From: Deltaproteobacteria bacterium
Lineage (GTDB): Bacteria; JAEEML01
Direction: 5' to 3'
Length of the DNA stretch: 37,609 bases
Assembly: GCA_016283195.1 (NCBI GenBank)
Contig: JAEEML010000069.1
Coordinates: 1-37,609 of the forward strand
The translations under genes and the position numbers were made by a program. Below are positions 1 through 37,609 of the stretch, piece by piece (the first letter of the stretch is position 1; the number at the start of each line of letters is the position of its first letter). The notes below the pieces were generated by a model. The model was not told where the DNA came from, searched no databases, and saw nothing but the letters and a program-made list of their open reading frames with translations.

Positions 1-2140
1 AGCCTGGGCCGGTGCAACCGCTATGAATGCCGCCGGACATTGATTCCTGGCTGACTCTGATTTTAATGCGCCCGTCTTCTTCGGTATCAACGCAGGAGAC
101 GTTGGGATATTTTACTGTCAGATCTTCACAAAGAGCCTGGCTCACCGAGTCGCTGTGCGAGCAGGTGCCATGTATCCTGGCCCACTCTTTGCAAGTGGGG
201 AAAGTGCCTAAAAATTCAATCAAATTATCGCGCAGGGAAACGCCGGTGTTAAATTTGGTGGTGTTGCGCTTTAATACTTTAAAACCACTGCCGCCGGCGG
301 CCAGGTAATCATTGGTAGCCAGTTTATAAGTGGAGTCTTTGATAAGGGGCACGCCGTTTATCATGATATCCTCGGCCGGATCCATATAGCAGGCATGCAT
401 ATTACATTCCCATTTGCCGGCATCGCTCCAAATGCCCGGAGTAGCAGGCGCTGTTTTGCAAGTTTCTTCATTGCCGGGAGTGCAAGTGCAACCATTGTCG
501 CGATATTGGCAACAATCGGTAGGAGCATTACAGGCATAAAGGTGCTGATTGAGCTTCACCTGAGCGCAGTTTTGCACATAACTCGCGCCGGAACACATGG
601 CCTGGCTCTGGCAACCGCGGCTGGCCGAGCGCTCAGTCATGTAATTGAAGAGGTCTTGCACTTCGCGGCCGTTGACATACATAACGGTAACTGTGTTCTC
701 AAAAGGAAAGATATTAAACAGATCTTCCAAAGAAATAGGGCCGGCGTAGATGGAATCGCGCATACCTAAAGTATTGGTGACGGCAAATTCGGCTTCCACG
801 CGGCGGCGCTGACGCATTGATTCGGTGATGAGATTGCCGAGAGCCGAGTCGCCGTTGCCGTGCATGGAAGTACGGTGAATATTATGCGGGGCATAAGCAA
901 AAATGCGGGCTAGGTCGAGATCCTGGTTCATGCTGAAGAGGAAGGGCTCCATAACTTTGGCAACAGCTCTGTCCTCTTGATCCTTAAGGCGATTATCAAT
1001 CGGGAAAATTTGATATTTATGGGAGATAATATATTTACCGGGGCGTTTTATCTTGGCTACTGTGTCATCGGCAAGTTCGGCTTCGGTTAAGTCGCGGCCG
1101 TCTTCGCCCACAATATCATCGCGTAGCATCACATCGAGGCGGCCTACATATTTGGCAAAAGCGCCGGAGTGGCAGACGATAGTGGTGCGCCCGTTAGGAG
1201 CAGTAAGCACCTTGGAGGGGTTCAAAACTATGTGCAGGTGGCCACCTAAAATAACATCGATATCGTCAACACCCGGCACCCAGGCTATGCGGCGGCCATC
1301 GGCCAGTGTTTCGCGCATTTCCCAATTGGAGTGCAGGCGTTCTACAGTGTCTTTTTCTACTGATTCCGGCGGCAGGGTAGTTTCGTGGCCTAAAACCATT
1401 TCTTCGTCTTCGGTGAGGCCCAGGTGGCTCAAAACAACGATCATATCCACCGAGTCATGCAGGAGGCGCACATATTTGCGCACTGTTTCATTGGGCTCAA
1501 AGGGGGTGATGCCCATGGAGTTGCCGCCCTCGCCGATGGAAGAAAGAGAGCTGGTGTCGCCCATGCCGATGACGGCTACTTTAATGCCTTTTACATTAAA
1601 AACCTCATATTGTCCGATGAGGTCACCAAGTTCATTAGCGCCGAATTTTTTGGAATTTTCAAATTTATAATTGGCGGCTAAAATAGGAAAGTCGGCGAAA
1701 TCCTTGATTTTTTGCACAAGATTTTTTACGCCGGCATCAAACTCGTGGTTGCCGAGGGCCATGGCATCAAGGCCGAGAGCATTGAGGGAGCGAAAACCGG
1801 TTTCACCCATATCATAATTGAAAATAGGGGCGCCCTGGAAAATATCGCCAGAATCCAGATAGAGCGAACGCTCGGATCTGGCTCTTTCGCGGCGCACAAT
1901 GTGGCCCAGGCGCGCCATGCCGCCAAAGGGGCGAGCTTCGGTGGCTAGTCCTTGGCGCTTGTCGGTAGCGGTGGGAGCTAGGTCATATGGAAAGAGGCGG
2001 CCGTGGATATCCGAAGTGTGGATAAAGGTAAAACGCAAATCCACGCCCTCGGTTTTCGGCTGTTCGGCATTCCATATACACCCTGTGAGGCTTAAAAAGC
2101 CCAGAAACAGCAAAGTGTATGAACGGCTTTTGCTCATCAT
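1..2140 (-). CDS. 5'-nucleotidase / metallophosphatase family lipoprotein (3' end beyond window)
   Basis: This is a UshA/YfkN-type 5'-nucleotidase that would hydrolyse phosphate esters of nucleotides outside the cytoplasm. The start is ATG at 2140, preceded by a GGAGGGAG ribosome site. The lipobox LSLTGC puts the lipidated Cys at residue 21. The N-terminal metallophosphatase domain shows all the metal-binding motifs in order: HTSDIHGR (D44, H46), SGDIFQG, GNHEFDAG, SHLG and GGHLH. The C-terminal substrate domain is recognisable by NTLGMRDSIYAGPI, FPFENTV and YKLATNDYLAAGGSGF. A Cys-rich stretch of about 75 residues (roughly 385-625 in DNA) is inserted in that domain and is not usual for UshA. 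The reading frame is still open at base 1, so the C-terminus is missing. The family call is secure; the actual substrate is unknown. Confidence 0.93.
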   Translation of the reverse strand, partial: MMSKSRSYTLLFLGFLSLTGCIWNAEQPKTEGVDLRFTFIHTSDIHGRLFPYDLAPTATDKRQGLATEARPFGGMARLGHIVRRERARSERSLYLDSGDIFQGAPIFNYDMGETGFRSLNALGLDAMALGNHEFDAGVKNLVQKIKDFADFPILAANYKFENSKKFGANELGDLIGQYEVFNVKGIKVAVIGMGDTSSLSSIGEGGNSMGITPFEPNETVRKYVRLLHDSVDMIVVLSHLGLTEDEEMVLGHETTLPPESVEKDTVERLHSNWEMRETLADGRRIAWVPGVDDIDVILGGHLHIVLNPSKVLTAPNGRTTIVCHSGAFAKYVGRLDVMLRDDIVGEDGRDLTEAELADDTVAKIKRPGKYIISHKYQIFPIDNRLKDQEDRAVAKVMEPFLFSMNQDLDLARIFAYAPHNIHRTSMHGNGDSALGNLITESMRQRRRVEAEFAVTNTLGMRDSIYAGPISLEDLFNIFPFENTVTVMYVNGREVQDLFNYMTERSASRGCQSQAMCSGASYVQNCAQVKLNQHLYACNAPTDCCQYRDNGCTCTPGNEETCKTAPATPGIWSDAGKWECNMHACYMDPAEDIMINGVPLIKDSTYKLATNDYLAAGGSGFKVLKRNTTKFNTGVSLRDNLIEFLGTFPTCKEWARIHGTCSHSDSVSQALCEDLTVKYPNVSCVDTEEDGRIKIRVSQESMSGGIHSGCTGPG

Positions 2141-2393
2141 TAAAAACTCTCCCTCCTTATGGCTCGCAAGGTTTTAATAACGGAGATGAATTATCGAAAC
2201 AAAGAAGAGAATAAAAATGATAACCGGTTGCAGTGGGTACGAAAGAGGTTAAATTTGACGGCCGCATATCCACTCCAAGGCCCTTATGGCCGGAAGCTCG
2301 GAAGCGAGCATGTTTTATTTAACAGGTTTGCTGAAAGGGTCAACCTTTATTTTAGGTAATTTTATTAGGTAGGCCTAGGAAAAATCTACCAAA
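2141..2393. other. Intergenic region between two minus-strand lipoprotein genes
   Basis: No convincing gene is present. A GCTCG-GAAG-CGAGC hairpin lies at 2296-2309, followed on the plus strand by TTTTATTT. It is oriented to stop plus-strand transcription, so it does not serve either neighbour. On the minus strand, TTGTTT and TATTAA about 17 bases apart lie upstream of the 5'-nucleotidase start and could be a weak promoter. Confidence 0.4.
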
Positions 2394-4130
2394 CTAGTAG
2401 GTTCTTGAGCAGGAGAGGTCATCGATTAAGAGGTGCTCCGGGCCTTCGGTATTGCTGGCGTAGATGATGAGCATACATTCATCGGAGCTGGGGGTGAAAG
2501 TGAAGGACTCCTGCTTCCAGTTGCTGCTTTCGTTAACCGTATTAAATTCGGTATCTTTGCCCCAGGCTTTGCAATAGGTGCGGTGGCGATATTGACCCTT
2601 GCCGCTCACATAGTAAGTGCAGGTGTAATTTACGCCCGGAGTAACTTTAAAGGCTTCACTGGTGAGGCGCTTGGCCGGCTGGCCGGGAAAATTGATTTGC
2701 AAGGAGCTGTTGCCGCCGTGCTTTCTCGCTGTATAGAGAGAAACATTGTCGGAAGAAATCTCATTCTCCGGGAAGTAATAATCATAATAAGCTCTAAGGC
2801 CAAACCAACCGGCTGGCACGTTTTGCGGGTTGGTGGGGCCGTTTTGGTTGCTATAGGTGGGCTTATTTTCTGTGTCTTCAAAAGCGCCGCTCAAGAAGGT
2901 ATTATTTTCTTCGTCGGTATAGACAAAGACATTGGAGCCAGAATCCATGGCCACGCAGGTGTGACTGCCGACGTGGCAAACCGGTTTTTCGGCATCAGCG
3001 GTGCAGTCTTTACTGGTATAACAGGATTCTGGCCTGATTTCACAAGCTTTTTTATCATCATTGCAAACGGTATATAATGGGCAGGGAGCAGATTCAGCCC
3101 GCATAGCGCAGTAGCTTTCTGCATAGCACATATTGGTCAAATCATCACAGGTGGCACCAGGGCAATCGGAACTTTTGGCGCACATACCTTCTTTTAAGAC
3201 GCAGGTGTGGTCGGCCACCATGCATTCTTCATAGACGGCGCATTCTTCATTCTTGGAGCATTTGCCAAGTTTTGGCAAACAGGTGAAGCTATTAGCGGCC
3301 ACGTTATCGGCACAGATTTGCCAATCTTCGCAAGTATTATTATCGCAAGGCATGGGGCGAGCGGTGCAGACGATATCGTCAACTTGCACATGGTCTTCCG
3401 GCTTGGTGCCGCTGGCTGCCAGAATAAGCTCAAAATCGGTAGCATCTTCGTTAATGGTGAAAGAGTGGCGAATAAGGCGCCATTCACTCGAAGCAACCAG
3501 CTGGGCCACATTGTAATAATTGGCATTTATGGCGCCATTGACATTGTAGCCAACGCGTACATAGCCGTTACCGCGCACCCAAAGAGAGCATTTATAATCA
3601 CCGGCCAAAACAGCCAGCGGTTTGGTAGAAAAACGCTCTTGATCGTTATGGGTGCGCTGCATCATGAGGGCCAGTTTGCCATCGTGAGCGCTCCCGCCGT
3701 AAGGATAAATATAAAGAGCCGATTCAAAAACCTGGGCTTTGCCGTTTTGCTGCTTGGATTTTGTGCCGTTCCAATGTTTCGGCATAGAGGCGTAATCGGT
3801 GGTAGAATCGTTATTTTTCTTAGTGACCACCGCTTCGTCGGCCCATTCTTCAAAAGAGCCGTTTAAAATAATATTGGCCGGGTGTTCTTTGGGGAGTTCC
3901 GGGGGATTATCATCCGACTTGGCATCGTTATCCGATTTAGCATCATTATCGCTTTGGGCGTCATTAGGCTTATTGTTATTATTGTTATTGTTGTTATTTT
4001 GGCCATTATTATTATTGTTATTATTTTGGCCATTCTGGCTCTTTTGTGGCGTCTCCTGAGTGACGCTGCAAGCAGCTGTTAGGCTAAGACTCAAAAGAGC
4101 TGCCAAAAACGCATAGCGGTATAACTTCAT
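2394..4130 (-). CDS. Asn-rich, Cys-rich surface lipoprotein with two jelly-roll-like modules
   Basis: This is a predicted 578-residue surface lipoprotein with no assigned function. The signal peptide ends in LSLTAAC (Cys21). It is followed by a poly-Asn tract (residues 32-53) and three copies of a DA(K/Q)SD(N/D) hexapeptide (57-74), a flexible tether. Residues about 85-258 and 405-578 are two related modules. Each has an N-terminal NGSFE/SGAFED motif, a central V.G..Y.C..WV.G-like strand and a terminal IDD/VDDI.C motif, the pattern of CBM4/9-like carbohydrate-binding jelly rolls. Between them (about 258-398) lies a block of short Cys motifs (C..D..C...C). Two sugar-binding-like modules on a disulfide-rich spacer suggest an adhesin or glycan-binding protein, but this is inferred from architecture. 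The gene is preceded by its own promoter-like sequence. Confidence 0.8.
   Translation of the reverse strand: MKLYRYAFLAALLSLSLTAACSVTQETPQKSQNGQNNNNNNNGQNNNNNNNNNKPNDAQSDNDAKSDNDAKSDDNPPELPKEHPANIILNGSFEEWADEAVVTKKNNDSTTDYASMPKHWNGTKSKQQNGKAQVFESALYIYPYGGSAHDGKLALMMQRTHNDQERFSTKPLAVLAGDYKCSLWVRGNGYVRVGYNVNGAINANYYNVAQLVASSEWRLIRHSFTINEDATDFELILAASGTKPEDHVQVDDIVCTARPMPCDNNTCEDWQICADNVAANSFTCLPKLGKCSKNEECAVYEECMVADHTCVLKEGMCAKSSDCPGATCDDLTNMCYAESYCAMRAESAPCPLYTVCNDDKKACEIRPESCYTSKDCTADAEKPVCHVGSHTCVAMDSGSNVFVYTDEENNTFLSGAFEDTENKPTYSNQNGPTNPQNVPAGWFGLRAYYDYYFPENEISSDNVSLYTARKHGGNSSLQINFPGQPAKRLTSEAFKVTPGVNYTCTYYVSGKGQYRHRTYCKAWGKDTEFNTVNESSNWKQESFTFTPSSDECMLIIYASNTEGPEHLLIDDLSCSRTY
3909..4025 (-). 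repeat. In-frame Asn-codon microsatellite and 18-bp repeat (DAKSDN linker)
   Basis: At 3972-4025 the minus strand is almost entirely AAT/AAC codons, interrupted by Gly-Gln, giving runs of 7 and 9 Asn. At 3909-3962 an 18-base unit encoding DA(K/Q)SD(N/D) is repeated three times. Both lie just after the lipidated Cys, so length changes would stay in frame and only alter the tether length. Confidence 0.85.
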
Positions 4131-4179
4131 GCCAATCTCCTTATTTCTTGGGGCAACACTCTATTGCCACCAGTTCGCT

Positions 4180-4207
4180 ATTTTATGCAAAAACTACTTT
4201 ATTGCAA
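4180..4207 (-). promoter_or_regulatory. Putative sigma-70 promoter of the Asn-rich lipoprotein
   Basis: On the minus strand TTGCAA (4207-4202) and TAAAAT (4185-4180) are 16 bases apart. They lie about 50 bases upstream of the ATG at 4130, which has an AAGGAG ribosome site. Confidence 0.5.
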
Positions 4208-4236
4208 GCTGGGGGGAGCGCAGGGCCAAAGAGAAA

Positions 4237-5826
4237 TTATTGCAAATAATAACCGCGCCTGGTTGTAGGGCGCTGCTTCTTCTCGATTAAAGCCAGTTGC
4301 CGCTGGACAAAATTTACATTTCTGGCTTGCCCAAGCTGCTGAAAGATAGCGAGCGCTTGCAAATAATACTCTTTTGATTCCTGATAAGCCCCCATTTGAA
4401 AATAAACTGCGGCCACATTGGAAAGCTCTTGGGCGGCCTGAGCACTACTCGGCCCCATCACCTGTTTGGAGCGTTTTAAGGCCCGGCGGTAATGTTCCAA
4501 AGCTCTTTCAAAAGAGCCGCTGGCAAAATATATAGCTCCGACATCACTGGTGGTTTGAATAGTCATGGGGTGAGTTTCGCCATAAACTTTGTCAAAAATA
4601 TCAAGGGCTTTTTGCGCATATATCAGGGCCTCTGAATAGAGGCTTTTAGCCGAGAGGCAGAGAGCCAACTGGTTATAACGGTAGGCCAGTGAATCATCGT
4701 TGCCGGAGAGATTAAGTTCGGCCAGTTCTGTTGCCAGTTTGGCAAAAGAAATAGCTTTTTGATAATTGCCCTGGCTGTAATATACCATGGCTAAATTGCC
4801 ACTTAAATCAGCCACTTGCGGATGCTTGGTGCCGAGTGTGCGGTTGACTGTTAAAAGGGCGCTTTCCAGCAATTTTGTGGCTTCTGCCGTCTGGCCTTTG
4901 GCAGTGTAGGTGGCGGCCAGATTATTCATTACCGTGGCGGTATTGGGGTGGCCGGGACCAAAGATTTTTTGCGCCAGAGCTCTCGCGGCAATGAGCTCTT
5001 TTTGGGCCACATCGGTAAAGCCAAAGAGTTGCAAAATCTGGCCGTATCTGGAGCGGATAGCCGCTACCTGCGGGTGGTTTTGGCCCAAAATATTTATGGC
5101 CAGGTTGGCTGTTTCCTCAAAAGCCTGAATGGTTTCATTATAGCGCCCCAGGCAGTAAAGAATCTCGGCGCGCAAAAGGGCAGCCTCGATAAATTCGCGA
5201 TCATTCGCCGTGGCATAATTTATCAGCTCGAGAGCGCTTTGCATATCACCGCGCTGATAGGCTAAGATGGCGCGGCCGTAATCGCGAAAAGCATAAAAAG
5301 AATCGGTTGGGTGGCGCTCTAGCCAGCTGGACTCGGCCGGGGTGGGGGCGATAGCGCAAAGCCCGATGGTGAGAAAAACCACTTTGCTGGCTATTTCTCC
5401 CACATGACTGCTGGTAAATGTTTCGGATATAACTTTGCTTAGGCGCCCGCGCTGGCTATTTCTGGCTAACTGAATCTCGATTTTCAGCTGCTCTTCATAG
5501 CCTTGGTAGCGGCCGAAAATAAAAGCATCGACTCCCAAATCATTAAAAATGGGCGGTAAATCTTGCTCTTTAGCGGTAAAAGGCAGTTTTTTGCCCCATT
5601 TTTTTACATTGTTGTATTGACCGTAGCCGGTGGAAATAGCTAATTTATTTAAATAACCAAAGCGCAGGCGTGTAAGCTCATTAGTGGCGGCGGCCAGCCA
5701 GGCGTATTCTTCACCGCCGGGAACAGGCTGCAAGGGCAGGGCGCCAAAGCGCAGGAGACCCGCGGCTTCTGCCGGAGCCGATATGAATAAAAGTGTAATA
5801 ATAACAAGTAAATATTTTTTTAACAC
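4237..5826 (-). CDS. Exported TPR-repeat protein (kinesin-light-chain-like repeats)
   Basis: This is a 529-residue protein with a cleavable signal peptide (cut near APAEA-AG, residue 22). Residues about 22-165 form an unassigned N-terminal domain. From about residue 180 to 520 there are tandem 42-residue tetratricopeptide repeats of the TPR_10/TPR_12 type, with recurring LA..Y...G.Y..A......AL and G..HP motifs. These form protein-protein scaffolds, so a periplasmic assembly or scaffolding role is likely but the partner is unknown. The start is a GTG at 5826 inside the end of asd: the asd stop (TAA) is read in another frame as GTGTTAAAA. GGAGAG lies just upstream as ribosome site. The overlap suggests translational coupling to asd. 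Confidence 0.85.
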   Translation of the reverse strand: MLKKYLLVIITLLFISAPAEAAGLLRFGALPLQPVPGGEEYAWLAAATNELTRLRFGYLNKLAISTGYGQYNNVKKWGKKLPFTAKEQDLPPIFNDLGVDAFIFGRYQGYEEQLKIEIQLARNSQRGRLSKVISETFTSSHVGEIASKVVFLTIGLCAIAPTPAESSWLERHPTDSFYAFRDYGRAILAYQRGDMQSALELINYATANDREFIEAALLRAEILYCLGRYNETIQAFEETANLAINILGQNHPQVAAIRSRYGQILQLFGFTDVAQKELIAARALAQKIFGPGHPNTATVMNNLAATYTAKGQTAEATKLLESALLTVNRTLGTKHPQVADLSGNLAMVYYSQGNYQKAISFAKLATELAELNLSGNDDSLAYRYNQLALCLSAKSLYSEALIYAQKALDIFDKVYGETHPMTIQTTSDVGAIYFASGSFERALEHYRRALKRSKQVMGPSSAQAAQELSNVAAVYFQMGAYQESKEYYLQALAIFQQLGQARNVNFVQRQLALIEKKQRPTTRRGYYLQ

Positions 5827-6935
5827 TGCTCGCTCTCCAGCTGGCTGATGATGATATTCAAAACGCGCCTTAAGGGCTCTGCCGCGCCCCAGAGCAGTTG
5901 GTCGCCCACGGTAAAGGCGCCGATATAATCCTTTCCCATGGCCAAATGGTGCAAGCGGCCGATGGCAATATCGAGTGTGCCGCTGACGGCCGCCGGGGTG
6001 AGTGCAGCTCTGGTGGCTTCCGCCTCGTTGGGGATATAGCGCACCCAGGAGTTGGCATTTTTAATTAGCTCCTCCAGCTCGTTAAGCTCAGCGGGGCGGC
6101 GCAGCTTGATGGTGAGCCCCTGGCTATGGCAGCGCAAAGAGCCGACGCGCACGCAAAGGCCATCTATGGGCAGGGGATTAGCCGTGCGATCCAGTATTTT
6201 ATTGCCCTCGGCCATGGCCTTCCACTCTTCTTTGGTGCGGCCGTCCTGCCAAGGCACATCTATCCAGGGAATGAGCGAGGCGGCCAGCGGTACCTTGGTG
6301 ACAGAGCAAGGAAAAGAGGGGCTTCTTAGCTCATCGCGCACCAGGATTTCCTGACTAAGTGCAGTATCTGCCTGGGCGCCTTTTTCTCCAACTAGCTGAT
6401 ATTGTTTTAAAAGTTCGCTCATAAAAGCTGCGCCGCCCCCCGAGGCGGCTTGGTAAGTCATGGAGGAAACCCACTCGATGAGGTCGGCTTTTAAAAGGCC
6501 ATGGATGGCAAGTAGCAAAAGGCTCACCGTGCAGTTACCGCCGATAAAATCCCGGCCACCGGCTTTTAGAGCCTCTTTAATGGCCGCGCCGTTTATGGGG
6601 TCGAGCACAATGGTGCTCTCTTCTTTCATGCGCAAAGTTGAAGCGGCGTCTATCCAGTAGCCGGTCCAGCCGGCAGCTCTCAATTTGGGATAAATCTCCT
6701 CGGTGTAACTGCCCCCCTGAGTGGAGAGCAAAATATCCATCTTGCTGAGTTCGTTAATATTTTTAGCATCCAGAATGCTAGCGCCCCGGGCTGCCGCGAG
6801 AGGGCAGCTTTCCCCGGCTTTGGAGGTGGAAAAGAAAAAAGGCTGAAATCCGGCCCAGTCGTTTTCTTCATCAAAACGCCCGCACAAAACCGAGCCCACC
6901 ATTCCGCGCCAACCGATAAGCCCAACTTTTAACAT
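5820..6935 (-). CDS. asd: Aspartate-semialdehyde dehydrogenase
   Basis: Asd reduces beta-aspartyl phosphate to aspartate semialdehyde with NADPH, the branch point to lysine/diaminopimelate, threonine and methionine. The protein (371 residues) aligns along its length with the E. coli-type enzyme: nucleotide-binding GWRGMVGS at residues 8-15, FFSTSKAG, GYWIDAASTLRM, catalytic Cys135 in GGNCTVSLL, YQAASGGGA and His270 in RVGSLRCHSQ. The C-terminal FTVGDQLLWGAAEPLRR is also typical. It belongs to the proteobacterial Asd subfamily rather than the shorter Gram-positive type. The next gene starts inside its last codons. A TATAAG at 6995-6990 with CTGACA at 7016-7011 (spacing 15) is a possible minus-strand promoter. 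Confidence 0.97.
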   Translation of the reverse strand: MLKVGLIGWRGMVGSVLCGRFDEENDWAGFQPFFFSTSKAGESCPLAAARGASILDAKNINELSKMDILLSTQGGSYTEEIYPKLRAAGWTGYWIDAASTLRMKEESTIVLDPINGAAIKEALKAGGRDFIGGNCTVSLLLLAIHGLLKADLIEWVSSMTYQAASGGGAAFMSELLKQYQLVGEKGAQADTALSQEILVRDELRSPSFPCSVTKVPLAASLIPWIDVPWQDGRTKEEWKAMAEGNKILDRTANPLPIDGLCVRVGSLRCHSQGLTIKLRRPAELNELEELIKNANSWVRYIPNEAEATRAALTPAAVSGTLDIAIGRLHHLAMGKDYIGAFTVGDQLLWGAAEPLRRVLNIIISQLESEQC

Positions 6936-7224
6936 AAAAGCCTCCGCGCCGGCTTCTTTGCTTTAAAAGCCGCTAAAGACATTTCTATGCTTATAGCCGC
7001 CGGGCTCATTTGTCAGCAGGAAAATAGGGAAATTTTGGCGTATTGAGATTTATTTTTCAAAGCGGCTGGCCTTTAAAGCTATTGGCTGTTTAAACGCTCT
7101 TGTAGCCGGTTAAGGACAAAGTGACCAATCTGGCCTTGGCTCCTTCTCTAATCTCTGCTAAAATACTCGGCGCCTGCGGAAGGTGCGCATGATTTCCGGC
7201 TTGGCCGCCGAAATTGAGGGCAGA
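6936..7224. other. Divergent intergenic region between asd and the hydrolase lipoprotein
   Basis: This 289-base stretch separates divergently transcribed genes and contains candidate promoters for both. A GTG at 7183 could extend the downstream reading frame by 14 codons, but those residues precede a normal signal peptide and are probably untranslated leader. Confidence 0.5.
7136..7164 (+). promoter_or_regulatory. Putative sigma-70 promoter of the alpha/beta-hydrolase lipoprotein
   Basis: TTGGCT (7136-7141) and TAAAAT (7159-7164) are exactly 17 bases apart. The start codon at 7225 lies about 60 bases further on. Confidence 0.6.
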
Positions 7225-9378
7225 ATGAAAGTAAAAAATTATCTGCTGGCATTAATAATCATTAACTTGCTGGTTAGTGCCTGTGAGGAGAATGTTTCAA
7301 CTCCCGGTGAGAGCTTGCCCGATACTTCCACCGACATTACTAAAGAAACTGATGAAGTTGATGATGAGGATAAATACAGCGAACTTACGGGTACAAAAGT
7401 ATTCTTTGCTGCCGATAGACAAGATTTTTATGACTTTCCGTTTCCGGCTAACAATCGCCTGACTGCCGCCGGCTATGTGGATATCAGCGATTTTCCTCAG
7501 GCGGCCACTGTTATTGATAGTTATATTGAGCTCTTTAGCTCCTATATTGCCGGTTTTTCCACTAATGGCGCTATCTATTTCCATTTTGATGGTCCATTAG
7601 ATAGTTCTGCTTTGCCCACGCCGGAACAAAGTATGGAGCCGGGAGCTACAATACAGCTTATAAATATTGACCCGGCCTCAGAAAACTATGGGCGGCAAAT
7701 ACCGATAAAAAGCCATATCTTTGCGGATAAAAACGACTATTTGCCGGAAAATACTTTGGCTTTAATGCCTTATCCCGGCTTCCCTCTGGAAGCTGAAACC
7801 ACCTATGCCGCTCTTATTTTAAGAGATTTTGCCGATAAGGACGGCCAGGATTTAGGTGTGCCGGTGCTATTGCAAATGGCTCTCGATGAGGCGCGTTCAA
7901 ACGATGCGCAAAAAGCGGCCATTATTAAAATGATGCGGCCACTAGCCACTTTTATCAAAGAAAACAATAAAATAGCCAAAGAAAGTATTGCCGCGGCCAC
8001 TGTTTTTACTACGCAAAATCCGCAAAAAGAGCTCAGAGCTGTGCGTACTTTTATCAATAAAAATAAGGCCCCCACTATTGAGGGCTTTACCTATGTGGGT
8101 TCGCGTTCCAACTATTATGCCTTTGATGCCTACTATCACGCTCCGAATTTTCAGCAGGGGGTAAAGCCTTATTTAAGTGACGGTGGTGCTTTCAGCTTTG
8201 ATGAAAACGGTGAGCCGATAGTTGCCGAAAATGAGTTTATGCGCGTGCGCTTTACGGTGCCTAAAGACACCGACAAAATGGGGCCTAATGGTTGGCCGAT
8301 AGTTATTGTTTATCATGGAACAACCGGAGATTACACATATTTTGACGATAGTAGCTCGCTTGGTGTGGCCCGGATTTTAGCTGAATACGGCCTGGCGGCC
8401 ATGGGTATTAGTCTGCCGCTGCATTATGAACGCGGTTGTAAAAATCCTACTAGCGATACAGATTATGATGAGTGTCAAATTGGTAGTGCCACTCTGATTT
8501 TGGCTTCATTTAATGTGCTTAATCCTTTGTCGGGGCGCACCAACTTTCGTCAAAGTGCCGCCGATGCCTTTACTTTAGTAAAAATTTTGCATGATAATCC
8601 GCCGGTTATTCCGCAAGAGGTGAATCCGCAAAAGCAGGATATTCATTTTGATGCGCAAAATATTTTCTTTAGAGGGCATAGCTATGGTGGCATAGCCGGA
8701 GCGGTGGCTGTTAGCCTTGAACCGCGGATTAAAGCTTCATTTCACAGCGGTGCCGGTGGTATTTTACCCAGTATTTTAGCTTATAATAAAACCTATAACC
8801 CGCTGGTGGAGACTTTTCTTAATATAAAAGGTGACGATCTGACAAATGTTTTGCATCCTTTATATACGCTTATTCAAACTATGGCCGATGTGGCCGATCC
8901 GGTAAATTATCTGGCCTATTACCACTCTGCCGAGGGAGCATCCGCGGGACGAAATATCCTCTTTACCGTGGGGAAATATGACGGATATGTTCATAAAGAG
9001 AGCAATGATTATTTAACAACCGCCGCCTCTTTACCGGTAATCGGTCCTTTGCGCTGGCAAGTGGAAGGGCATCTTTTGAAAAAACTGGCCGGCGAAAATG
9101 GGCCGGTTAGCGGCAATTGTGCGGCCCGGGACGGCACCATTTATACTTGCGGTGTCCGCCAATATGCTGAAGACGATGACAGTAATAATTGTGAATATGA
9201 TGACCCAAGCGATTTGGATTATTATTGCGGCCATGCTGTTGTAGCCGCCAAAAGCGATGCAACCCACATGTATGCGGAGTTCTTTTATAGCTATTTGCAT
9301 AGCGGCAAAGCCATTATCAATGCCGAGTGGACACCGGAGAATAGCTATCTAAACAGTCAAAAAGAGGGCGAGCCGTAA
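7225..9378 (+). CDS. Alpha/beta-hydrolase lipoprotein (lipase/esterase-like)
   Basis: This is a predicted lipid-anchored hydrolase of 717 residues. I chose ATG 7225 over the upstream GTG 7183 because it starts a clean lipoprotein signal peptide, NLLVSAC with Cys20, and has GAGGG upstream. The nucleophile elbow GHSYGG (Ser486) is followed by a SFHSGAGG strand, as in lipases and esterases. A DxxVH segment (KYDGYVHK) and a late ATHMYAEFF His are candidates for the acid and base. The first ~300 residues contain an extended N-terminal region seen in large secreted lipase-like proteins (DFPFPANNRL, ALMPYPGFPLEAETTYA). Ester hydrolysis outside the cytoplasm is likely; the substrate cannot be told. 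It stands alone, convergent with the FISUMP genes. Confidence 0.85.
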   Translation: MKVKNYLLALIIINLLVSACEENVSTPGESLPDTSTDITKETDEVDDEDKYSELTGTKVFFAADRQDFYDFPFPANNRLTAAGYVDISDFPQAATVIDSYIELFSSYIAGFSTNGAIYFHFDGPLDSSALPTPEQSMEPGATIQLINIDPASENYGRQIPIKSHIFADKNDYLPENTLALMPYPGFPLEAETTYAALILRDFADKDGQDLGVPVLLQMALDEARSNDAQKAAIIKMMRPLATFIKENNKIAKESIAAATVFTTQNPQKELRAVRTFINKNKAPTIEGFTYVGSRSNYYAFDAYYHAPNFQQGVKPYLSDGGAFSFDENGEPIVAENEFMRVRFTVPKDTDKMGPNGWPIVIVYHGTTGDYTYFDDSSSLGVARILAEYGLAAMGISLPLHYERGCKNPTSDTDYDECQIGSATLILASFNVLNPLSGRTNFRQSAADAFTLVKILHDNPPVIPQEVNPQKQDIHFDAQNIFFRGHSYGGIAGAVAVSLEPRIKASFHSGAGGILPSILAYNKTYNPLVETFLNIKGDDLTNVLHPLYTLIQTMADVADPVNYLAYYHSAEGASAGRNILFTVGKYDGYVHKESNDYLTTAASLPVIGPLRWQVEGHLLKKLAGENGPVSGNCAARDGTIYTCGVRQYAEDDDSNNCEYDDPSDLDYYCGHAVVAAKSDATHMYAEFFYSYLHSGKAIINAEWTPENSYLNSQKEGEP

Positions 9379-9460
9379 TTTTGCCGGCCTGGTTGACCGC
9401 TTTTCCGGTTCTGTTGTTTCGCCACTTGCCAGTCCGGAAAAATATATTAAGGAGAGGCGC

Positions 9461-10231
9461 TTAGTCTTTTATGCAACGCACCGAGCAGGAAATATTTTCT
9501 TTTTTCTCAATTTCAACACTCATCCAAGTTATTTTCAGCGGAGAACCTGTAGAGCAGAAATAGGCAAAATCACCCATTCTATCATAAAAGGGATCAACAT
9601 TATTTCTTCCAGCATAACGGTAGCCGGCTGGCAGGGCCGAAAAGCCATAAGTATTTTCGCCCTCATGAAAGCTTTTATCTCTAAGTCTTTTGGCCGGTAT
9701 CTCGCTGGAGGTAGTTATATCTCCACCGGCAAAAGCAATTAAATTTTGAAATTCTTCTTCGCTCGGCAAGTGCCACCCGGCAGGGCAAACTCTTATGGCA
9801 TCTGTCTGGTCATAAAGGCAGCCATATTGCTCAATAAATTGAGGATTTTGCTCTATATCGGCATAGCAGGTGACTGCGCTGCCGCCATTTGTCTGTTTAG
9901 TAGCTAAATTTTCGGCCATCCATTCCTTATTATTAATGACCACGGTTTTATATGTTTTGCCATCCACGGTAAGAGTGGAATAAGCGTGGCAGGCGCCATC
10001 TAGACAATAGCCAAAATTACCACAATCACTAATGGTAGCGCACACAGGTAAACATTCACCTTGGGTAAATTTTAAACTTTCTGCGCACTTAAAGCCATCT
10101 ACACATGAACGATCTTCATTACAAGGATAGGTGACTTCTCTCGAGGTGACATCGGCAAAATACATACAACCACCAGCTGTTAAAAGCGGCATTACGCTGA
10201 ATATGAATTTTAATTCTTTTAATTTCATCAC
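9461..10231 (-). CDS. Cys-rich lipoprotein with one FISUMP domain
   Basis: This 256-residue protein has a lipoprotein signal (LLTAGGC, Cys22), a short block of Cys pairs (C..DRSCVDGFKC, CDISDCGNFGYC-like), then one Fibrobacter succinogenes major paralogous domain (FISUMP, TIGR02145). The domain signature runs VDGKTYKTVVINNKEWMAENL, CPAGWHLPSEEEF, YGFSALPAGYRY and ends in SVRCIKD. FISUMP domains are extracellular modules related to the C-type-lectin-like/FGE fold; their ligand is unknown. The gene starts 6 bases after the stop of the two-domain FISUMP gene and is very probably cotranscribed with it. Confidence 0.85.
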   Translation of the reverse strand: MMKLKELKFIFSVMPLLTAGGCMYFADVTSREVTYPCNEDRSCVDGFKCAESLKFTQGECLPVCATISDCGNFGYCLDGACHAYSTLTVDGKTYKTVVINNKEWMAENLATKQTNGGSAVTCYADIEQNPQFIEQYGCLYDQTDAIRVCPAGWHLPSEEEFQNLIAFAGGDITTSSEIPAKRLRDKSFHEGENTYGFSALPAGYRYAGRNNVDPFYDRMGDFAYFCSTGSPLKITWMSVEIEKKENISCSVRCIKD

Positions 10232-10237
10232 CCACTC

Positions 10238-11776
10238 CTACCACCTGGCGCCGATGGTGAGCAGCGCTGCTTTTTTACTCACCGCTGGTGCAATGGTAAC
10301 AGACTGCTTATCAAGCTTTTTCTTACTCTTTTGGTATTTTACCCCAAAAATTATTGCGGTGGCCACGGCCGCTCCGGTTATACCAAAAGTGACATAACTG
10401 GCCACCTCCATGGAGCGGCCTCTTTGGGCTATAGCGGCCGCCTCGGTTTGGGAGAGTAGATTATTATTGGTTATTGGTTCATTACCTCTAAACTCATCTT
10501 CCGCCTCATGGGACTTAGCGGAATAAATAGCGGCCGACGAAATGAGGGCGATACCGGTAACGGCGAGAGCTCCGCCAAGAGCTCCGGCGGTAATAGAAGC
10601 GGCCAATAGCTTTGTATTGCCCTTGTTCTCTGGGGTCGCGCCGGTTTCCGGCCGGCTGGTTATGGCCGCCTCTTCGTTAGAACCCCGGATACAGCGCACT
10701 GCCAAATAACTGCTTCTTTTTCCGCTGGTTACTAAAGCTTTGCCGCTATCCACATATAATCCGTAGGCCTTGTTATTTTTATAGGCTGTACTTGACCAAA
10801 AATAGGCCTCGGTATCAAAAAATGAGCAGCCGCTCTTGTCGCAGCTACCGGCCGGCAAAGCGGAAAAGCCGGAGACATTTTTGCCTCTATCCCATTTTTT
10901 ATGGCGCAGATTATCGGAGCCTATAGCCCCCTTGCCAACCTGGTTTAAGAGGCGATCAAAATCCACTTTGCTTGGCAGGCGCCAGCCGGCCGGGCAGACT
11001 TTTTGGGCATCTTTAAAGGTGTAAAGCGCGCCATATTCTTTTTGCTTGCTGTTAATTTTATAGTCGATGTCGGCGGCAATATATTTCATGTTTTCGGCCA
11101 GCCAGGTGTGCCCGTCGATTTCCACCGTTTTGTAAACGGTGCCATCGCGCTCATCGGTAAAAGTGGCCCCCTGAATAGTCTCTTCGGCATCTTTAAGGCA
11201 GCGCACAGAGAGCCACTCAGTGGTCATATTATGGCATTTATTAGCGGAAACGCGGCCCGGAAGCAGGGTCAAAGAGTTTGCGTTAACTCCCTCATTATCA
11301 CACCAGGTTTTGGACCAAAAATAGGCGCCGGTTCCAAAATTCTCATAGCTACCCGATTCATACCTCCCGGCCGGCAGGGCGGAAAAGCCGGACTCGTTTT
11401 TGCCATCTTGCCAGCTAATATCGCGCAAATTACCCGAGCCCTCCTCACCTTCACCGACTTGGCTTAAAAGCCTGGTAAATTCCACTTTGGATGGCAAATG
11501 CCAGCCGCTGGGGCACACCTTTTGGGCATCGGCCCAGGAATATAAACAGCCATAATTTTTTATGGAACTCCCATGTTTACTATCGGTCCGGCAGCTAATT
11601 TCTTCGGCCACATATTTTATGTTTTCGGCCATCCAAGTCTTTTTGCCAATTTGCACGGTTTTATAAGTTGTGCCATCGCGCACATCGGTAAAAGTGCCCT
11701 GTTCCTGCGCCAAAGCCACGGAAGTAAAGAGTTCTATAGAGATAAAAAGAGCGGTTTTTATCCACACATTGTACAT
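10238..11776 (-). CDS. Protein with two tandem FISUMP domains and two C-terminal membrane helices
   Basis: The likely product is 512 residues from ATG 11776. That start gives a proper signal peptide ending SVALAQ and has TGAGG upstream; an in-frame start at 11854 would add 26 residues with no signal character. Two FISUMP domains follow, at about residues 28-194 and 204-364. Each has T.VRDG..YKTV.I...TW.AEN, KVCP.GW.LPSKV.F.RLL, SGFSALPAG and a terminal VRC. The C-terminal part has two hydrophobic glycine/alanine-rich helices (about 390-418 and 457-479) separated by a polar loop and ends KKAALLTIGARW. The two domains are also similar in DNA, so an internal duplication is likely. It heads a two-gene unit with the single-domain lipoprotein. 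Function unknown; surface recognition is a guess. Confidence 0.85.
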   Translation of the reverse strand: MYNVWIKTALFISIELFTSVALAQEQGTFTDVRDGTTYKTVQIGKKTWMAENIKYVAEEISCRTDSKHGSSIKNYGCLYSWADAQKVCPSGWHLPSKVEFTRLLSQVGEGEEGSGNLRDISWQDGKNESGFSALPAGRYESGSYENFGTGAYFWSKTWCDNEGVNANSLTLLPGRVSANKCHNMTTEWLSVRCLKDAEETIQGATFTDERDGTVYKTVEIDGHTWLAENMKYIAADIDYKINSKQKEYGALYTFKDAQKVCPAGWRLPSKVDFDRLLNQVGKGAIGSDNLRHKKWDRGKNVSGFSALPAGSCDKSGCSFFDTEAYFWSSTAYKNNKAYGLYVDSGKALVTSGKRSSYLAVRCIRGSNEEAAITSRPETGATPENKGNTKLLAASITAGALGGALAVTGIALISSAAIYSAKSHEAEDEFRGNEPITNNNLLSQTEAAAIAQRGRSMEVASYVTFGITGAAVATAIIFGVKYQKSKKKLDKQSVTIAPAVSKKAALLTIGARW

Positions 11777-11962
11777 ATAAGCCTCAAAATTATAGCCCTT
11801 TGGCGGCAAAACTATTTTTGCCCCAAAAGTGCCCAAACAGGGCGTTTTTACCAAGTGTATTAGCTTTTTTCATGCGGCAAAGAGTCTAAGGCAAGGCTTT
11901 GGGGAAAATGGTGATAAAGCCGTGGAGAGATGATGAATTATAATTAGCGAGAAGCGGCAAAA

Positions 11963-12454
11963 TTATTTCTTTTCTTTTAAGAGATCGCGAATTTCGGTTA
12001 AAAGTTGTTGCTCCGGAGTGAGCTCAGGTTCGGCCGGAGCGGCTTCGGCGGCAGCAGCGGCATCCGCTTCGGCTTTAGCTGTAGCCGCATCAGCCACTTT
12101 TTGGCGCATATTCGACATAAAGCCGAGGAATTTTTTCATAACGAGAAAGACAACTATGGCCACAATGAGGAAATCCACAACCCCGCCGATGAAGTTACCA
12201 TAAGGGATGACAACCCCGGCATCGGTGGTGTAAGCCAGTTTTTTGAGCCCCTCGCCGGCATCTTTGGCCCCGCCCATAGCGATGATGGCGGTGATGCAGG
12301 GCATGACAATATCGTTAACAAAAGAGGTGACAATTTTACCGAAAGCGCCACCGATAATAACACCGATGGCCATATCGATAATATTGCCCTTAAAGGCAAA
12401 AGTTTTGAATTCTTCGATTAAGGAAAACGCTTTTTGTTTTACAATATTTGCCAT
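11963..12454 (-). CDS. mscL: Large-conductance mechanosensitive channel MscL
   Basis: MscL is the inner-membrane pentameric channel that opens under membrane tension to release solutes on hypo-osmotic shock. The 163-residue protein shows the family pattern: N-terminal amphipathic helix (EEFKTFAFKGNIIDMAIGVIIGGAFGKIVTSFVNDIVMP covers S1 and TM1), a periplasmic loop, TM2 (NFIGGVVDFLIVAIVVFLVMKKF) and a C-terminal cytoplasmic helix ending LTPEQQLLTEIRDLLKEKK. An Ala/Glu-rich linker of about 30 residues makes it longer than the ~136-residue E. coli protein. GGAGGTG precedes the ATG. A near-palindrome GGTTAAAGG/CCCTTTACC at 12469-12486 lies in its leader. Confidence 0.97.
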   Translation of the reverse strand: MANIVKQKAFSLIEEFKTFAFKGNIIDMAIGVIIGGAFGKIVTSFVNDIVMPCITAIIAMGGAKDAGEGLKKLAYTTDAGVVIPYGNFIGGVVDFLIVAIVVFLVMKKFLGFMSNMRQKVADAATAKAEADAAAAAEAAPAEPELTPEQQLLTEIRDLLKEKK

Positions 12455-12589
12455 AACACACCTCCAACGGTTAAAGGCCCTTTACCCCTATGCTCATTTT
12501 GGAGAAAGATCAAGAGCTCTTTTAGGCTAAATGGTTTTCCCTTTTCAATTATAAAAATGGAGAGGCGCTGGGAAGAGATAGTGTAAAGG

Positions 12590-15500
12590 TTATTCGTTTG
12601 TCATATTGTGCATGACAGAGTGCAGAGAGCGCGGAACTTCCAGTTGCAAGAGCTGCTCCATGGCCTTTTGGTCGCTCACGGTGCGTTGCACTGTGGGCGT
12701 GGGGTTCTCTTTGGTGCCGGGGAGCAATATAGCGCTTTCTACCGTAGCGCCAACTTTGGTGGTAAGACGCGGATCGGCCGGCAATTCGCCGCCCAGATTT
12801 TGTACATCTTTAATTAAAGCCCCTGTTTCGGCATCCAGCATATAGAGGCGGCTATTGCCGTTGCTGCCGGTAGATTCGCCGCAGCTGGAGGCTACGCCGA
12901 CGTCACCGCGGCCGCAGGAGACAGTTGGCTCGTAGGTGGTAATAACTACCATGCCGCCATTTTGGCCGTTGTTCTTGCGATAAGTAATAACACTCGGCGG
13001 GTTGACAACTCTCTCACCCGGCCTTAATTCCAAACGCCAGCCTTTAGCTGCCTTGGCGCTGGTGGCGCCCACACCCACTCTGGCATTAGCTGCTTTTAAG
13101 GTAATGTCTATATCGCTTTCGGTGCAGGGGCCGGTGGATGAGCAAAGCCCGTCTTCTAAAACGACGGAATATATATAGCCTGGGTTTTCGCAAATGAGGT
13201 CATTCCAGGCATAGCCCTCGGCTTGCTTTAAGAGCTGATCGCGGTCGCCGGTGCCAAAGATGGCTCTAAGCTTGTTGTCACCAGTGGAAATAGTTACCGG
13301 CAGGAAGAAAATTTGTTTCTTTTGATAATTTTGCGCCCGCGGTTCGGAATATGGCTCAATTAAGGGGTATTGCGTTCTAAAGACCACTTTGGGGCTATCC
13401 CAGTTGCTGATTTTGCCGCTGCTTAACTTTGTGCCCATGGCCGGTAAATTTTGCAACCACACTTGCCCGCCGTGATCCATAGCCACAATTTTGGTGTACA
13501 TGGGAATGGTGTCGTTTTGCGCGTTTCTAAAGGATTTCGGCCAAGTGAAAACCGGCGGCGCGGCAAAACTGTATTTCATGTTTTTGAGGTTGCTGTCGCT
13601 ATTCTTATATTGAGCGGCATAGAGGAGCTCGCCGGTATAAGGGTCAACAATATAATAGCCGCGCCCTTTTTGATCCAGGCTGTCAAAACCGCCGCCCAAA
13701 AGAGCTACCCACTTGGGCACATTGGTATTAAGCTGAATGGCGCCCACAGCCGACGGACTGGCGCTCATTTCCATCCAGGTTTCGCCGAACTGTTCGGTAA
13801 TCCCCCAGGTGGTGCGGGTGGTGGCACTCTCCGGCGGAAATTCCCAGAGGAATTTGGGGCTGGTTGTATCGGTGACATCCAGAGCATAATAGCTGTGGCC
13901 ACCTTGGCGCATACCGCCTATGAGCACTGTTTTCCATTTGTCTTTATTGGATAATTTATTGAGATCATCGTTGGCGCTGCCGATCCACACATCGCGGTAA
14001 GTCGGTGAAGCGTCAATAAAGTAGGCTTTGTTATCATAGCCACAGCCGGAGCCGTTTACTTTGCACATGTCTTTAAGGCGCGGTAACACGCTGGGCGGAA
14101 TAAAGGCCCAGAGCTCTTCACCGGTGGAATCTACCAGCTCGCCTTTGTTGTTATAAGTGCCGGCATGGAAAGCGTGAATCATGCCATCGTTGGAACCCAC
14201 CACATATATAGCCGGGCGGTTTTTAATAATACCGGCAAAACCGGCATTTTCCTGGCCCACCTGGCGATAGGATTTTTGGGCAAAGCTATCGGAAAGATTG
14301 CTGATTAAAAGTGGTGAAGAGTGGAATATATCACCCAGCTTCCACCAGCCGTCAACTGCCTCGCCTTTACTGTTTAACAAAGTAGAGAGGCTGCGCTCTT
14401 CGGTGGTATCGTTATCAAAATCCAAATCGTCAACATCAATGCCGCGCAAGAATTTAATGAGCCTTATAGCCTCTTCGTTAGAGGAGTAGCCAAAAGCTGT
14501 TTTGAGCTTGGCCAGATTGGTGGTATCGGTTGATAAAAATTCTATTTGTGTATCGCTCGCATCAAATTTGCCATCGGTATTGGCGGCTACCACGGTTTGA
14601 ATATTGCGGCGCGAGCCTGCAGGCTTACTTTCGTCGGCATAGCGGTAACAGCTGCCCACGTTTAAGTGGAAAGGATCCTGAGCCAGGGAGCCGGTGTTTT
14701 TATTTTGGTAATCGCCGGAAAGGCAGAGCTGAGCATCCCAGAAGGGCTTGCTGGCTAAAAGGCCGTCTTTATATTCCACAATAGTGCCATCGGCGCCAAC
14801 AATGCACATCTCGCTGTTATTATCGGGATCGGCGCAGGTGCAGGTGCTTTCAGTATCAAGTTCATCACAGAGTTCAAACTTATACATGTGGGCTTCCCAA
14901 TAAGGGAAGCTGTTTGTTGGCACAAAAGTAGTTGAAACAACAGTATTTTCGCCGCTGCCGCGCACACCGGCGACAGATGGCGCCGTATAGGTCATGGCCC
15001 GCGGCTTGATATCTTTAATGATGGTGGTGAGAGCGTTTTTTAACGAGTCAACATCATATGCCGGAATACAAATACCATCGCCGGCTTTAGCTGTTTGCTC
15101 AAGGACATCAGGACATTTGTCAGGATCCGCGATATTAGGCAAAGCAAACGAAATTGCGTAGGTAGTAATAATATTTCGCACTCCATCCCGCTCATCCATA
15201 AGATCTTTGTTTCGTAAAATATAAGCCACTTCGTCCATACAAGCATTGTTTTTGAATGCTAGTACGCCATCATCTTTGAAAACACTTCCGTAAAGATTAT
15301 CGGCAGTTGGCAAACCTGTAGCGCTGCATGAACCACCTCTCCCGCCGCTTGGTGCATCATAGGTTCCGGTCGGTTCACCATCGGTAAGAACAATCAAAAA
15401 GGAATTAGATTGGCATTTGTCACAAAATTGAGCCTGAGTAGCATCGGTTTTTCTTGCAAAATAGCCTACGTGATCAATGGATTCGGCTATTGGTGTACCA

Positions 15501-17332
15501 GTTGCAAATTTTCCAATCATGCCATATACTTCCTCTTTCATATCTTCTCTGATGTCATCCTCAAGGCAAGGAGTATCCTTCTTATTATCTCTACATGCTG
15601 TTTTGGTTTTTACAGTTGCGCATGATGGCTGGATGTCTTTTGTTGTGCTTTTTGTGGCTGTATAATGTAGATTTTTATTGGCGTTAGATGAACTGTTTCC
15701 AGGTTTGGCTGACGGAATATCAAGATAAGTAGTAATGCCGATGCGGATATCATCTTCCAATTCGCTGCGATCAAAGAGTGAATAAAGAGCAGCCGAAACT
15801 TGGACATCGCGACGGGGGTTAAAATTCATCCAATCACCAAGGTAAGCGTGTTTTTTGGTGAAGGTACAATTGTTGGAAGCAGAGATATTAGGTTCCGAGA
15901 GATTTACTGGGCAAGAGTTACTGGTGGCTGTGCCGGGAACAGATTCAATAGTAGCTAGACCCTGGGTGTTGAAATCGCAGCGCCTTAAGCTTGAGATATC
16001 AATGGCATCAATAGCTACTCCACTACACGTTCGCTCATCGCTGTATTGCCAGAACCAAGAATCATAAACACGCTCGACATTGCCTTTACCATATTTGATG
16101 GTTAACCGTAATGTATCGCCGTTAGTTAGGTCAATAGTAATTGGCTGACTTACCCAAGCTTGATTTTGACTATCCGGCTTTAGCGAATTGTTTGTTTGCC
16201 AACTGTTTTTATAGCTACACCAAGCATTTGCAAGCGAGCCATCATCGCGATCGGTAATGGCGCCGCTGTTGAGTTCTATGACGGCGGAAGCATGTACGGT
16301 ATTGCCTCTAACACTTTCGACACGAAGTGTGGCAGAGCCATCATCTGGAGTACGGTTAAAAGTCGGGGTGATAATGTAACTGCCAGTTGCACCGGTAAAG
16401 GTTGTAGAGAGTTGGTAGGCATAAGTTCTTGAGGTACTGGTCGCTACATCGGCGCGTATATAAGTGCGCCCATTATTGCTTTCTATTCGCGGGGTTAGAC
16501 AGTTGGCATTACCTCCTCCACAAGATGAGCTACTACTTCTAGTCATATCTTCGGCTTCAATATGGATATTATCATCTGTAGAAGGTAAATTAACTTGTGA
16601 GCCAGAGGTATTTTGGCCACAATTACATGAATTATATGGGTCACCGCTACCGCTACCGCATAGTGTGGAATAGTAACCCTGAGTACGCATACTATAGACA
16701 CAGCGGTTGATTTCTTCACATGATGAATACTTTGAGCAATATCTATATACTGTAGCATCAAATGTTTCTTTTTCGTTTGATGACCCGCGTCCGCAGGAAT
16801 TAACGGTGCCTTTCATAGAAGGAGCTTCATATACGTCAGGTCGATTAGAATAAGGGGCAGCAGTGTACCAGATACTGCAGCTTTTGTAATAGTCGGTCGC
16901 TTCCGGGCCTTTGGTTACAAGTGGTTTGTAATGTGGTCCTAGCCAAGTTATGCCGTCAGTGTCATAGACACCGACATACTTATCACGCTCCCCATCGCCA
17001 TTTATATCCGGCCCTAAAAGCTCATCAAAATTGCTATTAGCGCAAATTTTTGAATTGTTTGGTGCTTGCTTTTCATACCAACCATCTTTATAGCAATCTT
17101 CGCAGTTGTGAGAGAGCATGGAACCGGAAGTATCAATAAGAAAAGTGACGGTGATAGGCCAGTTGCTGGCTGCTGCTTTGCCGCCTACCGAAAAGAGATC
17201 GATATCATCGGCTTTGGCATTGCTCGGCAGGAGCAAAAGCGCCATTAACGATAAAAACACCCATCTTCCGTTAAAGGTTGCTTTTTTCATGACTTTATCC
17301 TCAATTTGTTTGTTTACGCTTTGTTTTAACAT
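12590..17332 (-). CDS. pilY1: Type IV pilus tip/assembly protein PilY1, with extra N-terminal insert
   Basis: PilY1 is the large exported protein that caps or regulates type IV pili and mediates adhesion. The 1580-residue product has a signal peptide (SNAKA, near residue 41), a von Willebrand A domain with the MIDAS motif DTSGS (67-71), and a C-terminal PilY1 beta-propeller with LGDIFHSSPLLI, VGSNDGMIHAFHAG and ELWAFIPPSVLPRL. Two things are unusual. Residues 109-117 form a DINGDGERD calcium-loop-like motif. Residues about 257-447 look like a CBM6/35-type jelly roll (IHIEAEDM ... SGVAIDAIDIS) inserted in the vWA domain. It is the last gene of the minor-pilin operon, 24 bases after pilW. ATG 17332 (AGAGGT upstream) and ATG 17290 (GAGG upstream) are both possible; the latter gives a more normal signal peptide. 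Confidence 0.93.
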   Translation of the reverse strand: MLKQSVNKQIEDKVMKKATFNGRWVFLSLMALLLLPSNAKADDIDLFSVGGKAAASNWPITVTFLIDTSGSMLSHNCEDCYKDGWYEKQAPNNSKICANSNFDELLGPDINGDGERDKYVGVYDTDGITWLGPHYKPLVTKGPEATDYYKSCSIWYTAAPYSNRPDVYEAPSMKGTVNSCGRGSSNEKETFDATVYRYCSKYSSCEEINRCVYSMRTQGYYSTLCGSGSGDPYNSCNCGQNTSGSQVNLPSTDDNIHIEAEDMTRSSSSSCGGGNANCLTPRIESNNGRTYIRADVATSTSRTYAYQLSTTFTGATGSYIITPTFNRTPDDGSATLRVESVRGNTVHASAVIELNSGAITDRDDGSLANAWCSYKNSWQTNNSLKPDSQNQAWVSQPITIDLTNGDTLRLTIKYGKGNVERVYDSWFWQYSDERTCSGVAIDAIDISSLRRCDFNTQGLATIESVPGTATSNSCPVNLSEPNISASNNCTFTKKHAYLGDWMNFNPRRDVQVSAALYSLFDRSELEDDIRIGITTYLDIPSAKPGNSSSNANKNLHYTATKSTTKDIQPSCATVKTKTACRDNKKDTPCLEDDIREDMKEEVYGMIGKFATGTPIAESIDHVGYFARKTDATQAQFCDKCQSNSFLIVLTDGEPTGTYDAPSGGRGGSCSATGLPTADNLYGSVFKDDGVLAFKNNACMDEVAYILRNKDLMDERDGVRNIITTYAISFALPNIADPDKCPDVLEQTAKAGDGICIPAYDVDSLKNALTTIIKDIKPRAMTYTAPSVAGVRGSGENTVVSTTFVPTNSFPYWEAHMYKFELCDELDTESTCTCADPDNNSEMCIVGADGTIVEYKDGLLASKPFWDAQLCLSGDYQNKNTGSLAQDPFHLNVGSCYRYADESKPAGSRRNIQTVVAANTDGKFDASDTQIEFLSTDTTNLAKLKTAFGYSSNEEAIRLIKFLRGIDVDDLDFDNDTTEERSLSTLLNSKGEAVDGWWKLGDIFHSSPLLISNLSDSFAQKSYRQVGQENAGFAGIIKNRPAIYVVGSNDGMIHAFHAGTYNNKGELVDSTGEELWAFIPPSVLPRLKDMCKVNGSGCGYDNKAYFIDASPTYRDVWIGSANDDLNKLSNKDKWKTVLIGGMRQGGHSYYALDVTDTTSPKFLWEFPPESATTRTTWGITEQFGETWMEMSASPSAVGAIQLNTNVPKWVALLGGGFDSLDQKGRGYYIVDPYTGELLYAAQYKNSDSNLKNMKYSFAAPPVFTWPKSFRNAQNDTIPMYTKIVAMDHGGQVWLQNLPAMGTKLSSGKISNWDSPKVVFRTQYPLIEPYSEPRAQNYQKKQIFFLPVTISTGDNKLRAIFGTGDRDQLLKQAEGYAWNDLICENPGYIYSVVLEDGLCSSTGPCTESDIDITLKAANARVGVGATSAKAAKGWRLELRPGERVVNPPSVITYRKNNGQNGGMVVITTYEPTVSCGRGDVGVASSCGESTGSNGNSRLYMLDAETGALIKDVQNLGGELPADPRLTTKVGATVESAILLPGTKENPTPTVQRTVSDQKAMEQLLQLEVPRSLHSVMHNMTNE

Positions 17333-17356
17333 AGCTACCTCTTCTTGCGGCCCGGC

Positions 17357-18394
17357 TTAAAGCTGGGTGCGGAAAATTTCGCTGCCCATCCACACAAAAT
17401 TGGTTACATCGGCTTCTGAAGCTACCACGCCTTTTTGGGTCATCATATTATTCAGAGAAATATATTCGGAAATAGAGGTAAGCTCTTTATCGCCGGTGTT
17501 TTTGTTTATTTGATAACCGGTGATGGTGATTTCAATAGCTTTAATATCGGCAACGGCAAATTCGTCGGTTGTGGGCACGCCCTCGGCGGTGAGGCCCGTA
17601 AGTTCGTCAGCTGATAAAAAGCCGTCGTGGTTGCTGTCGCTAAAATATTTTACTTTAAATTCCTGTATATCTTCGGCCAGAGGCATATAGTCATCGCCAT
17701 CGACTTTGCCATCGTTATTTAAATCTATGCCCGGTTCCACCACTAAAATATTGGAGTTCTCACCCTGGCTGTTGACTCCGGCACGCACATAAAAAACATA
17801 GCTCTCAAGCAGAGCCACTTTTAGGTGATCGTTATCTTGCGGCGGCAGAGCGAATCCCCAATGATTATCAGCCTTTACCAAAATGTTGTTGCTGCCGTCC
17901 ACGCGGGCGTTGGTGGAAACTACAGTGCCGAAACTGCCGGGATTATTAAAAACAAACAGAGCCTGTCCTTTAGGCCAATCGGGGTCTAAATCATCGGCTG
18001 TCGGCATGGTGAGCGAAAGGTTAGTGGCCGAGGTGCGGCTGGCTTGCCATTCCCCTAGAACATTGCGATAACCGATGTGCAAACGGTCGCCAAAACTTTG
18101 GCCGTCGCTATTTGTCGCGTAGTTGGAAACAGAGTAGGATGAGGTGAGCAAAGTGCGCGGTATGCCGTAACCGGCCATGGCTATTTTTGGGCGCATATAG
18201 GAAATAGCTTGTCTAAGTGAGCGATTAGATTGCATAAATTGTACTTGCTTATCGTGAAAACGCCCCTGAGAGAGCAAAATGCCGGCAGCCCCGCCCACGA
18301 CGATTACGCCGACCACGCCGGCTACCATAAGTTCCACCAGAGTAAAGCCGCGTTCAGAGCGGCGGCGATTATTACTATGCTCCGTATTCTTCAT
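17357..18394 (-). CDS. pilW: Type IV pilus minor pilin PilW
   Basis: PilW is a minor pilin that helps prime pilus assembly in the inner membrane. The type III prepilin signal RRRSERG-FTLVELMVAGVVGVIVV includes the cleavage Gly and Glu5. The rest is a 300-residue, mostly beta domain with an acidic DLNNDGKVDGDDY calcium-loop-like motif and a second DSNHDGFLSADELTG EF-hand-like motif. I chose ATG 18394 because it overlaps the pilV stop as ATGA; an in-frame start at 18430 lies within pilV. It is the fourth gene of the operon. Confidence 0.9.
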   Translation of the reverse strand: MKNTEHSNNRRRSERGFTLVELMVAGVVGVIVVGGAAGILLSQGRFHDKQVQFMQSNRSLRQAISYMRPKIAMAGYGIPRTLLTSSYSVSNYATNSDGQSFGDRLHIGYRNVLGEWQASRTSATNLSLTMPTADDLDPDWPKGQALFVFNNPGSFGTVVSTNARVDGSNNILVKADNHWGFALPPQDNDHLKVALLESYVFYVRAGVNSQGENSNILVVEPGIDLNNDGKVDGDDYMPLAEDIQEFKVKYFSDSNHDGFLSADELTGLTAEGVPTTDEFAVADIKAIEITITGYQINKNTGDKELTSISEYISLNNMMTQKGVVASEADVTNFVWMGSEIFRTQL

Positions 18395-18852
18395 AGCGCC
18401 CGCCCCGATTGTAAAGAATAAGTACGCCAATCACCATGAACATCGTTGCCTTGATTATCCTGGCTTGATCTCAAAGGATCCCACCAGCGCACAATGACGG
18501 TAACGGTAACATAAGGAATAAGCGCATTTACTTCATCTACTGTCCAGCTGACGGCAAAATTGCCATCTTTGGCTTCATAATTTCCGGCATTCTCGCCGGT
18601 AGCGGTGATATTTTTGAGATTATGTCCGCTCTCCAGCTCGTCATTGGGGAGTTGTAATTTGGCCGATAGAGTTGAGCTGGCAATAACATTGGCTTCAATC
18701 ATCTTTTGGCTATTATGGTTGGCTTTGGCCGAGTAGTTCATCATGGAGAGCAGCCCCAGAGAACCAACGGTAAAGACAAAAGCGCTAACCATGGCTTCAA
18801 TCAGGGTAAGACCGCGATTATATTTGTTTCTTCTTGCTGCTATTTGTACCAT
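18391..18852 (-). CDS. pilV: Type IV pilus minor pilin PilV
   Basis: This 153-residue minor pilin has the prepilin signal YNRG-LTLIEAMVSAFVFTVGSLGLLSMM followed by a short globular domain. The LTLIEAM..A.V...GLLG-like N-terminus and the QKMIEANVIASSTLSAKL stretch are typical of PilV. It overlaps fimT upstream by 13 bases and pilW downstream by 4, so translation is probably coupled. Confidence 0.87.
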   Translation of the reverse strand: MVQIAARRNKYNRGLTLIEAMVSAFVFTVGSLGLLSMMNYSAKANHNSQKMIEANVIASSTLSAKLQLPNDELESGHNLKNITATGENAGNYEAKDGNFAVSWTVDEVNALIPYVTVTVIVRWWDPLRSSQDNQGNDVHGDWRTYSLQSGRAL

Positions 18853-19451
18853 GAACGCACCTCTCCTATGGTGGTTATTACCACCAGCCTGGTACTGGGA
18901 TCATCGGCATCGTAATCATCTTCGGGCACAAGGGTTATATAAGCATATTCCACTTTGGAAAGAGAATCATTGGTTACTTTGTAGAGCTCGCGGTCGGGGC
19001 CGACGGCCAGAGTACCCTTTTGTTTTGAGGCGCTTGTTGTGCAAAAAGAGCAGGGGGTTTTGGGGATAATAAACTGGTAAGGCGCGTCGAGCGCTTTGTT
19101 TTGATAGCCGTCTGCCGGCCCCATTTTTACGTTATGCGGCAAATCGATTTGCGATATTATAGTGTCGTTATCCTCATCAAGTTGCGAATTGTTATCGGTA
19201 TCTTCAAAAAGCACGATTTTATCGTTTGCGGTATCAACATGGATAAAGTGCAGGCGGCCGCTTTTAGCTGCTTTGGTTTGCGCTGTGGCGGCCATGCTGA
19301 AGAATTGCTCGGCGCTGTGCCTGGTGTCGGCATTTTTAATCATTTTGCTAAAATTAGGAGCGGCAATGGCCGCCATAATGCCGACAATAGCCACTACAGC
19401 CATGAGCTCAAGTAGAGTAAAACCGGCGTTTTTATTGGTGCATTTAACCAT
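18840..19451 (-). CDS. fimT: FimT/GspH-type minor pilin
   Basis: This 203-residue minor pilin has prepilin signal NAG-FTLLELMAVVAIVGIMAAIAAPNFSKM. The position in the operon, the length and the GspH/FimT-like beta domain (GRLHFIHVDTANDKIVLFEDTDNNSQLDEDND) support FimT. The acidic DTDNNSQLDEDND segment could bind calcium. A central CSFC pair could form a disulfide. Its ATG overlaps the pilX stop as TAATG. Confidence 0.85.
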   Translation of the reverse strand: MVKCTNKNAGFTLLELMAVVAIVGIMAAIAAPNFSKMIKNADTRHSAEQFFSMAATAQTKAAKSGRLHFIHVDTANDKIVLFEDTDNNSQLDEDNDTIISQIDLPHNVKMGPADGYQNKALDAPYQFIIPKTPCSFCTTSASKQKGTLAVGPDRELYKVTNDSLSKVEYAYITLVPEDDYDADDPSTRLVVITTIGEVRSWYK

Positions 19452-19996
19452 TATAGCCCTCTCTTTAAGAGCGTTTGTACTTCCACCTCGGCTCCGCTTG
19501 GGGCGGCGCAGGTAACCACAAAGCTGTAATATTTGGTGACGCTGTTGGCGCCGCTCCCGCTACGGCTCAACTGGTTGGTGAGATTCACGCCGACGGTGTT
19601 TAAGGCCGAAAGAGCGTCAGATTGGGCGGTGGAAGCGGCATAAACAATTTGTTGCGGCTCGTCTTTTTGGCCAAAATGGCCCAGCCAGTAATTATAAGTG
19701 GCTGTGGTGCCGGCTTTGTCCACCGGCAGTTCCATGGTACCGTGGTTATCATCGGTGCTCACGGCGACATAGTCGTTGACCATAGAGGAACTGTCGGCAA
19801 ATTTGGAGAGCATAATGGCCATGGCCTGGTCGGCACAAAAGCGGGCACCGGTGCGCTGCACATCATAAGCCGAACTTTCTATTTCGGTGCCGGCCATCAT
19901 GAGAGCGCCCATGCCTAAAGAGGTGAGAACGAGCAAAACACCCATCACCATCACTAAAACATAACCTTCTTCTTTTTTGCGAGCTTTTATCTTCAT
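19451..19996 (-). CDS. pilX: Type IV pilus minor pilin PilX
   Basis: This 181-residue protein is the first gene of the operon. Its N-terminus, KKEEGYVLVMVMGVLLVLTSLGMGALMMAGTEIES, matches the PilX N-terminal domain, including the long hydrophobic helix after a Lys/Glu-rich cytoplasmic leader, followed by a small soluble domain. PilX-type minor pilins join the priming complex that carries PilY1. The stop shares a base with the fimT start. A GGGAGTGGG ribosome site lies upstream of the ATG. Confidence 0.82.
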   Translation of the reverse strand: MKIKARKKEEGYVLVMVMGVLLVLTSLGMGALMMAGTEIESSAYDVQRTGARFCADQAMAIMLSKFADSSSMVNDYVAVSTDDNHGTMELPVDKAGTTATYNYWLGHFGQKDEPQQIVYAASTAQSDALSALNTVGVNLTNQLSRSGSGANSVTKYYSFVVTCAAPSGAEVEVQTLLKRGL

Positions 19997-20101
19997 AACC
20001 CACTCCCGGGATCGAGGCCCAGTATTTTAAGCAAAAAGCGTGCCAAAAGCAGAAGGGCCATTTGGCCGGTTTTAGCGCGCCGCCGGCCAAAAGTAGTAAC
20101 T

Positions 20102-20135
20102 TTTTTGCATAGCAAAGTAGGTAATTTTTGCATAG
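20102..20135. repeat. Direct repeat TTTTTGCATAG x2 (possible operator)
   Basis: TTTTTGCATAG occurs at 20102-20112 and again at 20125-20135, a 23-base period. Read on the minus strand it is CTATGCAAAAA, upstream of pilX by about 105-140 bases. The spacing, close to two helical turns, would suit a dimeric regulator or two protomers on one DNA face. Confidence 0.55.
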
Positions 20136-20170
20136 TAAAAATTTCTTTACCCCGGGCCTATAAATACACC

Positions 20171-20202
20171 TTGACTTTTTTTTGCCTTTTGCTACTATGC
20201 GC
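20171..20202 (+). promoter_or_regulatory. Putative rpsT promoter
   Basis: TTGACT (20171-20176) and TACTAT (20193-20198) are 16 bases apart. The -10 is followed by GCGC, and the same TACTATGCGC core appears in the ndk promoter. Confidence 0.6.
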
Positions 20203-20296
20203 TAGTTCTTTTGCCGGCGGATTGTCTGCCGGTGATTAAAGTGTTTTATGGCTTTGTGGAATAGGGCCTTTAAGTAAGGAATTTGAGGAGAATTTT

Positions 20297-20584
20297 ATGG
20301 CCAATCACGTACAAGCACTGAAGAGATATCGTCAAAATCAAAAGCACCAAGAGCGCAATCGGGCGCGTAAATCACAGCTCAAAACCGCTGTGCGCCGCGT
20401 TCACGATGCCATTGCCGCCGGCAATATGGAAGAAGCTGCCAAAATTTTGCCGGAAGCAGTTAAAGTTATTCGTAAAACAGCATCAGCCGGGGTTATCCAC
20501 AATAACCAGGCTTCACGGCGGGTATCACGTTTGGTAAAAGCCTTCAATAAGGCCTCTACCACTACTACCGAAGCAGCTAACTGA
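20297..20584 (+). CDS. rpsT: 30S ribosomal protein S20
   Basis: S20 is a primary 16S rRNA-binding protein of the small subunit. The 95-residue sequence is very basic and helical and has the family features: MANHVQALKRYRQ...RNRARKSQLKTAVRRV at the N-terminus and GVIHNNQASRRVSRLVKAFNKA near the C-terminus. GAGGAG precedes the ATG. It is transcribed alone from a TTGACT/TACTAT promoter with a roughly 90-base leader, divergent from the pilus operon. Confidence 0.98.
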   Translation: MANHVQALKRYRQNQKHQERNRARKSQLKTAVRRVHDAIAAGNMEEAAKILPEAVKVIRKTASAGVIHNNQASRRVSRLVKAFNKASTTTTEAAN

Positions 20585-20677
20585 TTGCCAATAAGTCAGT
20601 AAACTTTTATTATAAAAGCGCGCCGCACTTTTTGCGCCGAGCGGTTTTGTGCCCAGGCGGTGCAGAGGGAGTCTTGC

Positions 20678-22504
20678 ATGGTGCCGCTGCTTCATAAATT
20701 TCGTCAGAGATACAGCCCGCTCCATATAGGCTATTTATGGCTGATTGGCCTTAGCGGTTGGATTTTACTCATCTATGAACTTTGCACCCAGGAGTTTTCT
20801 CCGCTAAGCAGCGAGAAATATGGAGTTCTCAGCGCTGCGGTTCTAGTGGCTATTTTGTGCCGTGTGCTCACTTTCAATGTTTATGATCATGTAAAAATTG
20901 CCATAGATACCGCTTATTATATGTCGGTGGCTTTTATAATCGGCCCTATTGTGGCCGCCGCCATTGCCGCTTTCGCGCTTTTTTTTGATACAATCTTTCG
21001 TTTTGTGTGGCGCCGCTTTTATAGTGACGAAGAGCCCCTGAAACTCAGCTATCTTTCCGGGCAGACTGTCTTTAACGGCGGTGTGCCGGTTATTGCCGCC
21101 GTTTTGGTAAATGCTATTGTCGGCACTGATATAACCGGCCTTGATGATTGGCATATTGCTTTTAAATTTAGCCTGTTTACCACGCTTTTTTTGCTCATCC
21201 ATTATGCTATTGCTTCTATTGCCAGTTTGGTCCAGGGGCGCACTTTAAAGGGCGTTTTTACCCATTTTTATATAGGTGTTGTCGGCTATGAGCTGGCGAT
21301 GATTCCCCTGGGTGCCGGCTTACTTTTGGGCTATGTGCACCAGGGAGTGTGGTTCTTTATTACTCTCACCGTGGCTTATCTCATTTGTAATTATCTCTGC
21401 CGCCGCCTGGCCGATCAAAATATTTTGAGCCGCCAGCGCGCCTCTCAGCTGGCCACTCTTAACGATGTAGGCCAGTATATATCCGCTAAATTGCAAATGG
21501 ATGAGCTCATTGCTATTGTAGCGGAATATAGCCAGAACTTAGTGCGCAGGACGCCTTCAAAATTCATTTTCGGCCTCTTAAATGAGCATGATCACACTTT
21601 GGTTGACTATACCCTCTTTAGTGAGAGTAATGGACAAATCAGCTCGCAATACCAGGTCGAACTTGGCGGCGATTTCCCCGCTGTGGTGATAAATAATAAG
21701 CAGCCTTTGCTGCTTAAAGACTTGCCTAATGAAGCCAAAAATTACAATATTTCCGTTGAAAAAGCCGATTTTCGCTTCCACTCTTGGCTGGGTGTGCCGC
21801 TTTTAGCCCACGAGGAAGTGCTGGGAATTATTATTTTGCAAACCGAGCAACGCGGAGCCTATGATGCCGGCACCATGACCGCCTTTTCCACCATTGCTCG
21901 TCAGACGGCCATTGCCGTGCAAAATGCCAAACTCTATCAACTGGCTACCAAAGACGGCCTCTCCAAGCTCTATGTGCGCCGCTATTTTGATCAGCGTATC
22001 AGCGACGAATGGTACCGCTCGCGCCATAACGATACTCCGCTTTCTCTGCTTATGATGGATTTGGATAATTTTAAATCTTTTAATGATAATTATGGCCACC
22101 AAGCCGGTGATATAGTGATAAAAAAGAGTGCCGAGCTGGTTATAAGGGGACTTAGATCCGATGATGTGGTGGCTCGCTACGGCGGGGAGGAGTTTGCCTT
22201 TATTTTGCCGCATACGCCGCTAAAAGCGGCTATGGGTGTGGCCGATCGCATTGTAAAGCGCATTGCTGCCGAGCGCATTGAGTATGATGGCAATGTTTTT
22301 TCCATAACAGCCTCCATCGGGGTGGCTTCCACGCCGGAAAACGCCCCAAAAGACTGTGCGGAATTGATCTCTATGGCCGATCAGGCGTTATATGCGGCCA
22401 AGGAGGCCGGTAAAAACTGTAGCAGAGTTTTTGTAAAAGGTGTAGAATCTCCGCCTGAGCAGTCGGCTGAGGTTTCTCATGCATCAGTCGCTGGGGAGAA
22501 TTAA
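20678..22504 (+). CDS. Membrane diguanylate cyclase with GAF and GGDEF domains
   Basis: This enzyme would make cyclic di-GMP from two GTP. From ATG 20678 (GAGGGAG upstream; an in-frame GTG at 20660 is less likely) the product is 608 residues. Residues 1 to about 245 form six to seven membrane helices of a MASE-like sensor, followed by a GAF domain (about 260-410) and a GGDEF domain. The active-site motif is intact as GGEEF (502-506), and the inhibitory I-site RxxD (RSDD, 493-496) is correctly spaced five residues upstream, so product feedback is expected. Its stop is one base from the start of a small lipoprotein. Proximity to the pilus operon fits surface-behaviour control, but this is inference. 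Confidence 0.95.
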   Translation: MVPLLHKFRQRYSPLHIGYLWLIGLSGWILLIYELCTQEFSPLSSEKYGVLSAAVLVAILCRVLTFNVYDHVKIAIDTAYYMSVAFIIGPIVAAAIAAFALFFDTIFRFVWRRFYSDEEPLKLSYLSGQTVFNGGVPVIAAVLVNAIVGTDITGLDDWHIAFKFSLFTTLFLLIHYAIASIASLVQGRTLKGVFTHFYIGVVGYELAMIPLGAGLLLGYVHQGVWFFITLTVAYLICNYLCRRLADQNILSRQRASQLATLNDVGQYISAKLQMDELIAIVAEYSQNLVRRTPSKFIFGLLNEHDHTLVDYTLFSESNGQISSQYQVELGGDFPAVVINNKQPLLLKDLPNEAKNYNISVEKADFRFHSWLGVPLLAHEEVLGIIILQTEQRGAYDAGTMTAFSTIARQTAIAVQNAKLYQLATKDGLSKLYVRRYFDQRISDEWYRSRHNDTPLSLLMMDLDNFKSFNDNYGHQAGDIVIKKSAELVIRGLRSDDVVARYGGEEFAFILPHTPLKAAMGVADRIVKRIAAERIEYDGNVFSITASIGVASTPENAPKDCAELISMADQALYAAKEAGKNCSRVFVKGVESPPEQSAEVSHASVAGEN

Positions 22505-22505
22505 T

Positions 22506-23054
22506 ATGAAAAAAAGCTGCCTTTGTTGCCTGGCGTTAATTATCGGGCTTTTGGTTGCCTCCTGTAATAATAAAGAGCCTAAAAGTTATTGTACTTACAA
22601 CGGTTTTGAGCCGGAGACAAAGCTGGCTTTTTGGGACCATCCTTGGTACGACTTTATTCTTATGTCCGGAATTCCCAGTAATAGTAATAATGAAGCGGTA
22701 ACTTATCTCGATATGCAGTTTTATAAAGATTACGGTTCGCGGCCGAAACTGGGCAAAACTGGCAAATTTACTATTGATGTCGATCCCAATAATTGCGGCA
22801 CTTGTTTGGTTATTTCCACCAATTGTGTTGCCGGTATTTGCAAAGAACTTTATTTTGCCGGTGAGGGCGATTTTGAAATTGACAAGTGGGGCAATAAGGG
22901 TGAAACATTCAGCGGCTCGCTGAAAAATGCCGTCTTTTTCCAAATTGAGCCGGACGAAAACGGCTATTATCGCTATATGGATGAAGGCAAAATATGGTGT
23001 GTTGACGATTACGTTTTTGAGACCACCGTGCAATCGGTATATGATATAAATTAA
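22506..23054 (+). CDS. Small lipoprotein of unknown function, coupled to the diguanylate cyclase
   Basis: ATG 22506 starts a lipoprotein signal (GLLVASC, Cys20) on a 182-residue protein; GGGGAG precedes it inside the end of the cyclase gene. The mature part is acidic with scattered Cys (NCGTCLVISTNC, GICKELYF) and a C-terminal GSLKNAVFF strand pattern suggestive of a small beta-sandwich. I recognise similar small lipoproteins in Myxococcota-like genomes but know no function. The one-base gap to the cyclase stop suggests they are made together, so it could be a sensory or surface partner. Confidence 0.8.
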   Translation: MKKSCLCCLALIIGLLVASCNNKEPKSYCTYNGFEPETKLAFWDHPWYDFILMSGIPSNSNNEAVTYLDMQFYKDYGSRPKLGKTGKFTIDVDPNNCGTCLVISTNCVAGICKELYFAGEGDFEIDKWGNKGETFSGSLKNAVFFQIEPDENGYYRYMDEGKIWCVDDYVFETTVQSVYDIN

Positions 23055-23092
23055 AGTATTCTTGCTTTATCTTCCTGTTTTTCCTTCGTTTT

Positions 23093-24265
23093 TTATGAAG
23101 TGGCCAGCTTCTTGGCCAAATTAACGAGTGCTGCGGGGAGCCCCTTGCTTTTGGAGACCATCTTTACGTCGTTTTTTCTAAGCTGGGTGAGTAATTTCAT
23201 AGCTAGAGGCAGAGGAGTGCGCGGATTATTGACGAGGGCTACTTTTACCGAATAGCCGCGCATCATGGAAGCCGATTTGCAAATAATGCGGATGACATCT
23301 TCATTTACCGAACGGCTGGCGGCGGCAGCGGCAATTTCCTGTTCGGTAATGCCCGGTGATTTGATAACCGAAGTAGCCACCATCTTATTGGCATCTTTGA
23401 TTAAAATGGCCCGTGCCTCTTTATTGCCTTTAGTGGCGAGAGCCACTTTCTGGGCGGTATTTAAAGTGCCGATGAGCTTCATCATAGGCATGCGCTTTTG
23501 TTCTTCTTCAGCCGGTGCCTCCTCTTTTTTGGCAAAAGTGACCGCTTCTGCCGGTTGAGCGGCCGGTGCCGGAGCTGCTTGCGCTTGAGGTGCCTGTGGT
23601 GCAACCTGGGTCGCCGCCGCCGTCTGAACCTCCGGTTTTTCCAAAAGGGCCATGGCTTCCGGCGGCAGCTCAACTTTATTGGCCATTTCCACGCGCTCAC
23701 TGGGGGAGAGGCGCTCTAAAGCCTCGGCATATTCCGGTGAATCCTCCAAAGCGGCACCGCTGCGCACCAAAAAATCAAAGAGGCGGTCAATGGAGGATTT
23801 TAACGCTTTGGGATTTTTGGCCAGAGCTTTGGCAATAGCTGGATTTTTTAAAATGCGCGCCTGATTTAAGGCAATGATTTCACAGCTATTTTCATCACCT
23901 ACACTGGCAATGGTCACAAGAATGTCATCGCCGGATTTGGGATTTAAGAGCAGGGCTTCGGCTATTTCTTTGCTCACCTTGGCGAGTGGGGCAATGGCAC
24001 TCAAAACAACGGCCGGTGTTTTTTCGTGTTTTATGGCGCTAACCATAATATTGGCCGGCATTTTGGCCAAAGTCTCTCTGGCCGCCTGAGCTACTATGGC
24101 TTCGCTATCGCTTTGTAAAAGCAGCATGGTCAGTACCAGGTTTTCCGGCGAAGTGGGCAAAAGACCTTTGGCGGCCATCAAGCGCGGCTGCACCGGCGTT
24201 GACGGAGAAAAGAGACGCTGTATTTGTTCAGGCAGTAATTTGATAAGATCTTCTCTTGTTTCCAT
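23093..24265 (-). CDS. HEAT-like repeat cytoplasmic protein, myxobacterial type
   Basis: This 390-residue protein has no signal peptide and is mostly helical. The N-terminal half (about 1-210) shows degenerate HEAT-like helical pairs (LMAAKGLLPTSPENLVLTMLLL, QAARETLAKMP). An Ala/Pro/Gln-rich linker (about 215-245) joins a second helical block (about 260-385) with motifs TKGNKEARAILIKDANKMVATSVIKSPGITEQEI and SASMMRGYSVKVALVNNPRTPLPLA. I know proteins of this architecture from Myxococcus/Anaeromyxobacter-type genomes, always uncharacterised. It follows the outer-membrane-like gene by 14 bases with GGGAG as ribosome site, so both are probably cotranscribed. Role unknown; probably a protein-protein scaffold. 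Confidence 0.82.
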   Translation of the reverse strand: METREDLIKLLPEQIQRLFSPSTPVQPRLMAAKGLLPTSPENLVLTMLLLQSDSEAIVAQAARETLAKMPANIMVSAIKHEKTPAVVLSAIAPLAKVSKEIAEALLLNPKSGDDILVTIASVGDENSCEIIALNQARILKNPAIAKALAKNPKALKSSIDRLFDFLVRSGAALEDSPEYAEALERLSPSERVEMANKVELPPEAMALLEKPEVQTAAATQVAPQAPQAQAAPAPAAQPAEAVTFAKKEEAPAEEEQKRMPMMKLIGTLNTAQKVALATKGNKEARAILIKDANKMVATSVIKSPGITEQEIAAAAASRSVNEDVIRIICKSASMMRGYSVKVALVNNPRTPLPLAMKLLTQLRKNDVKMVSKSKGLPAALVNLAKKLATS

Positions 24266-24279
24266 ATTAAACTCCCGTT

Positions 24280-24864
24280 TTAGTGCGCAAAATGCAGACC
24301 TAAATATATTTGAGCCGTGTGGCCCAGAAGATATTTGGCAAAATAAGGATGCCTATATTCCGCCAGAATAAATAACTGCAGCTTTTTTGTTACCCAAAAA
24401 GTAAAATCAATTTGCGGAGTTATGAGCAGTGAAGCCGTGTGAGTTCTTTTTTCGGTAAAATACCCCTCACTGGTTACCTCCTGTACTTCTTCCAGCCTTA
24501 TAGCCTGGCCGCCGATAAAGAGGCCGCCGGCCAGTTCAAAAAATTTAAAACGCTGTGCAAAATGCACCAAAAGCCCGCCGCCACCTTGCTGAAAACGGTG
24601 CTCGTTTGTGCCGACTGTGCGTTTAATCACCGAACCCATCCCACCGAGGCGGAGGTGTTTATTCACATAAAAATAAAGGCGCCCGCCCAGCCCCAGGCCT
24701 AAAAAAGAATTTAGAGGGCTACTTGTCATGCTAACAGGCTCCAGGGCAAAAAACATTCCGCCGGCAAAAAGAGGCTTTTCCGTAGCGTCGGCATTTTGGG
24801 GAGTGCAAAGCAAGAGTGCCAAGAGAAAAATCACTATAATAAATACTGTTTTTTTTACTTTCAT
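24280..24864 (-). CDS. Predicted small outer-membrane beta-barrel protein
   Basis: This 194-residue protein has a signal peptide (cut near NADA-TEKPLF) followed by alternating hydrophobic/polar strands with aromatic ends (GGRLYFYVNKHLRLGGMGSVI, LLVHFAQRFKFFELAGGLFIGG, LLITPQIDFTFWVTKKLQLFILAEYRH) and a final IYLGLHFAH strand. This pattern fits an 8-stranded barrel of the OmpW/outer-membrane type. First gene of a pair with the HEAT-like protein. A perfect TATAAT at 24916-24911 on the minus strand lies about 45 bases upstream of the start; its -35 is weak. Function unknown. Confidence 0.75.
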   Translation of the reverse strand: MKVKKTVFIIVIFLLALLLCTPQNADATEKPLFAGGMFFALEPVSMTSSPLNSFLGLGLGGRLYFYVNKHLRLGGMGSVIKRTVGTNEHRFQQGGGGLLVHFAQRFKFFELAGGLFIGGQAIRLEEVQEVTSEGYFTEKRTHTASLLITPQIDFTFWVTKKLQLFILAEYRHPYFAKYLLGHTAQIYLGLHFAH

Positions 24865-24910
24865 CGGGTAACCTGCTTAAATAAGCGTCGGTAGCACGTT
24901 CCGGCTACGA

Positions 24911-24916
24911 ATTATA
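24911..24916 (-). promoter_or_regulatory. Putative -10 element (TATAAT) for the 24864 gene
   Basis: A perfect TATAAT on the minus strand lies in the 113-base divergent space with the sulfatase-like gene. No good TTGACA is found 16-18 bases upstream, so the call is tentative. Confidence 0.35.
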
Positions 24917-24977
24917 GAATGGTGATCTTAAATTGGCTAGCTATGAAATGGCTTGAAAAACAAAAATTGAGGTTAAA

Positions 24978-26489
24978 ATGCTAAAAAATAGCTGGCATAT
25001 ATTATTGATTTTTTCGTTCCTGGCGTGTTTTAGCGGCTGCAAAAAGGATAAAGAGCTCTTTGACCTAGTGGATAATTTTGTGAAATTACAGGAAAATAAG
25101 TCCAAAGATCCGCCGCCGCACAAGGTAACTCCCAAAGAACACGCTAAAACCAGCAAAGAGCGCATAAAAAGCGCCGACAAGGCTACAGGCCTGATTATGA
25201 TCACCGCCGATACTTTAAGGGCTGATTATCTTTCTTGCTATGGCAATGAGGAGATACTTACACCCTATCTCGACCGTCTGGCCGGAAGCGGGGTGCTTTT
25301 TCGCCAAGCTATAACTGCGGCTACCACTACCACGCCGTCGCATGCCTCCATGTTTACCAGCCTCTATTTGCAAGATCATAATGCTTATTCTAATTATGAA
25401 GCCATAGCCGATGATGTTATTACACTTTTTGAACAAGTGCACGGCCGGGGATTTCGCACTTTTGCCATTGTGAATATGCCTCATTTGAACCCGGAAGTTT
25501 CCAATATTGTGCAGGGAGTGGAAACTTTTTATTCCGGAAATCGCCCGCGCCGCGCTCATGATACCATGAAAATTTTTCTAAATTGGCTGGATGGTCTTAG
25601 TGCCGATGAACCTTTTTTGGCCTGGCTCCACCTGGTTGATGTCCATACGCCGTATCGCCCCCCGGCTCCGTATAACCGTTTTTACTATGCCGGCGATGAA
25701 AACGATCCGCAAAATCACTCTTTGCAAAATATCTGGCCGCTTTTGCCTACTCACATGTCGGACCATCCTTTCTTTAAAAGATGGCTGGAGGGCATAACCG
25801 ATCTTTCCTATGTTTTGGCTCAATATAAGGGAGCAGTGAGCTATCTCGATGATGAGATGGGTGAGCTTTTTAAAGAGCTGGAAGCTAGGGGACGCCTTGA
25901 TGATACAGCTATTATTTTTGCCTCCGACCACGGTGAGTCTCTAGGCGAGCATGATATGTATTTTATTCACTTTGGCCTTTATGAGCCCACTTTGAGAGTG
26001 CCGCTTATTATGTACTTGCCGGGAGCGGAGAGAAGCGGGGTGGTAGTGGACCAAGTTGTGGAAACTATTGATATCATGCCGACAATTTTGGAATATTTCG
26101 CTATTCCTAATCCTCCTAATATTCGTGGTAAAAGTCTGCTGCCGGTTATTCGCGGTGAGCTCACTGACGGAGCTGGAGTGGCTTATAGCGAACATGCCGG
26201 TGCTTCTCTCGCTATGGTGCGCGACAGCCGCTATAAATATATACGCCATTTAAAAATGAGTTCGGTTGTGCCAGCTTATAATTTAACTCGCGGCCGCGAA
26301 GAACTCTATGATTTGGAAAAAGACCCTTTGGAACGCCATGATATTATTACCGAATATCCTGAAATTGCCGAAAAGTACCGCCGTATTATGCGGGAAAAAA
26401 GGCGTCATAAACTAAATATTCACGCCGGTGAGCCGACCATCAATAAAGAGACCGAAGCCATGCTGAAAAGCCTGGGGTATATTCGCTGA
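24978..26489 (+). CDS. Sulfatase-fold (alkaline phosphatase superfamily) lipoprotein
   Basis: The 503-residue protein has a lipobox LACFSGC (Cys21) and a sulfatase domain from about residue 70. Conserved parts include MITADTLRADYLSCYG (metal Asp78), TPYLDRLAGSGV, SDHGESLGEHD (Asp317-His318) and YEPTLRVPLIMYLPG. The usual formylglycine site C-x-P-S-R is T-T-P-S-H here (Thr118, His122). This excludes formylglycine formation at that position. A Thr nucleophile is known in phosphotransferase and phosphoesterase members of the superfamily, so it may act on phosphoesters, phosphoethanolamine or another group rather than sulfate. GAGG precedes the ATG. It is transcribed alone; a short hairpin follows the stop. 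Confidence 0.88.
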   Translation: MLKNSWHILLIFSFLACFSGCKKDKELFDLVDNFVKLQENKSKDPPPHKVTPKEHAKTSKERIKSADKATGLIMITADTLRADYLSCYGNEEILTPYLDRLAGSGVLFRQAITAATTTTPSHASMFTSLYLQDHNAYSNYEAIADDVITLFEQVHGRGFRTFAIVNMPHLNPEVSNIVQGVETFYSGNRPRRAHDTMKIFLNWLDGLSADEPFLAWLHLVDVHTPYRPPAPYNRFYYAGDENDPQNHSLQNIWPLLPTHMSDHPFFKRWLEGITDLSYVLAQYKGAVSYLDDEMGELFKELEARGRLDDTAIIFASDHGESLGEHDMYFIHFGLYEPTLRVPLIMYLPGAERSGVVVDQVVETIDIMPTILEYFAIPNPPNIRGKSLLPVIRGELTDGAGVAYSEHAGASLAMVRDSRYKYIRHLKMSSVVPAYNLTRGREELYDLEKDPLERHDIITEYPEIAEKYRRIMREKRRHKLNIHAGEPTINKETEAMLKSLGYIR

Positions 26490-26495
26490 GGGAGC

Positions 26496-26529
26496 AAGGA
26501 AAGTTGTTAGCTTAGCTTAGCTTTTCCTT
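26496..26529 (+). terminator. Possible terminator with TTAGC repeats after the sulfatase-like gene
   Basis: AAGGAAA (26496-26502) can pair with TTTCCTT (26523-26529). The loop contains three tandem TTAGC units. It begins 7 bases after the stop codon but has little GC and only a short T-run, so its strength is doubtful. Confidence 0.3.
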
Positions 26530-26629
26530 CTTGAGTCAACTAAAAAGTCTCTCTTATTGCTATGGCACCTCAATTTTATTAAAATATGCCTATGTTGCGC
26601 CGCGCCGCGTGCGCCGTTTGGAGAACTAT

Positions 26630-28222
26630 ATGGGCAGATGGCTTAATCCAGGAAATTTGAAATTCAGACAAGTTGTTGAAAATGCAGCATTTTATATTGA
26701 TAAAACTTCTATGCTGGCAGTGCTTAACAATTGGCTTTTTTCGCCAGAACGTTATGTTTGCGTTTCCAGAGCGCGGCGCTTTGGTAAATCCATTGCCGCC
26801 AACATGGTGGCCGCTTATTATGACAAAACCTGTGACTCGCGGGCCTTATTTGCCCCCTTTGAAATTGCCAAAGATCCCTCTTTTGAGAAGGGACTTAATA
26901 AGTTTAATGTGCTCTATTTTGATGCCCAGTCCTTTTTTTTGGGTGATGAGCGCGATAAAAATTATGTAGCCACTATTACCGAAAGTATTCAGGAAGAACT
27001 TTTGGAAAACTGGCCTTACTGCCTTAATACCAAGAATAAGACCTTATATGAATCTCTTGATGCCATTTATAAAAAAGACGGCGAGCAATTTGTCATTATT
27101 GTCGATGAGTGGGACGCACTCTTTCGCCATAAAGCTCCGGCCGGCTATCAGGAGAGTTACGTCTCTTTTTTGCGCCAGCTTTTTAAAAGCGGCAACACCG
27201 ATTCTTTTTGTGCCTTGGCCTACTTAACAGGTATTTTTCCCATCATTAAATACAATACCGAATCAGCCATGAATCTTTTTAAAGAATATACCATGGTTGA
27301 TGCCAAAACGTTGTCACGCTTTGTGGGATTTACCGAGAGCGAAGTAAAAGGGCTATGTGCCAGGTATAATGTCTCTTTTGCCGAGTGTCAGCGCTGGTAT
27401 GACGGTTATAAGCTTAGAAATTTTGGCCATATTTATAATCCAAATTCTATTTACAATTGCGTAACCAGCGGCGAGTTTGGCAGTTACTGGACAAAAACCG
27501 GTACTTATGAGCAGATTTCCGACCATATTTCCATGAATTTTGATGGACTTAAAGATAATGTCAAAGACCTTTTGGAAGGCCGGCATGTTCCGGTTGATAC
27601 ATCCAGCTTTCGCAATAGACTGGATGAAATAAATAACCGTGATGATGCGCTGACGCTTTTAATTCATTTGGGTTATTTGGCTTATGATGTAGAAAACGAA
27701 GAGTGTTATATTCCTAACCATGAGATATATTTGGAATTTATTCAGGCTACCCGCGCTTGTGGTTGGACGGGCTTTTATGATTCTTATCAGCGCTCCAAAA
27801 AGCTGATGAAAGCGCTCCTTGCCAAAGATGCACCAACTGTAGCTGATGAAGTGCAAAAGGTGCATGATGACCTCTCCTTGGTGCTCACTTATAACCGCGA
27901 GTCCGATTTGGCTCTTGTTGTTATGTATGCCTGCTCAGCCGGACGCAAAGATTATATCTTTGTGCGCGAGCTGCCTTCTGGCAGCGGTTTTGCCGATATT
28001 GTGCTGATTCCAGTTAAAGCTGGAAATCCGGCTATTATTTTTGAGCTCAAATGGGATAAATCGGCGGAGGGTGCTATTGCGCAAATTAAGTCACATCGTT
28101 ACCCCAATGTTTTTGCGGATTATAAAGGTAAAGTGCTGCTTTGCGGAGTAAATTACAATACCAGTGCCAAGGCCGATGAGCCTAAAAAGCATGAGTGTGT
28201 GATTGAAGAGTGGGAAGTATAA
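26630..28222 (+). CDS. AAA-ATPase-like / PD-(D/E)XK nuclease superfamily protein (DUF1703 type)
   Basis: This 530-residue protein belongs to the family annotated as 'AAA family ATPase' with an N-terminal AAA-ATPase_like domain (PF09820) and C-terminal PDDEXK_9 domain. The N-terminus has FYIDKTSMLAVL, the P-loop-like RRFGKS (49-54) and IIVDEWDALF (Walker B-like). The C-terminus has FADIVL (Asp456) and IIFELKW (Glu472, Lys474), the D...ExK nuclease core. ATG 26630 is chosen because GGAGA precedes it and homologues begin just before the N-terminal motif. Such proteins are abundant, often multicopy, in gut and environmental bacteria, and their role is unsettled (defence, mobile-element or toxin-like proposals). 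Nothing adjacent shows a mobile element. Confidence 0.88.
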   Translation: MGRWLNPGNLKFRQVVENAAFYIDKTSMLAVLNNWLFSPERYVCVSRARRFGKSIAANMVAAYYDKTCDSRALFAPFEIAKDPSFEKGLNKFNVLYFDAQSFFLGDERDKNYVATITESIQEELLENWPYCLNTKNKTLYESLDAIYKKDGEQFVIIVDEWDALFRHKAPAGYQESYVSFLRQLFKSGNTDSFCALAYLTGIFPIIKYNTESAMNLFKEYTMVDAKTLSRFVGFTESEVKGLCARYNVSFAECQRWYDGYKLRNFGHIYNPNSIYNCVTSGEFGSYWTKTGTYEQISDHISMNFDGLKDNVKDLLEGRHVPVDTSSFRNRLDEINNRDDALTLLIHLGYLAYDVENEECYIPNHEIYLEFIQATRACGWTGFYDSYQRSKKLMKALLAKDAPTVADEVQKVHDDLSLVLTYNRESDLALVVMYACSAGRKDYIFVRELPSGSGFADIVLIPVKAGNPAIIFELKWDKSAEGAIAQIKSHRYPNVFADYKGKVLLCGVNYNTSAKADEPKKHECVIEEWEV

Positions 28223-28252
28223 GCCTTGTTTTGCCAGCAAAGCCGGCAGGTG

Positions 28253-29359
28253 TTATAGCCGCAGAAATCTTTTTAAAAAGAGGTAAAAAAGCATGGCGCC
28301 GAAAAAGGTAACTAAAAGTGCGCCCCAGGAAGCGGCAATGGGCGAGATAGAACCGGAAGACATCATCGATCTTGATAAATAAGTGATGCCGTAAGCCCAG
28401 GCAGCAACAATGGTGCCGCTGCCAAGCGCTCCGGAAATAGAGCGGTTTTTATCCGGCACCAGAGCCAGTGGAATGGAAATGAGTACCAGTACCAAAAGGC
28501 TTAAAGGGTACACAAAACGCTGATGATATTCGTAAAGATGATAGCGAGTGAGGCGGCCGGTGCGCTCTCTTCTGGCTATGCTCTCTTCTAATTCGCCAAG
28601 AGTCAGTTGCGACGGCCGACCGGAGCTATCCAGAAGATCGGGCAGATGTACAGATAAATCTATAGCTTCTTCCGCAAAATTATAAGCGGTTATGCTGCCG
28701 TCTGTAGCCAGCAAAAAATGGCGGCCGTCTTTTAAAAGCCATGTTTTTTGCCCGGCGGATTTTGGCAGATATTGCAAAGCGGCTGCGCTAAACCACTCTC
28801 TGATTTCGCCGGCGCTATCCTGTTTGAATACCAGGACATCTATGAGCTTTTTTTCCTCTATATTGACACCTGGCAGGTGGAGAATGTAGGGGCCGTTTTT
28901 AAACCACTGTTCCAAACTGGGACCGGCTTGTTGGCGCACGGCACTGTCAAGGCCGCGCATAGCTACCAGACGGTTGGTGGCCCAGGGGATGGATACCTGG
29001 CCGGCCCAGAGGGTAAAAAGAGCCATGAAAAGGGCAGTGCCGATAATGGGGCGGCCGATCTGCCAAGTGCTGTAGCCGCCTACATAAAGTGCTGTTAGCT
29101 CGCCCCTTTTGGCTATTAGGGCTCCAAAGACGAGAGCGCCCAGGAAGGCGGCAATTGGTAAAAGCTGATATCCATAAGTAAAAGCGCGCAGAAAGATAAC
29201 TTCCATTAGGTAGGCGAAGGAGTCATCGGTTTGGCTTAACATCTGCGCATCTTCAACCATCATGGCAATGGAAATAACAATGATGAGGGCTAAGAGCAAT
29301 ACAGCCGTGGCGGCCAAATAGCCACTTACAATGTAGCGCCTGAATACGCCGAAAAGCAT
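28253..29359 (-). CDS. lptG: LPS export permease LptG
   Basis: LptG pairs with LptF as the membrane part of the LptB2FG transporter, which extracts lipopolysaccharide from the inner membrane. The 368-residue protein has the YjgP/YjgQ layout: three N-terminal helices (residues about 10-115), a periplasmic beta-jellyroll domain (about 135-270), and three C-terminal helices (FVYPLSLLVLVLISIPLAL onward). ATG 29359 lies 2 bases after the lptF stop; an in-frame start at 29446 would lie inside lptF. The order lptF-lptG is standard. Confidence 0.92.
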   Translation of the reverse strand: MLFGVFRRYIVSGYLAATAVLLLALIIVISIAMMVEDAQMLSQTDDSFAYLMEVIFLRAFTYGYQLLPIAAFLGALVFGALIAKRGELTALYVGGYSTWQIGRPIIGTALFMALFTLWAGQVSIPWATNRLVAMRGLDSAVRQQAGPSLEQWFKNGPYILHLPGVNIEEKKLIDVLVFKQDSAGEIREWFSAAALQYLPKSAGQKTWLLKDGRHFLLATDGSITAYNFAEEAIDLSVHLPDLLDSSGRPSQLTLGELEESIARRERTGRLTRYHLYEYHQRFVYPLSLLVLVLISIPLALVPDKNRSISGALGSGTIVAAWAYGITYLSRSMMSSGSISPIAASWGALLVTFFGAMLFYLFLKRFLRL

Positions 29360-29361
29360 TT

Positions 29362-30459
29362 TTAGCCCTTTCTCAGATTCTTTACCAAGGCGTAACTGGT
29401 GGTAAAAACAATAAAAATCATATTTGGTAACCACATGGCCAGCCAAGCTGGCATATCGCCGCGAATGGCCGCCAGCTCGCCGGTGCGCATAATATAGTAG
29501 TAAATGCCGACGACGGCCACGCCGATAATGAGCCCCTTGGCCAAGCTGTTTCTTTGACGGCTACTGGCTAAAAGAGCGCCCAAAAGTGAAAAGATGATGC
29601 CAGCTAGAGGCAAGGCCAGTTTTTTATGAAAAGCGGTGAGATAGCGCTGACGCGTGCGGTTTGATAGGTTGGTATCGGCCGCCGCTTTGGTGAGTTCTCC
29701 GAGCGTCATGCCCTGACGCTCTACAAAAAGCCCTTCGCCTTTGCCGGAAAGTTTGCCCAAATCCAAGCGGTAATCATTGGTTCTGTAGGCCACTTTGGTG
29801 AGCTTTTCATCTTGCCCCAAATATACTGCTCCCTGGCTTAAATGAAAGAGTATGGCTGAGCTGTCCGAGAGGGGGAGAAGCTGGCCTTTTTGGGCGGTGA
29901 CGGCCAAAATACCTTCGCTGTTACGAGTATCGACAAAGAGTAATTTTTCTAAAGTGGAATTGGTAGAACGCCCGCCGGTATAGAGCATAATGCCCGGCAG
30001 CCAATTATAAAAAGTGTCCGGTCTTATTTCGCGGCTTAAACTCTCTTTAACCGAATCGGAAAGCAGTTTTTGCAGCGAGCGAATGCCCCATGGTTCGCCG
30101 TAAACCGAAAAGAAGAGCGAAGCTGTGCTCACCAGGAGACCAAAAAAAAGCGGAGTAAACAAAAGGCGGCTAAACGGATAGCCGGCGGCAGCGAAAGCTG
30201 TAATTTCTCCATCGGCAGCCAGGCGCCCATAAGCTAAAATGGCGGCGAGAAGTACCGCAAGCGGTAAAATCATACTCATAGCCGGGGCAAAGGAGTAACA
30301 AATGGCTTTTAAAATAGCCATAGCACTAAGGCCCATGGCCGAAAATTGCTCTGCCAGCTTGAGCATTTGGCCAAATACCATGAGTACGGTGAGAAAGAGT
30401 ATGGTGCGAAAAAAGGGCAAAAGCATTTCTTTTAAGAGATAACGATCGAGAGTTTTCAC
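29362..30459 (-). CDS. lptF: LPS export permease LptF
   Basis: The 365-residue protein opens with LDRYLLKEMLLPFFRTILFLTVLMVFGQMLKLAE, typical of LptF. It has a MILPLAVLLAAILAYGRLAADGEITAFAAAGY coupling region that contacts the LptB ATPase, a periplasmic jellyroll, and three C-terminal helices (KLALPLAGIIFSLLGALL onward). LptB, LptA and LptC are not in the window. It is followed immediately by lptG. The outer-membrane-like gene upstream ends 83 bases before it, so cotranscription is possible. Confidence 0.92.
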   Translation of the reverse strand: MKTLDRYLLKEMLLPFFRTILFLTVLMVFGQMLKLAEQFSAMGLSAMAILKAICYSFAPAMSMILPLAVLLAAILAYGRLAADGEITAFAAAGYPFSRLLFTPLFFGLLVSTASLFFSVYGEPWGIRSLQKLLSDSVKESLSREIRPDTFYNWLPGIMLYTGGRSTNSTLEKLLFVDTRNSEGILAVTAQKGQLLPLSDSSAILFHLSQGAVYLGQDEKLTKVAYRTNDYRLDLGKLSGKGEGLFVERQGMTLGELTKAAADTNLSNRTRQRYLTAFHKKLALPLAGIIFSLLGALLASSRQRNSLAKGLIIGVAVVGIYYYIMRTGELAAIRGDMPAWLAMWLPNMIFIVFTTSYALVKNLRKG

Positions 30460-30542
30460 TAAAATACAGCCCTGAAAAAGCCAGCCACGGCTTTTTATCT
30501 ATTTATTACCTAAGAGGGAGAGTGACTTTAAACATTAGTTTT

Positions 30543-31145
30543 TTACATATAGAACATAAAAGTTATGCTGGGAAAGAGGCCAAAAGCCTGTTTGTCGTTA
30601 TAAACAATAACCCACTCGCCATCTATGGCTACTTGAATGGACATATTGCGTTTATAGACAAATTCCACGCCGGGAGTAAGGCTTAAAGAGCCAAGGTTGC
30701 GGTGTTTTAAATAAACATCGGCAGCAGCGGCTACGCTAGCTTTTTTATCATCAGTAAAGTAAAAGATACGGTTATAAGTACCGCCGAGTTGGATAAATGG
30801 CCTGATGCGGTCGGTCAAAATGACGTAGCGAATACCGAGGCCGGCGCGTAGCATCATGAGGACACCCAGTTGCTCGCGCACGAGCGGATCGCGATGAGCG
30901 GTAAAGCCAACATGCAATTTTACACCAAACCACCAGTGGTCATGGCCCATCTTAAAGAGCGACTCGCCGCCTATGGCTCCACTGGGGAAAAATTGTAAAC
31001 TGGGCACATCTTTGCTGGCGAAAATGGAGTGTGAGGCCACACCAAGGCCAAACATGGTATTTTTGTATTGGGCCTTAGCCTCGCCGGTAAAGATGAAAAA
31101 CATAGCGATAATAGTGATAACAGCGGTTAAAAAAGAGCGTTTCAT
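30543..31145 (-). CDS. Predicted outer-membrane beta-barrel protein
   Basis: From ATG 31145 (GGAGA upstream; the frame extends to 31250 without signal character) the product is 200 residues with a signal peptide cut at GEAKA-QYKN. The mature part has amphipathic strands (WWFGVKLHVGFTAH, LMMLRAGLGIRYVILTDRIRPFIQLGGTYNRIFYF, SIQVAIDGEWVIVYN) and ends in SITFMFYM, all fitting an 8-stranded barrel. Function unknown. It precedes lptFG on the same strand. A similar-sized barrel lies at 24280-24864, but I see no clear sequence similarity. Confidence 0.72.
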   Translation of the reverse strand: MKRSFLTAVITIIAMFFIFTGEAKAQYKNTMFGLGVASHSIFASKDVPSLQFFPSGAIGGESLFKMGHDHWWFGVKLHVGFTAHRDPLVREQLGVLMMLRAGLGIRYVILTDRIRPFIQLGGTYNRIFYFTDDKKASVAAAADVYLKHRNLGSLSLTPGVEFVYKRNMSIQVAIDGEWVIVYNDKQAFGLFPSITFMFYM

Positions 31146-31314
31146 AGTCTTCTCCTTTGTGCGGGCCATCTTGGAGCGCCGGGTACAAGGCCGACTTTCC
31201 AGCAGCGTGAAAATGATATTACATGGTTTTATACTTTGGGTAAAGTTCAAAGGCTTTAATCTTTAACAAATATCTGCTAAGTAGGTTTTGGCTCTTAGCC
31301 GGTGAGGAGTTGAT

Positions 31315-31863
31315 ATGTCTTTTAATTTTCAGAAAACAGCCATAAAAGAGGTGATTTTGGTCACCCCGCAGCTTTTTGGCGATGACCGCGGCTTTTTTAT
31401 GGAGACATTTAAGGAATCGGCCTTTAAAGAGGCGGGAATAAGCGGCCCCTTTGTACAGGATAACCATTCGCGCTCAGCCAAAAACGTTCTTAGAGGGCTG
31501 CATTATCAAAAAGAGCCATTTGCGCAGGCCAAATTGGTGCGGGTGGCTGAGGGGGCCATTTTTGATGTGGCGGTGGATATTCGCCCGGCTTCACCCACTT
31601 TTTTGCAGTGGGTGGGGGTGGAACTGAGTGCGGAAAATCGCCGCCAACTCTATATCCCGGCCGGTTTTGCTCACGGCTTTTTAACACTTTCGGAAAGTGC
31701 CGATTTAATCTACAAGGTAACAAATGAATATCACCCGGAGGCCGATGCGGGGATAATTTGGAATGATGCTGACATTGGCATTAAGTGGCCGCTTGCCGGC
31801 CGGCCAATACTTTCGGCCAAAGATGAAAAGCAGCCTGCAGCTAAAAATGCGCTCGGATTTTAA
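31315..31863 (+). CDS. rfbC: dTDP-4-dehydrorhamnose 3,5-epimerase
   Basis: RfbC (RmlC) converts dTDP-4-keto-6-deoxyglucose to dTDP-4-keto-rhamnose, the third step of dTDP-L-rhamnose synthesis for O-antigen or other surface sugars. The 182-residue cupin shows the family motifs GDDRGFFMETF, VLRGLHYQ with catalytic His63, FDVAVDIR, YIPAGFAHGF and the active-site Tyr133 in LIYKVTNEYH. GAGGAG precedes the ATG. The other rhamnose genes (rfbA, B, D) are not nearby, so they must lie elsewhere. Confidence 0.96.
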   Translation: MSFNFQKTAIKEVILVTPQLFGDDRGFFMETFKESAFKEAGISGPFVQDNHSRSAKNVLRGLHYQKEPFAQAKLVRVAEGAIFDVAVDIRPASPTFLQWVGVELSAENRRQLYIPAGFAHGFLTLSESADLIYKVTNEYHPEADAGIIWNDADIGIKWPLAGRPILSAKDEKQPAAKNALGF

Positions 31864-31911
31864 CTTACTTCCAGCTTTTTGACATGTCCATTAAAAAAAT
31901 GTTAAAAATTG

Positions 31912-31940
31912 TTGCAAATGGTTTTTACTTGGTATATAAG
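31912..31940 (+). promoter_or_regulatory. Putative promoter of the Cys-rich lipoprotein
   Basis: TTGCAA (31912-31917) and TATAAG (31935-31940) are 17 bases apart. The leader hairpin begins about 12 bases after the -10, so it would sit at the very 5' end of the mRNA. Confidence 0.6.
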
Positions 31941-31951
31941 GCCGACAGAAT

Positions 31952-31974
31952 TTGCGGGTACGGTTCACCCGCAA
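31952..31974 (+). promoter_or_regulatory. Leader hairpin at the predicted 5' end of the Cys-rich lipoprotein mRNA
   Basis: TTGCGGGT (31952-31959) pairs perfectly with ACCCGCAA (31967-31974) around the loop ACGGTTC. There is no T-run, so it is not a terminator. Such 5' stems usually stabilise mRNA; an operator is the alternative. The ribosome site AGGAG follows at 31996-32000. Confidence 0.6.
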
Positions 31975-32008
31975 TAAAATTTAACAACCTTATATAGGAG
32001 ATAAAAAA

Positions 32009-32842
32009 ATGAAAAAGAACCTTTTTTTAGTCATGGGACTCATGGCTGCCCTGAATTTAGCCGCTTGTAAACACGAAGACGAAAAACCAGAAGACAATAA
32101 CAAACCTGAGGCTATTAAAGCCTGCTCAGAAATTAGCGCAGATGACGTTAAAAACTCATGCGTGAAATGCTCTGTTGAAACGAAAAACTTCCTGGTTTGC
32201 GGTACCTGTACTGCTGCCGATGCTGCGACCGATAGCGCTAATTATGTGAAGCGTCAATGTGTGGCCTCTGTTGAAGGCGCCAAAGAGTTTGCTCAAACTC
32301 TCACCTGTGAGCTCGTGGTGAGTAACAAGTATTTTTATGTTGAATACAAGAGCACAAGCTGTACAACTACCGAAGTTTGTAACAAACAAAAAGGTATTTG
32401 CGAAGAAGATGCCAGCCTTTTGGGCCCCTGCGCCAGCCCCACTTATTCCTGTGACGGCTCTTCTATGATTATTGATTATCCTGATGCCTGCACCGATTTT
32501 GCGGATGACGCTGTTGATTGTTCCAACCTCGGCGGATGTGTCGGTACTACCGATGCCGAATGTCTCTTCTTAAAGAAAGATAACGTTTGTCAACACAAGT
32601 CTGTAAGAGCCGGTACCGCCAAATGCACCAAAACCGTTACCGGTACACAAGTGGCTTCCAACAAATACTATGATCCTGATTGCCCGGCCGATGATATTAT
32701 TTGCAAGGCTAATGAAGACTGCGTTACCGATGCTGAGAATCTCGATGCTATTTGCAAGGTAGCTGATGCTAGCAGTGATAGTGATGCCAATAGCGACGAC
32801 TCCAATTCCGATGCCGATACCGATGTTGATGACCGCACTTGA
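32009..32842 (+). CDS. Cys-rich acidic lipoprotein of unknown function
   Basis: This 277-residue lipoprotein (lipobox ALNLAAC, Cys20) has over 20 cysteines spread as short pairs (CVKC, CGTC, CDGSS, GGCVG). The motif V(V/A)SNKY(F/Y) followed by Cys pairs occurs twice (around residues 107 and 215), suggesting an internal duplication. The last 20 or so residues are almost all Asp/Ser (DASSDSDANSDD), a flexible acidic tail. A good promoter, a leader hairpin, an AGGAG site and a strong terminator frame it as a single, probably well-expressed gene. No known domain is recognised; a disulfide-bonded surface protein is likely. Confidence 0.85.
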   Translation: MKKNLFLVMGLMAALNLAACKHEDEKPEDNNKPEAIKACSEISADDVKNSCVKCSVETKNFLVCGTCTAADAATDSANYVKRQCVASVEGAKEFAQTLTCELVVSNKYFYVEYKSTSCTTTEVCNKQKGICEEDASLLGPCASPTYSCDGSSMIIDYPDACTDFADDAVDCSNLGGCVGTTDAECLFLKKDNVCQHKSVRAGTAKCTKTVTGTQVASNKYYDPDCPADDIICKANEDCVTDAENLDAICKVADASSDSDANSDDSNSDADTDVDDRT

Positions 32843-32876
32843 TAGTCAAAACTAAGCGCAGGTTATAGCCAGCTAG

Positions 32877-32906
32877 AAGGGCCCCGAAAGGGGCCCTTTT
32901 TTTTTT
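32877..32906 (+). terminator. Strong Rho-independent terminator
   Basis: GGGCCCC (32879-32885) and GGGGCCC (32890-32896) form a perfect stem with a GAAA tetraloop, followed by ten T residues (32897-32906). It lies 35 bases after the lipoprotein stop. Confidence 0.96.
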
Positions 32907-32947
32907 GCCTTTTTCCAATTGTGTTGACATTTGTTCCAAAATTGTTT

Positions 32948-33016
32948 CGGGCATTGTAGCGGCGTAAAATTGCAGAAATTGTAGAGGCGTAAAATATTAC
33001 GCCTCTACAATGCCCG
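32948..33016. repeat. Nested inverted repeat, REP/MITE-like, at the end of the RtcA-like gene
   Basis: The unit ATTGTAG(A/C)GGCGTAAAAT occurs directly at 32953-32970 and 32978-32995, and inverted at 32997-33011. Copies two and three form a 15-bp perfect palindrome (ATTGTAGAGGCGTAA, loop AATA). The outer arms CGGGCATTGTAGCGGCGTAA (32948-32967) and its inverted partner (32997-33016) match at 19 of 20 positions. The stop codon of the RtcA-like gene (TAG, 33005-33007) lies inside the inverted copy. It could act as a terminator for that gene or be a small palindromic element. Confidence 0.85.
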
Positions 33017-34024
33017 CACAGTCACTACAGTACCATCATTTTGCGGCCTGGCTGCGACATGGCCCGGGGCAAAAGCCTCAGCCAGATTGAGGAGAACTTG
33101 ACATTCTTGAGAGAGGGGAGGAGCCAAAAATTCGCCGCCTCCAAGAGCTAACATGGGAATAATCAGCTGATAAGTGAGTTTTTCCGAAACGGGAAAAACA
33201 CTTTGCATATATTCTATAAGTTCGGCAGTGGCATCCTCGGCTACTTTTTCGGCCCGCACACCGCGCTGGCCCACTCCTGAAACCAGCATATTAAGGTTTT
33301 CATAATAGAGAGCCAGATTGATGACATTGCCTGTTGTTGGCGAATTATCAAACACAATATGGCACTCTTTGGCCGGCCAGCCCAGGCGACTATGGGCCAC
33401 GGCTAATTCACGCTCGGCGATATGGCCCGGCAAATTGGCATTAATAACTGTTAGTTTGCGCTTTATAAGAGCGCCGCGCTCCAGAAGTTTTAGCGGCTTA
33501 TGCTGTACTGCCGGGTGAATATCCAGCTGAATTTTACCGCCACCGACGGGATAAAAACCACGTTGCCCGGTATGAAAATCATAATGGCCGCCCATTTGGC
33601 TCAAAAGTGGAAAATAACATTCGGCTAAATAGTCCACTGTGGGCATACCGGCCAAATGGGTTACTCCTTGCAGTTTTAATAATGAAGGGCTTTTTTGCCG
33701 GGCCAGAGCTGGAAAAACAGTGGTGAGAGTCTGGCCTATATTATTGGAATTCTGGCTGGTGAACATAACAAGGCCGCTTTTTATTTCTCCGGGGGTAAAG
33801 GTGAGACTGTCCTGCCCGATGGCCCCACCTATTATGGCGGCATTGCTTATATCGGCCGCAGCCTTTATTAAGGCGGCATCAGCGGAGGAAAAGCCGCTTT
33901 GACCGCCGACTTTATAATCACTAAAGTTAAATGCCCGGCCGGTGACAAGTGACAAGGCTAGGGCAGAGCTTAAGCACCAGGAGTCAGCCTGAAACAAAGC
34001 GCTGTTTATAGTAATTTCGGCCAT
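33005..34024 (-). CDS. rtcA: RtcA/RCL-family protein (RNA 3'-phosphate cyclase-like), catalytically degenerate
   Basis: RtcA converts RNA 3'-phosphate ends to 2',3'-cyclic phosphates through an adenylylated histidine. The 339-residue protein keeps the fold's landmarks: SSALALSLVTGRAF, FPAL, LAGMPTVDYLAECYFPLLSQMG, GFYPVGGGKIQLDI, GHIAERELA and YQLIIPMLALGGGEF. Compared with E. coli RtcA from memory, two essential parts are changed. The N-terminal GEGGGQILR motif is FQADSWCL (residues 11-18), and His309, the adenylylation site, is Gln309 in ECQVLLNL. It is therefore probably not a cyclase; eukaryotic Rcl1 is a known non-cyclase relative. No rtcB or rtcR is adjacent. It is divergent from tRNA-His, has GAGGAG upstream, and an inverted repeat precedes it. 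Confidence 0.85.
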   Translation of the reverse strand: MAEITINSALFQADSWCLSSALALSLVTGRAFNFSDYKVGGQSGFSSADAALIKAAADISNAAIIGGAIGQDSLTFTPGEIKSGLVMFTSQNSNNIGQTLTTVFPALARQKSPSLLKLQGVTHLAGMPTVDYLAECYFPLLSQMGGHYDFHTGQRGFYPVGGGKIQLDIHPAVQHKPLKLLERGALIKRKLTVINANLPGHIAERELAVAHSRLGWPAKECHIVFDNSPTTGNVINLALYYENLNMLVSGVGQRGVRAEKVAEDATAELIEYMQSVFPVSEKLTYQLIIPMLALGGGEFLAPPLSQECQVLLNLAEAFAPGHVAARPQNDGTVVTVRAL

Positions 34025-34043
34025 TATTTGCTGTTCTCCTCAT

Positions 34044-34073
34044 ATTGTTCGGTTATTGCCTTAACCAAACAAT
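34044..34073 (-). promoter_or_regulatory. Inverted repeat upstream of the RtcA-like gene (operator or leader hairpin)
   Basis: ATTGTTCGGTTA (34044-34055) and TAACCAAACAAT (34062-34073) pair at 11 of 12 positions around TTGCCT. It ends 20 bases before the ATG at 34024 and abuts the GAGGAG ribosome site, so it could be a repressor site or a leader stem affecting translation. Confidence 0.55.
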
Positions 34074-34159
34074 GGCGGCTTTTATCATGCAAGGCGCGCT
34101 ATGGCTACTTAAATATGCAGAAAAATATTGGTGCCATGAAAAACAAATAATTTTTTCCC

Positions 34160-34188
34160 TTGACAAGCCCTGGCCACTATTGTAGAAG
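34160..34188 (+). promoter_or_regulatory. Putative tRNA-His promoter
   Basis: A perfect -35 TTGACA (34160-34165) and TAGAAG (34183-34188) are 17 bases apart, 15 bases before the mature tRNA start. Confidence 0.75.
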
Positions 34189-34202
34189 CTTTTTCGCTCG
34201 GT

Positions 34203-34278
34203 GCTGCCTTAGCTCAGCTGGTAGAGCGCCTGACTGTGGCTCAGGAGGTCGTAGGTTCGAAGCCTGCAGGCAGTACCA
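34203..34278 (+). tRNA. tRNA-His (anticodon GTG), lacking encoded G-1
   Basis: The cloverleaf is complete: acceptor GCTGCCT (34203-34209) with AGGCAGT, D arm GCTCAGCTGGTAGAGC, anticodon stem CCTGA/TCAGG around loop CTGTGGC (anticodon GTG), T arm GTAGG-TTCGAAG-CCTGC, discriminator A73 at 34275 and encoded CCA (34276-34278). Bacterial tRNA-His normally carries an extra G-1 opposite C73. Here the base before G1 is T (34202), position 72 is U (G1-U72 wobble) and position 73 is A. This is the non-canonical form I know from a clade of Alphaproteobacteria. A T-rich run follows at 34281-34289, without a separate hairpin. Confidence 0.95.
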
Positions 34279-34348
34279 CTTCTTTTTTTCCCCTACAATT
34301 ATTTTCTTCTTTAAAAGAGGCTGCTTAGACGTGAGTGGCTTTTTCGGT

Positions 34349-36013
34349 TTAGAGCTCAAAGAAGATGTATTTTAGAGCTTCCAGCATATCGGGAGTGGAT
34401 TGGTCAAGGCTTTTAATGGTGATACTGCTGTGGACAACGGTGCCTCCATTTTCATGGGGCTTAAAACTCACGAGGAGAGCCGCATTGCTCAGATTGTTGC
34501 CGTTAGTTAAGGGCGCATCGCCTTTTATCCAGACGGTGGTTTTTGCAGGTTGGGAACTCTCCATGACTGCCCAGTTGCTATTATTATAATTCATCTTGAT
34601 GGCTTTTGTGGTTTCCCCGGCGGCTGCTCCAAGAGCTGCGGCTAAGGGTGCTTTAATAGCTTGGGCGTCGTAGCCATGGCCTGTGCCGCCTTGATTAGCA
34701 CTGTTTCCATTTTTGTCTCCGGAGGGAACATCTTCACTGCCCACCCAATCGATATAGCCCCGCAGGCTGATACGCAAGATTTCATAAGCATAGTCAGAGG
34801 CGTAAATAGAGCCGCCGCCTTGCAAGTAGAGGTTAATATTAGCGGCAACAGAGCTGTTGGCTCCATCGAGGCGCTGAAAAGCCGAGCTGTTAAAGATGAT
34901 TATATCAAAGTCTTGCATCCAAGCGAGATTGCCCAAAAATGTATCGGTAATATAATGCTGATCCTGATTTCGGCCGTCTATCACGGTAACGTTGCCGCTT
35001 GGATTAAGTATTGGCGGCAGGTTGCGGTCGTCGCCATGGTTATATTTTTGGTAAATATCGAATTTCAAAGCCGGTAATACATTTTCTTCAAATTTATCAT
35101 GGTAGCCGGTGACGACGGCAATTTTAATTTTGCTGGTATCTACACATTTTGGAGTGTCAAGTGGGGTTTCCACATTGGCGTTTACTTTGGCGGTAAAAGA
35201 GGTACTGTAGCGGTTATGCTTGGCATGGACGGTAATACTTTCGCCGACGGGAATACCTCTTAAGATGAATTTGCCCTGGGCGCCGGTTTCTGCCGATTGA
35301 TAAAAATTGCCCATTTCTACGAAAACCTGAGAGCCGGCCAGCATATAATTATCACTCTCTCCGTCGTAATATGAACAAATTTGTCCTGTAATATCGCCAT
35401 GTTGTACTGGCTCGCAGGCCTCTTCGCCAATAATAATTTCCTGGCCCTCGGCGACGGTGACATTATAATCTTTTTCGTAATCTTTGTTTTTCACATGAAT
35501 AACTCGCTCGCCTCTGGGAGCCTCAAAAGAAAATTTGCCTTCGCCATCGGTGGTGGTAGTAAGTTTGCCGGCTTTGGTGCTCACCGACACCTCTCCACCG
35601 TTGACCCAAAGGCCGGTGCGCTCATCACATAGGCGCCCTTTGACGGTGCCGGTAGGTTCTACACACTCCGGCCATTCCACGCTTTTTTTGACATTTTCGT
35701 CAACCTTGATTTCGCGGGTGTCGTTAAAACCGTCGGTGGTATAAGTTACGGTGTAATCCGAGGCGGCAATGTGTTCCACCACATAGTAGCCGGATTCAGC
35801 AGCTTTTACGGTTACCGGGGCAAAGCAGTTACCTCTGATGGTTTTTGGGGTAAATGTTACTGTGGCATTGGGTACAAAATTTTCACTGGCGGCATTGCAA
35901 ACATGGCCTCTTACCGAGCCGCTTCCCGGGCAGATGACATATTCTTCTTCTTCGCAGGCAGCAGTGCAGAGAGCCAGAGAGGCTACAAACAAAAAGCGAT
36001 GGGAAAAACGCAT
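34349..36013 (-). CDS. Lipoprotein with three carboxypeptidase-regulatory-like modules and a GATase-like domain
   Basis: This 554-residue lipoprotein (lipobox ALCTAAC, Cys20) has three beta-sandwich modules of the CarboxypepD_reg-like type at about residues 31-117, 121-200 and 206-290. Each opens with G.(V/I).G..C and closes with a Cys, suggesting one disulfide per module; DGEGKFSFEAPRGE and AQGKFILRGIPVGE are typical. From about residue 294 a second domain begins KIKIAVVTGYHDKFEENVLPAL, with DFDIIIFNSSAF and LYLQGGGSIYASDYAYEIL. This resembles a class-I glutamine-amidotransferase/ThuA-like flavodoxin fold, probably non-enzymatic or of unknown activity. It stands alone; a TATAAT lies at 36067-36062 on the minus strand. 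Function unknown; a surface or structural role is likely. Confidence 0.82.
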   Translation of the reverse strand: MRFSHRFLFVASLALCTAACEEEEYVICPGSGSVRGHVCNAASENFVPNATVTFTPKTIRGNCFAPVTVKAAESGYYVVEHIAASDYTVTYTTDGFNDTREIKVDENVKKSVEWPECVEPTGTVKGRLCDERTGLWVNGGEVSVSTKAGKLTTTTDGEGKFSFEAPRGERVIHVKNKDYEKDYNVTVAEGQEIIIGEEACEPVQHGDITGQICSYYDGESDNYMLAGSQVFVEMGNFYQSAETGAQGKFILRGIPVGESITVHAKHNRYSTSFTAKVNANVETPLDTPKCVDTSKIKIAVVTGYHDKFEENVLPALKFDIYQKYNHGDDRNLPPILNPSGNVTVIDGRNQDQHYITDTFLGNLAWMQDFDIIIFNSSAFQRLDGANSSVAANINLYLQGGGSIYASDYAYEILRISLRGYIDWVGSEDVPSGDKNGNSANQGGTGHGYDAQAIKAPLAAALGAAAGETTKAIKMNYNNSNWAVMESSQPAKTTVWIKGDAPLTNGNNLSNAALLVSFKPHENGGTVVHSSITIKSLDQSTPDMLEALKYIFFEL

Positions 36014-36061
36014 GGCATATCCTCTTGGTAAACAGGGCAGGGCCCTAAAAGTCTGGCTGAC

Positions 36062-36067
36062 ATTATA
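36062..36067 (-). promoter_or_regulatory. Putative -10 element (TATAAT) of the 36013 lipoprotein
   Basis: A perfect TATAAT on the minus strand lies about 50 bases upstream of the start. The matching -35 is weak (T-rich). Confidence 0.45.
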
Positions 36068-36124
36068 GGAGAAAAGGCCGTAAAAAGCGATTAATATTTA
36101 TTTGTCACGTTAGGCGCTTTTTCT

Positions 36125-36162
36125 GACACTTGCCAAGTGTCCGCGCTTTTAGTACTATGCGC
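36125..36162 (+). promoter_or_regulatory. ndk promoter with a 17-bp palindrome over the -35 box
   Basis: TTGCCA (36130-36135) and TACTAT (36153-36158) are 17 bases apart, followed by GCGC as in the rpsT promoter. The perfect palindrome GACACTTG-C-CAAGTGTC (36125-36141) covers the -35. A protein bound there would block RNA polymerase, so a repressor operator is likely. Confidence 0.65.
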
Positions 36163-36213
36163 CGGATTTTAGCCGACACAGCGTCGGCTCGATATAACGA
36201 TAGAGGAATAAAA

Positions 36214-36633
36214 ATGGAACGTACACTCTGCTTAGTTAAACCCAATGCCACAGCCAAAAACCACATTGGCGAGATTATCGCCCGTTTTGAAAAGAAGGGG
36301 CTTGCCGTGCGCGGGCTTAAAATGCTGCGCCTAACCAAAACCCAGGCCGAAGCCTTTTATGCCGTGCATCATGGTAAGCCATTTTTTGCCGATTTGGTTG
36401 ATTTTATGACTTCCGGTACTATTGTGGCCATGCTGCTCGAGGGGGATAACGCCGTTAAACTGGCCCGTGAGACTATGGGCGCTACCGATCCGGCCAAAGC
36501 GGCGGAAGGTACTATCCGCAAAGATTTTGCCGACAGCATGACCGCCAATGCCGTCCACGGCAGCGACAGCCCGGAAAATGCCGCTATTGAAGGCGCTTTC
36601 TTCTTCTCTAAAGCCGAAGTAACGCTGCTGTGA
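36214..36633 (+). CDS. ndk: Nucleoside diphosphate kinase
   Basis: NDK passes the gamma phosphate of ATP to NDPs through a phospho-histidine, balancing cellular NTP and dNTP pools. The 139-residue protein has LCLVKPNATAKNHIGEII, RFEKKGL, VHHGKPFF, GDNAVKLARETMGATDP and the active-site NAVHGSDSPENA with His115. ATG 36214 is chosen since it has AGAGGA upstream and starts the conserved ERTL sequence; the frame extends upstream through the promoter and is not translated there. Confidence 0.98.
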   Translation: MERTLCLVKPNATAKNHIGEIIARFEKKGLAVRGLKMLRLTKTQAEAFYAVHHGKPFFADLVDFMTSGTIVAMLLEGDNAVKLARETMGATDPAKAAEGTIRKDFADSMTANAVHGSDSPENAAIEGAFFFSKAEVTLL

Positions 36634-37044
36634 CCAATGCCTAATGGTATTTTGCTTTAGGCCATGTTACTTTAGCAACCGGTAACTTATAAATTTCTAA
36701 ACCTCAATATTTTGTGCGGCACTGCCTAAGAGCTCAAAGCGTAGGCGATTGTATTGGCAATATTGGCCGCCAATTTCCGCTAGCCACTTCCTGAAAGTTA
36801 TGCTAAAGCCAGCCCGACCTCTCCTCCTAAGTTATTGAATTTTTAGCTAAATCGCTCCTTCTTGCTGCAGAAAGTGGCCTAACTCAATGAATTTACAAAT
36901 ATTTTGCGCGGTGAGGCCAGTAAGACAAAAAAGGGGGCTTTCGCCTCGATTCCATAACAAATATGTTCCAAATTTCCCTTGCCATTTTCCATAAAGCCAT
37001 GTTAAAGGCTGGCCATAATTTAAAAAAGCCACCAGGAGATTATT
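36634..37044. other. 411-base intergenic region between ndk and the Rpn-type gene
   Basis: No confident gene. A weak hairpin (GCCTAA at 36640 with TTAGGC near 36663) follows ndk without a T-run. On the minus strand an 80-codon open frame (37089-36847) reads coding-like in part (GKFGTYLLWNRGESPLF) but overlaps the next gene's start and has no ribosome site; it could be a decayed gene fragment. Confidence 0.4.
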
Positions 37045-37609
37045 ATGGCTAATGAAGAAGAATATTTGGCAGAAGAAGAAATTATCCACCTCACACCTGA
37101 AGAACGCGCTACTATTAAGGTAACCAATGATTATGTCTTTCGCTGCCTTTTTGGCGACAGCAAAAACGAGAGCCTTTTACTTTCGCTCATAAATGCCGTC
37201 CAGCGTGACAGTCATCAGCCGGAAGTGCGCTCGGTTAGCGTTACAACTCCTTTTAATTACAAGAAAACTTTTGATGATAAAGAATCGATAACCGATGTAA
37301 AAGCGGTGACTGCCGATGGAGAGATTTTTGACATAGAGATGCAGGTGCTCAAAGAAGGCGATTATATAAAGCGCACACTTTACTATGCCGAGCACAATAT
37401 CAGCTCGCAGCTTAAAAAAGGCGATCATTATTCCATTATTCATCCGGTAATCGGCATAAATGTGCTGGCCTTTAATCTCTTTACCGAGGATACCCGCCCG
37501 CACCATTTTGGGCAGATAATGGAAATAGAAAGCAAAAAAGTTTTGACCCATGACTTGGGCCTCCATTTTCTGGAGCTCACAAAGTTAAAAGAATATGATA
37601 AAATAGACA
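37045..37609 (+). CDS. Rpn-family recombination-promoting nuclease/putative transposase (3' end beyond window)
   Basis: The 188 visible residues belong to the Rpn/PDDEXK_2 family (PF12784), annotated as transposase-like but experimentally linked (E. coli RpnA-type) to DNA cleavage and recA-independent recombination. The N-terminus IKVTNDYVFRCLFGDSKNESLLLSLINAV and the catalytic region ITDVKAVTADGEIFDIEMQV give the D...ExQ nuclease core (Asp84, Glu98, Gln100), then YYAEHNISSQLKKGDHY and VIGINVLAFNLF. AGGAG precedes ATG 37045. The frame is open at the window's right edge. No terminal repeats are visible. Confidence 0.92.
   Translation, partial: MANEEEYLAEEEIIHLTPEERATIKVTNDYVFRCLFGDSKNESLLLSLINAVQRDSHQPEVRSVSVTTPFNYKKTFDDKESITDVKAVTADGEIFDIEMQVLKEGDYIKRTLYYAEHNISSQLKKGDHYSIIHPVIGINVLAFNLFTEDTRPHHFGQIMEIESKKVLTHDLGLHFLELTKLKEYDKID

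Follow-up and report, generated by a model that had tools for sequence, protein, structure and literature searches.

The extra 5' G of histidine tRNA (G-1) is almost universal. The window analysed here, a 37,609-nucleotide stretch on contig C104 of the assembly GCA_016283195.1 (genome G000), carries a tRNA-His gene in which no G-1 is encoded. We wondered how a bacterium outside the Alphaproteobacteria came to have such a gene: according to reviews, the only bacteria with G-1-less tRNA-His are a group of alphaproteobacteria (PMC4284800, PMC6471195, PMC9976931), the loss of G-1 in bacteria was judged to be likely a single event (PMC3937112), and eukaryotic transfer has been weighed against convergence as its origin (PMC5370408). 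The literature that we searched, which did not cover Ardell and Andersson 2006, Wang 2007 and Yuan 2011, contained no report of a bacterial case outside the alphaproteobacteria.

ARAGORN found one tRNA in the window, a tRNA-His (GTG) on the forward strand at 34203–34278, with the CCA end encoded (34276–34278). It scored 65.6 bits against the Rfam tRNA model and is thus a real tRNA. As in the canonical bacterial system, folding gave an ordinary cloverleaf, here with a 7-bp acceptor (strands GCUGCCU/AGGCAGU), and the anticodon is GUG (34236–34238, position 34 by ARAGORN). Unlike in the canonical system, G-1 and C73 are missing: position -1 (34202) is U, G1 (34203) pairs with U72, and the discriminator is A73 (34274–34275 for U72 and A73, with A73 at 34275). 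ARAGORN, direct reading of the sequence and the fold thus confirmed the T at -1, the G1-U72 pair and the A73 that had been noticed from the sequence alone. In Caulobacter, the identity elements of tRNA-His in vitro are A73, U72 and the anticodon (PMC9976931). Among the typed genomes, G002, G005, G023, G027, G176, G302, G293, G155, G200 and G407 have a canonical tRNA-His with G-1 and C73, so the combination in the window is not background. Just upstream of the tRNA, on the opposite strand, lies a gene for RtcA (RNA 3'-terminal phosphate cyclase; 33005–34024), and a promoter and terminator scan gave nothing convincing.

Does the genome hold anything that could take the place of this gene or complete its product? 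The sequence-only reading had named two findings that would speak against it, a second canonical tRNA-His and an ordinary HisRS combined with post-transcriptional addition of G-1. The Rfam tRNA model gave 45 matches in G000, 44 of which were assigned an anticodon by ARAGORN, and the window gene was the only one for His; the remaining match (G000:C54:1-74) is truncated by the contig end and has no ARAGORN type. Apart from the window gene, a tRNA-His-shaped pattern with up to 3 mismatches matched nothing in G000 that has TGTG at the anticodon. A single HisRS passed the TIGR00442 cut-off (G000:C61:14305-15777, minus strand, 490 aa), and its motif-2 loop has Gly where canonical enzymes have Gln (KPQKGR), placing it in the G-1-independent type. 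The same replacement in the RRCH enzymes of alphaproteobacteria covaries with the loss of G-1:C73 (PMC3937112, PMC9976931). Thg1 (PF04446) is absent from G000. Because the genome has neither a second tRNA-His, nor an ordinary HisRS, nor a known G-1-adding enzyme, both objections fail; a second canonical tRNA-His, a second HisRS and a rescue of G-1 by Thg1 were accordingly rejected.

A nucleotide at -1 could still be present in the mature tRNA, if RNase P kept U-1 as a U-1:A73 pair or if an unknown enzyme added G-1. U-1 could indeed pair with A73, and in the fold of 34196–34282 the leader GGU (34200–34202) pairs with A73-C74-C75 of the precursor, adding 3 bp to the acceptor helix. U-1 also recurs in most A73-type genes of the other carriers described below; G, opposite A73, stands there in G406, G323 and two Planctomycetota MAGs. 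However, leaders removed by RNase P commonly end in U, and no acceptor-extending pairing was found in the leader of the G335 tRNA-His; the GGU/ACC pairing in the window precursor is possibly a chance product. The missing Thg1 and the alphaproteobacterial homologues that reviews report to lack G-1 (PMC4284800, PMC6471195, PMC3875453) also argue against a -1 nucleotide, which we regard as quite improbable. The RNase P cleavage site is most likely +1, which would yield a tRNA-His without G-1.

The sequence-only reading had also allowed for a wrong placement of the genome. G000 is the only sampled genome of its GTDB phylum, and every sampled relative shares only the domain with it. A tree of RpoB grouped the named alphaproteobacteria in a clade with 100/100 support that excluded G000, whose nearest neighbours were G267 and G335, genomes of other phyla. 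The RpoB tree and the GTDB grouping thus reject a misplaced alphaproteobacterium. One or both contigs might instead come from another organism, as the 3.22-Mb assembly is 100% complete but consists of 190 contigs and has an estimated contamination of 4.18%. Against this, the tetranucleotide correlation to the rest of the genome was 0.984 for C104 and 0.977 for C61, versus 0.18–0.43 for loci from other genomes, and the two contigs hold the sole tRNA-His and the sole HisRS of a complete genome. They carry matching halves, both with the composition of the genome. Misplacement is thus unlikely and contamination very unlikely. One other contig of the assembly, G000:C127 (L336), deviates clearly in its tetranucleotide make-up (0.749).

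Where else does this kind of pair occur? The best named matches to the G000 HisRS were mostly alphaproteobacterial (47–56% identity), and those from other groups were 'bacterium RA.bin91' (58%) and three Planctomycetota MAGs (51–55%). A survey of 385 other genomes across the domain revealed enzymes of the same kind in G335 (60%), G404, G139, G267, G007, G054, G199 and G334, and more distant ones in G405, G016, G323, G374 and G297; G406 was added later. In G267, a second HisRS-like match is HisZ-like. We searched these genomes for tRNA-His with a 3'-anchored pattern and a covariance model, as a full-length pattern missed the alphaproteobacterial genes owing to their D-loop length. A73 is present in every readable tRNA-His of the carriers and G-1:C73 in none; most of them have U at position 72, with C1:G72 in G016 and the three Planctomycetota MAGs. 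The motif-2 loop position of the carrier enzymes is Gly, Asp, Glu or Ser but never Gln, the residue found in three of the C73 genomes whose HisRS was available (G176, G293 and G155). Thus, the same kind of pair is present in about ten lineages outside the Alphaproteobacteria, counted as separate branches of the RpoB tree and not as named phyla, and including Planctomycetota. The sequence-only reading had called the window combination the exact set of an alphaproteobacterial clade: the set does match, but it is not confined to that clade.

Two departures from these rules were seen. G302 (L204, L223) combines a Gly-loop HisRS (RPGHGR) with a tRNA-His of the canonical G-1:C73 type, which means that Gly by itself is no predictor of G-1 loss. 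A third form of tRNA-His, with U73 and without G-1:C73, occurs in G055 (L347), G409 (L348) and possibly G029 (L066); the HisRS of G409 keeps a Gln-type loop (KPQAGR) and that of G055 has Lys.

We examined the arrangement of the two genes. Thirteen non-alphaproteobacterial genomes (G335, G406, G404, G139, G054, G199, G405, G374, G297, RA.bin91 and the three Planctomycetota MAGs) carry the A73 tRNA-His upstream of hisS in the same orientation, 29–174 bp from the portion of hisS that was aligned. In G267, the tRNA gene is convergent with hisS and 70 bp downstream of it. The genes are apart in G007, in G016/G323 and in G000, where the tRNA is on C104 and hisS on C61. The named HisRS matches gave 80 hisS loci; besides those of RA.bin91 and the three Planctomycetota MAGs, these comprise 76 that are alphaproteobacterial or presumed so, and none of the 76 had a tRNA-His in the examined flanks of up to 3 kb. 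The pair of G000 thus resembles the linked units of other bacteria in its A73 tRNA-His and in its homologous HisRS without the loop Gln, usually the only HisRS of the genome, but differs in its separate contigs and, relative to the Planctomycetota MAGs, in lacking their C1:G72. Its hisS has mazG, MATE-transporter and YcaO genes as neighbours, and directly upstream, where many relatives have tRNA-His, stands a tRNA-Ala(GGC) (L001 2932–3007, on G000:C61). Searches for carriage of the enzyme on mobile elements showed no carrier: all HisRS matches above about 43% identity in the plasmid search belonged to alphaproteobacterial genera, with the others more distant, phage matches reached at most 28% identity, and viral contigs gave none.

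Was an RRCH alphaproteobacterium the direct donor of the G000 pair? The two systems are alike in the missing G-1, U72, A73, the Gly in the motif-2 loop and the lack of Thg1, most of the best named matches are alphaproteobacterial, and a transfer of this sort seems to have happened in G267. We placed hisS in a HisRS tree rooted on canonical-type enzymes. The sampled alphaproteobacterial enzymes, which were chosen by similarity and do not include Caulobacter, Rhizobium or Pelagibacter, formed one clade with G267 inside (100/96, and 100/98 in a second tree), and this clade was nested among non-alphaproteobacterial lineages. The G000 enzyme fell outside it and grouped with G335 with moderate support (91/51; 90/87). 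Several nodes of the trees were only moderately supported, and G297, G374 and G405 were long or weakly placed. The G000 enzyme is 58–60% identical to that of G335 versus about 53–56% to the best alphaproteobacterial ones (at most about 56%), and it has REFYQCDFD where the sampled alphaproteobacteria have RQFxQxDAD. Forcing it into the alphaproteobacterial clade was disfavoured, marginally when it was moved alone (AU p=0.043) and more clearly when it was kept with G335 (p=0.0056). The tRNA agrees: it is closest to the tRNA-His of G335 (85%), with canonical ones at 58–68%. A direct alphaproteobacterial origin in a host that is itself not alphaproteobacterial is thus improbable. G267, which is non-alphaproteobacterial by RpoB (L191/L299, G267:C2), has an A73 tRNA-His and a HisRS nested in Hyphomicrobiales; it apparently gained its pair separately, recently and directly from within the alphaproteobacteria.

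The same comparison bears on convergence, in which G-1 was lost in the G000 lineage while an ordinary HisRS adapted independently. Non-canonical tRNA-His did arise more than once, as the U73 forms show. Yet the G000 enzyme is 50–60% identical over its full length to the alphaproteobacterial and other A73-type enzymes, versus 33–41% to canonical types, and the HisRS tree speaks against an independent adaptation, which is hardly credible here.

An ancient G-1-less pair might also have been inherited vertically, shared with the alphaproteobacteria and other phyla, and followed by many reversions to the canonical state. The A73 family is wide, and the RpoB tree puts G000, G335 and the alphaproteobacteria at no great distance from one another (a set with 98/98 support). 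However, the relatives of carriers keep canonical pairs, as the suggested comparison of tRNA-His across genomes showed. In family f164, G406 has the A73 pair and G200 and G407 have a G-1:C73 tRNA; in family f232, G335 has the A73 pair and G408 and G409 have Gln-type HisRS (the tRNA-His of G408, an incomplete genome, was not found). These six genomes belong to one phylum. G293, which falls in the same RpoB clade as the Planctomycetota MAGs, has a canonical pair. Replacement among relatives is thus visible in two groups, the phylum of G335 and this RpoB clade, and canonical tRNA-His or Gln-type HisRS also recurs near carriers in G176 and G155. Further, distant lineages share the linked arrangement, and the Planctomycetota HisRS are close to the alphaproteobacterial ones. 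We therefore consider vertical inheritance with reversions unlikely as a general account, while G000 and G335, which share an RpoB neighbourhood, may have inherited their pair vertically from a common source.

One genome carries what is possibly a trace of an earlier tRNA-His. In G374 (G374:C19, L217 1480–1545), the 3' half of a canonical C73 tRNA-His lies beside a tyrosine-recombinase-like ORF (1711–2673), and the intact tRNA-His is of the A73 type. We rejected the half gene as a second tRNA-His, as it looks like an integration scar.

Taken together, these results suggest that G000 has a co-adapted pair of a G-1-less tRNA-His and its HisRS, which probably reached it laterally out of a pool that spans several bacterial phyla. 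The sequence-only reading had offered lateral transfer of a tRNA/HisRS pair as one possibility; it is favoured because a matching HisRS is present in a non-alphaproteobacterial host without a second tRNA-His or Thg1, but the alphaproteobacteria need not be the donor because those sampled are nested in the non-alphaproteobacterial pool. The transfer most likely ran from the pool to G000. Against lateral acquisition, a single genome is sampled in the phylum, so patchiness inside it is invisible, and the two genes of G000 do not share a contig. The window gene is the only tRNA-His found in a bacterium whose phylum, not an alphaproteobacterial one, is poorly sampled, and it is probably functional. 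By homology with Caulobacter, the HisRS of G000 should rely on A73, U72 and the anticodon, and not on G-1:C73, to recognise the tRNA, and the pair would probably be orthogonal to the canonical one. The genes, usually neighbours in the pool, would have become separated in G000. The tRNA-His of Trypanosoma brucei and Acanthamoeba likewise lacks G-1 and is served by a HisRS that works without it, but these are eukaryotic systems with another HisRS solution (PMC4284800).

This distribution contradicts the published statements of a single origin in the alphaproteobacteria. Because the pair is patchy in several unrelated groups and its genes are often neighbours, lateral spread appears to account for a trait that was considered unique to a single clade of alphaproteobacteria. 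The pair was found in about ten other lineages, often with adjacent genes and alongside relatives that are canonical, which points to a bacterial source for the alphaproteobacterial trait. We give about even odds to a broader scenario: a unit of tRNA-His and hisS, with identity rules of its own, passes intact from one bacterial phylum to another, replaces the resident pair at one stroke and was the origin of the supposedly unique trait. The linked pairs and the canonical relatives indicate that a tRNA identity can cross phylum borders as a whole. G-1-less tRNA-His is thereby weakened as a phylogenetic marker, and the carriers add candidate orthogonal HisRS/tRNA-His pairs for genetic-code work.
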